Shown piece after piece: positions 1 through 64,000 of a stretch of 64,000 nucleotides of DNA (the stretch's first letter is position 1; each line of letters begins with the position of its first letter). Made by a program: the position numbers and the translations under genes. Source of the stretch: Candidatus Bathyarchaeota archaeon (GTDB lineage: Archaea; Thermoproteota; Bathyarchaeia; Bathyarchaeales; Bathycorpusculaceae); contig JAMDCQ010000002.1 in the NCBI GenBank assembly GCA_023488905.1, forward strand, positions 1 through 64,000. Reading direction: 5' to 3'. The notes below the pieces were generated by a model. It saw nothing but the letters and a program-made list of their open reading frames with translations. It was not told the DNA's origin and did not search any database.

Positions 1-321
1 GGGTCTGGGGGTTGCGGTTGGTGTTGGACTCGGGGTGGGAGTTGGAGTCGGCGTTGCTGTTGCGTTTGGTGTAGGTGTCTGAGAAGGTGTTGGTGTGGGG
101 CTTGGCGTTGGAGAAGGGGTTGGTGTCGGTGTAGGGGTGGCTGTTGGGGTCGGAGTTGGGGTTAATGAGGGGGAGGGGGAAGGCGTCGGAGTTGGAGTTG
201 GGCTGGGTGTTGGCGTCGGAGGGATTTGAGCGAGAGCGAATTGAGGAATAAACAAAGCAACCGCTAAAAGATTAAGAAGTAAAAGCAAAAGTAGACCCTG
301 AGACGTAGCGTTTTTGGTCAT
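1..321 (-). CDS. Secreted Pro/Thr-rich surface protein, partial (N-terminal 107 aa)
   Basis: The reading frame starts at an ATG at 321 and runs off the left edge of the window without a stop. Residues 1-31 form a signal peptide: a short polar start, a leucine-rich core and an Ala-Leu-Ala-type cleavage region. From about residue 33 the protein is a run of Pro-Thr and Pro-Ser dipeptides, with Asn, Ala and Gln only now and then. Such stretches are usual as extended, possibly glycosylated linkers of archaeal surface proteins. AAGGCG lies just upstream of the start. The functional domain, if any, lies outside the window, so no role can be given. Confidence 0.75.
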
Positions 322-493
322 TTTACGCCTTCTACGTGTTTAAAAACAATCAGAAAATTGCATAATGATGGATAGCTTGGGATACTTACTGATTTAGAGA
401 ATATATGTAGTTGTGGCTTCATAGCCGAACAACTAACGCGGAAGCAAAGAGAAATAAGACCCGCTTAACTTCGATTTAGTGGAGGTTTTTTGT

Positions 494-910
494 ATGTATG
501 ACGGCTACGTGTTTTTATGCACCAAAATAACTCAACAGCAATGCCTAAGCCGCAAACGCTACACCTGCACCGACAAAGCCATCCCAATGCCTATGCCGAT
601 AAAGGAGGGCTCCGTAATTTTTCTTTTCAACACCGACGACAAAAGCTTGCTTGGCCCCTTCACAGCATTAACCGAGGGCGGCGAAGAGTTGGATGCGGGT
701 GCTTGGACGATGGATATAGAGACCCATATCCCTTCCCAGGATGTAAAAGTGACCTGGGCGGATCTGCATATAATCCGCAATGTAGAGGAGGATTTGCCTT
801 TTCTGGTGGAGCCTAAAACCTGTAAGTTGTCTTTTACGCAGACACAGCGAATTCTGGATTTGCTACGGCAGGGTGAACTCTACCTCTACGCCAAAGAACT
901 AAAACATTAG
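494..910 (+). CDS. DCD-like (PUA-type fold) domain protein
   Basis: This 138-residue protein resembles the DCD (development and cell death) domain known mainly from plants. It has an N-terminal GYVFLC strand, a TxxxCLxRK segment, then a basic-to-hydrophobic IKEGSVIFLFN strand, a LLGPFTA strand and a conserved GAW. ATG 494 is preferred because GGAGG lies at 481-485 at ideal spacing. A GTG at 479 in the same frame overlaps that ribosome-binding site. A TATA-like element (GAATATATG) lies near 398-408. The gene ends 4 bases into the convergent small gene downstream. The DCD assignment rests on motif resemblance only, and the molecular role is unknown. Confidence 0.6.
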   Translation: MYDGYVFLCTKITQQQCLSRKRYTCTDKAIPMPMPIKEGSVIFLFNTDDKSLLGPFTALTEGGEELDAGAWTMDIETHIPSQDVKVTWADLHIIRNVEEDLPFLVEPKTCKLSFTQTQRILDLLRQGELYLYAKELKH

Positions 911-1080
911 CGCTTGATGAATTTCTTTGCATCCAACGCCACGATTTTGTGGCAGTTTATGCACCGAGTAAAAGTGAATTCCAACCCGTTTAAGATGTCA
1001 AACCGAGTCTGCTTATACAGTTGAGCTTTCTCGTGGCGACAAAAAAGTTGCCTAGTATACAAAATACTGTCTTCCTTCAA
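907..1080 (-). CDS. Small zinc-binding-type protein (57 aa)
   Basis: A short frame of 57 codons is open on the minus strand in an otherwise empty gap. It starts at TTG 1080, preceded by GGGAGAAGGGAG, a strong purine-rich ribosome-binding site. The product has a Cys-x-His pair near residues 14-16 and a Cys-x2-Cys-His group near residues 40-44, spacing that suggests a single zinc site. The C terminus is lysine-rich. It converges on the DCD-like gene with a 4-base overlap. I do not recognise a family. The coding call rests on the ribosome-binding site, the Cys/His pattern and the tight gene packing. Confidence 0.5.
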   Translation of the reverse strand: MKEDSILYTRQLFCRHEKAQLYKQTRFDILNGLEFTFTRCINCHKIVALDAKKFIKR

Positions 1081-1195
1081 GTTCTCCCTTCTCCCAATAG
1101 CAGAGATACGGCATTAAGCTAAAAAGCTTTCCAAAAAACATCGTTAACCCAACAAAAGAAAACAAAAACAGAACCAAATGAAAAGAGAGTAGTGG

Positions 1196-1612
1196 CTACT
1201 CTATTTGGATATCCACTTCAACCTTAACCGGTATCTGCTCTTTAAACTCAAACAGCACTGGGCATGACGCTTCAGTTCTGCGCCAAGCAGCCTCCACCAG
1301 CCCCTTGCGCATCTTCGACTTAATGTTGACTTTCATGGTGACCCCGCTTAGAACAGGCGAATTAGCTGGTTTCTCTGCTTCCACTTTGACTTCGATTTGT
1401 CCAGGGTCGATTTTGCTGTTTTTGCAGACATCCGCGTAGATGATGACTCCGCAGCCCGCAAGCGACATCAACGACAACTCTAGCGGAGTCGGCCCCGCGT
1501 TGGTTCCGCCTGCAGCTTCTGAGAGGTCACATATGACGCTGTGCCCACGGTTGTTCTCGGTGACTAAGCGGGTGTTTTCTAAAAATTTTGCGCTTCCTTT
1601 GATTTTTCCCAT
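1196..1612 (-). CDS. OsmC/Ohr family protein
   Basis: This is a 138-residue OsmC-family protein. The family comprises thiol-dependent peroxidases and related proteins. The two conserved cysteines are present, one in the LAGCG motif in the middle and one in a SCPV motif near the C terminus. The TPLELSLMSLAGC helix is typical. The start at 1612 (MGKIKG) matches family N termini and follows GAGTGA. An in-frame ATG at 1666 would add 18 atypical residues. The peroxide-reducing role is inferred from the family, and the physiological substrate is not evident. Confidence 0.85.
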   Translation of the reverse strand: MGKIKGSAKFLENTRLVTENNRGHSVICDLSEAAGGTNAGPTPLELSLMSLAGCGVIIYADVCKNSKIDPGQIEVKVEAEKPANSPVLSGVTMKVNIKSKMRKGLVEAAWRRTEASCPVLFEFKEQIPVKVEVDIQIE

Positions 1613-1712
1613 AAATATCACTCTTAATGAACATGTTTTTGCTTTCTTAAGAATTCTGCGATACAAAAACGGCTGTTAACCGAGTGATTTTGGTGTGAAA
1701 TGTTAAATATCA

Positions 1713-2819
1713 TTGGCGTGTTTTTATTGGAATATACCCTGTGGAGACTGTGCCTTGAGAAATAAAGGTCCCTTGTTTATTGTCCCGTGGCGGTGTACCT
1801 TTGCCTGCGAAAGCAACTGTGCCCATTGTGTTTCAGCTGGCAAACCAGCTTTTCCAGACGAATTAGACACCAAAGCGGCCATGCAAATCGTCGATCAAGT
1901 CCACGCGTTTGGCGCAAGCTTCTTTGGGATCACTGGCGGGCAGCCTTTTCTGCGTAAGGATCTTTTTGAAGTCCTCGACTACGCCACCAGCTTGGGATTG
2001 AACACAAGCATAATCACCGACGGCCGCATGCTTGATGAGAAAGCCATAAAAAACATAATTAAAAACAAAACCAAAATCTCGGTAAGCATCGACGGAGCCC
2101 AAAAAACCAACGATATCATCCGAGGTGAAGGCGCTTATGCTGCGGCGGTGGCTGCGATTGAGCGGTTCGCCAAAGCTGACCTGCTAAACGTGCTAGTTTA
2201 CACATTCGCCAACAAAGGCTCAGTTACAAACGCCAACGAGGAAGACATGGTTCACGTCATCGAGCTGGCAAAAAAATATGGCGCCCGCTGGGTAGTTTTC
2301 CACGGTTTCGTCCCCTACAGTAACGATAAGGATAGCCTAAAAGCTGACCTCGCACCCAAGCAATATGAGTGGGTTTGCAACAAACTCTTCGATTTAACCG
2401 CCAAATACGACGGCAGACCAGGCATAAACGTCTACATACCCTTCTACGCGCGTGTCGCTAAGCAGCGGGGTATGCCTGATTACGATGAGTGGTGGGATCA
2501 CTTCTTCTTGGGCAGATGCTTCTTTGGTAAATTCATGAGCATAGCCGAAAACGGCGACGTCATCCCCTGCAGTTACAACGACATCTACCGCATCGGCAAC
2601 ATAAAAAACAAAAAACTGGAAGAAATCTGGGCGGACATGCAGAACAGCGACTTCTTTGACAAAGTCAAAGACAAAAGCAACCTCAAAGGCAAATGTGGCG
2701 TCTGCGAATACAACGACGTCTGCGGAGGCTGCCGATCAGCGGCATTGTTCTATACGGGGGACATTTGGGGCTCAGACCCAAGATGCACCTATATACCTAA
2801 GGCTTTACGCGAAAAATAG
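1713..2819 (+). CDS. Radical SAM/SPASM domain protein
   Basis: The 368-residue protein has the radical SAM cluster motif CxxxCxxC at residues 32-39 (CESNCAHC). A GG(Q)P motif (GITGGQP) follows. The C-terminal third is cysteine-rich (CFFGKF, IPCSYND, CGVCEYNDVCGGC and a last Cys near 358), which fits a SPASM or twitch domain holding extra Fe-S clusters. Relatives include PqqE, AhbC/AhbD and peptide-modifying enzymes, and the sequence alone does not decide among them. Four more cysteines lie before the main motif. The frame has a stop at 1704, so TTG 1713 is the first usable start. No precursor-peptide gene is evident nearby. Confidence 0.85.
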   Translation: MACFYWNIPCGDCALRNKGPLFIVPWRCTFACESNCAHCVSAGKPAFPDELDTKAAMQIVDQVHAFGASFFGITGGQPFLRKDLFEVLDYATSLGLNTSIITDGRMLDEKAIKNIIKNKTKISVSIDGAQKTNDIIRGEGAYAAAVAAIERFAKADLLNVLVYTFANKGSVTNANEEDMVHVIELAKKYGARWVVFHGFVPYSNDKDSLKADLAPKQYEWVCNKLFDLTAKYDGRPGINVYIPFYARVAKQRGMPDYDEWWDHFFLGRCFFGKFMSIAENGDVIPCSYNDIYRIGNIKNKKLEEIWADMQNSDFFDKVKDKSNLKGKCGVCEYNDVCGGCRSAALFYTGDIWGSDPRCTYIPKALREK

Positions 2820-2913
2820 CGTTCAAAATTGGTGAGCGGGAGTGACGTGCACCCAAAAAAGAACATTCGGAAGAGAGAGGGGGGTAAAGGGAACAGGATG
2901 CACGCCACACAGT

Positions 2914-3279
2914 CTACTGATCTCTCAAATGCTGCTTGTAGAGAAAACCGACCGTTCGCCTTGAGCGGCTAAAGTTTGCAACCGCCAAAGCAGGGGTTTT
3001 TTTGATTTTCTGCGAGTTTTTGCTGGTGATAAATACTGAGCCGCCGCCATTTAGGTGTGCTTTTACTTGACTGAAATCGACCTGCTCAGCTTCCTGCACT
3101 TCCACGTCTTGGGTTTTGTTGTTGTCGAGCAGTAAAACCTGAAAAACCGATTGTTTTCTCTTTTTCTCTACAGTCAAAAGTGGTTCTCCCCTCAGTGTTT
3201 GAGAGCAAACTAATATTTCTTCTGGTTTAAGTTTAAAGCTATGTGACTGCGCAGCCACAACCACAAACCGATTATCCAA
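2914..3279 (-). CDS. Conserved-looking small protein of unknown function
   Basis: This 121-residue frame follows the HAD phosphatase. A TTG at 3279 overlaps the HAD stop by 8 bases, which looks like translational coupling. A GTG at 3306 is also in frame but would overlap the HAD gene by 35 bases. The protein is basic, without membrane segments or cysteine clusters; the middle has EVQEAEQVDFSQVKAHL and the C terminus is rich in Arg and Lys. I do not recognise a family. Its place suggests it is the last gene of a proC-HAD-unknown operon. Confidence 0.5.
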   Translation of the reverse strand: MDNRFVVVAAQSHSFKLKPEEILVCSQTLRGEPLLTVEKKRKQSVFQVLLLDNNKTQDVEVQEAEQVDFSQVKAHLNGGGSVFITSKNSQKIKKTPALAVANFSRSRRTVGFLYKQHLRDQ

Positions 3280-3928
3280 GAATAAAGGGCAAGATTTGGG
3301 GGTCACTTAGTGTTTCCACGATTAAGTCAGGCTTCTCCGCCGCAAGTTCCTCTCCGCCGTACACGCCCGTCGTCGTCGCCACGCAAGCCATGCCCGCGGC
3401 TTTCGCGGCTTTTACGCCGAAAATCGAGTCCTCAAACACCACACACCGCACAGGCGCCGCCTTGAGTGCTTGGGCGGTTTTTAGGAAAATCTCCGGCTCA
3501 GGCTTAGAACGCGAAACAGCTTCAACCGTTAAAACCGCGTCAAAACAATCCGCTAACCCCTTCATTTGGAGCAAATGCATAATGACGGCGCGGTTATTCA
3601 TCGACGCCAAACCCACCTTCACTTTACCATGTAACGCAGCCAAAAGCTCCTCTACACCCTCAAACAACTCCACCTCGTCGGCTAACTGGATCTGCACTTT
3701 ACTCTTACGCTCAACAAGCTGCTTCACAACTTTCTCGTCAACCCGCCTATTTGCAGCTTGGAGAATTTCGCGGAAGGTTTCCGATGCGCCGATGCCGATT
3801 CTGCGTTCAATGTACTGTGTTGGGACTTCTAAGTTGATTTCTTTGAGGGCTTTTTGGAATGAAACAACAATGCCCCTTCGCGTGTCGGCGAGGGTTCCAT
3901 CCCAGTCAAAGAGAACCGCTTCAAACAT
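3272..3928 (-). CDS. HAD superfamily hydrolase (phosphoglycolate phosphatase-like)
   Basis: The 218-residue protein has all four HAD motifs: DWDGTLAD with the nucleophile Asp near residue 8, LASMNN with the motif II Ser, a Lys at SKPEPE, and VFEDS with the acidic motif IV. The helical cap between motifs I and II marks subfamily IA. Such enzymes hydrolyse small phosphorylated metabolites. The substrate could be phosphoglycolate, a sugar phosphate or similar. It starts 9 bases after the proC stop, so the two are probably co-transcribed. Confidence 0.85.
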   Translation of the reverse strand: MFEAVLFDWDGTLADTRRGIVVSFQKALKEINLEVPTQYIERRIGIGASETFREILQAANRRVDEKVVKQLVERKSKVQIQLADEVELFEGVEELLAALHGKVKVGLASMNNRAVIMHLLQMKGLADCFDAVLTVEAVSRSKPEPEIFLKTAQALKAAPVRCVVFEDSIFGVKAAKAAGMACVATTTGVYGGEELAAEKPDLIVETLSDPQILPFILG

Positions 3929-3937
3929 GGCTGTTCG

Positions 3938-4744
3938 CTAAGTCAGGTTGAGTTTTTCTCTGATTGTTTGGCTTTTTTTGGTGGCTTCTTCGATGGCGCG
4001 GATCATGGCGGGGCGGATTTGGCTTTGTTCGATTTGGTAGATGGCTTCGATGGTGGTTCCGCCGGGGGTGGTGGTCATGTCTTTTATTTTTGCGGGGTCC
4101 TCTTTGAGGTCAACCACGAGTTTGCCTGTGCCCATGACGGTTTGCGCGGCGGCGTTTAGGGCGATGTTTCGGGGCAACCCGACCTTGAGGCCTGCGTAAG
4201 CTAAGGCTTCGATAATTATACTCATGTAGCCGGGGCCGCTGCCGCTGACCGCGGTGATGGCGTCCATGTATTTCTCGTCTACTTCGTCGCAGATACCCAT
4301 CATGTTGAGTAGAGTTTTGACTTTTTCTTTGTCTTTTTCGGTTACGTTTTCTTCGCAGCAGAACGCCGTGTATGAGGCTTGCACCATAGCGCAGAGGTTG
4401 GGCATGATTCGCACGAGTTTAGCGTCAGGTGCGTGTTTGCTTAGAAACTTGAGGGGCACGGTGGCGGCGACTGAGATGACGAGTTTACCTTTTATTTCGT
4501 TGCCTGCTTCCTTGAGGACTTTTTCCACGTCGCCTGGTTTCACGATAACAAAGACGATGTCGGCGTCCTCAGCTGATTTGCGGTTATCAGAAGAAACCTT
4601 CACGCCCATCTGTTCGAGGTCTTTTAGTTTCTCCACTGCAATGTCAACCGCTGTGATTTTACCCGCGTAGCCGCCTTTGAGGAGGCTTTTGATTATGGCG
4701 CTGCCCATCATGCCTGCGCCGATGACTGTGATTTTATCGTTCAT
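3938..4744 (-). CDS. proC: Pyrroline-5-carboxylate reductase
   Basis: ProC reduces 1-pyrroline-5-carboxylate to proline with NAD(P)H. The 268-residue length is normal. The Rossmann motif GAGMMGSAI is at the N terminus, and the family signature around SGSGPGYM and the TTPGGTTIEAI segment near the C terminus are present. This appears to be the first gene of a three-gene set with the HAD phosphatase and the small unknown gene. No other proline genes are in the window. Confidence 0.93.
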   Translation of the reverse strand: MNDKITVIGAGMMGSAIIKSLLKGGYAGKITAVDIAVEKLKDLEQMGVKVSSDNRKSAEDADIVFVIVKPGDVEKVLKEAGNEIKGKLVISVAATVPLKFLSKHAPDAKLVRIMPNLCAMVQASYTAFCCEENVTEKDKEKVKTLLNMMGICDEVDEKYMDAITAVSGSGPGYMSIIIEALAYAGLKVGLPRNIALNAAAQTVMGTGKLVVDLKEDPAKIKDMTTTPGGTTIEAIYQIEQSQIRPAMIRAIEEATKKSQTIREKLNLT

Positions 4745-4815
4745 GGCAATTCACTGCTTACTGTTAGAAGCATCGGTTTTTGCCTTTTAACTTTTGTTAC
4801 CCCAAAAGCCAGTGG

Positions 4816-6033
4816 TCACTGGGCAGAGACGAGTTTTTTTAGGACTTTTTGCATGGCAAGGGCTGAGGCGTCGGTTTTTATGCCTCTGGGATTAAAATGC
4901 GTCGGCACCGCCTCAAAGCCCGCTTTTTGAAGCGCCGCTAAGAACACTTGGTTTGCGGGGGCGGGGAGGTTGAGTTTTTTGCCGAGTTTGTCGATTACGT
5001 AGTAGGTGGCTGGTGCGTTGGCTTCGTTTTTGATTTGGGTGAGGAGTTTGTTGATTTTAGCGTTGTTTCTAAAGGCTATAGATTGGTTTTCTGCTAAAAT
5101 CTGCTCAACAAAGCCTTGGTCTGCGATGGGGCCAGTCCAGAGGGGACCTGCATAATCCATTTTTGCGCCGCATTCGTGGCAAGTGGGGCAGCCGAACGGT
5201 TGATGAGTGATTTCTCGGTGCAGGCAGTTGAAGCAGTGCATTATGTAGCCGACGGAGTTGAGGCTGTCGTCGCCCTTTTTTGCACCATAGCCGATTTGGG
5301 CGTAGACGCGGATGTAGTGGTCGCTGCTGTGGCTGAAGAGGAACTGGATGCCGATGTCATGCTGCGCCGCCACTTTTGCCATGCAGCCCGCTAAAAGCCG
5401 CACCGCCAACTCATGGCAGTACTCCGCGCGCAAGGGGTTGCCGCCATATTTACGCAGACAAGCCTTCGCATGCACCCCGCATAGAGGTGCCAAATCCGTC
5501 GCGGTAGCAGCGATCAACCCCTTGTTCTTCAGAGCGCGGAACGCTGAATCCAAATAAGGCACAGGCGTACCGAAGGGGTCGATGTCGATTATGTCAAAGC
5601 GTTTCTTGGGCGAGGCATTGCTGCTCAATAGGCGATTGGCGTCGCCGTATTTGAGGGTGATTTTGTCTTGGAGGTTGTTGAGTTCGATGTTGTGTTTGGC
5701 TAATTCGTAGGCGTGATGGTTGATGTCGCTGGCCAATACTTTGGCGACGCCGTCTACTTCTGTAGCGTATCGGATGCCGCGTATTCCTTGGCTGGTTAGG
5801 GGCTCGCAGATGCTGACTTCATGATTAACCATGTGCTGGTAGGCGCGGAAAGCCAAAACGGAGAGGTCGCGGTTGAACTCCATCACGGGGTTGTAGAAAA
5901 CTGGCGCTTTAGAGGGCGCGTAATCGCTGGGTACCACGCCGTATGCTTTGAGGTTGGGCACTAAGACTTGGATTTTCCCTTCTTTGATGATTTCGCTGGG
6001 GAAATCAGCGACGTAACCTGTTTTTTCGTCCAT
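4816..6033 (-). CDS. trm1: tRNA (guanine26-N2)-dimethyltransferase Trm1
   Basis: Trm1 methylates G26 of tRNA twice, using S-adenosylmethionine. The 405-residue protein has the N-terminal segment NPVMEFNRDLSVL, the SAM-site region DINHHAYELAKHN and the catalytic DIDPFGTP motif. The C-terminal domain carries two CxxC pairs (CFNCLH and CPTCHECG) typical of archaeal and eukaryotic Trm1. It is transcribed away from ileS, and a repeat-bearing gap separates the two. Confidence 0.93.
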   Translation of the reverse strand: MDEKTGYVADFPSEIIKEGKIQVLVPNLKAYGVVPSDYAPSKAPVFYNPVMEFNRDLSVLAFRAYQHMVNHEVSICEPLTSQGIRGIRYATEVDGVAKVLASDINHHAYELAKHNIELNNLQDKITLKYGDANRLLSSNASPKKRFDIIDIDPFGTPVPYLDSAFRALKNKGLIAATATDLAPLCGVHAKACLRKYGGNPLRAEYCHELAVRLLAGCMAKVAAQHDIGIQFLFSHSSDHYIRVYAQIGYGAKKGDDSLNSVGYIMHCFNCLHREITHQPFGCPTCHECGAKMDYAGPLWTGPIADQGFVEQILAENQSIAFRNNAKINKLLTQIKNEANAPATYYVIDKLGKKLNLPAPANQVFLAALQKAGFEAVPTHFNPRGIKTDASALAMQKVLKKLVSAQ

Positions 6034-6240
6034 ACTTGTGCCTCAAAGGTACGTATGATTTGAATGATTTTACTTAAAAACGTTCGATTAGCTTCTTTAA
6101 ATTGCGTGTAAAATAGGGGACAACCAACGATAAAGCCTAAACAGACCCATTCATATATCGTTGCATTCAATTGTTCTCCTAATGCCCTTTTTGCATTCAC
6201 CTCTAATGTTTGGGCCTTGCTACCGTGTTCAACCTTGCTT

Positions 6241-6360
6241 GACTCTTTATATAAGGGGAGGGGAGGTCGCTTAGCGCAGCAAATCCTTTGCTAAGCTTTC
6301 GGATAGGAATAGTATGCGCCTTTAAATAAGGGGGGTATAGAAAAAAATCGCAACTGAAGG
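6241..6360 (+). repeat. Dispersed intergenic repeat pair (alpha and beta motifs)
   Basis: Two related motifs lie in tandem. The alpha motif CTTTATATAAGGGGAGGGG, followed by AGGTC, is at 6245-6268. The beta motif, GCCTTTAAATAAGGGGGG followed by TATAG, an A-run, TCGCA and CTGA, is at 6318-6357. The same pair recurs at 24915-25055, and single members occur at 41121, 50139 and 54763. Inverted alpha ends occur near 9768 and 17461. The motif contains a TATA-like A/T core beside a G-rich block, so a promoter effect is possible but unproven. Confidence 0.7.
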
Positions 6361-6472
6361 AAGCCAGCATAAATTTAGGCTAAGTGCAGAAGAAACTTGA
6401 TTTCTGTCTCCAATAGTTACTGCAAAAAGACTTGAATTAGCCCATTTGTATCGCGTTTTGCTGCTGTTTATA

Positions 6473-6482
6473 CTTTATATAG
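6473..6482 (+). promoter_or_regulatory. TATA box of ileS
   Basis: CTTTATATAG stands 28 bases before the ATG at 6510. At usual archaeal spacing, transcription would begin within a few bases of the start codon, so the ileS message is probably leaderless or nearly so. Confidence 0.55.
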
Positions 6483-6509
6483 TCTTTTTGCGTATTTTGC
6501 GTGACGGTA

Positions 6510-9500
6510 ATGGATTTGACTTCCCAAAACACAGCTGACCAAAACAAGAACGCTCTTCCCACTAATTATACGCCGCTTGAGTTGGAAAAGGAAATCCGTG
6601 AATTCTGGGCGGAGAACCAGATACGGGAGAAACTTGAAGCCTTAGAGGACTCGCCTAACATCAAGGGCAACCTCGGATACGTCGAGGGACCGCCCACACT
6701 AAACGGAATCCCGCATATTGGTCACGCCCGCGGCAGAATCATGAAGGACATCCGTTACCGATGGAAAACCATGGAAGGCTACTATATGCCGTTTTGGGCA
6801 GGATGGGACTGCCAAGGCTTACCCGTGGAGCTCGAAGTGGAGAAGCTCCTTGGTGTTCGAAACAAGCGGGAATCCATAGAAAAGTACGGTATGGAACGGT
6901 TCATCGAAGAATGCAAAAAAGCCATTATGCGTTACCATGTGATGTGGCTTGAAGCCGACGGCAGACTCGGCATTGCGATTAATCAGGATAAAGCTTACTG
7001 GACATACAAGGACAGCTACATAGAGCGGGAATGGCAAATACTCAAAGCCGCCTGGGACCAAAAACTGCTTGAAGAAGGCCACTACGTTGTTGCTTACTGC
7101 CCTGGATGCCAAACCAGCCTTAGCAGCGCCGAAGTCGGCTACGAAGGCAGCTACAAAGAAGTCGAAGACCCCTCATTCTACTTCAAATTTAAAGTCACAG
7201 GCACCCAAAACGAGTACTTCCTTGTTTGGACAACCATGCCGTTTACAGTCATAACTGACACTATGCTGGCGGTGCAGCCGGAAGCCGAATACGTCAAAGT
7301 CAAAGTCGGCGACGAAATCTGGATAATGGTTAAGCAACGTGTCGAACCCGTTATGGCGGAACTTGAAATCAAAAACTACCAAATCACAGAAGCAGTTGTG
7401 GGCAAGAGCCTTGAAGGCACAGGCTACGAATACCCACTCAAAGACATAATCCCCAAACAGGCAGAACTCGAAACCAAACACCCACTCGTCCACCACGTCG
7501 TTGGCGAAGACTTCGTAGACGTAAACACAGCCACAGGTGTCGTGCACCTCTCACCGGGCAACGGCGAAGACGATTTCTGGGCAGCACAGCGCCGTGAAGT
7601 CCCGATCTTTGCGCCCTACGACGACGAAGTCAAATTCACAAAAGACGCAGGACAATTCGTAGGCGTATTTGCCAGAGACGCTGACATGCTGGTTGTGGAG
7701 GAAATGCGCAATCATAACGCGTTTGTAGCGCTCAAAAAAACCAGGCACGAGTACCCAACCTGCTGGCGCAGCCACCACAAACTCGTCTGGCTCGCACGCA
7801 AAGAATACTTCCTACGTACCGACAAAATCAACCAGAAAGTGCTCGAAGCAGCCGAGAAAGTCGAGTACTTCTATGAGGAACCCAAAAACCGCTTCCTCGG
7901 ATTCCTAAAAGAGGGCAAACCCTGGTGCATCAGCCGCGAACGCATCTGGGGTACACCGCTGCCGATGTGGACATGCCAAAAATGCGGAGAACACCGATTG
8001 GTTGGAAGCAAAAAGGAACTCATCGAAGCTGCACAAGAAGAAATCCCCGCTGACTTCGAGCTGCATAAACCATGGGTTGACAGAATCACCATAAAATGCG
8101 GCAAATGCGGCGGCACCATGCGCAGAGAAGACTTCGTGCTGGACACATGGCATAACAGCGGCGCCTCGCCACATGCACGCTTCACAGACGAAGAAGAAGA
8201 AGCAAAATACGTGCCAACAGCTTTCCTTACAGAAGGCATTGACCAAACGCGTGGCTGGGCAAACTCGCTCCTACTCGAACGTGTAATCCTAACTGGAAAA
8301 GCAGAAGCACCCTACAAGGCGTTCCTGTTCCAAGGCTTAACACAGGACGCCAAAGGACGCAAAATGAGCAAAAGCCTCGGCAACGTAGTGCAAACCAATG
8401 AGTTGCTTGCCAAAACCAGCGCTGACCTCTGCCGATTCTACATGACCCGCAAATGCTCACCCACCGACTTCATGAGCTTCGACATGCAGGAACTTACCCG
8501 CAGAAGTTACCAAGTCCTCTCCACGCTATACCACCTTAGCCGCTTCTTCATGGAAAACGCATCCTTCGACGAATTCAGCCCCAAAAAATACTCGTTTGAT
8601 TGGGCGCTAAAAGCTGGGAAGCTTCAAGCCGCTGACGTTTGGATGCTCTCGGTGTTGCAGGCGCGAATCGCGGACTACACTGAAAAGTTGGAGCGCTGCG
8701 AATTCAACGCGGCATTAGCGGTTTTGGATGATTTCGTCATTGAAACGCTTAGTCGCCTCTACGTGCCGATGATCAGAAAGGAACTCTGGACGGATGACCC
8801 TGAAACTTTTGAACGCCGCCAAACCATCTATGCACTCCTGCATAGCACGTTGAAAACGGTGACTTTGCTATTCAACCCGATCACGCCGTTCCTATCAGAA
8901 GCGCTCTATCAAAAAATCTACCGAAAACTCGAACCTGACTTGCCAGAAACAGTCAACTTAGCAGCTTGGCCAACACCAAACTCCGACGCCGTGAACAAAA
9001 CTGTGGAGGAACAGTTTGAGGTGCTGCTTAAGGTGGTGTCGATTTCTTTTGCGGCGCGGCAACAAGGAAAACTTAAACGGCGTTGGCCGTTGGCTAAAGC
9101 CATAGTTGTTGCTCCAGCAAAAACCTTAGATGCGCTTAAGACTCTTGAAGGCTTGTTCCTTGAGCAAATCAACGTCAAATCCGCAGAATACGCATCAGCT
9201 GTTCCTGAGTATGTTGGTGGCGAGAGTTGGGTAAGCAACCAAGAAGACGACATAACCGTGTTTGTGAGCGGCCAACGCGACGACAAACTCTTAGGTGAAG
9301 GCATCATGCGCGACTTGGCACGCCGCGTTCAAGCGCTACGTAAAGAGAAGGGGTTTGTGCCCACGGAAGTGCTGGATTCGATACACATCGCCGAGTTGGA
9401 CGCTGAAAGCATGGGGTTGCTTGAACCCTATTTGGAGGAGATGGCTGGTTTAGTGCGCGCCCGAAAAGTCTACCTGCACACAAACCGCAGCGAAGTCCAA

Positions 9501-9557
9501 GCAGAATGGCATGAATCCGAATTAGACGGCAAAAAAATACACATAAACATACACTAG
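6510..9557 (+). CDS. ileS: Isoleucyl-tRNA synthetase
   Basis: This class I aminoacyl-tRNA synthetase attaches isoleucine to tRNA-Ile. The HIGH motif is present as PHIGHARG near residue 70 and the KMSKS loop as GRKMSKSLGN near 613. The GWDCQGLPVE segment and the long editing domain follow the usual order. A CxxC zinc knuckle (TCQKCGEH) and a second one (KCGKCGG) lie before the KMSKS region. At about 1015 residues it is normal for the archaeal/eukaryotic type. ATG 6510 is favoured, although GTG 6501 is also in frame. Confidence 0.95.
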   Translation: MDLTSQNTADQNKNALPTNYTPLELEKEIREFWAENQIREKLEALEDSPNIKGNLGYVEGPPTLNGIPHIGHARGRIMKDIRYRWKTMEGYYMPFWAGWDCQGLPVELEVEKLLGVRNKRESIEKYGMERFIEECKKAIMRYHVMWLEADGRLGIAINQDKAYWTYKDSYIEREWQILKAAWDQKLLEEGHYVVAYCPGCQTSLSSAEVGYEGSYKEVEDPSFYFKFKVTGTQNEYFLVWTTMPFTVITDTMLAVQPEAEYVKVKVGDEIWIMVKQRVEPVMAELEIKNYQITEAVVGKSLEGTGYEYPLKDIIPKQAELETKHPLVHHVVGEDFVDVNTATGVVHLSPGNGEDDFWAAQRREVPIFAPYDDEVKFTKDAGQFVGVFARDADMLVVEEMRNHNAFVALKKTRHEYPTCWRSHHKLVWLARKEYFLRTDKINQKVLEAAEKVEYFYEEPKNRFLGFLKEGKPWCISRERIWGTPLPMWTCQKCGEHRLVGSKKELIEAAQEEIPADFELHKPWVDRITIKCGKCGGTMRREDFVLDTWHNSGASPHARFTDEEEEAKYVPTAFLTEGIDQTRGWANSLLLERVILTGKAEAPYKAFLFQGLTQDAKGRKMSKSLGNVVQTNELLAKTSADLCRFYMTRKCSPTDFMSFDMQELTRRSYQVLSTLYHLSRFFMENASFDEFSPKKYSFDWALKAGKLQAADVWMLSVLQARIADYTEKLERCEFNAALAVLDDFVIETLSRLYVPMIRKELWTDDPETFERRQTIYALLHSTLKTVTLLFNPITPFLSEALYQKIYRKLEPDLPETVNLAAWPTPNSDAVNKTVEEQFEVLLKVVSISFAARQQGKLKRRWPLAKAIVVAPAKTLDALKTLEGLFLEQINVKSAEYASAVPEYVGGESWVSNQEDDITVFVSGQRDDKLLGEGIMRDLARRVQALRKEKGFVPTEVLDSIHIAELDAESMGLLEPYLEEMAGLVRARKVYLHTNRSEVQAEWHESELDGKKIHINIH

Positions 9558-9564
9558 GCGAAGG

Positions 9565-9741
9565 ATGATGGAGCAAAAAAACCAAAACCATTACTTCAAA
9601 TGCCCACACTGCGCTTGCCTATTTTTCAGTCAGGCAGACCTAAAAAAGCACACCGACACCTTCGGCACAAACAAAGAACAGCATGATTACCAGTATAAGA
9701 AGACGCATGGCAGAATGGAACACGGCTACAGCGACGAATAA
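9565..9741 (+). CDS. C2H2 zinc-finger-like microprotein (58 aa)
   Basis: A 58-codon frame starts 7 bases after the ileS stop, with AAGG just before tandem ATGs at 9565 and 9568. The product has a CPHC pair, an LFFSQADLKKH segment, then a second His about ten residues on, which is the spacing of a classical C2H2 finger. The C terminus is rich in His, Lys and Tyr. It is probably co-transcribed with ileS. Function is unknown; DNA, RNA or protein binding are all possible. Confidence 0.65.
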   Translation: MMEQKNQNHYFKCPHCACLFFSQADLKKHTDTFGTNKEQHDYQYKKTHGRMEHGYSDE

Positions 9742-9743
9742 AC

Positions 9744-9990
9744 AAACAGCTGCTCTGCCCATTGCCCCCTCCCCTTATTTAAGCAGACAAAGGGGTCAAG
9801 GGTTGCGTTAAACGCACCCATCTGCCGCCAAGTAGAGCCCCTCTATAGGTTTCTGCATAGAACTGATATTTGGATCCAAATATGTCCACGCAAAACGCAC
9901 CCAAACGCAGTGATTCCGTGGCAAACAGTGCGCTTTACGCACAAGACATCAACGAACAGCACAATGCAATCGGACAATAACATGACCCAC
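9744..9990 (+). repeat. Dispersed repeat R2, copy A
   Basis: This copy contains an inverted alpha end (CCCCCTCCCCTTATTTAAGC near 9765), a GCGTTAAACGCACCCATC block near 9806, CCTCTATAGGTTTCTGCATA near 9839, and an 18-base perfect palindrome, ATATTTGGATCCAAATAT, at 9866-9883. The same blocks in the same order occur at 17438-17700, and in reverse orientation at 50139-50346. No transposase or protein frame of note is inside it. It ends next to a 5'-truncated gene. Confidence 0.8.
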
Positions 9991-10345
9991 ACTCAAACAG
10001 GCAACTTTCGTCCCACCACTGTTTGGTCCAAGTTTCTCCATGCGGCTGCACCTACGCAAAACCACCTCCATGGACGTTATCGCCAAAACTTTAGAGCTGA
10101 TTTCGCCTGGTACGTTGGTGTGCATGGAAGCAGTTTTGATGGCGACGGATTCTGGAGTAATCCCTGAAGGCGAACTCGTCTACACATGCGCTGGAACCGA
10201 AATGGGCTTGGACACAGCATGGATAGTGAAGAGCAGTGCATCCGCAAACATGTTCCCCCTCACCAAAGGCTTCCGCTTCGTCGAGTTGCTGGCTAAACCT
10301 GCCCTGTCGATGGCGCCGAGCATAAACATAAACTATCTGCGATAA
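9986..10345 (+). pseudogene. 5'-truncated pyruvate-kinase-C-terminal-like protein
   Basis: The frame from 9986 to 10345 resembles the second half of the archaeal family with a pyruvate kinase alpha/beta domain. It has MDVIAKTLELISPG, then CMEAVLMATDSGVIP, the glycine-rich CAGTEMGLDTA and a LLAKPALS tail. Family members are about 180 residues, while only about 100-115 are here. A stop at 9983 and repeat copy A replace the expected N-terminal half. An ATG at 10040 or 10070 could still start a short protein. Truncation next to the repeat is the likelier reading. Confidence 0.5.
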
Positions 10346-10482
10346 GGAAACCCCTTCGACAGTGAGGGTTCTCCACATTTGTTCTGAGCTTTTTTAAGGT
10401 TAAAGCGTTTCTGTCGAAGCCAAAAGCATATATCTCTTAACTATTCCTGTTTCTTTTCACCTAACTTGGAATCGGCGAAACC

Positions 10483-11394
10483 ATGGATTTACCACAAAAA
10501 ATCCAACAACTCAAAAAAGAAAAGAAAGCCATCATCTTGGCTCATAATTATCAGCGTCCCGAAGTCCAAAACATAGCTGACTACGTGGGCGACAGTATAG
10601 AGTTAAGTCGCAAGGCAATGATGGAAAAAGACGCTGAAATCATAGTGTTCTGTGCGGTTGACTTTATGGCTGAATCTGCCGCTGTCCTTAACCCTTCTAA
10701 GAAGGTGCTTTTGCCCTCTACAGGCGCACGTTGCCCCATGGCGCAGATGCTCACTGTGGATGAGATTAAACGTGCCAAAAAACAGTACCCAAACGCGCCA
10801 GTCGTGCTCTACGTTAACACTTTAGCTTCCTGCAAAGCAGAAGCTGACGTGTGCTGCACCAGCGCTAACGCCGTGGAAGTTGTTCAGTCACTTAAAGCCG
10901 ACACTGTGCTGTTTGGTCCAGACATGAATCTCGCTGAATACGTGGCTGAAAAAACAGGTAAAACTATTATTCCCATTCCAGCTCATGGTTTCTGCCCAAC
11001 TCATCTGCTTTTCCAACCTGAAGACGTAAAAGTCCTCAAAATGGAACACCCCAAAGCCGTAGTTCTGGTTCATCCTGAATGCACCAAAGAAATGCGTGCA
11101 GTCGCAGACTTCATCGGTAGCACATCAAAGATATGCAAATACGTCAAAGAATCAACTGCACAGGAATTCATTGTGGGCACCGAAGAGGGCATACTACACC
11201 GCCTCAAAAAAGAGAACCCGAACAAAACCTTCTATCTCGCTTATGCGGGTGCCATTTGCCCTAACATGAAGTTGACTACGCTTGACCGAATCTATGAGGC
11301 ATTAAAAGAAGAAAAACATGTGGTAACAGTTCCAGAAGCAGCGGCAAAGAAAGCCCGTGCCTCGCTGGAACGGATGTTTGAGGTTAAAAGCTAA
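10483..11394 (+). CDS. nadA: Quinolinate synthase
   Basis: NadA condenses iminoaspartate with dihydroxyacetone phosphate to give quinolinate, the precursor of NAD. The 303-residue protein has the N-terminal AHNYQRPEVQ segment, the conserved NTLASCKAEADVCCTS region, HPECTKE and a C-terminal CPNMKLTTL. These hold the three cysteines that ligate the [4Fe-4S] cluster in the family. ATG 10483 gives a normal length. The partner NadB or aspartate dehydrogenase and NadC are not in the window. The gene converges on nikR with a 4-base overlap. Confidence 0.94.
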   Translation: MDLPQKIQQLKKEKKAIILAHNYQRPEVQNIADYVGDSIELSRKAMMEKDAEIIVFCAVDFMAESAAVLNPSKKVLLPSTGARCPMAQMLTVDEIKRAKKQYPNAPVVLYVNTLASCKAEADVCCTSANAVEVVQSLKADTVLFGPDMNLAEYVAEKTGKTIIPIPAHGFCPTHLLFQPEDVKVLKMEHPKAVVLVHPECTKEMRAVADFIGSTSKICKYVKESTAQEFIVGTEEGILHRLKKENPNKTFYLAYAGAICPNMKLTTLDRIYEALKEEKHVVTVPEAAAKKARASLERMFEVKS

Positions 11395-11798
11395 ACCGAA
11401 ACAATCATTGATTTGAGGATTTTTACGCCTCTTCTTGTAGCTAAGTCGTCGCTTAGGTGCCGTATCTCTGAACCTTTGCCCTTTACTGCTATGACTTCTA
11501 AGCAGTCGTGTTCTCCAAGGTGAATATGCATCGTTGAAGAGATGAGTTCTTGGTGGTGATGTTGTGACTCGGTTAAGTCGCTTTCTAAATTGCGGGTGTC
11601 GTGGTTGTAAACCATCAGTATTACGCCTGTTTGGTTAGCGCCTTCTTCTTGGAGCCACTTACGTTCTGAAACGTAGAGTCGCACTGCGTCTTGGACAGCT
11701 TTGCTTCGGCTTTCATACCCCATTTTGCCAGTGATTTCATCGAAATCTTTGAGAAGATCAGGCGGGAAAGTTACACCTACTCGGACAATTTTAGACAT
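11391..11798 (-). CDS. nikR: Nickel-responsive regulator NikR
   Basis: The 135-residue protein has an N-terminal ribbon-helix-helix DNA-binding part (VRVGVTFPPDLLKDFDEIT) and a C-terminal ACT-like nickel domain. The ligand pattern is visible: QHHHQ, then MHIHLGEHDCLEV with the conserved His and Cys. NikR binds palindromic operators when nickel is available and represses nickel uptake. No nickel transporter or clear operator is beside it. It is transcribed divergently from the AK6-like kinase. Confidence 0.92.
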   Translation of the reverse strand: MSKIVRVGVTFPPDLLKDFDEITGKMGYESRSKAVQDAVRLYVSERKWLQEEGANQTGVILMVYNHDTRNLESDLTESQHHHQELISSTMHIHLGEHDCLEVIAVKGKGSEIRHLSDDLATRRGVKILKSMIVSV

Positions 11799-11979
11799 CG
11801 TAAGTCAACTCTATGATTGTTTGTTCTCCCTAAAAGCTTTTGGAAAAATCAAGCGAGGTTGGCGAGTATACGCTGATTCATCTTGCAATGGTGTATCCGA
11901 CTATGATTTTAAGGCTTGCGAAAAACCTGCACATTCTGCAATCAAAACCAATAATTACCTGTTACACTCCAAAGGTCTT

Positions 11980-12564
11980 ATGAAACGGGTTATCCTCATC
12001 ACGGGCACGCCCTGCGTCGGAAAAACAACCACTGCCAAAGCTTTAGCTGCCAAACTCAACGCAGAATACATCAACCTAACTGAATTCGCCAAAACAAACA
12101 ACCTCACACTCGGCGACGACGAAGCGCGATGCACTGTCATTGTGGATGAAGAAAAAATGCAGCAGCAACTCGGAGAAAACATCGAAGCCTCACAGAACCC
12201 AAACATCATCATAGATGGCCACTTCGCAAGCGCAGTCACCCCAACTCAGCATGTAGCCCACGTTTTTGTTCTGCGCAGACACCCCAAAGAACTCAAAGCG
12301 TTCATGGAGAAAGCTGGTTATAGCGGCAGTAAGATGTGGGAGAACCTTCAAGCCGAAATCATCGATGTCTGCCTTGGTGAAGCCGTTGAGGTACATGCGG
12401 GCAGGGTTTGCGAGATGGATGTTACAGGCAAAGCAGTTGAGGACGTGGTTAGGGAGATTTTGGATGTGTTGGAGAAACGCAAAACCTGCTTTGTCGGCTG
12501 GGTGGATTGGATGGGCACCTTAGAACAAGAAGGCATTCTCGGCGAATACCTAAAACCGAATTGA
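11980..12564 (+). CDS. AK6/Fap7-type adenylate kinase
   Basis: The 194-residue P-loop kinase begins MKRVILITGTPCVGKTT, the Walker A motif of the archaeal/eukaryotic AK6 (Fap7) family. NLTEFAK and IIDGH segments are also family features. Members act as NMP kinases or ATPases, and eukaryotic Fap7 helps mature the small ribosomal subunit. ATG 11980 puts the P-loop at the N terminus as usual; the longer open frame upstream overlaps the nikR promoter and is not needed. The role in ribosome assembly is inferred from homology. Confidence 0.88.
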   Translation: MKRVILITGTPCVGKTTTAKALAAKLNAEYINLTEFAKTNNLTLGDDEARCTVIVDEEKMQQQLGENIEASQNPNIIIDGHFASAVTPTQHVAHVFVLRRHPKELKAFMEKAGYSGSKMWENLQAEIIDVCLGEAVEVHAGRVCEMDVTGKAVEDVVREILDVLEKRKTCFVGWVDWMGTLEQEGILGEYLKPN

Positions 12565-12927
12565 TTAGCGGAAGCTGCCGATTTTCTGTTTCGTCAATAA
12601 GCTGATTTTGCGGCGGTTGCTGTAGGATTTGGCGTGGTCGCTGAACTTGTCCCCAATCATAATCGGCGCACCCAACTCTACATCGTCTGATGCTGTGTCG
12701 AGGTTGATTATGACGTTTACGCCGATGGTGCGGTTCCAGTCACGTACCCAAACGCCCTGTTCTTGACGGCCCTTCTGCACGACTAGGTCGAAGTGGCGCA
12801 TTACGCCGCTGTGGCCTTCCATCATGACGTTTTCGCCGTTGACTTTGTAGCCTTCCTTTTTGAAGTACTTAAACGCCATATCCAACAAATGAGACCTTGG
12901 CTTCGACTCCCCTGTGTCCATGCTCAC
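12565..12927 (-). CDS. Archaeal protein of unknown function, possible nuclease fold
   Basis: The 120-residue protein abuts the kinase gene tail to tail. It has a HFDLVVQKG segment followed by GVWVRDWNRTIGVNVIINLD, an alternation of strands and acidic residues that would suit a restriction-endonuclease-like fold. That is a guess from pattern only. The C terminus (DHAKSYSNRRKISLL) is basic. No membrane segment or cysteine motif is present. It is transcribed away from the zinc-ribbon gene at 12996. Confidence 0.6.
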   Translation of the reverse strand: MSMDTGESKPRSHLLDMAFKYFKKEGYKVNGENVMMEGHSGVMRHFDLVVQKGRQEQGVWVRDWNRTIGVNVIINLDTASDDVELGAPIMIGDKFSDHAKSYSNRRKISLLTKQKIGSFR

Positions 12928-12995
12928 TCCCTAATCCCTCTACCAACAATGTTATCTGCCTGTGTGTGGAAAAGGCTTTCGGAAGCAACCCCAAA

Positions 12996-13196
12996 ATGGC
13001 TCCAACCCTCATCGTAAAATGCACAAAATGCGGCGGCTACATGCTCTCAGCCAAAGACCAAAAAACCAAAATTTGCCCATACTGCGGAACCAACGTGAAC
13101 CTACATAAAGCCCAGCGGGTTGCAGCCGCAAACACAGCCTTTGAAGCTTCAGAGATGCTGCGTAAACTGAAAAGTGAACGCGGTTTCAACCGCTAA
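12996..13196 (+). CDS. Small zinc-ribbon protein (DUF1922-like)
   Basis: This 66-residue protein starts MAPTLIVKCTKCGGYM and has a second knuckle CPYCG, giving one four-cysteine zinc ribbon. A helical C-terminal half rich in Ala, Lys and Glu follows. The pattern fits the archaeal DUF1922-type ribbons. The ATG at 12996 is chosen because residues encoded upstream look non-coding. It ends 2 bases from the convergent TtuA-like gene. The function is not known. Confidence 0.75.
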   Translation: MAPTLIVKCTKCGGYMLSAKDQKTKICPYCGTNVNLHKAQRVAAANTAFEASEMLRKLKSERGFNR

Positions 13197-13198
13197 CC

Positions 13199-14146
13199 TT
13201 AACGAATTTGATGTAGCATCTCGCAGGTTTTACACCGCTCTAACGCGGAGGGTTCGCCGCATTCTTTGCAGGTTTTGAAGTCCTCTTTTTTGAGGTTTTC
13301 CTCTATGGCTGGTCGCAGTTTCTCTATGGCTCGTGCGACGGTGAATTTGGTTCCTGCATGCTTCTCTTCCATGCGGTTAAGCATTCCACGGATGTCATTG
13401 CGCAGGGCTTCTGAGGCGTATGGGCAGGGGGTGTCTTGGAAATCGATCTTTTTGACGTAAGCGTAGAGAGCGCTTTCTTTCTCTGGAATTTCGCAGAAAG
13501 GCTTGATCTTCTGCACAAACAGCGGATGCACTTCACTGGTCACAGGTTTCTCTTTGGCTAAGCGGGCAATGTCACCGCGGAGTATGTTCATCAGTACAGT
13601 TTGGGCTTCATCATCAAGAGTATGACCTGTGGCGACTTTGTCCGCTTTAACCTGCCTTGCGCCGACGTTAATGGCACGGCGACGCATAACTCCGCAGTAA
13701 GCGCAAGCAGTCAACTCAGTCTGCCCCTTTTCACGGGCTTTGGCAACAATTTCGTCAAGGCTAAACCCATACAACTCCTTGAAAGAGACGATGTGATGCG
13801 GGACTTCTAGCTTTTTGCATAGTTTTGTGGCTATGTCAAGTGCTTCGTCGCGGTAGCCTTTTATTCCTTCGTCAACGGTTACGGCCGTCAGGGTTGTTTT
13901 TGGTCTGTGTTTCCGTAGTTTAGCTAGGATGTAGAGTATTGCGAGGCTGTCTTTGCCGCCTGAAACCGCCACCGCCAAGTGGTCATCGAACCGTAGCATG
14001 TGGTGACGGGTTATGGTTGCGCGGACTTTGGCTTCGATGGATGCGGCGAAGCATTTTCGGCAGAGCCGCTCGCCAGAGTACTGCCTAAAGTAGAATGCTT
14101 CCTTGCGTTTGCAGCAGGTGCACAGCGTGGCAGCCATCGACTTCAC
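13199..14146 (-). CDS. tRNA 2-thiolation protein (TtuA/Ncs6 family)
   Basis: The 315-residue PP-loop ATPase has SGGKDS near residue 61, an N-terminal zinc finger of two CxxC pairs (CTCCKRK and CRKCF), the catalytic CAYCGVMRR motif, and a C-terminal zinc finger (CKECGEP and CKTCE). This layout is that of TtuA and Ncs6, which activate tRNA uridine by adenylation and replace oxygen with sulfur. Whether it acts at U54 or U34 cannot be told from sequence alone. It is transcribed divergently from the nucleotidyltransferase gene. Confidence 0.88.
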   Translation of the reverse strand: MKSMAATLCTCCKRKEAFYFRQYSGERLCRKCFAASIEAKVRATITRHHMLRFDDHLAVAVSGGKDSLAILYILAKLRKHRPKTTLTAVTVDEGIKGYRDEALDIATKLCKKLEVPHHIVSFKELYGFSLDEIVAKAREKGQTELTACAYCGVMRRRAINVGARQVKADKVATGHTLDDEAQTVLMNILRGDIARLAKEKPVTSEVHPLFVQKIKPFCEIPEKESALYAYVKKIDFQDTPCPYASEALRNDIRGMLNRMEEKHAGTKFTVARAIEKLRPAIEENLKKEDFKTCKECGEPSALERCKTCEMLHQIR

Positions 14147-14214
14147 TGTTAACTGTTTGGGGTGTTAAAGTAAATAAACGATGTCACAGTTAACCTAAAA
14201 TTGTCAGGTAAACA

Positions 14215-14922
14215 ATGGCGACTAAACCCACAAAAAGCGGAGACTACAAAGAAGTCACCTACAGCAGCACACATTGGACTCAACTAAACGATCTGCGAGA
14301 AAAAGCAAAGCCCATAATGGCTGCGCTTGAAACCACTCATCTTCAGTCAACAATACATGGCAGCGCTGCTAGAGGCGACGTAAAAAAAGACAGCGACATA
14401 GACATCTTCATCGCTGAGGTCCAGAGCAGCTTTTTGGTGGAGATTGCGCTCGAAAAAGCCCACATACCCCTAAACGCCCGTTGGATAGTGCAAGCAACAC
14501 CAAACTACGCCATGAAAGCCCACATCGAAATCGACGAAGCCACTACCGTAACGTTTCCACTTATGGAGATGCGCCGCGTAGAGCGCGAGTTTTACCGATT
14601 CGGCGGAGAAGCCAACCTTGCACAACTGAAAGCCGATGTTCGCGTGGCTGGCGTGGACAAGCGCCTCATGCTTATCGAACCCACCCCGCAGGGTCATGTT
14701 GAAAGCAGCATAATCGGAAAAGAAGAATCAGCCGCGCGCACATTGGGGGTTTCGGCGGAGACAGTGCTTGACCGAGCCCATGCCCTCACCAAACGGGACA
14801 CAGTTGGCAGGACAGGCGTATTCATCAAAAAAGAGCTCTCGCAAAGCGAAACTTTTGAGTTGGCGCTAAAAAAGTTGGCTGAGGCAAACCCTGCGGTTCG
14901 CCGAAGAAATAAAGGGGTTTAA
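14215..14922 (+). CDS. Archaeal nucleotidyltransferase-domain protein
   Basis: The 235-residue protein has the polymerase-beta-type signature GSAARGD followed by KKDSDIDIF, which gives the metal-binding acidic pair. A third strand holds HIEID. A C-terminal part with an ARTLGVS...VLDRAHALT segment may be a separate helical domain. Such archaeal proteins are usually annotated only as predicted nucleotidyltransferases, and the substrate is unknown. It overlaps the convergent TBP gene by 4 bases. Confidence 0.8.
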   Translation: MATKPTKSGDYKEVTYSSTHWTQLNDLREKAKPIMAALETTHLQSTIHGSAARGDVKKDSDIDIFIAEVQSSFLVEIALEKAHIPLNARWIVQATPNYAMKAHIEIDEATTVTFPLMEMRRVEREFYRFGGEANLAQLKADVRVAGVDKRLMLIEPTPQGHVESSIIGKEESAARTLGVSAETVLDRAHALTKRDTVGRTGVFIKKELSQSETFELALKKLAEANPAVRRRNKGV

Positions 14923-15482
14923 GAGGGGTAGTAGATTAGTTCTTTTTCTTCGAGTAGCTGCTGGATTTTGTCGACTGCTTCGTAGACTTGCTCTTCCTTC
15001 TTTGCACCGACGCAAACGAGTTTGCCTGCGCTGAAGATGAGGAAGACGACTTTGGGTTCGTCCATGCGGTAGACTGCGCCGGGGAACTGTTCAGGTTCAT
15101 ACATGACGCGGCTGAGTTTGTAGACGAGGCTTTCGAGGTCGATTTCTCCGCCGAGTTCTGCTGAGGCAACGATGTTTTGGATGTTAACGATTGGTTTCTC
15201 ATTGATTTGGATGCCTTCACCGCGGAGTTCTTTGACGACTTTATCTACTGCGCTGCGGGATTCTTTCTCTGATTTGGCGCCTGTGCATACCATTTTGCCT
15301 GTGCCGAAGATAAGGGTGGCTGTTTTTGGTTTTTTGAGGCGGAAAACTAGGCCTGGGAATACGGATGGGTTGTATTCGGTTTGAGGGAATTTCTCTACTA
15401 TTTTTTGTAAGTCTATTTTCTGGTTAAGTGAGACTGAAGCGACTATGTTCTGGATGCTTATGATTGGTTTTCGTTTACTCAT
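14919..15482 (-). CDS. tbp: TATA-box-binding protein
   Basis: TBP binds promoter TATA boxes and nucleates archaeal transcription initiation. The 187-residue protein consists of two imperfect repeats, each with an IQNIVAS strand, an FPG(L/A)V(F/Y)R segment and an LIF(G/S)(T/A)GK(M/L)VC(T/V)GAK strand. The acidic C-terminal tail (LLEEKELIYYPS) is common. The length is normal. Confidence 0.96.
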   Translation of the reverse strand: MSKRKPIISIQNIVASVSLNQKIDLQKIVEKFPQTEYNPSVFPGLVFRLKKPKTATLIFGTGKMVCTGAKSEKESRSAVDKVVKELRGEGIQINEKPIVNIQNIVASAELGGEIDLESLVYKLSRVMYEPEQFPGAVYRMDEPKVVFLIFSAGKLVCVGAKKEEQVYEAVDKIQQLLEEKELIYYPS

Positions 15483-15520
15483 GTCAACTCACGTGCTTCT
15501 CTATTTAAATAATAGAGGGA

Positions 15521-15530
15521 GTATATAAAG
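15521..15530 (-). promoter_or_regulatory. TATA box of tbp
   Basis: CTTTATATAC on the minus strand lies about 40 bases before the tbp start, giving a short predicted leader. An A/T-rich stretch with a further TTTATATAG lies just upstream. Confidence 0.55.
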
Positions 15531-15646
15531 CATCTATTTATATAGGGTTGACTAATTGATGTTCCAGATGCTTTTCGTGTTCAAGCATTCAGTTTTAAGA
15601 GGTTTTTGGCGTTTTTCTGCAGGTTTTAAGCCTTAAACTGTTTTGT

Positions 15647-17014
15647 TTAGCATTTCGGCTCAATATGAACTGTAACCACTGCGTTGGAGAAGCGGTCTTT
15701 GGTTTCCTTCTCTACCAGCGACGCTAAATGGTGCGCCTGCTTTATCTGCACGTTCTTAGTGAAACAGCAGTCAATGTTGATGTAGCGTTTGCCCTCTGAA
15801 GCGTAAGTGACTACCCGGTTAACCTGTAGGTTTCCATCGACGCTTTTCGCTACGTCACGAACTACTTTTTGCAGCTTCGCTTCATCAAATTGTTCTGTGG
15901 GGATGACTACTCCTGCGGGTTCAATATGTACCGTCACGTTCTCCAAGGGCTTAATTTCTGAGTATATTCTGCGTTCTATGTTTTCTGCGATTTTGTGTGC
16001 TGCTTCAACGGATAAGTCGGGGTTGACATGTGCATGTAGCGTTATGTAGCGTTTGCCGTTGACGTAGTTGGTTGTGATTTCATGTACTTCTTTTATGCCT
16101 TCGAGTGCGGCGAGTTTCTGGACGGTTTTTTGGACTTTTTTGTCTTGTTCGGATGGCTCGATGTGTATGGTGGCGTCAACGTTGGCAAAGGCGTCTTTTA
16201 GGCAGCTTTCTATTTTGGAGGAGAGTGAGTGTGCTTCGTCTAAACTCATAGCGCTTGGAACCTGCACTGAGGCATCAACGAAGACTTTTGAGCCGACTTT
16301 GCGGACTTTTAGGTTTTCCACTTTGACGACACCTACGCAGTCAAGGATTACTTTTCTTGCTTTGTTTACGAGTTCTTTTGATGCGCTGTCGCTTAGCTCC
16401 ATAACGCTGGATTTAGCTAGCTTTATGCTTAAGTAAGTAAGCATGGAACCCAGAAAGATGGAGGCGAATGCGTCTGCTCCAGTGAAGCCCAAAAGCGCTA
16501 AGGCAAAGCCGACGAGGGCTATGATTGTTGAGCCTAAATCCGAGATTGCATCGTAGAATCCCGCTTTCATCGATTGGCTTTCCACATGCTGGTTTTTCTT
16601 GAAGACCGTAACCCTTAATGAAGCCACGAATAAGGCGTAAGCGATTGCTCCGAAACCTGCGTATTCTATGCCGCCTGATAGCTCCATTCCGCTTATGAGT
16701 CTGAGTGCGGCTTCGTAGAAGATTATGCAGGCAACCGCAACCAAAACTATGCCGCCGATTAATCCGCCGATTGCCTCGAACTTTTCATGCCCATACATGT
16801 GTTCCTCGTCTGGCGGTTTAAGTGCCGCTCGAACTGCAAAGTATAGCATGACGCTTGTTAAGGCATCTAGGAGAGCATGTAAGCCGTCGCTGATGATTGC
16901 TAAACTATTAACCGCTGTACCGATAGTCACCTCAACGATTACAACGCTAAAGATGGCTACCGCGGAGATCTTTAATGCCTTAAGCTTAGCTTGTCCTTCA
17001 AGGCTACCTTGCAT
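15647..17014 (-). CDS. CDF family cation efflux protein with three C-terminal repeats
   Basis: The N-terminal 200 residues hold about six membrane segments of a cation diffusion facilitator. TM2 has an HxxxD pair (DGLHALLD) and TM5 a DxxxD pair (YDAISDLG), the usual metal-site positions. CDF proteins export Zn, Mn, Fe or Co from the cytoplasm, and the mixed His/Asp site does not settle the metal. A normal CDF is about 300 residues with one cytoplasmic ferredoxin-like domain. This one is 455 and has three in tandem, each closing with (A/V)T(I/V)HIEP near residues 285, 365 and 450. Confidence 0.88.
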   Translation of the reverse strand: MQGSLEGQAKLKALKISAVAIFSVVIVEVTIGTAVNSLAIISDGLHALLDALTSVMLYFAVRAALKPPDEEHMYGHEKFEAIGGLIGGIVLVAVACIIFYEAALRLISGMELSGGIEYAGFGAIAYALFVASLRVTVFKKNQHVESQSMKAGFYDAISDLGSTIIALVGFALALLGFTGADAFASIFLGSMLTYLSIKLAKSSVMELSDSASKELVNKARKVILDCVGVVKVENLKVRKVGSKVFVDASVQVPSAMSLDEAHSLSSKIESCLKDAFANVDATIHIEPSEQDKKVQKTVQKLAALEGIKEVHEITTNYVNGKRYITLHAHVNPDLSVEAAHKIAENIERRIYSEIKPLENVTVHIEPAGVVIPTEQFDEAKLQKVVRDVAKSVDGNLQVNRVVTYASEGKRYINIDCCFTKNVQIKQAHHLASLVEKETKDRFSNAVVTVHIEPKC

Positions 17015-17118
17015 TACTATCTATCTATGCTCGCTGCAAGGGCGATTTAAGAATTGTGGGGCACAAGCACGTTTGAGATGATGCTTCTTTCTCTGTTTAG
17101 ATTGTTTTTTTAGTAGTA

Positions 17119-17156
17119 GTTGTTGCCGCAGACCCCCTATACACAACAACAACCAG
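17119..17156 (+). repeat. Short inverted repeat R3 (CCCTATACACAACAACAACC)
   Basis: A GTTGTTG arm, a CCCCCTATACA centre and a CAACAACAAC arm form an inverted repeat. A second copy on the other strand is at 54912-54952, with 10-base arms. Confidence 0.55.
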
Positions 17157-17437
17157 TGGGGTTGGCTGAGGAGTCGGTTTTAGTTTTGGCTGGCTTTGGC
17201 GGCTGCACGCTGGTTGTGGCGGATTGTGCAAGCAGTTCAGAAACGGTTTGATGAAGTCAACTGCTCTTGGCTGAATAGGCCCCTTAGATCAATTTTTTAT
17301 TTTAGAAGTTGCCGTGGGCCCCTCTTATTTCAACATCTACCAGCCGTTTGTGCTGTGAATTACTTTTTGGGTTCTGCATCTGCAGGGTGTTACTGGCTGG
17401 TTGTGGTTTATTCCGCAAGCAGAAGGGAAAACATGTG
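17157..17437. other. Intergenic region without a convincing gene
   Basis: This G/T-rich stretch between the CDF gene and repeat copy B has a short plus-strand frame, but it lacks a ribosome-binding site and has the low-complexity make-up of the neighbouring repeats. I see no RNA gene in it. Confidence 0.4.
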
Positions 17438-17700
17438 GCTTTTGTTGCTCTGCCATAGACCCCCTCCCCTTATATAAAGGCACAAGCGGTTTGGCGTTTG
17501 GGGCAGCCAATAGGGGCCTCCCCTCCTAAGGGATTTCTGCAGTTGCGCCTATTGCGTTAAACGCACCCATCCGCCGCCCCGTCTCTCTCCCTCTATAGGT
17601 TTCTGCATACATCTGATATTTGGATCCTAATATGTCCACGAAAAACGCACTCAAACAGACGGCTTCTGTGGCGTCTGTTGCGTTTCCCGTGAAAAACCAT
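17438..17700 (+). repeat. Dispersed repeat R2, copy B
   Basis: Copy B shares with copy A (9744-9990) the blocks GCTCTGCCAT, CCCCCTCCCCTTAT, GCGTTAAACGCACCCATC, CCTCTATAGGTTTCTGCATA and CTGATATTTGGATCC, in that order. Here the central palindrome has one change (17616-17633). It has about 75 bases more than copy A between the first and second blocks. GTGGCGTCTGTTGCGTTT near its right end also matches copy C. Confidence 0.8.
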
Positions 17701-17808
17701 TCCTATTCGCGCAACCAGCATGGCCCATAAAACGGGCTGCCCGCCCGCGGCAATTAGCACCGCACCCGCTCTTAGCTTAAATAATTCCACGCTGACTCTA
17801 TTTTTAAG

Positions 17809-19053
17809 ATGCGTTTCTCGGGGCTTTTCCGCGGGGACCAAGCTGTCCTTAGAGGCAACTTCCTACTCATAACAATCAGCTGGATAATCATGTTCACGGC
17901 GCAGCCGATTCCCGACACCTACGCCAGCCTCTTCTACCTCCACCTCGGCGCCAACGAACTGCTGCTCTCCATCATGGGCTTCGCGGGGTCTATTGCTGTG
18001 GCGTTGGTGCAGTTTCCAGGTGGGTATTTGGCGGATAAGCATGGCAGACGGCGCCTCATCGTCACCATGACTTTTGGGATAGCCATCGGCAGCTTATTCT
18101 TCGTCTTTGCGCCCTCATGGCCCTTTATCCTCATAGGTTTGCTTGTGCAGAACGTGTGCTCGATTTATGGTCCTGCCCTGATGGCTATGGTTATTGATTC
18201 GCTGCCTGCGGAGAATCGTGGGGCGGGGTTCAGTTTTCAATCTGTTGTAAGCACAATTGTTCTGTTGCCTGCGCCGATCATCGCTCAGTATCTTGTGGTT
18301 ACTTTCGAGTTTGATTTGGGTATGCGTATAGCCTACTCGCTAACCTCTATTGCGTACTTTACCATAGCCATTCTAAGGTTGAAGCTCACCGAAACCTTGC
18401 CGCCAAACGGCGAAGACAAAAAAATCAGCTTCCTCGGAGCATTGCGGAGTTATCCTACCGCGGTAAAAGAAAGCATCCGCGTGTGGAGTAAGGTTCCCAA
18501 ATCCGCCTTCAACCTCTTCATAGCCATTATCGTAGCAAACGGCTTTGTTGTGAGCTGCCAGACCTATTTTGTAGTCTACGCCACCAAAGTACTCAACATG
18601 TCGTTGGAGCAGTGGGCGCTCGTCACGGCGTTTAGGTACTTAACCATAGCCATTCCCGCCATAATCGCAGGGTTCAGCATGGATACTTTTGGAAGAAAAC
18701 GCTTCCTGATACTGGGATACTTGCTCTATATACCTGGCATGCTGCTGTTCATTAACGCGGATTTCAATATGCTTTTGTTGTCTTTTTTCTTCTTCGGCTT
18801 GGGCAACATTCTGCAACTTAACAGCTACCAAGTGCTCATGGGCGACCTTGTCCCCCGCAACCTACGCGGCACAGTTATGGGCTGTTTGAATTTCTTCATG
18901 TTCATTTTTCAAGCGATTCTATACATTATTGTGGGCCAAATCTACGTCAATGTCTCGCCGCAACTGCCATTCATCTTGTTTGCTGCAACCATGATTCCGC
19001 TCTCAGTTTTTGTTTATTGGCGGGTCCACGAACCAAAAGTCAGAGAGGCATAG
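17809..19053 (+). CDS. Major facilitator superfamily transporter
   Basis: The 414-residue protein has about 11-12 membrane segments. MFS motif A is in the loop after TM2 (GGYLADKHGRRRLI) and a second copy is in the middle loop (FSMDTFGRKRFL), as expected for the two six-helix halves. The substrate cannot be inferred; the family includes drug, sugar and metabolite carriers. asnS follows 77 bases downstream on the same strand but is unlikely to be functionally linked. Confidence 0.85.
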   Translation: MRFSGLFRGDQAVLRGNFLLITISWIIMFTAQPIPDTYASLFYLHLGANELLLSIMGFAGSIAVALVQFPGGYLADKHGRRRLIVTMTFGIAIGSLFFVFAPSWPFILIGLLVQNVCSIYGPALMAMVIDSLPAENRGAGFSFQSVVSTIVLLPAPIIAQYLVVTFEFDLGMRIAYSLTSIAYFTIAILRLKLTETLPPNGEDKKISFLGALRSYPTAVKESIRVWSKVPKSAFNLFIAIIVANGFVVSCQTYFVVYATKVLNMSLEQWALVTAFRYLTIAIPAIIAGFSMDTFGRKRFLILGYLLYIPGMLLFINADFNMLLLSFFFFGLGNILQLNSYQVLMGDLVPRNLRGTVMGCLNFFMFIFQAILYIIVGQIYVNVSPQLPFILFAATMIPLSVFVYWRVHEPKVREA

Positions 19054-19130
19054 ACGCGCAGCCGCGGATTTCTTAATCGATAGGCATTTAGGGTTGAAGA
19101 GAAGTATAGTCTGCAAATAGTTGATGCACG

Positions 19131-20414
19131 ATGGCACTGGTGAAAATAAGCCAAATCCTAGAAGGTAAATGCACAGAACAGAAAGTCACCGTTCGCGGCT
19201 GGGTGTACCGCAAACGTGAAGGAAAAGCACTCATATTCCTAGTAATCAGAGACTCCACAGGAGTCATCCAATCAACAATCAAAAAAGACAGCCCCTGCTG
19301 GAACGACGCCCAAAAACTCACAATCGAATCCTCACTCATACTAACAGGAACCGCCCGAGAAGACACACGCGCACCCGGCGGATTTGAAATCGGCGCAGAA
19401 GCCATCGAAACCGTGGGCTTAGCCGAAAACTTCCCAATCAGCAAAGATAAAAGCGAAGAATTCATCCGCGACATGCGCCACCTCTGGCTCCGAAGCAGAA
19501 AAATGAACCTCGTCATGAAAGTCCGCGCCGAAGTTCTAGAGGCAGCACGCGAATACTTCAAAAAACAAACTTTCACCGAAGTTTCCCCGCCCATGTTCAT
19601 CTCTGCAGCAGTCGAAGGAGGCTCAACCCTGTTCGCCCTGAAATACTTCGAGCAGGAACTCTACTTAACACAGAGCAGCCAGCTTTATCTGGAGATTTTG
19701 ATGTATTCGTTGGAGAATGTTTACTGTATTGCGCCCTCGTTCCGAGCGGAGAAAAGCCGAACGATTCGCCACCTCACAGAGTACTGGCATATGGAGGGCG
19801 AATGGGCGTTTGCAGACATGAACGACCTGATGGCTTTTGAAGAGGGCTTAATGGCTCACATCTGCCAAACCGTAGCTGCAAAATGCGAAAAGGAATTCAA
19901 AGAATTAGGCGCCGACATCGAAAAAGTCAAAGCCGTCAAAACGCCTTTTCCAAGAATCACCTACAAAGAAGCCATCCAACGCCTCAAACCCAAAAACCCA
20001 GCTTTAGACTGGGGCGCTGACCTCGGGTACGAAGACGAAAAAGTCCTCGCCGAAGACTTCGGAAAACCCTTCTTCGTTTACGATTACCCCACAGCCATCA
20101 AAGCGTTCTACTGTAAAACCTACAAAGATCACCCCGAAGTCGCCATGTCAGTGGATATGATGGTGCCGCGCATCGGCGAGATCAGCACTGGCGGCGCAAG
20201 AGAAGACAACAAAGACTTGCTGATTCAGCGTATGAAGGAGCAGGGATTGAAGCCTGAAGATTACGAGTGGTACCTTGACCTCAGAAGATACGGCACTGTA
20301 CCGCATGTTGGCTTCGGCATGGGGCTTGAGCGACTCTTAGTGTGGATGCTGGATTTAGAAAACATCATCGACGCCATACCCTTCCCAAGAACCACAAGAC
20401 GGTTCTATCCCTAA
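19131..20414 (+). CDS. asnS: Asparaginyl-tRNA synthetase
   Basis: The 427-residue class IIb synthetase has an N-terminal OB-fold (VRGWVYRKREG...FLVIRDSTG), motif 2 (FRAEKSRTIRHLTEYWHMEGE) and motif 3 (GFGMGLERLLVWML). The VEGGSTLF loop and the HLTEYWH segment favour asparagine over aspartate specificity. A paralogous AspRS would be expected elsewhere in the genome. A closely related asparagine synthetase-type paralogue cannot be excluded by eye. Confidence 0.88.
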   Translation: MALVKISQILEGKCTEQKVTVRGWVYRKREGKALIFLVIRDSTGVIQSTIKKDSPCWNDAQKLTIESSLILTGTAREDTRAPGGFEIGAEAIETVGLAENFPISKDKSEEFIRDMRHLWLRSRKMNLVMKVRAEVLEAAREYFKKQTFTEVSPPMFISAAVEGGSTLFALKYFEQELYLTQSSQLYLEILMYSLENVYCIAPSFRAEKSRTIRHLTEYWHMEGEWAFADMNDLMAFEEGLMAHICQTVAAKCEKEFKELGADIEKVKAVKTPFPRITYKEAIQRLKPKNPALDWGADLGYEDEKVLAEDFGKPFFVYDYPTAIKAFYCKTYKDHPEVAMSVDMMVPRIGEISTGGAREDNKDLLIQRMKEQGLKPEDYEWYLDLRRYGTVPHVGFGMGLERLLVWMLDLENIIDAIPFPRTTRRFYP

Positions 20415-20425
20415 CACCTTTCTTT

Positions 20426-21136
20426 TTAGGTGTAACCTGTAAAAAACTCAAGCTTCAGCCTGTCTTTGCTTAAGCCTAGATTCTCAATTAACGCCTGCAT
20501 TGCTTTCACCATTGCTGGGGGTCCGCAAGAATAGAAAACGTAGTCTTTGTAATCTGGGAGTTCTTTCTTTATCATGTCTTGGTTTATGTTGCCTGTTAAA
20601 CCTGTCCAGTCTGGTGTTGCCTCGTTTACGGTGAAGTTTACTTTTAAGTTGCGGTTCTTTCGGGCGAGTTCTTCGAGTTCCTCTCGGAACGGTATGTCGC
20701 TTGGTGTTCGACAAGAAAAAAACAATACAATTTGGCTGCTTAATCCTTTGTCGGTGGCGTTCTTGCATATGCTGATGAACGGGGTTATTCCTATGCCGCC
20801 TGCCAGCAAGGCAATTTTGGGGTATTCGCCTTCGAAGGTGAATTTTCCATAGGGTCCATCGATTTGCACCCAATCCTCTGCTTTTGCGGCTCTGAGCGCA
20901 TCTGAGTATTCGCTGTCGCTTAATCGTTTGGTGAATTCGATGTGGTTTTTTTCGGTGGGGCTGCTGCTGTAGCTGAAGTGATGGATTAACTCTTTGCCCT
21001 GATGGCGTAGCGTGACAAAAAAGTATTGTCCAGCTTTGTAGTCAAGTTCGGCTGGGCGGGGAAACCTAAAGCTTGTTATGCTTGGAGTGCGCGGGATGAC
21101 GCTTTGGAATGTGGTTTCGTACTTCAATGTAGCCAC
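20426..21136 (-). CDS. FAD/NAD(P)-dependent oxidoreductase (ferredoxin reductase-like)
   Basis: The 236-residue protein has the two-domain layout of the ferredoxin-NADP reductase family. The FAD domain has HHFSYSSSP, the NAD domain has LAGGIGITPFISI, and the C terminus has YSCGPPAMVKAM, the conserved CGPP nicotinamide-site motif. There is no N- or C-terminal [2Fe-2S] domain, so the electron partner must be a separate protein. It is transcribed divergently from a membrane protein gene. Confidence 0.85.
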   Translation of the reverse strand: MATLKYETTFQSVIPRTPSITSFRFPRPAELDYKAGQYFFVTLRHQGKELIHHFSYSSSPTEKNHIEFTKRLSDSEYSDALRAAKAEDWVQIDGPYGKFTFEGEYPKIALLAGGIGITPFISICKNATDKGLSSQIVLFFSCRTPSDIPFREELEELARKNRNLKVNFTVNEATPDWTGLTGNINQDMIKKELPDYKDYVFYSCGPPAMVKAMQALIENLGLSKDRLKLEFFTGYT

Positions 21137-21235
21137 CTAAAACAGGTTTCTAGAGTGCCGCAACTACATTAGAACTTTTTGTTTAGGCAAATCTTTGAAA
21201 AGAATATATGGCGTAGTCCGCGTAGAATTAGCCTG

Positions 21236-21790
21236 ATGATGCAATACCAAGCGCCGCTGAAGCTGAGAGTAAAAGACTACTTTAGGAGTCATGAGGTTTC
21301 GCTTGGGCTGTTTTTAGCTTCATATGGCGTATTCTACCTCACTGTGGTCATCATGGGCGGCTGGTCGCCGTCAGATTGGGGCAAAGACACCTTCGATGCG
21401 CCTGTCTCCGCAGTCCAATCCCTCATCCCCCGCAGCTACATAGCGCCCCTCTTCTTCGTCACAAGCATCCCCACCCTAATCATCGGAGCAACAATCCTTT
21501 GCGCCATCAGCGTGCGGGCACTTCGCTCAGGCTCGGCAGTGGACGAGCACATCGCCATTGTTCTGACTGCGTTTGGGTTTGCCTACCAAATTGTGGGTGC
21601 TTGGCCTCTTCAGAGTATGGTTGATTTGCCTTGGCAGTGGCAGAAGCAGATTATGAGTTTTGGACCTGTTTTCGGGTGGGGGCTTTATGTGTTGAGTTGG
21701 GTTGTGTTGGCTGTTGGCGGCGTCTCGCTGTATGTGCATAGCAGAAATTACCATCGGGAGCACTCTGACTTTTCTGTTTTAAATGAATAA
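21236..21790 (+). CDS. Four-helix membrane protein of unknown function
   Basis: The 184-residue protein has about four membrane segments, starting near residues 23-40, 67-90, 103-125 and 140-165. Between the first two is an outside-type loop with GGWSPSDWGKDTFDAPVSAVQSLIPRSY. A TATA-like element (GAATATATGG) lies about 35 bases before the tandem ATGs at 21236 and 21239. I do not recognise the family. Confidence 0.65.
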   Translation: MMQYQAPLKLRVKDYFRSHEVSLGLFLASYGVFYLTVVIMGGWSPSDWGKDTFDAPVSAVQSLIPRSYIAPLFFVTSIPTLIIGATILCAISVRALRSGSAVDEHIAIVLTAFGFAYQIVGAWPLQSMVDLPWQWQKQIMSFGPVFGWGLYVLSWVVLAVGGVSLYVHSRNYHREHSDFSVLNE

Positions 21791-21982
21791 AGTTTTTCAT
21801 TGCTTTTGTTCAGAGGTTCGATGTGAGCTTTCATTGTTAGTTATTCGTCTAGACTTCTTTATTATTATTGATCGTTCATACATGCCTTTGTAAAATACCT
21901 GTTGTTTTGTCAGATTACAATCGAAATGCCTGTAACACCTATATACCTGATGATAAAGTATTATGGGGAGCGAGGGAAAGAA

Positions 21983-24733
21983 GTGGCTAAGGTTTGGCAC
22001 AGCGAAAACACTGAATCCGTAATGAATGAACTAAACGTCACCAACAGTGGATTGACTTCACAGGAAGCAAAACAACGCCTAACACAATATGGACCCAACG
22101 AACTAAAAAAAGAAAAAGGCAAATCGCCGCTGAAGCTCCTATTAGGTCAATTCACAAACGTTCTTATGATTATCCTACTCATCGCCATCGGCCTCTCCAT
22201 CGCGGTAGGCGAAGTAGCCGACGCTCTCATCATCTTAGCCATCGTCGTCGCCAGCGCAGTCCTGGGCTTCACACAAGAATACCGAAGCGAAAAAGCCGTT
22301 GAAGCCCTCAAAAAGATGACTGCACCCACAGCTAACGTTATCCGCGACGGAAAAGAAACAAGGATTCCCGCCGTGGAGCTTGTCCCAGGCGACATAGTTG
22401 TTCTCTACACTGGCGACAAGATTCCCGCAGATGCCAGACTTATAGAAGCCTTCACCATGAAAACCGATGAGGCGCCTCTAACTGGCGAATCTGCACCCGT
22501 TGACAAATCAACCTCGGCGTTGCCTGAGCAAACCCAGCTAAATGACCGCGACAACATGGTCTTCTCTGGAACAGTCGTGGTTTACGGCAGAGGCAAAGCC
22601 ATAGTCACCAACACCGGTATGACTACAGAGTTCGGCAAAATCGCCGCGATGGTTCAGTCGGCTCCACAGGAAAAGACGCCGCTTGAAAAACGCATGGCTG
22701 GCGTCGGCAAATGGATCGGTCTCTTCGCCGTTGTCATCGCCATAAGCGTGGGCGTAGTCGGCATAGTTGTTGAAGGACGCGACATCGTTGAGATGGTGCT
22801 TTGGGCAATCAGCCTCGCAGTTGCAGCGGTTCCCGAAGCATTACCCGCCATAATAACCGGTGCACTCGCCATCGGCATGTACCGTATGGCCAAAGTAAAC
22901 GCCATAGTCAAACGTCTCCCAGCAGTAGAAACGCTTGGCAGCACCAGCGTAATCTGCAGCGACAAAACAGGCACCCTAACCAAAGGCGAAATGACAGTTC
23001 AACGCATCTACGTCAACGACAAATCCGTTAAAGTCACCGGCATAGGTTACTCTCCAGAAGGCGACTTCTTCTTAGATGACAAAGAAATAAAACCAGACGA
23101 AGCCTTAGAGCAGCTACTCAAAGTTGCCGTCTTATGCAACGATTCTGGTTTAGAGAAGGATGTTAAAGCTGGGAAGTGGGTTGTGAAAGGCGACCCAACC
23201 GAAGGCGCCTTGGTCGTTGCCGCCGAGAAAGCAGGCATCAAAAAAGAATCTCTCGACCGACGAGAAAACCGCGTCGCCGAAATACCATTCTCGTCTGAGC
23301 GCAAACGCATGACCACCATACACCAAGTCGACGGCAAATATGTTGCCTACATGAAAGGCGCACCCGAAATAGTCTTGGGCAAATGCAGTAAAATCCTGCT
23401 CAACGGCAAAGTGCAAATCCTAACCAAAGAAGTCATCCAGAAACACCACAAAATGACCGAAACCATGGCGCAGCAAGCACTCAGAAACCTTGGGTTTGCC
23501 TACAAAGAACTCCCGGCAAGCATAAAGGAATTCAATGAAGAAATCGAAGAAGACTTCATTTTCGTCGGTATAACTGGCATGATTGACCCGCCGCGATCAG
23601 AAGTTAAAGACGCCATAAGTATCTGTCGAAAAGCAGGCATACGCGTCGTCATGATTACAGGCGACCACAAACTCACCGCCACAGCCGTCGCAAAAGAACT
23701 CACATTGCTGGGCGACAACGTCGAAGAAGGACAAGTGCTAACAGGCGACGACCTCGAAAAAATGACTGACGAGCAGCTTGAAGCTGTAGTTGAAAAAGTC
23801 GTCATTTACGCCCGTGTAGCTCCTGAACACAAATCCCGAATCGTCAAAGCATGGAAGAAGAAAGACCAAGTCGTCGCAATGACCGGCGACGGCGTCAACG
23901 ATGCCCCAGCACTCAAAATGAGCGACATCGGCATAGCCATGGGCATATCAGGCACAGAAGTCAGCAAAGAAGCCGCCGACATGGTTCTCGCAGACGACAA
24001 CTTTGCAAGCATCGTTAAAGCGGTGCGCGAAGGCAGAGAAATCTATGACAACATCAAAAAATACCTAACCTACCTACTCCAATGCAACATCATGGAAATC
24101 CTAGTAATGTTCATCGCCGTGGTCAGTGTACCCTACATCGCCCGCTGGATGTCGCCAGGTTCAGATATGGAGCTGATAGGTAGCTCAGCCATAGCTCTAA
24201 CCGCTGTGCAAATACTCTGGATTAACCTCGTCACTGACGGCTTACCTGCCATCGCGTTAGGCGTTGACCCAGGTGACCCTGATTTGATGGATCGAAAGCC
24301 GCGCAAGCCAACCGAGAGCATATTCACAAGAGACGTCAAAGTTTACCTCGTTGCTGTTCCCTTATTAACGTCTGCGCTCCTGTTGACGGCTTACTTCCTG
24401 CATACGCCCTGGGTAAATGAAGATATGTTGCTGGCGGCACGTACACAACTGTTCACCGCAATGATCGCCATAGAATTAACCATAGCCATCTCGGCGCGCT
24501 CGTTCAAGTACCCGATTTTCAAAGTCGGCGTATTCAAGAACAAGTACCTCTGGATAGCAGTGCTCTCATCGTTTGCCTTGCAGCTTGTGGTCCTCTACAC
24601 CCCTGGAGTTCAGGAGCTATTCGATGTACACACACCAGAACTAATCGACTGGGCTGTTGCAGCTCTATATGCCGCTATAGTCTTTACAACGCTTGAAGTC
24701 GGCAAGTACGTTACAAGCAGACGCAAAAAATGA
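21983..24733 (+). CDS. P-type cation-transporting ATPase (Ca2+-ATPase-like, P2A)
   Basis: The protein has the full P-type set: an N-terminal cation-ATPase domain, TGES in the actuator domain, the phosphorylation site DKTGTLTKGE, a nucleotide-binding MKGAPE and the hinge MTGDGVNDAPAL. TM4 has AAVPEALPA, where Ca2+ pumps usually have PEGLP. Five or six helices follow at the C terminus. The ion is probably Ca2+ but other divalent or monovalent cations are possible. GTG 21983 has GAGG seven bases upstream. In-frame TTG and ATG codons at 21902, 21926 and 21950 lie in the promoter-like stretch (CTATATACC). Confidence 0.9.
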   Translation: MAKVWHSENTESVMNELNVTNSGLTSQEAKQRLTQYGPNELKKEKGKSPLKLLLGQFTNVLMIILLIAIGLSIAVGEVADALIILAIVVASAVLGFTQEYRSEKAVEALKKMTAPTANVIRDGKETRIPAVELVPGDIVVLYTGDKIPADARLIEAFTMKTDEAPLTGESAPVDKSTSALPEQTQLNDRDNMVFSGTVVVYGRGKAIVTNTGMTTEFGKIAAMVQSAPQEKTPLEKRMAGVGKWIGLFAVVIAISVGVVGIVVEGRDIVEMVLWAISLAVAAVPEALPAIITGALAIGMYRMAKVNAIVKRLPAVETLGSTSVICSDKTGTLTKGEMTVQRIYVNDKSVKVTGIGYSPEGDFFLDDKEIKPDEALEQLLKVAVLCNDSGLEKDVKAGKWVVKGDPTEGALVVAAEKAGIKKESLDRRENRVAEIPFSSERKRMTTIHQVDGKYVAYMKGAPEIVLGKCSKILLNGKVQILTKEVIQKHHKMTETMAQQALRNLGFAYKELPASIKEFNEEIEEDFIFVGITGMIDPPRSEVKDAISICRKAGIRVVMITGDHKLTATAVAKELTLLGDNVEEGQVLTGDDLEKMTDEQLEAVVEKVVIYARVAPEHKSRIVKAWKKKDQVVAMTGDGVNDAPALKMSDIGIAMGISGTEVSKEAADMVLADDNFASIVKAVREGREIYDNIKKYLTYLLQCNIMEILVMFIAVVSVPYIARWMSPGSDMELIGSSAIALTAVQILWINLVTDGLPAIALGVDPGDPDLMDRKPRKPTESIFTRDVKVYLVAVPLLTSALLLTAYFLHTPWVNEDMLLAARTQLFTAMIAIELTIAISARSFKYPIFKVGVFKNKYLWIAVLSSFALQLVVLYTPGVQELFDVHTPELIDWAVAALYAAIVFTTLEVGKYVTSRRKK

Positions 24734-25353
24734 GTGCGCTTTGAAACGGTTTATGCCGTAAAAGCTTTTCTTTTTATTTTTTAAAACTGCCTTTTTTATT
24801 TACAGTAGCTTAAAAGTTTTTTCTGCTTGCAGAAGTCACCCCAACCAGCTTGCAGTCACCTAAGCCCGCTGAATCCAAAAGCCCGCCCAAAGCCGCATTC
24901 TTGTGGCGCCAATTCGCCTTTAAATAAGGGAGGGGAGGTCAGCTTTGAGAGGTCGCGTGGTTTTTGATGTTGCTTGTTTGTTCAGTGAACTGGTGGTTGA
25001 ACTTCTGTTTGTGCCTTTATATAAGGGGGGCTATAGAAAAAAATCGCAGCTGACCCTGCCTCAAGCTGCCTCGCCAAGCGGAACTGCTTGCGGAAAACGC
25101 CACGACCAGCTTGCATATGCTGCTTAAGCCTAAACCCAAAAAAGCAGTCGCCTGCACAGGCGGCTGGAAGAATAAGCAAGAGGAGCCCACAGCAACTACT
25201 AAAACTATATTTTTGACCTACCGATAATAAGGGTTCTTTTTCTAAAGTCGGCATCTAAACTGGCTTAAACCTGAATAAAACTCTGGTTGTGTTGGTAGCG
25301 CAAAAGTTAGATAACAAAAAAGAAAAAGTGCGAGTGTTTGTACACTCGATTTG
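24734..25353. other. Intergenic region between convergent genes, repeat-bearing
   Basis: The first 180 bases hold T-rich tracts after the ATPase stop, which could end transcription. The alpha/beta repeat pair fills 24915-25055. Short frames on both strands are repeat-derived, and none has a convincing ribosome-binding site. Confidence 0.5.
24915..25055 (+). repeat. Alpha/beta repeat pair, second full copy
   Basis: The alpha motif GCCTTTAAATAAGGGAGGGG then AGGTC is at 24916-24940, with the GGTCGCGTGG tail at 24951-24960. The beta motif (GCCTTTATATAAGGGGGG, then CTATAG, an A-run, TCGCAGCTGA) begins at 25013. This copy gives an uninterrupted alpha site for comparison with the interrupted one at 41121-41450. 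Confidence 0.75.
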
Positions 25354-26691
25354 TCAGCACTTATGTTCCCGATAAACTAACGCGAGCACCACTGCAACAA
25401 CACACATCACGGCTGCAGGGATAAACGCGTACAGGAAACTCATGCCCGCATCCTGCACTAAACCAGCCAAAATTGGCCCAACAATGCCGCCTATGCCATA
25501 AGACGTAAAGAGGAACCCATAGTTTAACGCAAGATTTTCTGCTCCAAACGAGTCTGCACAGCTAGCAGGGAACAATGCGAAGTTACCGCCGAAGTTAAAG
25601 CCTATCAATGCCGCCACAACGTAGAAAAGCAGTGGGTTTGATGTTGTGTAGAAGAATACTGACATCATTGCTGCTTGGAATACAAACATACCGAGGAGTG
25701 CTTTGCGTCGTCCTATTCTGTCTGAGACTTGTCCCCAAGCAATTCGTCCTGCACCGTTGAAAATCGGCAAACAAACAGCTGCGCCGATAACTGCAAAGTC
25801 CGTTGCTTCGGTTAAAGTGAAGCCGCTTGCGATGAATCCATCAGTCGAGCTTTTGGCGAAGTTCTGAACGTTACCGATTACCATGAGACCCGCGAGAGCA
25901 CCAATGAGGAACATCATCCAAAGGATGTAGAAGTTTTTTGATTTAAGCATCTGTTTAGGTTTGAGTGAGATTATACACGGTTTACCCGCAGTGGCTTGTG
26001 GCGGATTCCATCCTTTTGGTTTCCAACCCGCAGGTGGATTTTTCATGGTTAGTGAGCCCATGAGTACAAGGACTAAAAAGACAATGCCGTAAACCAAGAA
26101 CGCAAAGTCTACGTTTGCAACGGTGTATGCATATGCGCCTGCTTGTATGCTAATTAAACCGCTAAATCCAAGAACACTAGGTGGATTCGCTAAAAGGATC
26201 CAGATAAATGCTCCAAACCCAAAACCAGCAACCGCAAGACCGCTGACTAAGCCCTTTTTGTCAGGGAACCATTTCACCGCCGTTGCAATCGGTACTACAT
26301 AGGCAAGTCCGATACCTGCACCAGCCAGAACACCGATGAAGATTAATTTTCCTATAAAACTTGCGCCCATAAAAGAGGCAAGGACGTAACCCAAACCGAG
26401 CAAGACACCTCCGAGTAATGCCACTTTCATCGGGCCCAGCTTAATCTGCAGCCGACCACCAATTATGGTAAAAATGGCGAAGACCAGAAGACCTACACTG
26501 AAAATAGCCTGGGTTTCTGTTTTACTAAAGCCAAATTCGCTGGGTGCAGCAGTTGAGCCTTGCAGGGGACCGGTGAATGCAGACCACGCATAAATCGCTC
26601 CTAGCGCAAGTTGTATCAGAATGCCGCCAACAACAATGACCCACCGATTCATAACTTTTTGTTCAAGTGTTGAATTATTGGGGGTAACCAT
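25354..26691 (-). CDS. OFA-family MFS transporter (oxalate/formate antiporter type)
   Basis: The protein of about 445 residues has twelve predicted membrane segments. N-terminal GAIYAWSAFTGPL and the glycine-rich AGAGIGLAYVVPI helix are typical of the oxalate/formate antiporter group. The middle loop carries MKNPPAGWKPKGWNPP, usual for these proteins before the second half. Substrates in the family are monocarboxylates and dicarboxylates. Being divergent from satP and close to acs suggests a carboxylate, possibly acetate or formate. ATG 26700 is nine bases upstream and also possible. Confidence 0.85.
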   Translation of the reverse strand: MVTPNNSTLEQKVMNRWVIVVGGILIQLALGAIYAWSAFTGPLQGSTAAPSEFGFSKTETQAIFSVGLLVFAIFTIIGGRLQIKLGPMKVALLGGVLLGLGYVLASFMGASFIGKLIFIGVLAGAGIGLAYVVPIATAVKWFPDKKGLVSGLAVAGFGFGAFIWILLANPPSVLGFSGLISIQAGAYAYTVANVDFAFLVYGIVFLVLVLMGSLTMKNPPAGWKPKGWNPPQATAGKPCIISLKPKQMLKSKNFYILWMMFLIGALAGLMVIGNVQNFAKSSTDGFIASGFTLTEATDFAVIGAAVCLPIFNGAGRIAWGQVSDRIGRRKALLGMFVFQAAMMSVFFYTTSNPLLFYVVAALIGFNFGGNFALFPASCADSFGAENLALNYGFLFTSYGIGGIVGPILAGLVQDAGMSFLYAFIPAAVMCVVAVVLALVYREHKC

Positions 26692-26858
26692 GTAATTCAC
26701 TTAGCGCAAGACTCTTTGTGTTCTTAATTAAATCTCTTTCGTTTTATGATTTCTGCACATTGATTAAGCGAAAGTTTTAACATACCAGTCGATTTAATTC
26801 CTCTTCTGGGAAGTGAATGTTGCTTGTCAGACTATGCTTAAGTGTTCAGCAATGGAAT

Positions 26859-26869
26859 AGTATATATTT
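26859..26869 (+). promoter_or_regulatory. TATA box of the satP-like gene
   Basis: AGTATATATTT lies about 40 bases before the ATG at 26906, and GGGG sits at 26894-26897 as a ribosome-binding site. The divergent OFA gene has its own A/T-rich upstream stretch. Confidence 0.5.
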
Positions 26870-26905
26870 CCAAGACATGTATGAGTGTAAAAAGGGGAAA
26901 TATGA

Positions 26906-27481
26906 ATGAGTATTAAATTAGCTAACCCTGCACCTCTTGGGCTTTTAGGCTTTGGTTTAACTACCGTTCTATTGAACCTGCACAACGCTGGCTTGTTCCA
27001 GCTTGATACGATGATTCTCGCCATGGGTTTAGCGTACGGTGGATTAGCACAGGTTATCGTTGGCGTCATGGAATACAAAAAAGGCAACACATTCGGCACA
27101 GTAGCTTTCAGCTCTTACGGCCTCTTCTGGTGGTCGCTTGTTGCTCTTCTATTACTGCCAAAAATCACTTTCATTACTGGGCTCGCTACACCTTCTAACA
27201 CTGCAATGGCTGCATACTTCTTCATGTGGGGCTTATTCACGTTTGCGATGTTCTTTGGTACTCTGAAAAAGAATCGTGCACTGCAATTCGTATTCGGAAG
27301 CTTATTCGTATTGTTCTTCTTGTTGACTGCGAGAGAGTTGATGGGTAATCCAGTGTGGTTCAACAATATTGTCGGCATTGAAGGTGTAATCTGCGGAGCT
27401 AGCGCTGTATATCTAGCGTTTGCGGAAATTCTCAACGAAGAGCATCAGAAAACAGTTTTGCCCATCTGTCCAGTTAAGTAA
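26906..27481 (+). CDS. GPR1/FUN34/YaaH (SatP) family acetate transporter
   Basis: The 191-residue protein has six predicted membrane segments and the family signature NPAPLGL at residues 7-13 before TM1. Members are hexameric channels for acetate and succinate. ATG 26906 follows AAGGGG. The neighbours (an OFA carrier upstream, acs downstream) support acetate uptake or release. The short C terminus ([14 protein letters not shown]) is charged. Confidence 0.9.
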
Positions 27482-27482
27482 A

Positions 27483-27515
27483 AGAGTTTTTACTCTCTTT
27501 TTTCTTTATTTCTTA
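27483..27515 (+). terminator. Hairpin and T-rich tract after the satP-like gene
   Basis: AGAGT-TTTT-ACTCT forms a small stem just after the stop and is followed by runs of T. Archaeal terminators mostly depend on T tracts, so the stem may be incidental. Confidence 0.4.
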
Positions 27516-27817
27516 CTTTAACCACGTTTTTCATAAAACCGATCATTTCAAAATACGCTAAACGAAGTATTTTTGCGGAAACAGTGAAATTTCCTTCCAA
27601 AAAATTAAAAGTTAAAGCACTTTAAGCATCAATTTAAATCTATAGAAAAACCCTGAAACCGAATTGTTGTAAGTCGTATTTTTGCTCCATCCAAATATAA
27701 AAACATAAACTATGGGCTACATCAAAAAAACACCAAATCTTTTTTCAATTTTACACTAACAGTTTAAAAAAACTTATATTCAGTCAGGCATATTGTGCAA
27801 GCCATCAGGATGAGAAT

Positions 27818-29779
27818 ATGTCCGACGCTAGTCTACCCTTTAATGAGAAGTATTCTCCCAATATCGCCAAATTTTCTTCAGGTGAAATCCGCAAACAAAT
27901 CTGGGAACAATCCATAAACAACCCCCGCGAATTCTGGGCTGAAAAAGCCAAAGCAATCGACTGGTTTAAGGCACCCACACAAGTGCTGGATGACTCAAAC
28001 CCGCCATTCTTCAAATGGTTCCCCGACGGAGAACTCAACATCTCCTACAATGCACTCGACAGACACATCAAAGGCAGCCGCAAAAACAAGCTTGCCTACA
28101 TATGGGAAGGCGAAATGGGCGAAGTAAAAACCTACACTTATTATCAATTATACCGTGAAGTAAACAAACTAGCAAAAGTCCTCCAAAGCTACGGAGTCAA
28201 AAAAGGCGACCGCGTAGCAATGTTCTTGCCAGTTATCCCCGAATTGCCAATAGCACTACTCGCGACCGTGCGCATCGGAGGAGTCCACGCAGTAGTCTTC
28301 TCAGGTTTCAGCGCTGAAGCACTCGCAGACCGCGTAAACGACTGCGGCGCAACAGTCCTAATCACGGCAGACGGATCATTCCGCAGAGGCAAACCCGTCG
28401 CAATCAAAGACACCGCAGACCGCGCCCTACCAAACATGCCTGGCGTAAAGAAAGTAATCGTTGTCAAACGCACAGGTCAAGCTGTCCAAATGCAAGAAGG
28501 ACGCGACGTATGGTACAGCGACGCCCTTGCAAGTGCAGGCGCAAACGCCTACGTTGAACCAGAAAGCATGAAATCAACCGACCCCCTGTTCATCCTCTAC
28601 ACTTCAGGAACAACCGGTAAACCAAAAGGTGTCCAACACGGCACAGGCGGCTACTTAGTTTGGACCTATTGGACATTCAAGTGGGCTTTTGACCCCAAGG
28701 ATGATGACATTTACTGGTGTGTTGCAGACATCGGCTGGATCACTGGACACAGCTACAACGTTTATGCCCCCCTCAGCCACGGCGTAACCGCTTTCCTCTT
28801 CGAAGGCACCCCCGACTTCCCCGCACAAGACCGCTGGTGGAGTATGATAGAAAACCACGGCGTCACAATCCTCTACGGCACCCCAACCGCAGTTCGCATG
28901 TTCATGAAATTCGGCGAAGAATGGGTCAACAAACATGACCTCAGCACACTACGTATACTCGGCTCAGTTGGCGAACCCATCAACCCAGAAGCATGGAAAT
29001 GGTACTACCGCGTAATCGGCAAAGAACGCCTACCAATCATCGACACTTGGTGGCAAACTGAAACAGGCGGCTTCATGATTTCCCCCACAAGCGCCATCGA
29101 GTTAACACCCCTCAAACCAGGCAGCGCAACCTTACCCATGCCAGGCGTAAAAACAGACATCGTAAACGAGCAAGGACAAAGCGTACCCAACGGCACCAAA
29201 GGCTTACTAGTCATCCGCGCACCATGGCCAGGAATGCTCATGACCCTCTGGAAAGACCCCGAACGATTCAAGAGCGCATACTTCGGCAGATGGCCAGGCA
29301 TCTACGTCACGGGCGACTACGCAATCCAAGACCCCGACGGATACTTCTGGTTACTCGGCAGATCAGACGAAGTCCTCAAAGTCGCAGGACACCGCATCGG
29401 AACAGTCGAACTCGAAAGCGCCTTGGTTTCACACCCTGCAGTCAGCGAAGCAGCAGTCATGGGCAAAGAAGATGCAGTTAAAGGCGAAGTGCCAGTTGCA
29501 TTCGTTACCCTGCGCGGCGGTTTCCAACCCTCAGACGAACTCCGCGTAGAACTCATAAAACACGTCCGAACAACCATAGGCCCCATCGCCACCCCCGAAG
29601 CAGTAGTGTTCGTTGCAAAACTACCTAAAACTCGCAGCGGCAAAATCATGCGCAGACTCCTCAAAGCAGTCCTAACCGGCGCCCCACTCGGCGACACATC
29701 AACCATCGAAGACGAAGGCTCCATCGAAGACATCAAAGCAACCTACAACGACCTACGCAAACAACTCGAAAAGAAGTAA
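27818..29779 (+). CDS. acs: Acetyl-CoA synthetase (AMP-forming)
   Basis: Acs activates acetate to acetyl-CoA through acetyl-AMP. The 653-residue length is normal. The AMP-binding loop YTSGTTGKPKGV lies near residue 260, WWQTETGG near 412, the TGDYA...LGRSDEVLKVAGHR hinge region follows, and the catalytic lysine is in KTRSGKIMRR near the C terminus. GGATGAG lies before the ATG and a TATA box (ACTTATATT) is at 27772-27780. The 336-base gap to satP includes that promoter, so acs is probably transcribed separately. Confidence 0.95.
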   Translation: MSDASLPFNEKYSPNIAKFSSGEIRKQIWEQSINNPREFWAEKAKAIDWFKAPTQVLDDSNPPFFKWFPDGELNISYNALDRHIKGSRKNKLAYIWEGEMGEVKTYTYYQLYREVNKLAKVLQSYGVKKGDRVAMFLPVIPELPIALLATVRIGGVHAVVFSGFSAEALADRVNDCGATVLITADGSFRRGKPVAIKDTADRALPNMPGVKKVIVVKRTGQAVQMQEGRDVWYSDALASAGANAYVEPESMKSTDPLFILYTSGTTGKPKGVQHGTGGYLVWTYWTFKWAFDPKDDDIYWCVADIGWITGHSYNVYAPLSHGVTAFLFEGTPDFPAQDRWWSMIENHGVTILYGTPTAVRMFMKFGEEWVNKHDLSTLRILGSVGEPINPEAWKWYYRVIGKERLPIIDTWWQTETGGFMISPTSAIELTPLKPGSATLPMPGVKTDIVNEQGQSVPNGTKGLLVIRAPWPGMLMTLWKDPERFKSAYFGRWPGIYVTGDYAIQDPDGYFWLLGRSDEVLKVAGHRIGTVELESALVSHPAVSEAAVMGKEDAVKGEVPVAFVTLRGGFQPSDELRVELIKHVRTTIGPIATPEAVVFVAKLPKTRSGKIMRRLLKAVLTGAPLGDTSTIEDEGSIEDIKATYNDLRKQLEKK

Positions 29780-29913
29780 AAACTTCCTCTTCTTTCTTTT
29801 TTGTTTTTTTAAACCCTAAGTACCCAGATACGCGCCTGCTCATACGATCAGCTGCTTAGCACAACGTTACTTGATTTGCTTGTTTCACAGGCGGTTATTG
29901 TGGGTCGTCCTGT

Positions 29914-30057
29914 TTAGATTTTGCCATTCTTTTTTGTTGTGCATGCGATGTGATGTTCGGTCATTTCGTGGTATATCACTTTGTCGAACTCTTTATCCGA
30001 GTAGGTTTGGCAATATTGGCAGCACCATTCTTCACAGTCTATTTTTTTATGTGGCAT
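29914..30057 (-). CDS. Cys/His-rich microprotein (47 aa)
   Basis: A 47-codon minus-strand frame fills part of the gap between acs and the DUF5658 gene. It has four cysteines near the start (CEEWCCQYC) and HxxxxHH...C further on, which would make a C2H2-like or Cys4 zinc site. The middle is charged. The spacing resembles that of the 58-residue microprotein at 9565. There is no strong ribosome-binding site, so the coding call rests on composition. Confidence 0.5.
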   Translation of the reverse strand: MPHKKIDCEEWCCQYCQTYSDKEFDKVIYHEMTEHHIACTTKKNGKI

Positions 30058-30109
30058 AATAGCCCAATGAAGAGTCGCTAATAAAAAGGAAACTTCAGGG
30101 TCGTTTGGT

Positions 30110-30433
30110 TTATAGTATTACGCTTACGTTGTTGACAACCACGCCCGTAAGTAATAGGAAGGTTGCGAGGTAGCTGACGTCTAAGAACCGCTTCGCAGGC
30201 ATCCAGTTCAAGTTTACGCTTATGCCAACAGCCTTGTAGAAGGCGAAACCTGTTGCTACAACTGCAAATAGTTTGACCACGCTAAAGGCAACCATGTTTG
30301 AACCCACAAGACCCGCCATCAAAGGGTTAGTTTCACTTGCCCCGCAAAACGTGACCCCTAACACGGTGGTTAGCCAGTCGGAGACGCCGACTAGGATCAA
30401 AGCAGATAGGAAGAGCAGGTCTTTTTTTATCAT
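30110..30433 (-). CDS. DUF5658-like membrane protein
   Basis: The 107-residue protein has three membrane segments: 6-26, 44-65 and 86-106. SDWLTT in the first and ETNPLMA after it are typical of the DUF5658 type, in which an Asp and a Thr lie inside the first helix. No function is known for this family. Confidence 0.7.
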   Translation of the reverse strand: MIKKDLLFLSALILVGVSDWLTTVLGVTFCGASETNPLMAGLVGSNMVAFSVVKLFAVVATGFAFYKAVGISVNLNWMPAKRFLDVSYLATFLLLTGVVVNNVSVIL

Positions 30434-31254
30434 GATGGTCTCTTGCGTGGTTATGCAGTATCTAATAATGGGGTGGAGGCACTTACCCTTTTACAATGAT
30501 AAAGTATACAACTGATATACGCATGTACGTCTACGTTGACATGTTTATACAAAAATAAGTGTGAATTCTGAATATTAATTACAGATTTATGTATATCTGG
30601 TTGTGTTCTCGTTCTACAATTCATTTTGTCAAGCAAATACGCCGTTATTCACATGAGGACCATACAGCAGTCTCTTTGTGGAAACGTTGACAAATAGAAT
30701 AAGACCTATTGAATTGCGGGCAGTCGCTACACCTATTGGTGGGCTTTGGGTTTAAACGATTCTCCATCAAGTCACCTGCGGAATGGTAATGAATTGCCTA
30801 ATAGATGCATTATTTCTAAAACCACAATATTGCCGCCAAAAGCAAAACCCCTGCTTAACCGAGGAATGTTACGCTTTTTGATATAATGACTCCTAAGAAT
30901 TATTTTCTGCTCGATAATAAATCCCTGCGGAAATATTGCTTTTTAAATAAAAACCCATTCAAGTTTGTTAAGTGAAAGGAAAATGGCTGAAAACAAAGTG
31001 GTTAAAGAGGAAAGCAAGTTTGCGTTGAAGTGCCGTATGGCGCTTGAAAAGAGTTAGGGTATGAGCATTCCGACTCCGAAAGGTATGAAAAGCTGCAGAT
31101 AACCCGTTTTTGTAGTTGATTTTGAGTAAACGGTAAACCTCATCAATTGACGCTTTGTTAAGGTGACTAGACGGCTCCTGTTGCGGGTTTAGTCAAGGTT
31201 TCTTGACGAAAAACGCTTTAAACCCAAACCAGTTGATGGCATAAACGATGAGAA
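30434..31254. other. 820-base intergenic stretch with one gene remnant
   Basis: The stretch is A/T-rich. Short minus-strand frames near 30451-30636 have no support. A TATA-like box near 30943 and the remnant at 30983 are the only coding-like signals. GTCAAGGTTTCTTGAC near 31190 is a small inverted repeat. I see nothing else. Confidence 0.4.
30983..31119 (+). pseudogene. Possible frameshifted small gene
   Basis: A TTTTTAAATA box, GAAAGGA and ATG 30983 are spaced as in a real gene, but the frame ends after 24 codons at a TAG at 31055. In another frame the sequence goes on without a break as LGYEHSDSERYEKLQITR to a stop at 31117. Joining the two gives about 45 residues of charged, coding-like protein. 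A true 24-residue peptide is the alternative. No family is recognised. Confidence 0.3.
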
Positions 31255-32478
31255 ATGAAAACAAAAAGGCTGTTAACCCTAAGCCTATTCCTTTGTTTTT
31301 CACTGTTAACCCTTCCTACACTCGCATATGAGCCATCGATAGGTGTTAAAGAGGGCGACTGGATTGAGTACAACATCAGCGTCTCTGGCAAAGGTTCGCC
31401 CCCTCCAACTCATGATGTTAGGTGGATGCGGATAACGGTTTTGGAGGTAGACAGAGCAGCTTTCTCAATTAACCTCACTGCCCAGTATGCCAATGGAACA
31501 GAGGGTAGCGCCATCTGGAAGTTCAACTTTACCGAGGGCAACGTGGGTGGCTGGATAATCATCCCCGCAAGCCTCGGCGTTGGCGACACATTCTTTGATT
31601 CCTCGATACACAACCACAAACCTGTCAACGTAACCATCCAAGGGGAGAGCCAAAAAACAGTGTTGGGAGCAGCTCGCGTGGTGACGTTTGGGAATGATTC
31701 GTTTAGGCATAAGGAGTGGGATAGGGCTACTGGTGTGTTTGTGGGTTCTTCGGAGACGTATCGGAACGTGACGAATAAGGATGGCTGGTACATCGAAGAC
31801 CTCACCGTAACCATAGAGGCAGCAGCAACCAACATGTGGAACCCCAAGACAATTCTGGGATTAAACCCAACGCTTTTCTATGGGTTGATTGTGGGTACAG
31901 CGGTGGCAGTATTGCTTCCTGCAGCGATACTGGTAGCTCGAAGAAGAAAAGCCACATTAAGTCCGAAGCAGAAGAAAATCTTCGGCATTATCCTCCTCGC
32001 CGCATTTGTAGTGACCATTGGGGCAATAGCCATAACTCCAATGAGCGAAAGCCAGGTGCCCCTGAGTTTTAGAGAAATCAACCTCCTCATGCAGACCATG
32101 TGGACAGGGCTGGTTTTGGTGAGCATGTGGTTTAGGAAAAAAGGTAACTACATCATGCATGAAATCGTCATGTTGGTGGTGGTTTCTGCTACGGTGGTTA
32201 GTTTCTCTGCGGTGCTAGTTATGACTCCTCCTAGCAGTGGGTCATGGGGCGATTACTTTAGTTCCACAGCTAACGTGGTTGCGGTTGTTGTGCACAGTGT
32301 GGTTTCGGTTCCAGCGATTGCTTTTGGGGTTTGGCTGGTGGTGCTTTGGCGACCAAATTCGGCTACGTATGCGGCAAAAAGCCGGAGGGCTGCGCAGTTA
32401 ACCGCCGTATTCTGGGTTCTGTCCTACGTTGTAGGTGTCTTGGATTTCGTCTTGCTTCGGATGACCCTTATAGGGTAA
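31255..32478 (+). CDS. Secreted-domain membrane protein of unknown function
   Basis: The 407-residue protein starts with a signal peptide (MKTKRLLTLSLFLCFSLL, cleavage near LAYEP). An outside domain of about 180 residues follows, with several Asn-x-Thr/Ser sites and a WIEYNI start, the kind of beta-rich domain common in archaeal surface proteins. Residues 205-407 form about six membrane segments with a basic RRRKATLSPKQKK loop after the first. I do not recognise the membrane part. Confidence 0.65.
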   Translation: MKTKRLLTLSLFLCFSLLTLPTLAYEPSIGVKEGDWIEYNISVSGKGSPPPTHDVRWMRITVLEVDRAAFSINLTAQYANGTEGSAIWKFNFTEGNVGGWIIIPASLGVGDTFFDSSIHNHKPVNVTIQGESQKTVLGAARVVTFGNDSFRHKEWDRATGVFVGSSETYRNVTNKDGWYIEDLTVTIEAAATNMWNPKTILGLNPTLFYGLIVGTAVAVLLPAAILVARRRKATLSPKQKKIFGIILLAAFVVTIGAIAITPMSESQVPLSFREINLLMQTMWTGLVLVSMWFRKKGNYIMHEIVMLVVVSATVVSFSAVLVMTPPSSGSWGDYFSSTANVVAVVVHSVVSVPAIAFGVWLVVLWRPNSATYAAKSRRAAQLTAVFWVLSYVVGVLDFVLLRMTLIG

Positions 32479-32546
32479 GCAATATTGTTTGTGCTGATGG
32501 AAGCTTAATTAGAGCTTTCAGTTATAGTATTAAGTGAGGGATTTTA

Positions 32547-33386
32547 TTGGCGACACCTCAAGAAGAAGTAAAAAGAAAGTTGCCAAGCGTCGTTGACATA
32601 GCCTACGAACAGTACAAACGAGATCTGCCTCGCTATCAAACAGCCAAGGAACTCATGAGCCCAAATGTTGAAACCACAACTCCTGACGCTTCGCTTGACG
32701 AAGCCGCGCGATTGATGGGCAGCAAACACATAGGCAGCCTCATCGTCATGAAGTACCGAACGCCTGTAGGAATCGTCACAGAACGTGATTTGTTGACAAA
32801 GGTGTTGGCGCTGGGTCTGTTTCTCAGAGATGAAAAAGTCGAGGACGTTATGTCTTTTCCACTTTCGGGGGTTTCACTTGAAACTAAGATAAAGGATGTA
32901 GCAAAGCAGATGATTACCAAGAAGGGCAGGCTCGCCGTGTTTGACGCAGGCACACTTGTGGGGGTCATTACCGCTTCAGACCTCATCAAAAGCTTACCCG
33001 ATGTTCAAGAAACAGAGGTTAAAGTTGACCAATTTATGAGCGCAGATGTGGTCACTGCTGACGCGGAGACATCAGTTTTTGATGTTACTAAAACCATGGG
33101 TCGACAGCGTATTGGCAGCGTCATTATCACAAAAAAAGGCGAACCCTTCGGCATCTTCACTGAACGTGATTTGCTGACGAATTTTTTGGCTACTGGCAAA
33201 CCGCTGTTTACATCTGTGGGCCCCGAATGCGCTACACCGCTTACGGTCATAGCAGCCGGCACGAGTGTTCATAGAACCGCTGCAACGATGGCACTAAAAC
33301 ACATCAGGCGACTACCCATTGTAAAGGACGAAAAACTGATAGGCATCATCACTGCCCGAGACCTCGTCGAAGCGTACTCAAAATAA
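32547..33386 (+). CDS. Protein with four CBS motifs
   Basis: The 279-residue protein has two tandem CBS pairs. Each repeat shows M(S/T)xxxxT...S(L/V)xxAAxxM and G(I/V)(V/I/F)TERDLLT endings, with clear ones near residues 35-95, 97-150, 162-215 and 225-277. CBS pairs bind adenosyl ligands such as AMP, ATP or SAM and regulate partner proteins. No enzyme domain is attached. The start is TTG 32547, seven bases after GTGAGG. Confidence 0.88.
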   Translation: MATPQEEVKRKLPSVVDIAYEQYKRDLPRYQTAKELMSPNVETTTPDASLDEAARLMGSKHIGSLIVMKYRTPVGIVTERDLLTKVLALGLFLRDEKVEDVMSFPLSGVSLETKIKDVAKQMITKKGRLAVFDAGTLVGVITASDLIKSLPDVQETEVKVDQFMSADVVTADAETSVFDVTKTMGRQRIGSVIITKKGEPFGIFTERDLLTNFLATGKPLFTSVGPECATPLTVIAAGTSVHRTAATMALKHIRRLPIVKDEKLIGIITARDLVEAYSK

Positions 33387-33414
33387 CCCCTCTTTTTTTT
33401 TAAAAGAAAAGGGG
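33387..33414 (+). terminator. Hairpin and T tract after the CBS gene
   Basis: CCCCTCTTTT at 33387 and AAAAGAAAAGGGG to 33414 can pair around a T-rich loop directly after the CBS stop codon. Confidence 0.45.
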
Positions 33415-33436
33415 CGAGAGACAATCTATGAAGCGG

Positions 33437-33737
33437 CTAATGTTTGCATTCAGTGATTTCGTTACTTTCACTTAATTCTTTGAGTGATGGCGCTAGGTTA
33501 ACTACGTCGGCAACTGCTAAAACCATCTTGACGGGTATGCATACGGTTGAGCTTCTAAACCTTTTTTTGAACCCCAACTCTTCAGCAGCAGTATCAGTCA
33601 ACTTTACGTATAGCTGAGGAATCTGCCACGTAACCGTGTCTACGCTTGCCCCTTTGACTTCACCTACGATGTATGCGCCAGCGCAGATGACTTTTTTTTC
33701 CTAAAAGAGTGTCAAAATTTATCAAAAAACGCACCAC
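33437..33737 (-). pseudogene. PRC-barrel-like protein, frameshifted in a run of eight A
   Basis: From GTG 33737 the frame reads MVRFLINFDTLLGKK and then meets a run of eight A (33692-33699). The conserved continuation VICAGAYIVGEVKG lies one base out of frame and runs on through LYVKLTDTAAEELGFKKRFRSS to a stop at 33437. Together they make about 100 residues that resemble archaeal PRC-barrel proteins. Removing one A restores the whole protein. It is either a mutation, an assembly error or a slippage site. A TTAAAAAATTA box sits about 30 bases upstream. Confidence 0.6.
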
Positions 33738-33786
33738 TATTAAGTAGTGTTACTAATTTTTTAAGGCTTTCGTAAAAACGCTCTGC

Positions 33787-34314
33787 CTACAACTCTAAGT
33801 TAGCCATCTCTACCCATCTACGCAACAGTCGCGAGCGTGTTTCAGCCAAAACCCGCTTGTCAGTTTCAGGTAGTTCAAGGTCTTGGGCAGTTAGAGCCAC
33901 AATCTTGCCGACCAAAATCTGCGTGGCCTTGGTTATTTCGTCTTTAGGAAAAGTTCTTGCAGCATCCACACCTGTGCAGCAACTTGAAAAAGGAAAATTC
34001 AACGCCAACTCAACCATGTTATGCTCGTAATCGTAGTCTACAATGGTGAAGGGTTCCAGTTTGCAGACAGCAGGTCGCACGGCGTGGATTTGGCAGGTTT
34101 TTGCGTCTGTGAGGAACATGCAGGAACCGTTTTTTGTATGTTTTATCCAGTTTAGCCCGTTCTCGTCGGTTTCGTAGAAATCCTTGAACCCTTTGGCTTC
34201 TATGCGTTTCCGCTCAAATTCGTCGACATCGGGAGGTTGCATGCGGCAGCAGACACCGCAGCTTTGGCATTGAAAACCAACGTTTTCTGTAAATACGATT
34301 TTTGGGGTGTTCAA
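33787..34314 (-). CDS. YkgJ-family cysteine cluster protein
   Basis: The 175-residue protein has the CxxCxxCC cluster at the N terminus (CQSCGVCC), then CMFL, CQIH and CKLEP, and a later CC. This is the UPF0153/YkgJ pattern, expected to bind zinc or an Fe-S cluster. Its biochemical role is not known. The RPAVCKLEPF segment is a family hallmark. It is downstream of, and on the same strand as, no obvious partner. Confidence 0.8.
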   Translation of the reverse strand: MNTPKIVFTENVGFQCQSCGVCCRMQPPDVDEFERKRIEAKGFKDFYETDENGLNWIKHTKNGSCMFLTDAKTCQIHAVRPAVCKLEPFTIVDYDYEHNMVELALNFPFSSCCTGVDAARTFPKDEITKATQILVGKIVALTAQDLELPETDKRVLAETRSRLLRRWVEMANLEL

Positions 34315-34441
34315 GGTATGTTTGGATGCGGCTGGAGGGTTTATTTAGGTTGCGAAACGAAGCAGCGAACTTGCTATTTTTAATGCTGACCTATAACAGT
34401 TTTTAAGAGCCGTATGGCTTATTCTTGCGTGTGTGGTTGGT

Positions 34442-34642
34442 ATGCCTGAATCTGAGTATATGTCACAGAAAACCCGAAACAAAAAAAGAGCCGTGGGAGC
34501 AGTAGCTATAGCATTACTTCTAATTTTTACCGCACTGGCGATTTTGGGTATCATCGACTTTCTTGTCTGGGTGATATCTGATTTAGTTGTGGCTGCCGTT
34601 GCGAACCTGCTGTTTAGACGAATCGGGCGTGTTCCACTTTAG
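34442..34642 (+). CDS. Small single-pass membrane protein
   Basis: This 66-residue protein (from ATG 34442; GTG 34433 is also in frame) has a charged N terminus with TRNKKR, then hydrophobic segments covering about residues 18-60, possibly as two close helices, and an RRIGR end. The positive-inside pattern puts the N terminus in the cytoplasm. No family is recognised. Confidence 0.5.
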   Translation: MPESEYMSQKTRNKKRAVGAVAIALLLIFTALAILGIIDFLVWVISDLVVAAVANLLFRRIGRVPL

Positions 34643-34756
34643 CGATTTTTTTTATCGTTTTGTAAACTTTTTTCCATGTATAAACTGTGACTGTACCCCT
34701 GACACAGCAAACAATTATAAAGGAAAACCTCAGAATTTGACGTGTGGGTAAAATAT

Positions 34757-35014
34757 ATGACTGAACTCCGCCTCATACCAAAAACAACGATGGAGATAGA
34801 ATGCGTCTGCTTTGACCAGAAGCCCTGCGACATCCGCATAAACGACGGCGGCCACCTAGTCTGCAGACACGGCAGCAACGAAGGCGTCGTGGACGGAGTT
34901 GCCAAGGTCATTTGCCCCCTTGAAATCGCCACTGAACAAGTCAAATGGGACATATTCCTAAGCCAAGAAAGAAGAGCAAACACAGTTGCTAAAAAATCAG
35001 CAAGTCACAAGTAA
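34757..35014 (+). CDS. Small cysteine-containing protein of unknown function
   Basis: The 85-residue protein begins MTELRLIPKTTMEIECVC and has cysteines in a CVCFDQKPC group, then HLVCRHG and ICPLE. Four or five could bind a metal. A TATA element (ATTATAAAGG, near 34714) and the start at 34757 suit a short leader. ATG 34742 in frame is an alternative. I do not recognise the family. Confidence 0.55.
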   Translation: MTELRLIPKTTMEIECVCFDQKPCDIRINDGGHLVCRHGSNEGVVDGVAKVICPLEIATEQVKWDIFLSQERRANTVAKKSASHK

Positions 35015-35065
35015 AACAGCTACAATAAGCGTCAGCTTTCAAACTAAAAAGTAGCGAATGCCCCA

Positions 35066-35521
35066 TTAACTTTTTTCCAATTTAGCAACAAGGTTTTTTG
35101 CCCATTCACCGGCAGCAGTGATTTCCTCTGGTTTTGGGTGACCTCTCTTCATCAAGATACCCTTCCAGCCGCCAAACGCGGCAAAATGTTCCTCAAGCAC
35201 TTTTTGACCTTTGCCCTCAAGTATCGCGCGTAGTTTTCCCAGTGCCATTTTGTCACTTCTTGGCGCGCCGCCCCATGTTATGAACAGGGCAAACTGCTTG
35301 GGACTTTTCATGCTGAGGCTATTTAGATATTTTACCATGTCTTCGTTGGGTGTGCCTGCGTAGAGGCCTGTTCCAGCAAAAACCAAATCGTACGCCTCCA
35401 AATCGGTTTGTGTTGGGGAATCGGTTATTTTGATTGCTTCACAGCCTAACTGTGCCGCCATCTGGTCAGCGATTTTTTTGGTGTTGCCACTTTTAGAGGC
35501 GTAGATGATGATTGACTTCAC
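35066..35521 (-). CDS. Flavodoxin-domain protein
   Basis: The 151-residue protein has the flavodoxin FMN phosphate loop near the N terminus (YASKSGNTKKIA) and a GTGLYAGTP loop that would contact the flavin ring. ITWGGAPRSDKM follows, and the length is that of a single-domain flavodoxin or the HemG/IssA-like group. It probably works as an electron carrier or a small quinone/protoporphyrin reductase. The partner is not evident. Confidence 0.82.
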   Translation of the reverse strand: MKSIIIYASKSGNTKKIADQMAAQLGCEAIKITDSPTQTDLEAYDLVFAGTGLYAGTPNEDMVKYLNSLSMKSPKQFALFITWGGAPRSDKMALGKLRAILEGKGQKVLEEHFAAFGGWKGILMKRGHPKPEEITAAGEWAKNLVAKLEKS

Positions 35522-35562
35522 GGGTTCACCTATTGATGCTGTGAAGTTTAAGCTTTTAAGGT

Positions 35563-35892
35563 TTAAGTCCGCAACTGCTTTTGGTATTTTGGGTTTTTTG
35601 ATTCCCGCAGCCAGAATTCAGGGTCCTCCACGTCTATGACTTGAATTTGTACGACGTTAGCCGGGTTGGTGAGGACGGCCCGGAATTTTGTTGGCAACTC
35701 AGGCTTTGACAACAGCAGCATCCTTGACGCCTCCAGTGCTTCAGCGATTTTTTCCGCTCGCTTGTTAGGGTAACCGTTGTACTTTACGCTCTTGCCTTCT
35801 GTGATGGCTTTGTCGAAGGTTTCTTTGGTGCACTGGATTAGCTTGTTGCCATCTCGGATGAACCAGAAGGGGCCAGTTGGATTTTTAGGCAT
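35563..35892 (-). CDS. Protein of unknown function (109 aa)
   Basis: The frame lies 41 bases upstream of the flavodoxin gene, so the two may be co-transcribed. The protein is soluble and charged, with FWFIRDGNKLIQCTKETFD at the N terminus and DPEFWLRESKNPKYQKQ at the C terminus. One cysteine is present. No family is recognised. Confidence 0.55.
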   Translation of the reverse strand: MPKNPTGPFWFIRDGNKLIQCTKETFDKAITEGKSVKYNGYPNKRAEKIAEALEASRMLLLSKPELPTKFRAVLTNPANVVQIQVIDVEDPEFWLRESKNPKYQKQLRT

Positions 35893-36213
35893 AAGGGTCA
35901 GCGAGAGAGTTATTTTTGTTTAGGTTTAATTAAGGTTGTGTGGTGGCGGCTCAGTACACTAATGCTACTCAGTCATTCTGGACTTAACCAGTGCTTTTGT
36001 GCAATTATCTTCATTGACGCCACAGAGAAACATGTTGCCCTCCTAAAAAATTGTTGCCAAGAAATTCCTTTTCTGAGACCCTGATAATACGTAAGCGGTA
36101 CCTCAGAATTTGTTAACTGTAATCATTTCCGAAAACCGCCAGATCATACTAACGTGTTATTCGTCATCGGCAGGCTATTAGTATTGTGGGTAAGATAAAA
36201 ACAGGAACTGCCC
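35893..36213. other. Intergenic stretch with one very short frame
   Basis: Apart from the 22-codon frame at 35965-36033 with its strong ribosome-binding site, I see no coding or structured-RNA signal in these 321 bases. Confidence 0.4.
35965..36033 (-). CDS. Possible 22-residue peptide with a strong ribosome-binding site
   Basis: On the minus strand TTAGGAGGGCAACATG gives a near-perfect Shine-Dalgarno and spacing before an ATG at 36033. The frame ends after 22 codons. The peptide has two cysteines (positions 4 and 11) and a charged C terminus. Such a strong site is uncommon in this window, where many genes use none. It could be a real peptide, a leader, or chance. Confidence 0.3.
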   Translation of the reverse strand: MFLCGVNEDNCTKALVKSRMTE

Positions 36214-36954
36214 CTATGGCAGAAGGAGATTGTAATTGTTGATTGTATCTACTTCAATGGTGGCGTCTTTTATTATGCAGTCTAAAAGGTGTCCGCCAGC
36301 AGTCCTGTCATCAGTGATGAAGTGAACGTGGTAGCCTGCGTAGTCTACGCCACTCATGCTGGCAGGGAACCAGAAACCAACCGCCGTAGCTTGTGCATCT
36401 GTTAAATTGAAGACTGCCTGCGTTTTCAATGCTTCTGTGATGTTTGGGTAGGGTTCCGTTTGTTTTTGTGGGCTGCGTGTTTCTGCCCAATCGAAGGTTC
36501 CGCTCACTTTTATCCCATATATTACATCCTTGGACGTATCAATTTGGCTGTCTAGGTAGGTTTTTAGTTGAGTAAAGTTGAGGCCTGCAACTGTGAAAGT
36601 TCTGTCAGCTTCAAAATAGGTGATTGTGGCGTATGGGGCTGTTTGGGTTAGCTCGGCTTTTCTTGGGATGCCTGTGCTTGGAATCTGATAGAATACCCCG
36701 TCTAAGGCGATCATTTCTCCGTCTAAGCCATCGAAGGTGCCGATACCGAAGTCACCATGCTTCTCCAACTCGCTGTAGGGCATTACGCCCGCGTATTTGC
36801 CCGTTGAGAAGGTATTGAATGCCGCTAACTGAAACAGCGTATCCTTATCTGGAGTGGTACCTGAATTAGTTTGATATTGCCACCCAAAGATTGCACTGCA
36901 TGCGATTACGATAATTAATGCTGATGTTATGAGCCATTTGCTCTTCAAAGCCAT
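36214..36954 (-). CDS. budA: Membrane-anchored alpha-acetolactate decarboxylase
   Basis: The enzyme converts acetolactate to acetoin. The 246-residue protein has LFQLAAFNTFSTGKYAGVMPYSEL at the start of the domain, then FGIGTFDGLDGEMIALDG, and the zinc-site YHVHFITDDRTAGGHLLD with three histidines. Residues 6-25 form a hydrophobic signal or anchor segment, so it probably acts outside the membrane, as secreted bacterial homologues do. No acetolactate synthase gene is nearby. Confidence 0.88.
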   Translation of the reverse strand: MALKSKWLITSALIIVIACSAIFGWQYQTNSGTTPDKDTLFQLAAFNTFSTGKYAGVMPYSELEKHGDFGIGTFDGLDGEMIALDGVFYQIPSTGIPRKAELTQTAPYATITYFEADRTFTVAGLNFTQLKTYLDSQIDTSKDVIYGIKVSGTFDWAETRSPQKQTEPYPNITEALKTQAVFNLTDAQATAVGFWFPASMSGVDYAGYHVHFITDDRTAGGHLLDCIIKDATIEVDTINNYNLLLP

Positions 36955-37082
36955 TTTTGGTCACTCAGCAAGCGAGATACGCATTGATGAGTAAAAAGTT
37001 TTCAGCTTACTCCGAGAAGGGGTAATGAAATTTTGCTAAAAATAAAAAATAAATGTGAAGGCTCAAGAAGGCTTAGGCTAGT

Positions 37083-37178
37083 TTAGCTGGTCTGTGTTTT
37101 GCTGCCTTTTGCTTTTTTGGCCTTTCTCTTTTCGTCTTTCTCTTTCTTAGTTAAGGGTTTGCTTTGTTTGCTGGGCAT
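37083..37178 (-). CDS. Possible Lys-rich micropeptide (31 aa)
   Basis: A 31-codon frame starts MPSKQSKPLTKKEKDEKR and is about one-third lysine. It is in the gap between budA and the TFS gene, on their strand. Highly basic short proteins of this kind occur in archaea near translation or transcription genes. No clear ribosome-binding site is present, and chance cannot be ruled out. Confidence 0.35.
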   Translation of the reverse strand: MPSKQSKPLTKKEKDEKRKAKKAKGSKTQTS

Positions 37179-37255
37179 GGATGTTCATCTAGGTTAAGTT
37201 TTATACATGTTATGCTTTTAATATCTTTCGAAAGATACAGGTAAATAAGCGGTTT

Positions 37256-37594
37256 TTAGGCGTATTCTCTAAAGGTATGACCGCATTTTGTACAACGCAT
37301 GAACTGTGTCATGGCTTCGTCGCCGCCACGTGTCTGAACCATCCAGACGTAGACTTCGTCGTTTCCGCATTTGTCGCATAGCTTCTTGATTTTAGTCATG
37401 GTGTTTACTTCGTCATTTTGGCCAATAACAGTCATGAACGCTTTAGGTTTAGGTTGGAGGACTGCGCCTGTTGTTGCTCTTTTATCTAGCGGTTGCTTAG
37501 TATAGTTGCATTTTGCGCAGCAAAGCACAAAGGCGTTGCCTACGCCAGTTTTTTTGGGCTCCAAACGGGAACCGCAATTGGGACAAAATTCCAA
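37256..37594 (-). CDS. tfs: Transcription factor S
   Basis: TFS rescues backtracked RNA polymerase by stimulating transcript cleavage. The 112-residue protein has an N-terminal ribbon (CPNCG...CCAKC) and a C-terminal TFIIS-type ribbon (CDKCGN...CTKCGHTFREY). Between the cysteine pairs of the second is QTRGGDEAMTQFMRC with the catalytic Asp-Glu pair. Length and both ribbons are typical. Confidence 0.93.
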   Translation of the reverse strand: MEFCPNCGSRLEPKKTGVGNAFVLCCAKCNYTKQPLDKRATTGAVLQPKPKAFMTVIGQNDEVNTMTKIKKLCDKCGNDEVYVWMVQTRGGDEAMTQFMRCTKCGHTFREYA

Positions 37595-37735
37595 GTTATA
37601 GAATCCCTCTCTTTATTCTCCCATAGTGTTAACTAATTAGATATAAGGATTCTTTTTCAGAAATACATAGATTCTGGCAAAAACGCACGCAATACCATTT
37701 TAACCTCTCTTAGAAACATAAGCAGGGGATACACA

Positions 37736-38395
37736 TTGAGTACTGAGGATACATCGAAGAGTGAATGGCAAACCAAAAAGCATGCATTCAAGTATTTGTC
37801 TAGAGCACACAAGCTGCCGCACAGAACTGAAGGCGAAAGGGTTCTACTAGAACAGATACCTCAAGGTGTTGAGCGCGTTTTGGATTTAGGTGCTGGTGAT
37901 GGTAGGTTACTTTCACTTGTTCTTGCCATCAATCCCCAAATCAAGGAGGGGGTGGTTCTGGATTTCTCCGACCCGATGTTAATCCGCGCGAAAAGTCGAT
38001 TCCAAGATGACAAGCGAGTCAGAATAGTCAGGCATGACTTTAGCCTGCCGCTTCCCAAGGATTTAGGGTGTTTTGACGCTATAGTTTCAAGTTTAGCGAT
38101 ACACCACTTGACCCATGAAAGAAAGAGGCAACTCTACACTGAGGTATTCAATCACCTAAACCCAGGCGGCATCTTCTGTAACTTTGAGCATGTATCTTCA
38201 GCTACTGAGCGGTTGCATCGTAAGTTCTTTTTAGCGATTGGGCAGATGCCTGAATCTGAGGATCCCTCTAACAAGCTTTTGGATGTGGAAACGCAGTTGG
38301 GGTGGCTTAGGGAGATTGGGTTTGTGGATGTGGATTGCTACTGGAAATGGCTTGAGATAGCTCTCTTGGCAGGCTTCAAACCCACTGTTTGCTAG
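37736..38395 (+). CDS. Class I SAM-dependent methyltransferase
   Basis: The 219-residue protein has motif I VLDLGAGDGRLLSL near residue 45, an acidic strand VVLDFSDPM, and the post-I segment FDAIVSSLAIHHL. These define a Rossmann-fold methyltransferase of the small-molecule type. The start is a TTG at 37736. The substrate is not evident, and the gene seems to stand alone. Confidence 0.82.
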   Translation: MSTEDTSKSEWQTKKHAFKYLSRAHKLPHRTEGERVLLEQIPQGVERVLDLGAGDGRLLSLVLAINPQIKEGVVLDFSDPMLIRAKSRFQDDKRVRIVRHDFSLPLPKDLGCFDAIVSSLAIHHLTHERKRQLYTEVFNHLNPGGIFCNFEHVSSATERLHRKFFLAIGQMPESEDPSNKLLDVETQLGWLREIGFVDVDCYWKWLEIALLAGFKPTVC

Positions 38396-38670
38396 TTTAT
38401 TTATAGATTTTTGTTTATTTTCGTGCTCGGCAGCTCTTGCTTTGCTCTTTTATTATATAAATGGGAGTGCCTATTCAAATTCTGAATGTAAATTGTCCAT
38501 GGCTGCTAAGCAACACTGTTTTGCCTCTTAACTGTCAAATTGCACCTTAGCAGTTATCGGCTTACGCCTACATTTTTCACTATTCAAAAATAGATCAAAA
38601 AATCCCGCCCCTTCTCGGGGTTGAAAGACATTAAATGCATAATGCGCTAATCTAGAATCAGTGAATAAAC

Positions 38671-39069
38671 ATGTCTCATGAAACACCCCCACCACCCCCA
38701 CCATCACAATCTGGTGACAGATTAAGCACCATACGAACATACATGCTAATAGCGTTCATATTCTCGCTGCTGTTCATGATCGTTTGGATAGGTGCTGCCC
38801 TCTGGACTATAGCCGCTTTCGCAACCCTTGCAGTTTTTGGACTCGCCTTCTTCGTTCTACTCCCAGCAATTGTCTATCTTGTGCTCTTTGCGGTTTCAGT
38901 TATTGTTTTTCTAAGAATCTGGAAAATGTACAAAGCAGCCAACGCAGGCGACATCGCAACACTAAAAGCAACAAGCAACATGATGTGGGCAATACTGGCG
39001 CTTATCTTTGCTGGCGTAATTCCAGGCATTATGCTGATAATCGCTGACGGTCCAATCAAGCAACTCTAA
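38671..39069 (+). CDS. Small membrane protein with a proline-rich N terminus
   Basis: The 132-residue protein begins MSHETPPPPPPSQSGDR and has three membrane segments, about 24-45, 47-83 (possibly two short helices) and 106-127. The last is bounded by KATSNMMW and ADGPIKQL. The layout recalls archaeal DUF4064-like proteins, but this is not firm. An in-frame TATA-driven transcript is plausible (TTATTATATAAA near 38450). Confidence 0.6.
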   Translation: MSHETPPPPPPSQSGDRLSTIRTYMLIAFIFSLLFMIVWIGAALWTIAAFATLAVFGLAFFVLLPAIVYLVLFAVSVIVFLRIWKMYKAANAGDIATLKATSNMMWAILALIFAGVIPGIMLIIADGPIKQL

Positions 39070-39147
39070 ACTGCCTAAATCAACTCAACTTTTTTCCTTT
39101 TTTCTTTAGTAAAAAAATCTTTGATAAAAAATAGGAAACCAAATTTT

Positions 39148-39477
39148 TTAGGCTTCTTTTTGCTCTGTTAGCCACTTAGTAAATTGTTCTTCCCTTAGCC
39201 CCGTTCCTAGTCGTGCATCTAATCGGTCTCGTATTTTGCCTCCTTCAAAGAGAATCACGGTTGGTACCGCTGAGATATCGTATTCTTCCCAGAGGGGGTT
39301 GTCGTCGTCTTCTAAAAGAACATGGACCAAGTTGAATTTGCCTCCGGCAGTTTTCTTTTCGAAGAACGGAACAAACCGCATGCAGTAGGGGCACCAAGAC
39401 GAGTAAAACAGCGCTAAAACCGTTTTGTTCTGGGTTAAGTGGGCGTCGAGGTCATGTTTGCTGGAGACTTTAATCAT
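39148..39477 (-). CDS. Thioredoxin-family protein
   Basis: The 109-residue protein has a thioredoxin fold with the active site WCPYC and the cis-proline segment AVPTVILFEGG. It starts at ATG 39477, with AAGG seven bases upstream. An in-frame ATG at 39483 and a longer open frame to 39576 are less likely. The CPYC pair is more like glutaredoxins than CGPC thioredoxins. It probably reduces disulfides in the cytoplasm. Confidence 0.85.
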   Translation of the reverse strand: MIKVSSKHDLDAHLTQNKTVLALFYSSWCPYCMRFVPFFEKKTAGGKFNLVHVLLEDDDNPLWEEYDISAVPTVILFEGGKIRDRLDARLGTGLREEQFTKWLTEQKEA

Positions 39478-39577
39478 AAGCATCCTTAAAGTTAAGCCCA
39501 ATTTGGGTTTCATAAACCCTTTGCTTTTGATGCAACAACTAAAATAACCCAGCCCACACAGAATAAGCAGAAACACT

Positions 39578-40297
39578 TTGAAACCTAAAAGTTACAGACG
39601 CGGCTACCCCGTCGCCGTCCTCATCGGAGTCGAAGTAGACCACGCTGCACTCTGGCAAATTTACAGTCAAGTGGCCAAACCCCAACAGACCATACCGCTC
39701 ACCGATAGACGCGACCAAAAAGCCCTCTATAACTTCCACGAAAACATAATCAACGCATTGCGCCCCACTTTCAAAGAAGGAGTGCGGAGCATTATAATCG
39801 CCTCTCCGCCAAGAACTAACTATGCACAAGAACTTCAGATGCACATAAGTGGCCATCACTCTTGGCTTACCTCAGGAAACAACAAAGCATCCATCGCCAT
39901 TATTTCGGGTTCAGCCAGCACGGCACCGCAAATCGCAGCCTTGACTCAAAAAGCCGTCTTCAAAGAGTTAATCCAAGAAAACGCTCAGCAGGAAACCGAA
40001 AACCTCCTGGAAATCCTCGAAAAACGCCTCAATGCTCCCGGCAATCTGGTGCTTTTCTCGTTGCAGGAAACTGAAACATTCATCCTAAACCCGCAGACAC
40101 CAGGTAAACCTCAGCCTGAATATCTCCTGTTGACTAATGAGTACCTATCGAGCAGCCGCCAAAAATATCGCGTGAACAGATTAATGCAGGTGGCCCAAAA
40201 CAAAAAAATTAAAAACCGAGTAATCGACGCTGAATCCAAAGCTGGAGCCCGTTTGACGCAGTTGGGCGGTCTTGTTTGCTTGGCAAAACGTGACTAA
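39578..40297 (+). CDS. eRF1/Vms1-like protein of unknown role
   Basis: The 239-residue protein looks like the central and C-terminal domains of the eRF1/Pelota/Vms1 group. VAVLIGVEVDHAALWQIY and IIIASPPRTNYAQEL suit domain 2. The last 40 residues (NRLMQVAQNKKIKNRVI, then ARLTQLGGLVCL) suit the L7Ae-like domain 3. No GGQ motif is present, so it is not a canonical release factor. A ribosome-rescue or tRNA-related role is a family inference. The start is TTG 39578. Confidence 0.65.
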   Translation: MKPKSYRRGYPVAVLIGVEVDHAALWQIYSQVAKPQQTIPLTDRRDQKALYNFHENIINALRPTFKEGVRSIIIASPPRTNYAQELQMHISGHHSWLTSGNNKASIAIISGSASTAPQIAALTQKAVFKELIQENAQQETENLLEILEKRLNAPGNLVLFSLQETETFILNPQTPGKPQPEYLLLTNEYLSSSRQKYRVNRLMQVAQNKKIKNRVIDAESKAGARLTQLGGLVCLAKRD

Positions 40298-41022
40298 AGG
40301 AAACCTTCCCGCTTTAGGTCCGCAACAGATATTTTGCCTGTGTGGAGTGCTGTGGCAATTAAAACGCCTGATGCACCTAACGTTTTTAATTCGACTAAAT
40401 CTTGGATGCCCCTGACGCCCCCGCCAACATAAACCTCCAAACCCAAATCAAGGGCTGCTTTTAGGAAAGCCATGTTAACCCCCTCACCGCTGCCCACCCG
40501 CGCCAAATCCAAAACAATAACCTGCCTAACGCCCATGCCTTTGAACTCTTCCAAAAGGCATATTGGATCGGGGTAGTCGTCAAACTCGGGTTTAGCCAGC
40601 ACCCTGTCGCCCTTCAAGTCTAAGCTAATCATTATTCGGTCGCCGTCGAACTGCCTGAGTGCGTCTGCTATGAAGGTTTTAGACGTTACGGTTTCGGTGC
40701 CGATCACGAGTTTGGAGACGCCTGTTTCGAGGAGTTGCTGCGCTCTGTTGAGGCTGGTTATTCCCGCGTCAACCATCAAATTGAGCCCAGACCCTTCGAC
40801 TATGCCCTTGAGTATAGAGAAGCCAGATGAGCAGTCAACTATGGCGTCCAAATCAGCAACATAGAGTTCGCTAAAACCCTGTGCTTTGAATGACTGGGCA
40901 ACTTCAAGGGGTATGGCTGATTTTGTGATGATGCTTTGAATTGGTTGGTACTGGCTACGTAAGCCTCTGACGGCGTGAACTGCAACTCCGTTTAGGATGT
41001 CAATTACTGGAATAACCTTCAC
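40294..41022 (-). CDS. HisA/HisF-related TIM-barrel protein
   Basis: The 242-residue protein has the HisA-like start VKVIPVIDILNGVAVHAVRG, an LYVADLDAI strand, MVDAGITS and the C-terminal phosphate loop VGGGVRG and GASGVLIATALH. It belongs to the archaeal HisA/HisF-related group, not to true histidine biosynthesis, since no his genes are near. GTG 41022 aligns with the usual N terminus. It is divergent from the mfn operon, which hints at a role in cofactor synthesis; that link is inference from position. Confidence 0.78.
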   Translation of the reverse strand: MKVIPVIDILNGVAVHAVRGLRSQYQPIQSIITKSAIPLEVAQSFKAQGFSELYVADLDAIVDCSSGFSILKGIVEGSGLNLMVDAGITSLNRAQQLLETGVSKLVIGTETVTSKTFIADALRQFDGDRIMISLDLKGDRVLAKPEFDDYPDPICLLEEFKGMGVRQVIVLDLARVGSGEGVNMAFLKAALDLGLEVYVGGGVRGIQDLVELKTLGASGVLIATALHTGKISVADLKREGFL

Positions 41023-41120
41023 GCTTAAACCCACCTCAATTGAGTCGTACACCTAAAAAAACGTAGCCATACGGCGACGGGACATAATTGAGGCCTACCT
41101 GAGAGGGGTGGTTGGTTTTT

Positions 41121-41450
41121 GCCTTTAAATAACAGTAGATCAAAAAGTGAGGTTTGTTTGGCGGTCTGGTTGGGTTGTTTGGTTCTTGTGGAAGAAATAA
41201 GCAGTCGATACATGGTTTCACATGCACATGGCGGCGGTTTCAACATGGCGCTATGTTGTTCTTGTGGAAAAAATCCCACAGCCCACACCGAAACAGAAGC
41301 AGAAAACCGTTGCAAACCCAAAAAGCAACCGCACTCAACTGCCGCCGTGTGGTGTGCCGTAAACCGCCGCACCCACATAAAGAGTACAGAACAAACTTTT
41401 GATCTACTGATAAGGGAGGGGAGGTAGACACTGAGACGTCGCGTGAATAT
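41121..41450 (+). repeat. Alpha repeat interrupted by an inserted element
   Basis: The left part GCCTTTAAATAA is at 41121-41132 and the right part ATAAGGGAGGGGAGGT starts at 41410, followed by the GTCGCGTG tail. Removing 41133-41413 rebuilds the alpha motif as seen uninterrupted at 24916 and 50139. Confidence 0.8.
41133..41409 (+). mobile_element. 277-base non-autonomous transposable element (MITE-like)
   Basis: The left end begins CAGTAGATCAAAAAGT and the right end, read on the other strand, begins CAGTAGATCAAAAGTT. That is a 13-base perfect terminal inverted repeat extended by a one-base gap. ATAA directly flanks both ends (41129-41132 and 41410-41413), as a 4-base target duplication. The host repeat has a single ATAA at this point in its uninterrupted copies. 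There is no transposase frame inside, so the element would need an enzyme from elsewhere. Overlapping short frames inside are probably not genes. Confidence 0.82.
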
Positions 41451-41534
41451 AGCATTTCTGTCACAGCTAAATAAAAATTCAGAGACCAAAAATACTGTGG
41501 GAAAACTTTAAAGCCTTCAACAAGCCGCATCATT

Positions 41535-42266
41535 GTGATACCCTTGAAGCTCCTCATCAGCCCCACAAACCCAACCGAAGCACTCGAAGCCATCGCTGGA
41601 GGAGCAGACATAATCGACGTCAAGAACCCCAAAGAAGGCGCACTCGGAGCCAATTATCCGTGGGTTATCAGAAAAATCAGGGAACAGACGCCGAAGGGCA
41701 TAGAGGTCAGCTGCACGTTGGGCGATGTTCCAAACCTTCCGGGCTCCGTGTCGCTTGCAGCACATGGCGCGGCTTCGTTGGGGGTTGACTACGTTAAAGT
41801 TGGGCTTTACGGAGTAAAAACGCCGCGTGAAGCGGTTTTTCTACTAAAGCAAGTCAAGAGAGCCGCCAAAGAGTGTAACCCAAAAATCAAAGTCGTCGCC
41901 GCCGGCTACGCAGACGCAGAAAAAATCGGCACACTACTCCCCTCGCTTATACCGAAAATCGCCCACAACGCAGAGGTCGAAGTTGCGATGCTTGATACAG
42001 CCACCAAAGACGGCACAACCCTCTTTGACCACCAAACCCCCGAACACCTCAAAGCCTTCGTTGATGCCTCACACGGTTTCGGTTTGTCTGCGGCGTTGGC
42101 GGGGGCACTGCGAAAACAGGATTTACCCACGGTTTACGGTTTAGGCGCTGACATAGCAGGGTTAAGAGGAGCCGCATGCACAGGCAACGACCGCAACAAG
42201 GGACAAGTTACCCGTGAACTCGTGGCGGAATTGGCAAAAGCCGTAAAGCAGGCGAAGAGGTTTTGA
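41535..42266 (+). CDS. mfnB: (5-formylfuran-3-yl)methyl phosphate synthase
   Basis: MfnB joins two glyceraldehyde-3-phosphate molecules to make the furan ring of methanofuran. The 243-residue TIM-barrel protein has the family start LKLLISPTNPTEALEAIAGGADIIDVKNPKEGALGA, where the Lys of DVKNPKEG is in the active site, and later AMLDTATKDG. The start is GTG 41535 (TTG 41544 also possible). It is the first gene of the mfnB-A-D-F-E operon. Confidence 0.93.
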   Translation: MIPLKLLISPTNPTEALEAIAGGADIIDVKNPKEGALGANYPWVIRKIREQTPKGIEVSCTLGDVPNLPGSVSLAAHGAASLGVDYVKVGLYGVKTPREAVFLLKQVKRAAKECNPKIKVVAAGYADAEKIGTLLPSLIPKIAHNAEVEVAMLDTATKDGTTLFDHQTPEHLKAFVDASHGFGLSAALAGALRKQDLPTVYGLGADIAGLRGAACTGNDRNKGQVTRELVAELAKAVKQAKRF

Positions 42267-43405
42267 GCTTGCAGCAGAAAAGCTCCAGCCCTAAAGATGT
42301 CCTTGCGGAACTCAAAAAGCAACGCGCCCTTGACCAGAAGTATCGGGATGGGCGAATTCTCTGTTCCATGTGCACCACGCCTCATCCTGTAGCTAAAAAA
42401 GCGTTCGATCTCTTTTTTGAATCAAACCTTGGTGACAGCGGGCTTTTCCCAGTCGCCGCGCAGCTTGAGCGGGAAGTGGTTTCTCAACTGGCAAATCTAC
42501 TTGGCAGTGAGTCGGCTTGTGGCTTTATTGTTTCAGGCGGCACCGAAGCTAACCTGCTCGCAATCCTTGCTGCAAAAAACATGGCTAACAAGGAGAGACC
42601 TGAGGTTGTGCTGCCGCAATCTGCCCATTTTTCTTTCACAAAAATCTGCAACATGCTCAACATAAAACCCGTCTATGCGCCACTAGACGACGCTTATCGG
42701 GTTAAGCCAGCCGCGGTTGAAGCGTTCATTAACAGAAACACGGTTGCCATAGTCGGGACCGCTGGAACTCCCGAACTAGGTGCCATAGACCCCGTCGATG
42801 CACTCGCCAAGATTGCGTTACGGCATGATGTGCATTTGCATGTGGATGCGGCTTTCGGCGGCTTAGTTATCCCCTTCTTAGAAGGCACCAAACCCCCCTT
42901 TGACTTCTCTTTGGATGGAGTCAGGTCAGTGACGGTGGATCCGCATAAGATGGGGTTAGCTGCGATCCCCGCAGGCGGCATCTTCTTCCGCGACCAAAAA
43001 ACGCTTGACGCCATCAAAACCGAAACCCCTTACCTAACCGACAGCTACCAGTACACTTTCGTCGGCACCAGAACGGGCGCTTCGACGGCGTCAGCTTGGG
43101 CTGTTTTGAGAGTTTTAGGCAGAGAAGGCTTCCAAAAAATGGTGGCGCAATGCATGAAAAACACCCGCTATTTAACCAAAAACCTTGAGAAAGGGGGGTT
43201 TAGTCTTCTCTGTAAACCGACTCTTAATATCATCGGGTTCCGAGGCGAAAACACAAAGCACCTTGCCGACCAATTGCGGAATCGGGGATGGTTTGTTTCC
43301 TATGTTTCACGCTATGACTGTATAAGAATCGTCGTGATGCCCCATATCAGGCGCCGTGATGCGGTTGCTTTCATGCGGGACTTGAAAGCAGCGAGGACGG
43401 AGTAG
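42263..43405 (+). CDS. mfnA: L-tyrosine decarboxylase (MfnA)
   Basis: MfnA is a PLP enzyme that makes tyramine for methanofuran and may also make beta-alanine from aspartate. The 380-residue protein has the PLP-contact motif HVDAAFGG and the Schiff-base lysine in VDPHKMGL. SGGTEANLLAIL is the cofactor-phosphate segment. Its TTG start overlaps the mfnB stop by 4 bases, which shows translational coupling. Confidence 0.92.
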   Translation: MSLQQKSSSPKDVLAELKKQRALDQKYRDGRILCSMCTTPHPVAKKAFDLFFESNLGDSGLFPVAAQLEREVVSQLANLLGSESACGFIVSGGTEANLLAILAAKNMANKERPEVVLPQSAHFSFTKICNMLNIKPVYAPLDDAYRVKPAAVEAFINRNTVAIVGTAGTPELGAIDPVDALAKIALRHDVHLHVDAAFGGLVIPFLEGTKPPFDFSLDGVRSVTVDPHKMGLAAIPAGGIFFRDQKTLDAIKTETPYLTDSYQYTFVGTRTGASTASAWAVLRVLGREGFQKMVAQCMKNTRYLTKNLEKGGFSLLCKPTLNIIGFRGENTKHLADQLRNRGWFVSYVSRYDCIRIVVMPHIRRRDAVAFMRDLKAARTE

Positions 43406-43406
43406 C

Positions 43407-44630
43407 ATGAGGATTTTTGTTTACGAGCACGTTTCAGGCGGCGGACACGCAGGGCAACCGTTGCCAGCGGGTGTTTTGGCGGAAGGCTTCGCTATGCTGC
43501 GCTGTGTAGTCGCCGATTTTCGAGCAGCGGGACATGAGGTTACGGTTTTGCTGGATGAGCGACTCGCCAAGGTTGATGCCCCAACAGGCGCCAACTATAC
43601 CATGCAAGTGCTCTATGCGAATGAACCCAAAAAGTTCCTGCAAAACGCCGCAAAAAACTATGACGCATTCTATGTGATTGCACCCGAAACTGACCGCATC
43701 CTTGAGGACTTCGTGAAAACCGTCGAGGGAACTGGCAAAACCTCCCTGAATTGCGAATCGACCTCAATTGCGCAAGTGGCCGACAAGGCTGCCCTAATCG
43801 AAGCCTTACAGAAAAACGGTGCTGCAACACCCAAAACACTCGCGTTAAACGTCCACGACAAATCCTCTGCTATAGAGCAAAAAATCAAAGACGCGCTCTC
43901 GTACCCATTAATTTTCAAACCCTCAGACGGCACAAGCTGCAGCGGAATCAGCCTACTCAAAAGCCAAACAGAAATCGACGCCGCCCTCGCCAAAATCAAA
44001 ACGCAATCCACCAACCCCCAGTTCCTCGCCCAAGAATTCATCCAAGGCACACCTGCAAGCGTAAGCCTAATCTGCAACGGCAAAAAAGCCGCCGCAATCA
44101 GCCTAAACAAGCAACAAGTCAGCCTCGCCCAACCTAAAGGCGAATCGAGCTACCTTGGCGGCTGCGTCCCCCTCGACCACCCACTCAAGCAGGCTGCGTT
44201 CGGTTTGGCTGAGAAGGTGGTGGACGCGTTTTCGGGTTTGCGGGGTTATGTTGGGGTTGATGTTGTTTTAGGGGAAAAAGAGGTTTTTGTGCTCGATGTT
44301 AATGCGCGGTTGACGACTTCTTATGTGGGGTTGCGACAAGTCGCCGACTTCAATGTCGTAGAAGCAATCATTAACGCCGCAGTTAGTGGAAAACTTCCTG
44401 AGAAAACGAAAATGCGGGGTGCCGCTTGCTTCGAAAAAACCTCAACCCCAAAACCTGCAATAGGAGCCTATCGCCGAGCTATAAGAGTAAACGGGGTTGT
44501 TTCTCCACCGTTCCCCTTAACCGACTCCATAGACGCGGTGGCTTTAATCATGGGGTACGGCGACAATGCACAGGATGCCGCGGCGGGTTTAGAAGAAGCT
44601 AAAAAGAGCCTCAGCAGAATTACTGGTTGA
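43407..44630 (+). CDS. mfnD: Tyramine-L-glutamate ligase (MfnD)
   Basis: MfnD is an ATP-grasp ligase that couples glutamate to tyramine. The 407-residue protein starts MRIFVYEHVSGGG, the usual N terminus of the family. It has the ATP-grasp lysine region (YPLIFKPSDGTSCSGI) and the metal-binding end VFVLDVNARLTTSYVG. It begins one base after the mfnA stop. Confidence 0.9.
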   Translation: MRIFVYEHVSGGGHAGQPLPAGVLAEGFAMLRCVVADFRAAGHEVTVLLDERLAKVDAPTGANYTMQVLYANEPKKFLQNAAKNYDAFYVIAPETDRILEDFVKTVEGTGKTSLNCESTSIAQVADKAALIEALQKNGAATPKTLALNVHDKSSAIEQKIKDALSYPLIFKPSDGTSCSGISLLKSQTEIDAALAKIKTQSTNPQFLAQEFIQGTPASVSLICNGKKAAAISLNKQQVSLAQPKGESSYLGGCVPLDHPLKQAAFGLAEKVVDAFSGLRGYVGVDVVLGEKEVFVLDVNARLTTSYVGLRQVADFNVVEAIINAAVSGKLPEKTKMRGAACFEKTSTPKPAIGAYRRAIRVNGVVSPPFPLTDSIDAVALIMGYGDNAQDAAAGLEEAKKSLSRITG

Positions 44631-44639
44631 GATGAAACA

Positions 44640-45707
44640 GTGGTTTACGCTTTGGGATTTGATGTGGGGGGCGCGAACACAAAAGCCGCACTCATTCGCA
44701 GTGAAAACGGTGAAGTGTTCGAGGTAAAGGTTGCCTCCGAATACTTTCCGATTTGGAAGAACCCGCAAAACCTGACCAGCGTGCTTTTAGCCCTCAAGGA
44801 ACAGCTCAGCTCCCCAAAAATCGACGTTTTAGCCCTAACAATGACCGCTGAACTCTCCGACGCATACCAAACCAAGCGCGAAGGCGTCCACCAAATCCTC
44901 TCCTGCGTAAAAACCGCTTTCCCAAACACCGCCATCCATGTACTGACTACGGATGCGGCTTTGTCGTCTGTTGAGGCTGCTGTGGCGGAGCCGCTTTGTG
45001 TGGCGGCGGCGAATTGGGCTGCGACGGGGTGGCTGGTGGCTCAGCGCTTAAAAGACGCCGTGGTCGTGGATGTGGGCAGCACAAGCACCAGCATCATACC
45101 CATCGCCCACGGCAAAGTGGCAGCTCAGGGAAAAACGGACCTTGACAAACTCGTCTGCGGCGAACTCGTCTACACAGGCAGCTTGCGCACAAACGTAGCC
45201 GCAATCGTCCAATCCATCCCCCTGCGAGGCGGGTCTGCAGCGGTGTCGTCGGAGCTGTTTGCCCAGTCAGGCGACGTACACCGCATATTAGAGCACATCA
45301 CCGAAGAAAGCTATTCTTCCGAAACAGCCGACGGGCGAGGCAAAAGCGTCTCGGAAGCCATGGCGAGGCTTGCGCGGGTGGTCTGCGCAGACACAGAAAT
45401 GCTCTCGAAGGCAGAAATTGTCGAAATTGCACGCTACATCTACCAGCAGCAAATCAAGCAAATAACCGAAGGCTTAACCAAAGTCTATCGGCACACAAAA
45501 ACCCTGGCCTCGAACAAGTTGCCCGTCGTGGTTACTGGGCTGGGCAAAGACTTCCTTGCACACAAAGCCGCCCAACACGCAGGCGCCGATGCCATAGTCG
45601 ATTTGGATACGTTGCTGCCCAAGCAGGCGGTGCTGGCAACTCCGGCAGTCGGCGTCGCATTGATGGCGCTGACCAAACTGACAGGAGCCCCGATCACATG
45701 GACTTAA
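44640..45707 (+). CDS. mfnF: MfnF (methanofuran coupling enzyme, hydantoinase/ASKHA-like)
   Basis: MfnF joins the aminomethylfuran diphosphate to gamma-glutamyltyramine. The 355-residue protein has ASKHA-type phosphate loops: GFDVGGANTKAAL at the N terminus and VVDVGSTSTSIIP in the middle. VVVTGLGKDFLA is near the C terminus. This pattern matches the hydantoinase/oxoprolinase-like MfnF family. The GTG start is nine bases after mfnD, and the end overlaps mfnE by 10 bases. Confidence 0.88.
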   Translation: MVYALGFDVGGANTKAALIRSENGEVFEVKVASEYFPIWKNPQNLTSVLLALKEQLSSPKIDVLALTMTAELSDAYQTKREGVHQILSCVKTAFPNTAIHVLTTDAALSSVEAAVAEPLCVAAANWAATGWLVAQRLKDAVVVDVGSTSTSIIPIAHGKVAAQGKTDLDKLVCGELVYTGSLRTNVAAIVQSIPLRGGSAAVSSELFAQSGDVHRILEHITEESYSSETADGRGKSVSEAMARLARVVCADTEMLSKAEIVEIARYIYQQQIKQITEGLTKVYRHTKTLASNKLPVVVTGLGKDFLAHKAAQHAGADAIVDLDTLLPKQAVLATPAVGVALMALTKLTGAPITWT

Positions 45708-46372
45708 CCGTCGTCAAAGTCGGAGGCAGCCTCGCCGCTGACCCACAAAAACTGCGGGCGCTATGCCAAAAGCTATGTGAGCTTTCAGAGGGGCACAGGC
45801 TGGTTGTGGTGCCGGGCGGCGCAGAATTCGCGGATACCGTGCGGCAACTGGACAAAAAGTTCGCGCTGTCTAAGGTGGCTTCGCATCGTATGGCTGTTTT
45901 GGCGATGGATCAGTATGGGTTGCTTCTGGCAGATTTAGTGCCCAATTCAGTTTTGGTAAGAGATTTGGGTGGTGAAGTAGACGGCGCCATAGAGCAAGGT
46001 AAGTTGCCGATTTTTCTGCCTTCGAACCTGTTTTTCAAAGAGGACCCGCTGGAGAATTCTTGGGATGTCACCTCTGACTCCATCGCCCTCTACCTCGCCG
46101 CGCAACTGGGGGCCGACAGGGTGCTGTTTGTCACCGACGTTGACGGCGTCTACACAAGCAACCCAAAAGTGGACAAAAATGCCAAGCTAATCGAGAAACT
46201 TTCACCAGCCGAGCTATCAGCGTTGGGGCGAACAAGCGTCGATAAAGCCCTGCCAAAACTGCTACTGCAGTACAAAATCGACTGCTACGTAATCAACGGG
46301 CACCACCCAAAGCGGATTGAAGCCGTTTTAATGAAACAGAAAACCGTCTGCACCCTAATTAGCAGCCGCTAA
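45698..46372 (+). CDS. mfnE: 5-(aminomethyl)-3-furanmethanol phosphate kinase (MfnE)
   Basis: MfnE phosphorylates aminomethylfuran phosphate to the diphosphate. The 224-residue protein is an amino-acid-kinase fold: VVKVGGSLA at the N terminus, VVVPGGAEFADTVRQ next, DVTSDSIALYLA and VLFVTDVDGVYTSNP later. These match the MfnE/UMP-kinase-like group. It is the last gene of the operon. MfnC, the aminotransferase step, is not in the window. Confidence 0.9.
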   Translation: MDLTVVKVGGSLAADPQKLRALCQKLCELSEGHRLVVVPGGAEFADTVRQLDKKFALSKVASHRMAVLAMDQYGLLLADLVPNSVLVRDLGGEVDGAIEQGKLPIFLPSNLFFKEDPLENSWDVTSDSIALYLAAQLGADRVLFVTDVDGVYTSNPKVDKNAKLIEKLSPAELSALGRTSVDKALPKLLLQYKIDCYVINGHHPKRIEAVLMKQKTVCTLISSR

Positions 46373-46774
46373 CTGCAAATCTTTGTGCAAATAAACCCGG
46401 TGCGGCAACTGCTTATTTTTTATGCCTGCCAAGCTCTGCAGCTCAAACCATTTCTCCAAAAACACCTGCCCCCGCTGCGTAATCGTCAGCTTCTTCTGCC
46501 CAGCGTCTCCATCCACCTCTGCAAGCCATTGCCTAACCCTTAGCTGCATAAGGCAACTCTGCAGAACCGCGTACGAGACGCATGTTTGTCGGCGGATGTA
46601 GGTTTGGGTTTGGGGGCTTCGGCAGGTGTAGAGGATATCTGCAATGATTTGAATACGGTCCCGTTTATGGTTGTGGTTGCTGGACAAAAGTTTGTTCTCC
46701 AATGATTTGGCGTTTAACCAAGCAATTAAACGTTTGTTGTAGGAACACAGCAACCACAAAGATGGGGTGCCCAC
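46355..46774 (-). CDS. Winged-helix DNA-binding protein
   Basis: Residues 37-125 have the order of an archaeal winged helix of the HTH_45 type: RDRIQIIADILYTC, TQTYIRRQTCVSYAVLQSCLMQL and a wing with KKLTITQRGQVFLEKW. The N-terminal 36 residues from GTG 46774 look atypical, so a start nearer 46700 is possible. It converges on mfnE with an 18-base overlap. The target genes are not known. Confidence 0.7.
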   Translation of the reverse strand: MGTPSLWLLCSYNKRLIAWLNAKSLENKLLSSNHNHKRDRIQIIADILYTCRSPQTQTYIRRQTCVSYAVLQSCLMQLRVRQWLAEVDGDAGQKKLTITQRGQVFLEKWFELQSLAGIKNKQLPHRVYLHKDLQLAAAN

Positions 46775-46823
46775 AGCCTAAAAGCGAAAGTAAAAAAGAA
46801 AAAGAGATTTGGAAATGTGCCGT

Positions 46824-46988
46824 TTAGATTTTTTTCTTGTCTAAGACTTCACGGAAAGTCTTACCGCAGCAGTCGTAGAGTGCGATGGTGAGCTGTGTTC
46901 TTTTTCCTTTTTTGTCTGGTTTGCCAGCCATTTTCCATGTTTTCTTTGCGTTTTTAACTTCTTTTCCACATGTGGGGCATTTTGCCAT
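46824..46988 (-). CDS. Small zinc-binding protein (54 aa)
   Basis: The 54-residue protein starts MAKCPTCGKEVKNAKKTWKM and has a second cysteine pair DCCGK near residue 40, followed by TFREVLDKKKI. GAGGAAAT lies eight bases before the ATG. It is basic, with one four-cysteine metal site, and looks like a conserved archaeal ribbon. Nucleic acid binding is a reasonable guess. Confidence 0.72.
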   Translation of the reverse strand: MAKCPTCGKEVKNAKKTWKMAGKPDKKGKRTQLTIALYDCCGKTFREVLDKKKI

Positions 46989-47089
46989 GATTATTTCCTC
47001 TGCGTGAACGTTATCGCATGTATCTATTTAAAACACTTTCGATGATATACTTCAAATACGGCTGATTTGGGCTTCTTTTGGGGGGTTTT

Positions 47090-47776
47090 ATGGAGAAAAA
47101 ACGGTTTTTTGGCTCAATAGGCAAGCGCTTAGGGCACCATGTGCGGGGGCGCAACAAATTTTTAGCTCCACAACCAAAGATTGTACAAATGACGATTGTA
47201 GGTTTAGACTTAGCAGGCGTACCAACAAGGCCAACGGGCTTCTGCAGCTTAAACGGATTGCAAGCCGAAACCTGCCTGCTCTTCGGCGACCACAAAATAA
47301 TCGAGGCAACCCTCAACTGCAACCCAGACGTAATCGCCATCGACGCCCCGCTTTGTTTGCCACACGGACGGAAAACCATCGAGGAACGCACCGCAAACCA
47401 CCTAAGAGACAGCGACCGTGCGCTGCTTAAGATGGGCATAAAAATCTTCCCCGTCACTTTAGGACCCATGCGTAAACTCACGGTTCGAGGCATCGGGCTA
47501 AGAGAAACCTTCCAAACCCGCGGCTTCAGGGTTATTGAAGCATATCCTGGCGGCGCACAAGATGTGCTAGGTATCCCAAGAAAGCAGCGTGGTCTGGACG
47601 GGTTGCGGATGGGGTTGGCTAAGCTGGGCATCACTGGCCTCGACAATGCCCTAAGTGACCATGAATTGGACGCGGCCACATGCGCCTACGTCGGAAAACT
47701 GTACCTTGAAGGCGAAGCAGTCGCTTACGGTGACCCAGCTGAGGGCATCGTTATGCCTAAAGGGAAAAAGTTGTAG
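47090..47776 (+). CDS. DUF429 family protein
   Basis: The DUF429 domain starts at about residue 34 with MTIVGLDLAGVPTRPTG, and has IAIDAPLCLP, the ERTANHLRDSDRALLKMGI segment, VIEAYPGG and a late SDHELDAATCAYVG. DUF429 has an RNase H-like fold, with acidic residues placed as in nucleases, but no activity is assured. ATG 47090 follows GGGGGG at normal spacing. ATG 47189 would match a bare domain. Confidence 0.78.
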   Translation: MEKKRFFGSIGKRLGHHVRGRNKFLAPQPKIVQMTIVGLDLAGVPTRPTGFCSLNGLQAETCLLFGDHKIIEATLNCNPDVIAIDAPLCLPHGRKTIEERTANHLRDSDRALLKMGIKIFPVTLGPMRKLTVRGIGLRETFQTRGFRVIEAYPGGAQDVLGIPRKQRGLDGLRMGLAKLGITGLDNALSDHELDAATCAYVGKLYLEGEAVAYGDPAEGIVMPKGKKL

Positions 47777-47930
47777 GCGAAAAATGCCTAAGTTAAACCT
47801 CAAAAAATTAGAGGTCAACTGGGTTATAAAGTAACGCTATATAGGCGGGTGTAATGGCTGGGGCGGGGTAACACAACTGATATACATTGCCTCGCCCTTT
47901 AAGTATGGTGTGGGGGTAATAGAGACGTCA

Positions 47931-48071
47931 ATGGAATGTAAGAACTGTAAAAAAATGGTGACGCCCAAATTCGAAATAGATGCAGGGATTGACCGTCACG
48001 TTTGCCCTGAATGCGGCTGCGTACTCGACGCATGCACAGACAACATACAAGTCATCGGAAGAGACATGTAA
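47931..48071 (+). CDS. Zinc-ribbon microprotein (46 aa)
   Basis: The 46-residue protein has CKNC near the start and CPECGC near the end of one ribbon, then another Cys. GGIDRHVCPECGCVLD resembles the N-terminal ribbon of TFB and other transcription proteins. A GATATAC box lies near 47878. No partner is evident, and the family is not recognised. Confidence 0.65.
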   Translation: MECKNCKKMVTPKFEIDAGIDRHVCPECGCVLDACTDNIQVIGRDM

Positions 48072-48545
48072 ACGCTGCAGATTTATTTCAGTGTTACAGA
48101 AGTTCGGGTAAGTGCCTTACTGATTAATTATTCATAAATTCTAAAAATAAGAACCCTCCACATTTCAATTATGTGCACTTTACCAACGATGAACAAAGCA
48201 GACTTCCCCAAAAGCCAAAGCAAACCCAATCCACAAAAAAGGAAAACATCTGAGTACATTGAGCTAGAATTTTATCACCCATGCATTGTTGAGAATATTA
48301 ACATGTCTGATTAAAATGTGACGACTTGATTACGGATTTGCATAATTCAAACAAGCCATTAGCACAAATCACGCTTCTTGGAGAAATAATCCCTGAAGAA
48401 CAATACCACTTACTAGGCTTCGTCACTGGAGAAGACCTGCATATAGCGGAAATAGATGGTTTATAGTTCTAAGTCATGAACAACTAAACTTACTAGGTGA
48501 TTGCCTAAAAGAAAAAAATCTTTTACTAAATAACTAAGCAATCAA
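48072..48545. other. Gap with two short frames
   Basis: Two short plus-strand frames are present: ATG 48171 to 48314 (47 codons, Lys/Pro-rich start and LEFYHPCIVENINM end) and TTG 48326 to 48466 (46 codons, with ITLLGEIIPEEQYHLLGFVTGED). The second looks coding in composition. They are in different frames and might be parts of one decayed gene. Neither has a good ribosome-binding site. Confidence 0.35.
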
Positions 48546-49180
48546 TCACACCCAGTGTTGTCTATTCCTGTATCTTAGAATCTCCAAAGTCCAGCGATCT
48601 ATTACCTTGCTATGTACTTGATCATGACACTCTCGACAAAGAAGAACGCTATTTTGCACTTCCGTTCCGCCACCAAATTGCTATCAAGAATGTGATGAAT
48701 TGTCAAATTTTCAGTAGATTTGCAGACATGGCATTTGCCATCAAATTCCTGAATTACTTTTCTTCTCTCCGTTGGGCTTAAGTGATTTCGAGCTAATTTT
48801 TGTCCAATCTCAGTTTTCTCATTTATTAATCGTCCATATTCTGCAGAATTAAGGTATCCCTCAGATTCAAGGAGTGAAGGAAAATACTCTTTTAAGAACG
48901 AAATATGAAAAATTGCTCGACCTGTTCCTTTCTTTAACCATGCAAGCGAAGACTTTAAATCAAAAATTATTACATCAAAGCCAAGAACTTCGCATTTTTT
49001 AAGATAAGATTTAGAGTATAAAGGCTCGATTCTAGGAGTCCTAATCTCTCTCTTACCATTGAAACCTACCCAAATATCTCGTATTCCAGGCGGTTTATCA
49101 TTCAAAAAAATCTCGCCAAGTATAAACCGATTATCTGTTTTCATAAGAGCCTTGAGCTTTCTGCAGTACAGATTTTTCAT
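48546..49180 (-). pseudogene. HNH endonuclease-like gene with a frameshift
   Basis: The frame from ATG 49180 has a CHVC knuckle and LTIHHILDSN, the first half of an HNH motif, then goes out of frame. One base over, from about 48677, it goes on as FGGGTEVQNSVLLCRECHDQVHSK, the second knuckle and the last His of HNH, to a TGA at 48546. One missing base in AATTTGG (48674-48679) explains the break. The whole would be about 210 residues. In the unshifted frame a 192-residue product lacking the catalytic end would be made. Confidence 0.75.
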
Positions 49181-49345
49181 ATTAAGCCGTTTTATCTCGC
49201 AATGTCGATAAAAGATTTTCCTAACCCCGACTGTATTTTTACGCCGAGGGAGGAGTGCGGGGGGGTACCCTTTAGGGTGAGGTCATCCGCTAATTGAGTT
49301 GTAGTTAGTTTACAAAAACGGCAGTTATGTTGGATAAGTTGGTGG

Positions 49346-49419
49346 TGCCGAGGGCAGGGTTTGAACATGCGACGACTCGGTCTTCAGCCGAGCGCTCTCC
49401 CAGGCTGAGCTACCTCGGC
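49346..49419 (-). tRNA. tRNA-Phe (GAA)
   Basis: The cloverleaf has acceptor GCCGAGG/CCTCGGC, a D arm with AGCCTGGGA, anticodon stem CTCGG/CCGAG with loop CTGAAGA (anticodon GAA), and T loop TTCAAAC. The discriminator is A and CCA is not encoded. The T stem has one mismatch, U against C at the fourth pair. A TTTAAAAC element lies about 40 bases upstream. Confidence 0.95.
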
Positions 49420-49490
49420 ACATATCCTGGGATATCCAAACAAAAGTATGCTGTGGTGTTTTAAATGTTTCTGATTTGTCGGCGTTGTCT

Positions 49491-49610
49491 CTAGATGCCG
49501 AGTATGGCTTGGTGGTTCATCAACAGGTAGCCTGCTAATGCACCGCCGAAAAAGCACGCAAAGATGAGTATGCCGTCGTATTTTCGTTCTGCAAATTGTA
49601 GATTGAACAT
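49491..49610 (-). CDS. Possible small membrane protein (39 aa)
   Basis: A 39-codon frame between the two tRNA genes has one hydrophobic segment (GILIFACFFGGALAGYLL) after a charged AERKYDG. The ATG at 49610 has GGTTAGG about 12 bases upstream. It could be a single-pass peptide. No family is recognised. Confidence 0.4.
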   Translation of the reverse strand: MFNLQFAERKYDGILIFACFFGGALAGYLLMNHQAILGI

Positions 49611-49694
49611 TTCTGGATTCGCCTAACCTACCTTTTATGTGGTGGATAGGGAAAGGTTTTATGAAAGCAAAGTATGTATTCTGAATCTAAGCTT

Positions 49695-49771
49695 GGGCCG
49701 TTAGTCTAGCTGGCTAGGACGTCGCCCTCACGCGGCGAAGATCACCGGTTCAAATCCGGTACGGCCCACCA
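49695..49771 (+). tRNA. tRNA-Val (CAC)
   Basis: The acceptor GGGCCGT pairs with ACGGCCC; the anticodon stem TCGCC/GGCGA holds loop CTCACGC (anticodon CAC), and the T arm ACCGG/CCGGT encloses TTCAAAT. The discriminator is A and CCA is encoded (49769-49771), unlike in the neighbouring tRNA-Phe. A GTTTTATG element lies about 35 bases upstream. Confidence 0.96.
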
Positions 49772-49827
49772 AGCCCTCGTTAAGGCTTATTACATTGAAG
49801 AAGACTGTTTTATTGGGAGGTTTTTTA

Positions 49828-50124
49828 TTGCACAATAAAGCGATTTTTGCCCTTGCAGGCGCGTTTTTGGCTGTGGCAGTGGTGGTGGTTTTGTCTTTGC
49901 AGGCCCAAAGCGACCTAGAAAAGCTGATAATCGTCCAGAACCCGTCGGGGATGGAGACAGGCGGCAACTCCACCTCGATACCCGATATTGGGCAGATTCA
50001 AGCCAGTCACCAAACAACCTAAATCATCGGGGTTTCTGTGGCGGCGGTTTTCGTGGTTCTTTTTGCTGTTACAATCTACTATGGCATCAACCACGTTCAC
50101 CCAACCCATGGCAAGCCTAAGTAA
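49828..50124 (+). pseudogene. Two-helix membrane protein interrupted by TAA
   Basis: A GGGAGG site at 49816 is seven bases before TTG 49828. The frame codes for one membrane helix (IFALAGAFLAVAVVVVLSL), a loop with GGNSTSIPDIGQ and then a TAA at 50020. The same frame stays open after the stop as a second helix (IIGVSVAAVFVVLFAVTIYY) and a His-rich tail, ending at TAA 50122. Either a CAA-type codon has become a stop or two pieces are made. Repeat copy C begins 15 bases after its end. Confidence 0.5.
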
Positions 50125-50138
50125 CTCCTCAAGCTTTT

Positions 50139-50346
50139 GCCTTTAAATAAGGGAGGGGAGGTCAACTCATACGTCGCGTGGTTTCTAAAAGCTGCCTGTT
50201 TCACGGAAAACGCAACAGACGCCACGCAAAGCGCATCTTGGGGTGCGTTTTTCGCAGACATATTAGGATGCAAATATCAGTTCTATGCAGAAACCTATAG
50301 AGAGGCTCTAAGCAGCGGCGGAAAAAGTCCGTTTAACGCACCGTAG
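50139..50346 (-). repeat. Dispersed repeat R2, copy C, with alpha end
   Basis: In reverse orientation this copy has GTGCGTTAAACG, CCTCTCTATAGGTTTCTGCATA, CTGATATTTG and TGGCGTCTGTTGCGTTT in the order of copy B. On the plus strand it begins with an intact alpha motif (50139-50163) and its GTCGCGTGG tail. The dnaJ promoter lies just outside its other end. Confidence 0.8.
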
Positions 50347-50391
50347 TTTCTCGGCTTATGCATGCCTAAAACCGTTATTTTTGCAGGGAAA

Positions 50392-50402
50392 TACTATAAA
50401 TC
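50392..50402 (+). promoter_or_regulatory. TATA box of dnaJ
   Basis: TACTATAAATC lies about 60 bases before the dnaJ ATG, predicting a leader of some 30 bases. It is outside the repeat. Confidence 0.5.
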
Positions 50403-50456
50403 TGTGATTGTATTAGCATACAAAGTTCAATTATTCAGACTATACGGTAAGGTCGC

Positions 50457-51575
50457 ATGGCTCAAAAACGAGATTACTATGAGGTACTTGGCGTACAGAA
50501 AGGCTCAAATAAAGACCAAATCAAAGACGCCTACCGCAAACTTGCGTTGCAGTACCACCCGGACCGCAACAAGGACCCCGGCGCAGAGGACAAATTCAAA
50601 GAAATCAGCGAAGCATACGCAGTCCTAAGCGACGACCAAAAACGAGCCCAATACGACAATCTCGGTCACGCAGGCTTCGACCAACGCTACACCAGCGAGG
50701 ACATTTTCCGGGGCGCAGACTTCGACTCAGTCTTCCGCGACATGGGCTTCGGCGACCTATTCCGCACCATCTTCGGCGGCGCAGGTGGATTCGGCGGATA
50801 CGAGGAACGCAACCGAGGACAAGACGTCGGATTCGACCTCGAAGTAACCCTGGAAGAAGCCGCTAAAGGCACAGAACGCGAAATCGAAATCCCAAGAACC
50901 GAACGCTGCGACACCTGCAGCGGCTCAGGCACCCAACCTGGCACACAAGCCAAAACCTGCCCCAGATGCGGCGGCGCAGGCAGAGTACAGAACATGCATA
51001 AAGTCGGCTTCGCCACCTACATGCAAGTCAGCGCCTGCCCAACCTGCAAAGGCAGAGGCAGAATCATCGAAACCCACTGCAGCAACTGCCGCGGCTCAGG
51101 CTTAGTGCGTAAACGCCGAAAAATCACCGTTAAAGTTCCGCCAGGCATCGATGAAGGCACCCAGCTGAGGTTGCGCGGCGAAGGCGAAATGACAGCCAGC
51201 GAAGGCGAACCCGGCGACCTCTACGTAATCATCCATGTACGGCAGCATCCGCAGTTTGCCCGCGAAGGCGACGACCTCTGGCACGTAGCCATCATCACTT
51301 ATCCCGAAGCGGCGCTTGGCGCAGAAATCGTGGTGCCCACACTCGATGGACCAACAACCATTAAAGTTCGTCCGGGAACGCAGGTGGGTGAAGTTATAAC
51401 GCTACGCGGCAAAGGTATGCCAAGGTTTAGGGGTTATGGCAGAGGTGACTTGCTTGTGCGACTCGGCATTCGTGTACCCGAGAAGCTCACAGGCACCCAG
51501 AGGGCTTTGCTGGAGCAGCTCTCAAAAGAGTTCGGCACCGACTCGCAGACTAAGAGCCGAAAATTCCGCCTCTAG
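50457..51575 (+). CDS. dnaJ: Chaperone protein DnaJ
   Basis: DnaJ stimulates DnaK in protein folding. The 372-residue protein has a J domain with HPD (YHPDRNKDPGAEDKF), a Gly/Phe region (FGDLFRTIFGGAGGFGGY), four zinc repeats of the CxxCxGxG type (CDTCSGSG, CPRCGGAG, CPTCKGRG, CSNCRGSG) and a C-terminal substrate domain. This is the bacterial type I layout, found in archaea that acquired the DnaK system. dnaK and grpE are not downstream; they may lie elsewhere. Confidence 0.95.
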   Translation: MAQKRDYYEVLGVQKGSNKDQIKDAYRKLALQYHPDRNKDPGAEDKFKEISEAYAVLSDDQKRAQYDNLGHAGFDQRYTSEDIFRGADFDSVFRDMGFGDLFRTIFGGAGGFGGYEERNRGQDVGFDLEVTLEEAAKGTEREIEIPRTERCDTCSGSGTQPGTQAKTCPRCGGAGRVQNMHKVGFATYMQVSACPTCKGRGRIIETHCSNCRGSGLVRKRRKITVKVPPGIDEGTQLRLRGEGEMTASEGEPGDLYVIIHVRQHPQFAREGDDLWHVAIITYPEAALGAEIVVPTLDGPTTIKVRPGTQVGEVITLRGKGMPRFRGYGRGDLLVRLGIRVPEKLTGTQRALLEQLSKEFGTDSQTKSRKFRL

Positions 51576-51851
51576 CGGAAACGCGAAAACCTTCATATGC
51601 GGCGCAGAAGTCGCTTAAGGAACTGTATCGTTCCATCGGATGTTTGCGGCAGCAAGATTTGGATTTTAGATGCTCAGGCTCATTGTGGATAAGAAGTTTG
51701 GGCGGATGGTGGATAAGAAAACCTTTGCAATACGGCTCTCTTAGTGGCCGTGCCGGGAAAAAACTGAGTCAGTGCCTTTTAACAGTATGAGGTATTCGAA
51801 AAAAGGGAAGGCGATGGTCGTAATTTTCAAGATAAGGGAGAACGTATGGTA

Positions 51852-52604
51852 TTAGCTCAAATTAAAATATGGAATCAACAGGTTTTCCATGGTATAGAAT
51901 CCATTTTTTTTATCGGCAAGATTCTTAGCAGCAAACAAGGCGCCACCGCCAAAGGCTTCTCTTTGGATAGATTCATGAATTAAACGCACCGTTTGATAGG
52001 GAAAACCGAAGATAATCTCATGACGTCCGACGATACCCCCTGCCCTAACTGATTTAATCTCTGCGGGAGGTAACGCTAATGTCTCTGAAATTTTTATAGC
52101 AGTACCTGAAACCTCTTTTTTGCTCTTGAAGTGTTCTTCAATTACTTCAATATCTGTATAGGGTGCAATGGTTTTGAGGATTTTAGCTGCCAGCATCAAG
52201 AAATTGATACCTACGGTGATATTAGGAGACCAGAGTACTCTTGTTTTCCGCGATAATTTTTTTAGTAAAGCAATTGTTTCATCAGGGTAAGCTGATATTG
52301 CAGTAACAATGGTTATGCCTCTCTTAGCTGCCTCTTTACCGTAAGATAGTATGGCTTCAGCGGAAGAAAAGTCGATTATTGCATCTACGGGGTACTTGTC
52401 GAAAAGCTCCTCAGGTGTAAATTCATCTTTAGGGAAAATTAATCCAGGGTTATCATGTTTAATTCCGAGAAACTCGGGGACTGATCGATGCTGTAAATTT
52501 TTTGTTTTTCTTATAACCCAGCTAAGGTCTGTTTCTTCACTTTGCAGCAGTATCGTTGCAACGGCTTTACCTGATTTTCCAAATCCAAAAAGGCCTACTT
52601 TCAT
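51852..52604 (-). CDS. dapB: DapB-like dihydrodipicolinate reductase
   Basis: The 250-residue protein has an N-terminal GLFGFGKSGKAVA nucleotide loop, DAIIDFSS in the middle, the catalytic EEHFKSKKEVSGTA segment (E-x-H then K, SGTA) and GIVGRHEIIFG. These are DapB motifs, for reduction of dihydrodipicolinate in lysine or DAP synthesis. It stands alone here, without other lysine genes, and the usual HH pair is HF, so another related imine reductase function is possible. Confidence 0.75.
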   Translation of the reverse strand: MKVGLFGFGKSGKAVATILLQSEETDLSWVIRKTKNLQHRSVPEFLGIKHDNPGLIFPKDEFTPEELFDKYPVDAIIDFSSAEAILSYGKEAAKRGITIVTAISAYPDETIALLKKLSRKTRVLWSPNITVGINFLMLAAKILKTIAPYTDIEVIEEHFKSKKEVSGTAIKISETLALPPAEIKSVRAGGIVGRHEIIFGFPYQTVRLIHESIQREAFGGGALFAAKNLADKKNGFYTMENLLIPYFNLS

Positions 52605-52947
52605 TTCTAATCCAACTGCTTTCTAGGCTTCTACACTATTTATCTCTTTTTTTTAATTTGAAAAACAAATCCTAAAGAAGCTACAGAAATTAGCACTTGA
52701 CAAACATCGGTTCTGGTCACTAGACGGCGATTTCTTAGTTCTAAACTCGTATACGTAACCTAATTCACAAACGAGCAGGAAGTTGCCAATAAGAACCCCT
52801 AAAGGCGTTTAAGTTATCGTTACAAATCAATTCGTTTCCTTGCATAGCTTTCCTTTTTGAAGAAAACGGAGAAGCGGGAGCGACGCGCTATTTTCAACAA
52901 AGAGCAATAGATGCTTTTACTACGTTGAAGGGCGAAATGGAAGAACT
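52605..52947. other. Gap with a coding-like remnant
   Basis: From about 52790 to 52951 the plus strand stays open without a usable start and ends FEENGEAGATRYFQQRA...GEMEEL, which looks like the C-terminal end of a lost gene. The rest shows nothing. Confidence 0.3.
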
Positions 52948-54114
52948 TTAGAACCTCATTGTTGATGCATCTGGTTTAATGTAGCCTGATTCCAATTTCT
53001 GTCTCCACTTTGCAGCAGTTTCAAGGAGAGAATACCCGCTTCTATCGGAAAAGCCTTCAACTTCATTAAACCATTTCTGCGCTAGTTGGTCAACTGCATC
53101 CCTTTCGCCAAAATTTGCTTTTAGGGTTACTATTCGTTCTCTTAGTTTTTTATTGCCCATTATCAGTCTCTCTACTGATTCGTCTGGGTGAGGAGACAGA
53201 ATGCCAATGTTTCTAATGGTTCCGTTTTGTAATCTATCAAGGATTGGACGATTGAAGTCATCATGTCTAAACGAGAAACCCACAAACAGACAATTCCCTT
53301 TTAAATTATCCTTAAAGTAGTTATAGAGAGTCTCCGTTTGTCCTCTGTTTACCTTCTCCTCTTGCCCGGGGAAGATTATACAGGGTTTCCCTTGAGGTAC
53401 ACTTCCGTAAAGATCTGTAAACATGCGAAGGTCTGGCGGTATTGAGAATTTAATTCGTAAATTATCGTTAATGTCATATGACCATATTGACCCGTGAAGC
53501 CGAACTAACCCAATTGCGGTAGGTGCATCGAATTTTTCGATTGGTTTATGTGCCTTTTTTCATCAAGCATTCTTCTGACTTCAATGTTACTATTTCTTTC
53601 CGAACCGTCAAAACATCCAACATTACGCTTCATGCACCAAATCTCTACAGATGGATCATAATTTGTTGAAAAGACAATTGTTCTTTTTTCATGGTAGAGG
53701 TAAGTACCTATGAGCGCATCATAGGTTGCTTGAAATTTTGACTCAAACTCTTCAGGCTTCAGATAGTTACTTTCACCTCTAACAAAAGGCAGATTACAGT
53801 ATTTGCAGACAATAGTGTGAATTTCATCAATTAATGCCGTTATTCTCTGAGTATCGTTGAATTCTGGATTTCGGGTGGCGAAGTTAAGCCTGTAATCATT
53901 AGTTCTAAGTTCGAATGGGTCAATATAAGCTGTTAGATATCCTAAGATGTCCTCGTAATTAGGAGCATTGGGACGTTGAATTTTATGGTCTTCAATTATT
54001 TTTAATAAAAGCGATTGACTTTTTCGAATTTAGAATATCGGTTGTTACCTTCGTAAACTCAGGCGTTGTCGGTATTCCGAAAGTGGCTGAAGCACCAGCT
54101 CCTAAGAATATCAT
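52948..54114 (-). pseudogene. SIR2-like domain protein with two frameshifts
   Basis: Read across two frame changes, this is a full SIR2-like protein of about 390 residues. It starts at ATG 54114 with MIFLGAGASATFGIPTTPEF, the NAD-binding loop. The frame changes near 54015, next to a run of five A, and goes on through FSTNYDPSVE. It changes back near 53555, next to a run of six A, to give LVRLHGSIWSY, then FVGFSFRHDDFNRPIL. These are the SIR2 GAGxS, TxNxD and LHG motifs. Such stand-alone SIR2 proteins often act in anti-phage defence by NAD hydrolysis; that role is inference. An ATG at 53424 may still allow a C-terminal fragment. Confidence 0.75.
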
Positions 54115-54402
54115 GATTAGACCTTCTGCTATATTCTTAGTTTATCAATTTAAATTTTGCAATTGAATTCAATCGATGCATACTTAAGATTTCAAATTAT
54201 TGATGTACTCATCTTATACTGATTTTCTAGTATTCTATTCGCTTAATGCTTTGGCGAACTTGCGAAAAACTGTTCATATTTTTCTTTTGTTGCTTCTGCT
54301 TTGTTTGCGATTTCGTTCTGCCAGTATGTTAAGGCTTCTGATGATGGATAAATTTGGCTTATGTTGTTTGTGGCGGAGCTTACTTTGTGTGTGACGTTTT
54401 TT

Positions 54403-54715
54403 GGGCTTGGTGTGCTGGTTGTAACCCGCCTTCTGTTGTCTGTGGCATTCGGCTAATCGGGCTACCCGCGCCTTCCGGCAGAGTCTTCATCGGCGACTGT
54501 TTGCCCTTTCCACTTGCAGGACGGCCGTTTCACCGTTTCCACTCCAGCGGGCTCTGCATCACTAATGCGTCATTGCCGTGTCTGGGTGGACGTTTCGTTT
54601 CTGCTCCGTTGCCAAGCTTTTCAGCTTGTCCCGTTTGGGACTGCAATTCTGCGTGTGGGCGGAGTTTCCTCAGTCCCCATTTGGGACCGATAGCCACACA
54701 CCAACACACCAGCCC
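54403..54715 (-). ncRNA. rnpB: RNase P RNA
   Basis: On the minus strand the universally conserved CR-I segment GAGGAAACTCCGCCC is at 54657-54671 and the CR-V segment ACAGAAGGCGGGTTAC is at 54421-54436, which together form helix P4. The two ends pair as helix P1: GGGCTGGTGTGTTGGT at 54715 with ACCAGCACACCAAGCCC ending at 54403. The 313-base length suits an archaeal type A RNA. A TTTATTG box is about 28 bases upstream (54738-54749). Short protein-like frames across the region are therefore not genes. Confidence 0.88.
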
Positions 54716-54762
54716 ATATTGAATTGCGTGACCGTAGCCAATAAAGGTAGTCGTCCATGTCC

Positions 54763-54801
54763 GCCTTTATATAAGGGGGGTATAGAGAAAAAAAACGCAA
54801 G
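54763..54801 (+). repeat. Beta repeat, single copy
   Basis: GCCTTTATATAAGGGGGG, then TATAGAG, an A-run and CGCAAGCT match the beta motifs at 6318 and 25013, with an extra G in the A-run. Confidence 0.65.
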
Positions 54802-54911
54802 CTAGACCCCACTCCCGATTGGAGCTGTATTGCTGCTTGTGATGCAACCCACAACCAACCAGCAAACCCCTCCATCAGGCAGCTAACAAACAGACGCCAA
54901 AACACCGTCCG

Positions 54912-54952
54912 CTGGTTGTTGTTGTGTATAGGGAGTTTTCTGCAACAACAAC
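54912..54952 (-). repeat. Short inverted repeat R3, second copy
   Basis: Read on the minus strand it has GTTGTTGTTG, CAGAAAACTCCCTATACA and CAACAACAACCAG, matching 17119-17156. The 10-base arms can pair. Confidence 0.55.
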
Positions 54953-54973
54953 TAACGAAAAAACGGTTGCGCT

Positions 54974-54984
54974 ATTCTTATAAG
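54974..54984 (+). promoter_or_regulatory. TATA box of the MTAP-APT operon
   Basis: ATTCTTATAAG lies 24 bases before the ATG at 55008, so the transcript would be leaderless. Confidence 0.5.
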
Positions 54985-55007
54985 TCCAGCGCCGAAATTA
55001 GATTTTC

Positions 55008-55799
55008 ATGCAAGCTGAATTTGGAGTAATCGGCGGAACAGGTCTCTACGACCCTAAACTTCTCAAAAACATCCAAGAAATCATGGTTGACACGCCCTAT
55101 GGTAACCCCTCAGACGCCATAACCGTCGGCGAACTCGGCGGCAAAACCGTGGCTTTCCTGCCTAGACATGGAAAACTGCACACCATACGCCCAACCGATC
55201 TCAACGTCAGAGCCAACATCTGGGCATTCAAACGCTTAGGCGTAAAACGCATCATAGCTGCTTCAACCGTTGGCTCGCTGCGAGAGGATTATCAGCCCGG
55301 CGACATCGTTTTCGCTGACCAATTCATCGATCGAACCACACGCAGAGAACAATCCTTCTACACCGTCGCGGAAGGCAAAGTATGCCACATATCAGTCGCG
55401 GAACCCATGTGCCCACAACTCCACAAAACCGTAATCGAAGTCGCAGAAAACCTAAAAATCAAGATGCACCCAACTGGCACATACGTCTGCATCGAAGGCC
55501 CACGCTTCTCAACCAAAGCAGAATCCAAAATGTACCAGCAGTGGGGTGCAGACATCATTGGCATGACGATGGTTCCTGAAGTTGTGTTAGCGCGGGAAGC
55601 TGAAATCTGCTACACCAACATATCCACAGTCACGGATTATGACTGCTGGAAAGAACATGCAGTATGCGTAGACGACATCGTAACAACCATGCGAAACAAC
55701 GTTGAAAACGTGAAGCGCATAATAGCTGAAACCGTAGCCAAAACCCCCAGCGAATGCAGCTGCCGATGCGGACACGCATTAACAGGCGCCTTCGCATAA
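55008..55799 (+). CDS. mtnP: S-methyl-5'-thioadenosine phosphorylase
   Basis: The enzyme splits methylthioadenosine with phosphate to adenine and methylthioribose-1-phosphate. The 263-residue protein has FGVIGGTGLYDP, the LPRHGKLHTIRPTDLNVRANIWA segment and a phosphate-site YVCIEGPRFSTKAES with GMTMVPEV after it. A cysteine group (CSCRCG) near the C terminus is common in archaeal members. It is followed by an adenine phosphoribosyltransferase gene 14 bases on. Confidence 0.93.
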   Translation: MQAEFGVIGGTGLYDPKLLKNIQEIMVDTPYGNPSDAITVGELGGKTVAFLPRHGKLHTIRPTDLNVRANIWAFKRLGVKRIIAASTVGSLREDYQPGDIVFADQFIDRTTRREQSFYTVAEGKVCHISVAEPMCPQLHKTVIEVAENLKIKMHPTGTYVCIEGPRFSTKAESKMYQQWGADIIGMTMVPEVVLAREAEICYTNISTVTDYDCWKEHAVCVDDIVTTMRNNVENVKRIIAETVAKTPSECSCRCGHALTGAFA

Positions 55800-55813
55800 C
55801 AGGAGAAACTGAA

Positions 55814-56359
55814 ATGAAGAAAACAGACAAAATCAACCTAAAAAGCAACATCAGACGAATCCCCGAATTCAAGGGAGTAGTCTTCTGGGACATAACCACC
55901 CTGCTAAAAGACCCCGCCTGCTTCAAAGAAACCATAAAACAACTAGCCGACCACTACCGCAACAAAAAAATCGACGTCATCGTCTCCAACGAAGCACGCG
56001 GCTTCATCATCGGCGCACCACTCGCATACGAGTTAGGCGTTGGCTTTGTGCCCATCCGCAAAAAAGGCAAACTCCCCTACAAATGCCTCGACTACACCTA
56101 CCAAACCGAGTACAGCAACGACACCATCCAGATCCACCAAGACGCCATCAGCAAAGGACAAAACGTGCTCATCATCGACGATTTGCTGGCTACAGGCGGA
56201 ACCGTTAAAGCCAACGTGGAGTTGGTTGAGAAGTTGGGCGGCAAAGTCGTTGGCATAGGCTTCCTCATCGAGCTGGGCTATTTAGGCGGCAGGAAAGTTC
56301 TGGGGGATAAACACGAAATCTACTCTCTAGTTGAATACAAAACGCCGTCCGACGTTTAA
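55814..56359 (+). CDS. apt: Adenine phosphoribosyltransferase-like protein
   Basis: The 181-residue protein has the PRPP-binding motif VLIIDDLLATGGT, an APRT-like start (IRRIPEFKGVVFWDITTLLKDP) and the GFIIGAPLAYELGVGFVPIRKKGKLP region. It converts adenine and PRPP to AMP. ATG 55814 has AGGAG ten bases upstream. Following mtnP, it would use the adenine which that enzyme releases. Confidence 0.93.
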   Translation: MKKTDKINLKSNIRRIPEFKGVVFWDITTLLKDPACFKETIKQLADHYRNKKIDVIVSNEARGFIIGAPLAYELGVGFVPIRKKGKLPYKCLDYTYQTEYSNDTIQIHQDAISKGQNVLIIDDLLATGGTVKANVELVEKLGGKVVGIGFLIELGYLGGRKVLGDKHEIYSLVEYKTPSDV

Positions 56360-56370
56360 CATTGAGGTTT

Positions 56371-56528
56371 GGGCTTGGCTAAAGAAAGCACAAGTTAAGC
56401 TCCCATTCCTCCACTTCCTCCCTGTTGGCGAAAAAAAAATGATTGCGAATGGCCCAACTGCCTTTCTTGTGCTTTCCGCAGTGGCTAAAAGCGGGTTTTC
56501 GCCAAGCCCGCAGCTGTTTGTGAGCTGC
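56371..56528 (-). ncRNA. Candidate structured RNA with nested helices
   Basis: Three helices nest within one another: GGGCTTGGC with GCCAAGCCC (56371-56379 and 56501-56509), AAAGCACAAG with CTTGTGCTTT (56385-56394 and 56466-56475), and GTTGG with CCAAC inside. A separate GCAGCT/AGCTGC hairpin lies at 56510-56528. The GCGGG/CCCGC pairing of the minus strand competes with the outer helix. On the minus strand a GATATAAAATCG box lies about 25-30 bases upstream of 56528. No known RNA family is recognised. A plus-strand 3' structure of apt is the alternative. Confidence 0.5.
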
Positions 56529-56637
56529 ATACTACGTATTGTGTGGCGATTTTATATCGGTTTGTTGTTGTAGCAAGACAGCAACGCACACTTAATACCT
56601 AAATTGGGTAAAGTAGTGTCAGATAGGAGTTGAATGT

Positions 56638-56931
56638 TTGGAAACCGTTTTTGCTGATCAAGCAACCATTAGCGCTCCCTCTGAACCTGCTTTTTTGAAG
56701 CCTAAAAGGAGCGCCTTCATTTTCATAACCGCCGATTCCGAGTTAAGCAACATTGCCCTCGAAGACCTTCGCAAGATCGGCGGAGTAGAAGAAGTCTACC
56801 GTTCGCGTGGCGCATATGACATTGTTGCTAAAGTTAATGGGGACTCTTTGGAGTACATCCGTGAATATGTACTCAAGCAGATCAGAGACATAAGCAGCAT
56901 AAAGTCCACGTTAACACTTACGGTGGTTTAA
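56638..56931 (+). CDS. Lrp/AsnC-type ligand-binding (RAM) domain protein
   Basis: The 97-residue protein has only the RAM/ACT-like domain of the Lrp/AsnC family: AFIFITADSE, then GVEEVYRSRGAYDIVAKVNGDSLEYIREYV and SSIKSTLTLTVV. No helix-turn-helix is present. Such stand-alone RAM proteins bind amino acids or modulate Lrp regulators. The start is probably TTG 56638, nine bases after GGAG. Confidence 0.82.
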   Translation: METVFADQATISAPSEPAFLKPKRSAFIFITADSELSNIALEDLRKIGGVEEVYRSRGAYDIVAKVNGDSLEYIREYVLKQIRDISSIKSTLTLTVV

Positions 56932-56982
56932 GTCGAAACAATAATTTAGAAAAAACAGCCGCATCACGCAAAATCTAAGAAG

Positions 56983-57540
56983 TCATGTAGGCATCAGTTG
57001 TTCTTTTGCTGTCTGAGCGTAGATGTCAAAGTCTCGCTGCGAAAACAGCACAAACGTTACCCGCTCAATTCGGTCCTCTGCCCTCAGGTAATCCTTCACG
57101 GCGGCGACAGCAACACGGCTGGCTTCTTCAGTTGGGTAACCGTAAGCCCCCGTGCTTATCGAGGGAAAAGCAACCGATTTGAGCCCCTTCGCTGCTGCAA
57201 GCTTAAGCGAATTCCAATACGCCCGCCTCAGCAGTTTCGCTTCTTCATGGACTCCGCCGCGCCAAATCGGCCCCACAGTATGAATCACGTATTTGGCTTT
57301 GAGGTTGCCGCCTGAAGTGATAACGGCGTTGCCTGTGGGTAACCCGTCTGGCCACTCGTTGTCGCGGATACGTTTGCATTCTTGGAGGATTTTTGGGCCG
57401 CCTTTGGTGTGTACGGCTCCATCTACACCGCCTCCGCCTAGAAGCGTCGAGTTTGCCGCGTTAACAATTGCATCTGCTTCAATGTCGGTTATGTCGCTTT
57501 TGATTAGCTGCAGGGTTGCATTTCCAACTTTAAATTCCAT
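56983..57540 (-). CDS. Macrodomain protein (O-acetyl-ADP-ribose deacetylase-like)
   Basis: The 185-residue protein has IVNAANSTLLGGGGVDGAVH, the loop that holds the ribose and the catalytic Asp, then GNAVITSGGNL, YVIHTVGP and SISTGAYGYP. It matches MacroD/YmdB-type enzymes that remove ADP-ribose or hydrolyse O-acetyl-ADP-ribose. ATG 57540 is preferred over GTG-like starts at 57549. It may take part in NAD-derived signalling, but no ADP-ribosyltransferase gene is near. Confidence 0.9.
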   Translation of the reverse strand: MEFKVGNATLQLIKSDITDIEADAIVNAANSTLLGGGGVDGAVHTKGGPKILQECKRIRDNEWPDGLPTGNAVITSGGNLKAKYVIHTVGPIWRGGVHEEAKLLRRAYWNSLKLAAAKGLKSVAFPSISTGAYGYPTEEASRVAVAAVKDYLRAEDRIERVTFVLFSQRDFDIYAQTAKEQLMPT

Positions 57541-57570
57541 AAACACCACTACGGCATGCAGGCTATTTAA

Positions 57571-58203
57571 CTATGCTAACAGTGACCACAACGCAGAACC
57601 CATAAAGAAAGCGCCGAATCCAATGAAAACCACCACACAGAACAGCGTGATTCCCATGCGAACACGGTCATTCCAGAAGCGTTGAGACTTGAAAATCAGA
57701 AAAGCCGCCGCCGTGTACCATGCGAAGTCCGTGAACCAATGCACCCCCGCGAAGATAGAGAAACCTAATAACCCAAACAGCTTCGCATTCAAAATAAGCG
57801 TGGTGCCGATGGTTAACCACCAAAGGATGAAACCAGCGTTTGCAGCAGTCGTGTAGATGCCAGCGATCACTGAGTCTCGTTTAGGGCTGATTGTGAACGC
57901 CTCTTGTCTGTGTCGGTTATGATAAGTTTGTACTCCCATAAAGATCATCAGAGCGCCGCCTACCAAGCCCACGGCAATCTGCGCTATCATAGGCACTTCA
58001 ACTTCACTTAGTATAAAGAAAATCAGAAACATCAACGGAAACTCAACGACGCCATGGCCAATGGCGATTAGGGCTCCAGAGATTTTGCTTTTCGCAGCCT
58101 TCTTAATCGTGATGGCAAACAGTGGTCCAGGCATAAGCACTCCTGAGAGAGAAATCAGGAGCACCGAAGCGAGAAACATTGGAAATTCGGTTATGTAGAC
58201 CAA
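57571..58203 (-). CDS. LysE-family transporter
   Basis: The 210-residue protein has six membrane segments and the LysE/RhtB start LLISLSGVLMPGPLFAITI with the conserved MPGP. A GHGVVEFPLMFLIF helix follows. The family exports amino acids. The TTG start directly follows the Tsr3 stop codon, so it is co-transcribed with it. Confidence 0.8.
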   Translation of the reverse strand: MVYITEFPMFLASVLLISLSGVLMPGPLFAITIKKAAKSKISGALIAIGHGVVEFPLMFLIFFILSEVEVPMIAQIAVGLVGGALMIFMGVQTYHNRHRQEAFTISPKRDSVIAGIYTTAANAGFILWWLTIGTTLILNAKLFGLLGFSIFAGVHWFTDFAWYTAAAFLIFKSQRFWNDRVRMGITLFCVVVFIGFGAFFMGSALWSLLA

Positions 58204-58743
58204 CTAGAGATCCTCAAAGACGCCTTTAGCTGGCTCCCGTTTTTTGCTCTGCAATAACCGAGCCTGCATCTCCACTATCTCTGAACTATCCTTAGCAGTA
58301 ACATAGTTATCAAGCAACATTTGATTTAACTCGAAAAACGTGTGACCCCACGGAAAAATCTCAAGCACCTTCTTCGCCTCTTCTTGGAAACCAGTTATGT
58401 AAAGTGCTGCCGCAATTGCCTCAGCCGTCGTCAGCTTAGTTAGCTTCCCAAAATTCACAGGGTTCCCCGCAATCAGAATCGGCAAGCATCTGCTTGTTCC
58501 CCTTACATGTTCACCCATAACTTTCTGGGCATGCTCCCAACTGCAATCTAACGCGACAATTCCGAACTGCTCAAAACGTTCTCGATCAGCTGGTGACAAG
58601 GCAATCTGACCAAACGGATTTAGCACTATTGCCCTTTTAGGCAAGAATTTAATCTTGGTTACTATACGTGCGAGTCCTCTGCGGTTTAACCGGAGTGCAG
58701 TGTTCTTTTTTGGGTCATCCTGCGCAGCGTGATAAATCGTAAT
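58204..58743 (-). CDS. tsr3: 18S/16S rRNA acp-transferase Tsr3 (DUF367)
   Basis: Tsr3 adds an aminocarboxypropyl group to a modified uridine or pseudouridine of small-subunit rRNA. LNPFGQIALSPADRE, VALDCSWEHAQKV and LPILIAGNPVNFGKLTKLTTAEAIAAALYI are family segments. The expected N terminus VRITIYHAAQDDPKKNTALRLNRRGLA is present in frame upstream of the first usual start (TTG 58644), but no ATG, GTG or TTG precedes it. ATT 58743 would fit the family's first residue. A start at 58644 would remove the SAM-binding N terminus. Confidence 0.8.
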   Translation of the reverse strand: MTIYHAAQDDPKKNTALRLNRRGLARIVTKIKFLPKRAIVLNPFGQIALSPADRERFEQFGIVALDCSWEHAQKVMGEHVRGTSRCLPILIAGNPVNFGKLTKLTTAEAIAAALYITGFQEEAKKVLEIFPWGHTFFELNQMLLDNYVTAKDSSEIVEMQARLLQSKKREPAKGVFEDL

Positions 58744-58784
58744 TCTAACTGGTAAAGCCTGCTGCGCCTCTGAATCCTTTTCAG

Positions 58785-60314
58785 CTATGGCTTTTTCACC
58801 TTTAAATGGCTCATTGGATCTTCCAGTAGCTTTGGGATCCAGTCGATGATGTCGGTTGCAACCATGTGGTAGCCGATTTCGTTTGCGACGAAGTCACCTG
58901 CAGCACCGTTAACGAATGCTCCTGCCACCGCCGCTTCGAAGGGGTCAACATGCTGTGCCATCAAACCTGCCACGATACCGCCCAAGACGTCGCCTGTGCC
59001 GCCTACAGTCATGCCCGGGTTGCCAGTGAAATTGAGTTTAGTTCGTTCAGCGTCGCAGATGATATCCACTTTGCCCTTAACAAGTACTGTCGCGCCAAGT
59101 TTTTTTGCGTTCTTCTGAATCATAGCCACATGCTCATCTTGGTTTTCGGGAAGGGCTTCGCCTGTCAATACCGCATATTCACCCGCGTGTGGCGTCAAAA
59201 CCAGAGGCACCTTCAGCTGCCGTTTGAATTTTGCAAATGCTTTTAGCCCATCAGCATCCAATAGCAGCGGCTTACCTGCTTTTTCAACATCGGCAACAAA
59301 TGCCTCAGTGAACTTTTGGGTTTCAGCATTCAACCCCATCCCGGGACCCATGGCAACTGCATCAACCATCTCTAGGTAAGGTTTGAGCGTTTTGAGGTTG
59401 TCTGGGTTGAGGTTGTTGCCTTCCAGCTTTATGGTTATCAAATCAGGCGACATGGATGAAATCTCATAAGCGTTGTTTTGGGGGGTGGCAAGGTAAACAA
59501 GGTCAGCTCCTGTGCGCATAGCCGCCAGCGAAACCAAGACTGGGGCACCCGAATAAATTTCGCTACCACCGATAACTAATAAGCGTCCGAAATCGCCTTT
59601 GTGACCTATTGGGCTACGTGGTTTTAAAGCCAGTAACACATCACCTGGACCCGCAAATCGCTCCATTTCTGTGGGTAATCCAATGCCGCCGACCACGATT
59701 TCCCCCGTGTATTTCTTCGCGTTTTCCAGGCCCTTCTTTGTCCTATGGAAAGTCACGGTCAAATCGGCTTTAACCGCATTGCCTAAAACGGCGCCAGTGT
59801 CAGAATCGATACCTGTAGGCACATCTACAGCAACCTTGAAACCACTCATGGCATTGATGTAGCTGACGATTTGGGTGATTGGGGGCTTGAGTTTCCCTTT
59901 TGTGCCTGTGCCTAGCAGTGCGTCCACCACTATGTCCGCTGTAACATCAGGTGTGGCTGAGCTGTCGGTAACTTCAAGGATGGGCACTTTATCCTGTAGC
60001 GACTGAAGAATCTCAAAGTTCTTCAACGCTGCATCGTGATTTATGTCGCGACTTCTACCAACCAAAACAACCGTAACGTTAAAACCTGCTGCCAAAAGAT
60101 GCCTTGCAGCAACAAAACCGTCGCCGCCGTTACCGCCTACGCCGCAAAATATCGCAACCTTTTTGCTTTTAGGAAGGCGCGAAATCACTTCATGGGCTAC
60201 GTTGTGTCCTGCTAACTCCATTAGTTGAAGCAGGCTTACGCCAAAGTATTCTGCGTTAACTTCTAGGGTTCGCATTTCACGGCTTGAAATGTAGCTTCTG
60301 TTTTTGGGTTGCAT
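58785..60314 (-). CDS. nnr: Bifunctional NAD(P)HX epimerase/dehydratase
   Basis: The enzyme repairs hydrated NADH and NADPH. The 509-residue protein has an N-terminal epimerase domain (FCGVGGNGGDGFVAARHL, DALLGTGTKG) and a C-terminal ribokinase-like dehydratase domain (KGDFGRLLVIGGS, AMGPGMG, LTPHAGEYAVLTG, GTGDVLGGIVAGLMAQ). Both sets of active-site motifs are complete. It is followed by tsr3 and lysE on the same strand. Confidence 0.94.
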   Translation of the reverse strand: MQPKNRSYISSREMRTLEVNAEYFGVSLLQLMELAGHNVAHEVISRLPKSKKVAIFCGVGGNGGDGFVAARHLLAAGFNVTVVLVGRSRDINHDAALKNFEILQSLQDKVPILEVTDSSATPDVTADIVVDALLGTGTKGKLKPPITQIVSYINAMSGFKVAVDVPTGIDSDTGAVLGNAVKADLTVTFHRTKKGLENAKKYTGEIVVGGIGLPTEMERFAGPGDVLLALKPRSPIGHKGDFGRLLVIGGSEIYSGAPVLVSLAAMRTGADLVYLATPQNNAYEISSMSPDLITIKLEGNNLNPDNLKTLKPYLEMVDAVAMGPGMGLNAETQKFTEAFVADVEKAGKPLLLDADGLKAFAKFKRQLKVPLVLTPHAGEYAVLTGEALPENQDEHVAMIQKNAKKLGATVLVKGKVDIICDAERTKLNFTGNPGMTVGGTGDVLGGIVAGLMAQHVDPFEAAVAGAFVNGAAGDFVANEIGYHMVATDIIDWIPKLLEDPMSHLKVKKP

Positions 60315-61003
60315 GCTGGGGACGCCTTGTTAGTATTGGTTTCTTTATAAGATAAGCCTATCTTTTTGAGCCCCGTATACAAAAGCATCCCCCAAACACA
60401 TTTTTTGCTCCAACACTAAAAAAAATCAAAATAGCTGTTCTTTTCGAAAACAGACGAACCTTATATATACATGAAAGTTGTACAGCTGCATTTTTCCGGT
60501 TAACGCTCCCTTTTTGTCAAGACAACTTGTTTTAGGGCTAACGTGCCTTTGAAAACGCCAAAGACGTAGTCTCAATCGCCCATGTGCACCTTCAGTTGTG
60601 CGGTTACAAGGTACACTTGGGGTGCAGAGGCGCAGTAAGGGTACCGTTGTGGGTTATTGACGTGTTTTTGAGGCTTGTCGGGGGCAATTTTTTCGGTTTT
60701 TAGTCTTGACTTTTGTTGTTTTGAGGCGTTGTTGTTTTGCGGACAGATAGATGGGTATGCTTGAGCAGCGAAGTTTCTACTTTTCACGCCTGCATTTTCG
60801 CGAAAAATTTTCGAACGTACATTTTTTACATTAAATAGTTAAAAACAGGCATTTTAAACGTCATGGCGTATAACCAATATGCATAATTTTCCATAGAGCG
60901 TTGTGTTAAAAGAGGTCCAGATAATCGAAGCCAGTATTTTGATTTAAGAAAAAGTTTATTCCAAAGCCCAGCTCTAACTCTAGTAGCTTTTAACAGACCT
61001 TAA
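60315..61003. other. Gene-free stretch with short repeats
   Basis: A CCTTATATATAC box near 60459 could be a promoter, but nothing clear follows it. One copy of the TTGGGGGATGCTTTTGTATA repeat (minus strand, 60375-60400) and one of the CATTTTTTACAT...AGTTAAAAAC repeat (60785-60835) are here. Short frames on the minus strand lack support. Confidence 0.4.
60375..60400 (-). repeat. Short repeat R4, copy 1 (TTGGGGGATGCTTTTGTATA)
   Basis: This 26-base word is found again, identical, at 62584-62609, and with changes at 63974-64000. Flanks do not match, so the repeated unit is short. Confidence 0.6.
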
Positions 61004-61741
61004 TTGGTGGAAGCCTTGAACAAAAAATATACCCTTACAGAACAAGACGCGCTTCTAGTAACTGATATTCAAATCGACTTTTTACCCGGAGGCGCTCTGC
61101 CCATAGAAGGCGGCAACACAATAATCCCCGTAGTCAACACCTACATCAAACGCTTTGAAGCCGCAAACTCACCTATTGTCGCTTCCAGAGATTGGCACCC
61201 ACTCAATCACATTTCATTCAAAGCTCAAGGTGGACTGTGGCCGGCTCACTGTGTTCAAGGAACTAAAGGCGCAGAATTTAGCCCTGCCCTAAAACTACCA
61301 AAAAACGTCAGGGTGATTTCTAAAGCCGCTGATCCAAATCGTGAAGCGTACTCTGCCTTTGATGGCACAAATCTCGACAGTGAACTGCAACGACTGGGGG
61401 TTAAGCGGCTCTTTGTCTGCGGTTTAGCCACCGATTATTGTGTGGTAAACACTGTTCTGGATGCGTGTGACCTTGGTTTTGAAACGGTTGTTCTCATGGA
61501 CGCCCTCTTGGGTATTGATGCAAAGCCAGGCGATGTAGACCGCGCAATTGAGGAGATGCTTGAAAGTGGTGCCGCCCAAGCTACTGACGCAGATTTTTCT
61601 GATGCAGAAGAAGCCTTGCCCGTTGAAGAAGCAGAAGTGGATGTTTTAGCTGCTAAACCCTCTTTGCTTAGTGGCGCAAAAAAGAAGGCGCGGCTGCGGC
61701 CTAAGACTGCTAACCGACGGCTTAAGACTGAGCGGGGATAA
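61004..61741 (+). CDS. pncA: Nicotinamidase
   Basis: PncA hydrolyses nicotinamide to nicotinate for NAD recycling. DIQIDFLPGGAL holds the catalytic Asp, RDWHPLNHISF the metal-binding residues, and GLATDYCVVNT the nucleophile Cys; the lysine is in ISKAADP. The core ends at about residue 196. A C-terminal tail of about 50 residues follows, first acidic (DFSDAEEALPVEEAE) and then very basic (KKKARLRPKTANRRLK), which usual nicotinamidases lack. Confidence 0.92.
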   Translation: MVEALNKKYTLTEQDALLVTDIQIDFLPGGALPIEGGNTIIPVVNTYIKRFEAANSPIVASRDWHPLNHISFKAQGGLWPAHCVQGTKGAEFSPALKLPKNVRVISKAADPNREAYSAFDGTNLDSELQRLGVKRLFVCGLATDYCVVNTVLDACDLGFETVVLMDALLGIDAKPGDVDRAIEEMLESGAAQATDADFSDAEEALPVEEAEVDVLAAKPSLLSGAKKKARLRPKTANRRLKTERG

Positions 61742-62104
61742 AAAGTCTTCGAATTGGTGCGAAGCTTAAATAATCATACCTGCAGGCGGATAAATAACTA
61801 AATATTTCCGCTATAACTTGATGGCATAGGCGGAACTGTGTTCCAAAAAAGCTTGATAGGCACATAAACGTTGGCATAAACGACCAAATTGTGGCTCTAT
61901 TCGATTTTTTCAGGGTCTTTTGCAGCTGAAATTAAGCTCTGCCTACAAAGTTTTGTTTTTAGCGCCGCGAAATATTGTCGAATGAACATTTTTTACAATA
62001 AACAGTTAAAAACGCGGTCAGATGTGTTAGTGTTTGGACTCTAAACAGTAAATTTTCATGTTACCTTCGATTATTCTGCGGCTCCGAGAAACGAAAACCA
62101 ACTG
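61742..62104. other. Gene-free stretch with a short repeat
   Basis: The only notable feature is a copy of CATTTTTTACA(A)TAAACAGTTAAAAAC at about 61965-62015, like that at 60785. No gene or RNA is seen. Confidence 0.4.
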
Positions 62105-62521
62105 CTACTGTTCACCCATAACCTGAATAATCACCGTACGCTCACGGGGGTAAACATCGGTTTCCACAAAAAACAGCGACTGCCAAGTCCCAAACTCCAC
62201 ACAACCATCAACAACTGGCAAGGTTTTATCTGGCGGCAGAAGCATCGAGCGCAAATGCGAGTGAGCGTTGGAGGGGTGATGGTAGTTTCGGTGTTTGGGC
62301 ACCAGTTCTTCAAGACAGGTTTTGATGTCCGCCAGCAAACCCTCATCGTTCTCTGTCAAAATCAAAACCCCCGTTGCGTGTGGTGCATAAACGTGGACGA
62401 TGCCATTTTTAATTCCTGACACAGCAACAACTTCCAACACTTTATCAGAGAGATCGACAAAGCTGATTTCGCCTTGAGTCTTAAATTTTAAGGCCTTGTT
62501 TACCACTTTGAAACTGGGCAT
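62105..62521 (-). CDS. YjbQ/UPF0047 family protein
   Basis: The 138-residue protein has the family segments VHVYAPHATGVLILTENDEGLLADI, HRNYHHPSNAHSHLRSMLLPPD and LGTW-like EFGTWQSLFFVETD with PRERTVIIQVMGE at the end. The His cluster probably binds a metal. Some members show weak thiamine phosphate synthase activity, but the true role is unsettled. Confidence 0.9.
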   Translation of the reverse strand: MPSFKVVNKALKFKTQGEISFVDLSDKVLEVVAVSGIKNGIVHVYAPHATGVLILTENDEGLLADIKTCLEELVPKHRNYHHPSNAHSHLRSMLLPPDKTLPVVDGCVEFGTWQSLFFVETDVYPRERTVIIQVMGEQ

Positions 62522-62583
62522 ACAAATTCCTACATGAGTAGTCTGGCTTTTTTGCTGAAAAACGTTTCGAGTCGGCGTGGAAC

Positions 62584-62609
62584 TGTGTTTGGGGGATGCT
62601 TTTGTATAC
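62584..62609 (+). repeat. Short repeat R4, copy 2
   Basis: Identical over 26 bases to the minus-strand copy at 60375-60400. Confidence 0.6.
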
Positions 62610-62880
62610 AGCGGTAGCGGCTGGGTATGTTGCTTGCGACTCGTTGGTACACTCTTTACTGCTCAAATATTTCTGCGCAAAAAGTGTACCCTGTCAACTG
62701 GCGCGCTGATGCACCATGAGACCCCGATATCGTTGAACACAAATGGTGGTATTCCTTCGAGAATAACGAATGCATCTAAAATAGCTATAACGCAGGTAAG
62801 CTAAGAACTATGATCAACCCCTTTAGTCGCAGTTGTTTAGATACACCGCGGCATTGTATTGATCATCAACATACCATCAT

Positions 62881-62930
62881 AGGCGCCAAATAGGATATCT
62901 ATGCAAAAACCCATAGAGGGTCCTCAAGCA
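62881..62930 (-). repeat. Partial copy of repeat R2
   Basis: CTATGCAAAAACCCATAGAG followed by GGTCCT matches, with two changes, the CTATGCAGAAACCTATAGAG block of copy C. The outer blocks are missing. Confidence 0.5.
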
Positions 62931-63973
62931 CCCAACTTAGCAACAACTACTCTTAAGAACAAAGTTATCAACCATACCCTTTCCAGTTTAAAAACTAAAA
63001 ATATCAGACTCTGCCCGAACGCTTGACACTCACAAAAACATGCTTTCGATTTCTAAGAGGATAGAAACAGGACAGCGTACACTGGTAGTTTGTACCTGAG
63101 GAGCAGCACCGTCAATCTGAAACTTTAAGTCAACATAACCGCCAACGCCGACAGAGCCCCAAGGAGACGACGATACAGGCTGGTGAGAAAAAGTCTCACC
63201 TACAGCCCATTTTTTTAACTGCAGGCACCACCAAAGAAAAACCAAAAAACAGCAAACCAAACCCCACATATCCAACACAAAAATCAGCGCAACACTTCTC
63301 CTTAAACCTCAGTTGCCAAAACTGCGGCAAAGTTAATTTTCAGATGCGCCAAAGAGTATCGCCCTCTAACAAACAACTTCAGCGCTATGACCCGCTAAAA
63401 GAGGCGAGGGATTTACGATGGGATGCACTCCAGAGGCGCCTGCAATAGAATTCAGACTTTTGCTTAAAATTTTTTACCCAACCGCTGCACAGAAAAGTTA
63501 CGGGGTGCCGAAAGAGCTTATTGATTAAAATAAGCTCAAATTTGCCATATTTGCTCATAAAATGTTATGATGACCTTTGTTTGGTCACGAAATGCCATAC
63601 GCGAAAAAACAGTTCACTTTTTTGCATGGAACACAAAAACTAACGCCCCGTAAAATGCCCCTGAAGCCAAAAGCAGCCCGATTTAATCCGATTCACCCTT
63701 CCCCTAAGGGCTTGGCATGGTAAATATCAGGGCCTCTTAAAAGTACTGTCGAAAATCTCCATAGATAGCACGCAGCCATTTTTTCGGGTAACCTTCGAGC
63801 ATTTTAGTGCCTCGGCGACGCTTTTGGGGTTTTACAGCAAACTTTGCCGCTTTTTCGAAAGCGCTAAGTCTATTTTCAGAAGTGCTTTGTTTTTTGAAAT
63901 TTGGCAATTTTAGCAAAGTTGTCGTTTGACCGTTTAAGTCAGGGTGGCTGATTGGGGTTTTGTGGGTGCTGAC

Positions 63974-64000
63974 TGTGTTTTGGCGATGCTTTTGTATACA
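63974..64000 (+). repeat. Short repeat R4, copy 3 (at window edge)
   Basis: TGTGTTTTGGCGATGCTTTT then GTATACA matches the other R4 copies with two changes and touches the right edge. Confidence 0.5.

Follow-up and report, generated by a model that had tools for sequence, protein, structure and literature searches.

Genes and Features at the Locus

We analyzed a window of 64,000 nucleotides at the start of contig JAMDCQ010000002.1, in assembly GCA_023488905.1 of a Candidatus Bathyarchaeota archaeon. Between a HisA/HisF-type protein gene and a gene for (5-formylfuran-3-yl)methyl phosphate synthase (4-HFC-P synthase) lies a 277-bp element that interrupts a dispersed repeat, the alpha module (Table 1). 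The synthase scored 323.1 bits against NF002573, for which the cut-off is 341. Elsewhere in the window, an archaeal RNase P RNA was found on the minus strand at 54410-54709 (196.9 bits).

Table 1. Positions in the window of the element, its host module, the neighboring genes and the empty sites
Feature	Position	Strand	Evidence
HisA/HisF-type protein gene	40294..41052	-	TIGR00734 4e-43, below cut-off; Pfam His_biosynth 1.2e-43
Host alpha module, left part as far as the insertion point, CCTTTAAATAA	41122..41132	+	
Target-site duplication ATAA, left copy	41129..41132	+	Single copy at empty sites 24918 and 50141
MITE without transposase gene, 277 bp	41133..41409	+	Exact terminal inverted repeats, ATAA flanks, many genomic relatives
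Left terminal inverted repeat CAGTAGATCAAAA	41133..41145	+	13/13 matched by right end
Core, matching part of a dispersed repeat found without these ends in the same genome and in other species	41179..41384	+	
Right terminal inverted repeat, exact reverse complement of CAGTAGATCAAAA	41397..41409	-	
Target-site duplication ATAA, right copy	41410..41413	+	
Host alpha module, remainder, ATAAGGGAGGGGAGGT...GAGACGTCGCGTG	41410..41450	+	
4-HFC-P synthase gene	41535..42266	+	Pfam 4HFCP_synth 1.4e-78; NF002573 8.6e-97
Empty site, uninterrupted alpha centre CTTTAAATAAGGGAG, one ATAA	24918..24932	+	
Empty site, uninterrupted alpha centre CTTTAAATAAGGGAG, one ATAA	50141..50155	+	

The original prediction, made from the letters of the window, had described an element with its ends in inverted orientation and ATAA on both sides, set in a repeat that occurs uninterrupted elsewhere with a single ATAA. 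Both descriptions held: the ends agree at all 13 positions, and the two empty sites each carry one ATAA. Beyond the element's own two ends, no exact copy of CAGTAGATCAAAA was found in the window. When up to two mismatches were allowed, there were seven sites in the window against 1.86 expected, with a maximum of four in 100 shuffles. Three overlapping ORFs inside the element (102, 154 and 137 aa) gave no Pfam match at E 0.1, in keeping with the earlier view that it holds no transposase and is non-autonomous.

Empty alpha centres are uniform throughout the genome. A search for CTTTA-N(0-10)-TAAGGGRG returned 92 matches (control, 0), and the spacer was 2 bases long in every one of them, which means that the empty form does not vary in length. 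By eye, ATAA is present in 91 of these 92 centres, the exception being CTTTATTTAAGGG at C3:70708, and none of the 92 shows an excision footprint. Terminal inverted repeats are a general trait of MITEs. The stretch 41133-41409 is a real MITE: it is short and bounded by such repeats, it has a target-site duplication and matching empty sites, it lacks a transposase gene, it is multicopy, and it has a likely autonomous partner that shares its ends, described below.

We compared 10 of the 30 loci holding the 4-HFC-P synthase gene. Four relatives (G013, G014, G024 and G006) keep both neighbors, and neither the element nor the alpha module has a match between the two genes there. The prediction had named, as evidence against it, relatives that all carry the 277 bases at this place without ATAA; these four lack them. 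In G007, which is without the HisA neighbor, 15 bases some 100 bases ahead of the synthase gene match the module centre exactly (E 0.026); the match may be due to chance or mark an older empty site. The alpha-like centre on contig C3 of G007 is uninterrupted and near the position of the filled module in the window. Because the element is nested in the module, the module is the older of the two.

Copies of the Ends in the Genome and in Its Relatives

The genome that contains the window (G000; 1.79 Mb in 23 contigs, 90.94% complete) was compared with 31 relatives of the same genus (G0xx labels). A search with the element gave at least 45 matches in its own genome with 40 of 145 candidates scored; five of the matches are short flank matches. 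The corresponding search with the alpha module scored 40 of 96 candidates, and this module is held by two Candidatus Bathyarchaeota MAGs. Exact copies of the 13-bp end number at least 36 in G000, and at up to one mismatch there are 76, compared with 1 in the control. Among the relatives, a clear excess was seen only in G009 (55 vs. 4) and G007 (13 vs. 2); the others were closer to their controls, such as G014 (13 vs. 5) and G013 (9 vs. 3).

Inverted pairs of the 13-base end, a search that the prediction had proposed, were sought in 81 stretches covering 260,052 bases, or about 15% of the 1.79 Mb. We kept 32 of the 45 pairs listed, the other 13 having been removed by a filter on mismatches and length or, in the case of two nested rows, by name. 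Thirteen of the kept pairs are 254-278 bp long, which is the class of the window element, and 16 are 163-184 bp long; the members of the shorter class that we read out have interiors unlike that of the window element. The remaining pairs measure 341, 353 and 1113 bp. A complete lack of further copies had also been named as evidence against the prediction, and many copies are present.

Nine pairs of 177-424 bp were read in G009. Six of them have an exact 4-bp repeat (four TTAA, one ATAA, one GTAA), and GCTTTAA/TTAAATAAGGG is exact in two. In G007, one copy with both ends adjoins AAATAAGGGAGGGG. Two ends 1799 bases apart in G009 (C8:16095-17893) bracket genes of the Lrp/AsnC-type regulator and dinitrogenase iron-molybdenum cofactor types. 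This pair may be two neighboring elements, because its flanks, ATAA and CTAT, form no duplication.

An ISH3-like Insertion Sequence with the Same Ends

The 1113-bp pair is an insertion sequence (IS) at C22:38857-39969 of G000. It has the same exact 13-bp ends as the MITE, is flanked by TTAT on both sides, sits in the centre of an alpha module, as the MITE does, and carries an open transposase ORF of 347 aa. The original prediction had left the mobilizing enzyme unnamed and proposed looking for a full-length transposase gene with the same ends and a 4-base duplication; this IS is a strong candidate of that kind, in the same genome. The transposase matched the NCBIfam ISH3 model (4.3e-51, 173.8 bits) and Pfam DDE_Tnp_1 (1.1e-11). 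By eye, its DDE triad reads as D109, D187 and E276, and the residues around the glutamate, with positions counted by hand, spell F(2)R(3)E(3)R (F269-R272-E276-R280). The ISH3 model found one gene in this genome, that of the C22 transposase, which is the sole ISH3-type gene found.

According to an extract of the family description (PMC2266710), ISH3 elements typically measure 1225-1500 bp, have CRGT ends with direct repeats of 4-5 bp, and carry the motif Y(2)R(3)E(3)R. The C22 IS resembles this description in its single DDE ORF matching the ISH3 model, its archaeal host, the CAGT at both of its ends and its 4-bp TTAT duplication. It differs in being 1113 bp long, where the stated range is typical and not a strict rule, and in having F in place of the Y of the motif. 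It is also set apart by the narrow palindromic target module that it shares with the MITEs. Since its transposase scores below the model's curated cut-off of 225 bits, we call the element ISH3-like and do not file it as a member of ISH3.

The C22 protein matched two places in its own genome, the open copy and a piece at the start of contig C6. The first 126 bases of C6 are identical to the IS right end (126/126), and the flanking DNA differs. Contig C6 therefore probably starts inside a second copy of the IS. The perfect sequence agreement suggests recent movement, but it can also mark the point where the assembler stopped at a repeat.

When the IS was aligned with one MITE from each main class, convincing likeness was limited to the terminal 13-17 bases, so the MITEs do not appear to have arisen from it by simple internal deletion. 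A pair of ends 682 bases apart in G013 encloses just the first part of a transposase 57% identical to that of C22, and its makeup is as expected for a putative deletion derivative. Searches with the C22 transposase for relatives in a wider collection of genome contigs confirmed none, and no solved structure was similar at E 1. A structure predicted from the single sequence was of poor quality (mean pLDDT 43) and supports no reading.

These data raise the question of whether the C22 enzyme or a different one moved the MITE. A different transposase, now lost or encoded in the missing part of the assembly, could have done so, with the IS sharing its ends by descent only. There is room for such a gene in a genome 90.94% complete and divided among 23 contigs, and the G009 assembly has many elements and no transposase match despite its 55 ends, so the enzyme there is absent, missed or different. 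We nevertheless consider this quite unlikely, since the IS and the MITE agree in ends, duplication length and target, and since the right end of the IS is present a second time, unchanged. Very probably, the transposase that serves this non-autonomous MITE of 277 bases is borrowed from the resident ISH3-like IS. By sequence comparison, from their shared ends, duplications and target, we infer that the C22 IS mobilizes the MITE. Its transposase, or one just like it, would bind the 13-bp ends, make a cut staggered by 4 bases in a TTAW/ATAA target and move whatever lies between two such ends.

Target Sites and Flanking Sequences

Thirteen of the 32 pairs are flanked by exact direct repeats of 4 bp (ATAA, TTAA or TTAT). 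With right flanks re-dealt, the mean was 6.2 pairs, and 13 or more were reached with a frequency of 0.0001; the claim of transposition with a 4-base duplication thus stands. None of the 32 pairs has direct repeats of 3 bp or of 5-9 bp abutting its ends.

After removal of one duplicate, the joined sites of 14/32 pairs are within one mismatch of CTTTAWATAAGGG, and with the best of three joins this rises to 19/32 by hand count. As a control, only 14 of 786 TTAT, TTAA and ATAA four-mers in the window lie in such a core. From the sequences of these sites, the elements appear to favor the centre of CTTTAWATAAGGG modules strongly, and the same tendency is seen in a second species (G009). We speak of preference because the other joined sites fit CTTTAWATAAGGG less well. 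Certain bacterial ISs likewise insert into dispersed palindromes, the REP sequences, as reported in PMC1525189, and the elements here resemble them in using one position of such a palindrome. The likeness here is that a dispersed extragenic palindromic repeat is the preferred target; the differences are the archaeal host, the ISH3-like enzyme and the CTTTAWATAAGGG modules.

Alpha modules form part of a mosaic, and many are followed, some 76 or 97 bases further on, by a second CTTTAWATAAGGGG module. Between CTTTAWATAAGGG modules spaced about 76 bases apart there is, by eye, mostly a hairpin-like GCGGATACG...CGTATGCGC stretch. One example of paired CTTTAWATAAGGG modules is at 24918 and 25015 of the window. 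A degenerate pair of ends, with two mismatches each, encloses two alpha-type modules at 24803-25223, so modules and elements seem to be nested both ways.

Could the 277 bases instead be native to a longer intergenic repeat, with the alpha copies that lack them being deletions? The core does often occur without the ends, several times with alpha-like sequence shortly to its right. Yet deletion would have had to take out the element together with exactly one of the two ATAA copies, all 92 empty centres found are of one length, and elements of 163-184 bp and 1113 bp with other interiors have the same ends at the same centre, in both orientations. We therefore regard this explanation as hardly credible and continue with insertion of the element into the module.

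In eight of the 32 pairs the flanks form no 4-bp direct repeat: TTAT stands to the left of the element and ATAA to its right. The reverse arrangement, ATAA and then TTAT, occurs in none of the 32. Two of the eight rejoin to a normal centre without any removal, four do so after an extra TTAT is dropped, and two do so neither way. These flanks can also be read as a 2-bp AT repeat: AT and similar 2-bp repeats occur in 10/32 pairs, a count that includes all eight. Removing 2 bp restores a normal centre (at most one mismatch) in 0/8. Because all 92 empty centres have one length, old footprints do not explain the TTAT/ATAA flanks.

As a tentative explanation, possible but on balance not the one we expect, two elements may have inserted into one palindrome, with later recombination removing one copy and the intervening TTATATAA. 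Such a history predicts TTAT/ATAA and never ATAA/TTAT, which fits the eight against zero observed. On its own it leaves the four copies with an extra TTAT unexplained, the alternative 2-bp reading applies to the same flanks, and no tandem intermediate was found in the 32 genomes of the genus (exact 8-base ends, 0-24 bases apart).

Of the 11 occurrences of TTTAWATAA in the window, 7 lie within the CTTTAWATAAGGG core, so the centre may be more important than the arms. This motif presumably resembles the archaeal TATA consensus. A more specific idea, which we think very improbable, is that the ISH3-like transposase inserts at the exact centre of the palindromic, TATA-like TTTAWATAA, perhaps guided by a host factor such as TBP, and yields two products, one with a 4-bp duplication and one with TTAT/ATAA flanks and no 4-bp direct repeat. 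We found nothing relevant on archaeal transposases targeting TATA-like hotspots in literature that takes in a minority of subscription journals.

Interior of the Element

The core of the element has a wider distribution than its ends. In the stretches read, it occurs at 41 places in G000, with both ends at 16, one end at 7 and neither at 18. It also matches 10 of 81 genomes, a count that includes G000 and, weakly, G070, from three genera. The family is multicopy, and its TGTG and CACA blocks are invariant. Within the stretches read, the interior of the 174-bp class occurs at 37 places and is bounded by both ends at 14 of these.

Some copies of the core continue further to the left: 6/18 of the end-less copies in G000 and 10/21 of the copies in the relatives. 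No end-bearing copy (0/23) showed this left extension above the control maximum, although one in G000, at C5:33136, came close with a score of 28 (maximum 29) and may retain part of it. Because the query was composed by eye from end-less copies, its absence from end-bearing copies is the test. In end-less copies of G000, among them those at C5:37995, C10:7034 and C17:2035, the extension is preceded by GTGAAAATTTTTTATTAGG, which looks promoter-like by eye.

From these distributions, the ends appear to have captured parts of resident repeats, and the MITE interior was probably acquired when they came to bracket part of the dispersed repeat. The opposite direction, in which end-less core copies are decayed MITEs and not the source of the interior, would account for the 7 of 41 places that retain a single recognizable end and for the alpha-like sequence near a number of end-less copies. 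We judge it unlikely because of the left extension, found in end-less copies (partly by construction) and, above the control maximum, in no end-bearing one.

We also asked whether the core might encode a protein or a structured RNA. By a count made by eye, one frame is open in 28 of 39 anchorable copies (of the 41), a result that leans slightly toward coding. The three codon positions vary to a similar degree across the core as a whole (0.279, 0.282 and 0.235) and less evenly in its middle (0.306, 0.258 and 0.192). Overall, a protein-coding core finds little support. At gathering scores, the core in the window had no Rfam match, and six core loci gave a single sub-threshold match, outside the core. 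RNAalifold on 53 sequences (32 of 40 copies from G000 and 21 of 26 from relatives, with 8 of the former and 5 weak ones of the latter excluded) predicted 18 pairs, none with a compensatory change. Neither Rfam nor RNAalifold thus supports a structured RNA.

Comparison with Known MITEs and Significance

The SM1-SM4 families of Sulfolobus solfataricus are archaeal MITEs, as described in an extract of PMC10969869, and the window MITE is like them in being short, multicopy and without a transposase gene. Two apparent differences are that a single set of ends here serves two or more classes of interior, and that the interior of the window MITE is common to a dispersed repeat of several species. In literature reaching a minority of subscription journals, we found no published account of ISH3-family MITEs in archaea, of MITE transposons in Bathyarchaeota, or of insertion sequence or transposase repeats of Bathyarchaeia.

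A MITE with its IS is a system known in kind, and this one is informative in detail. What goes beyond the first reading of the window is the apparent target preference, the putatively repeat-derived interior and the TTAT/ATAA flanks. An uncultured archaeal lineage gains a nearly complete MITE system, with ends, duplication, target module, enzyme candidate and a second species. It includes a miniature element whose interior was probably taken from an older dispersed repeat, and target choice by an ISH3-like transposase could now be tested with short synthetic substrates.
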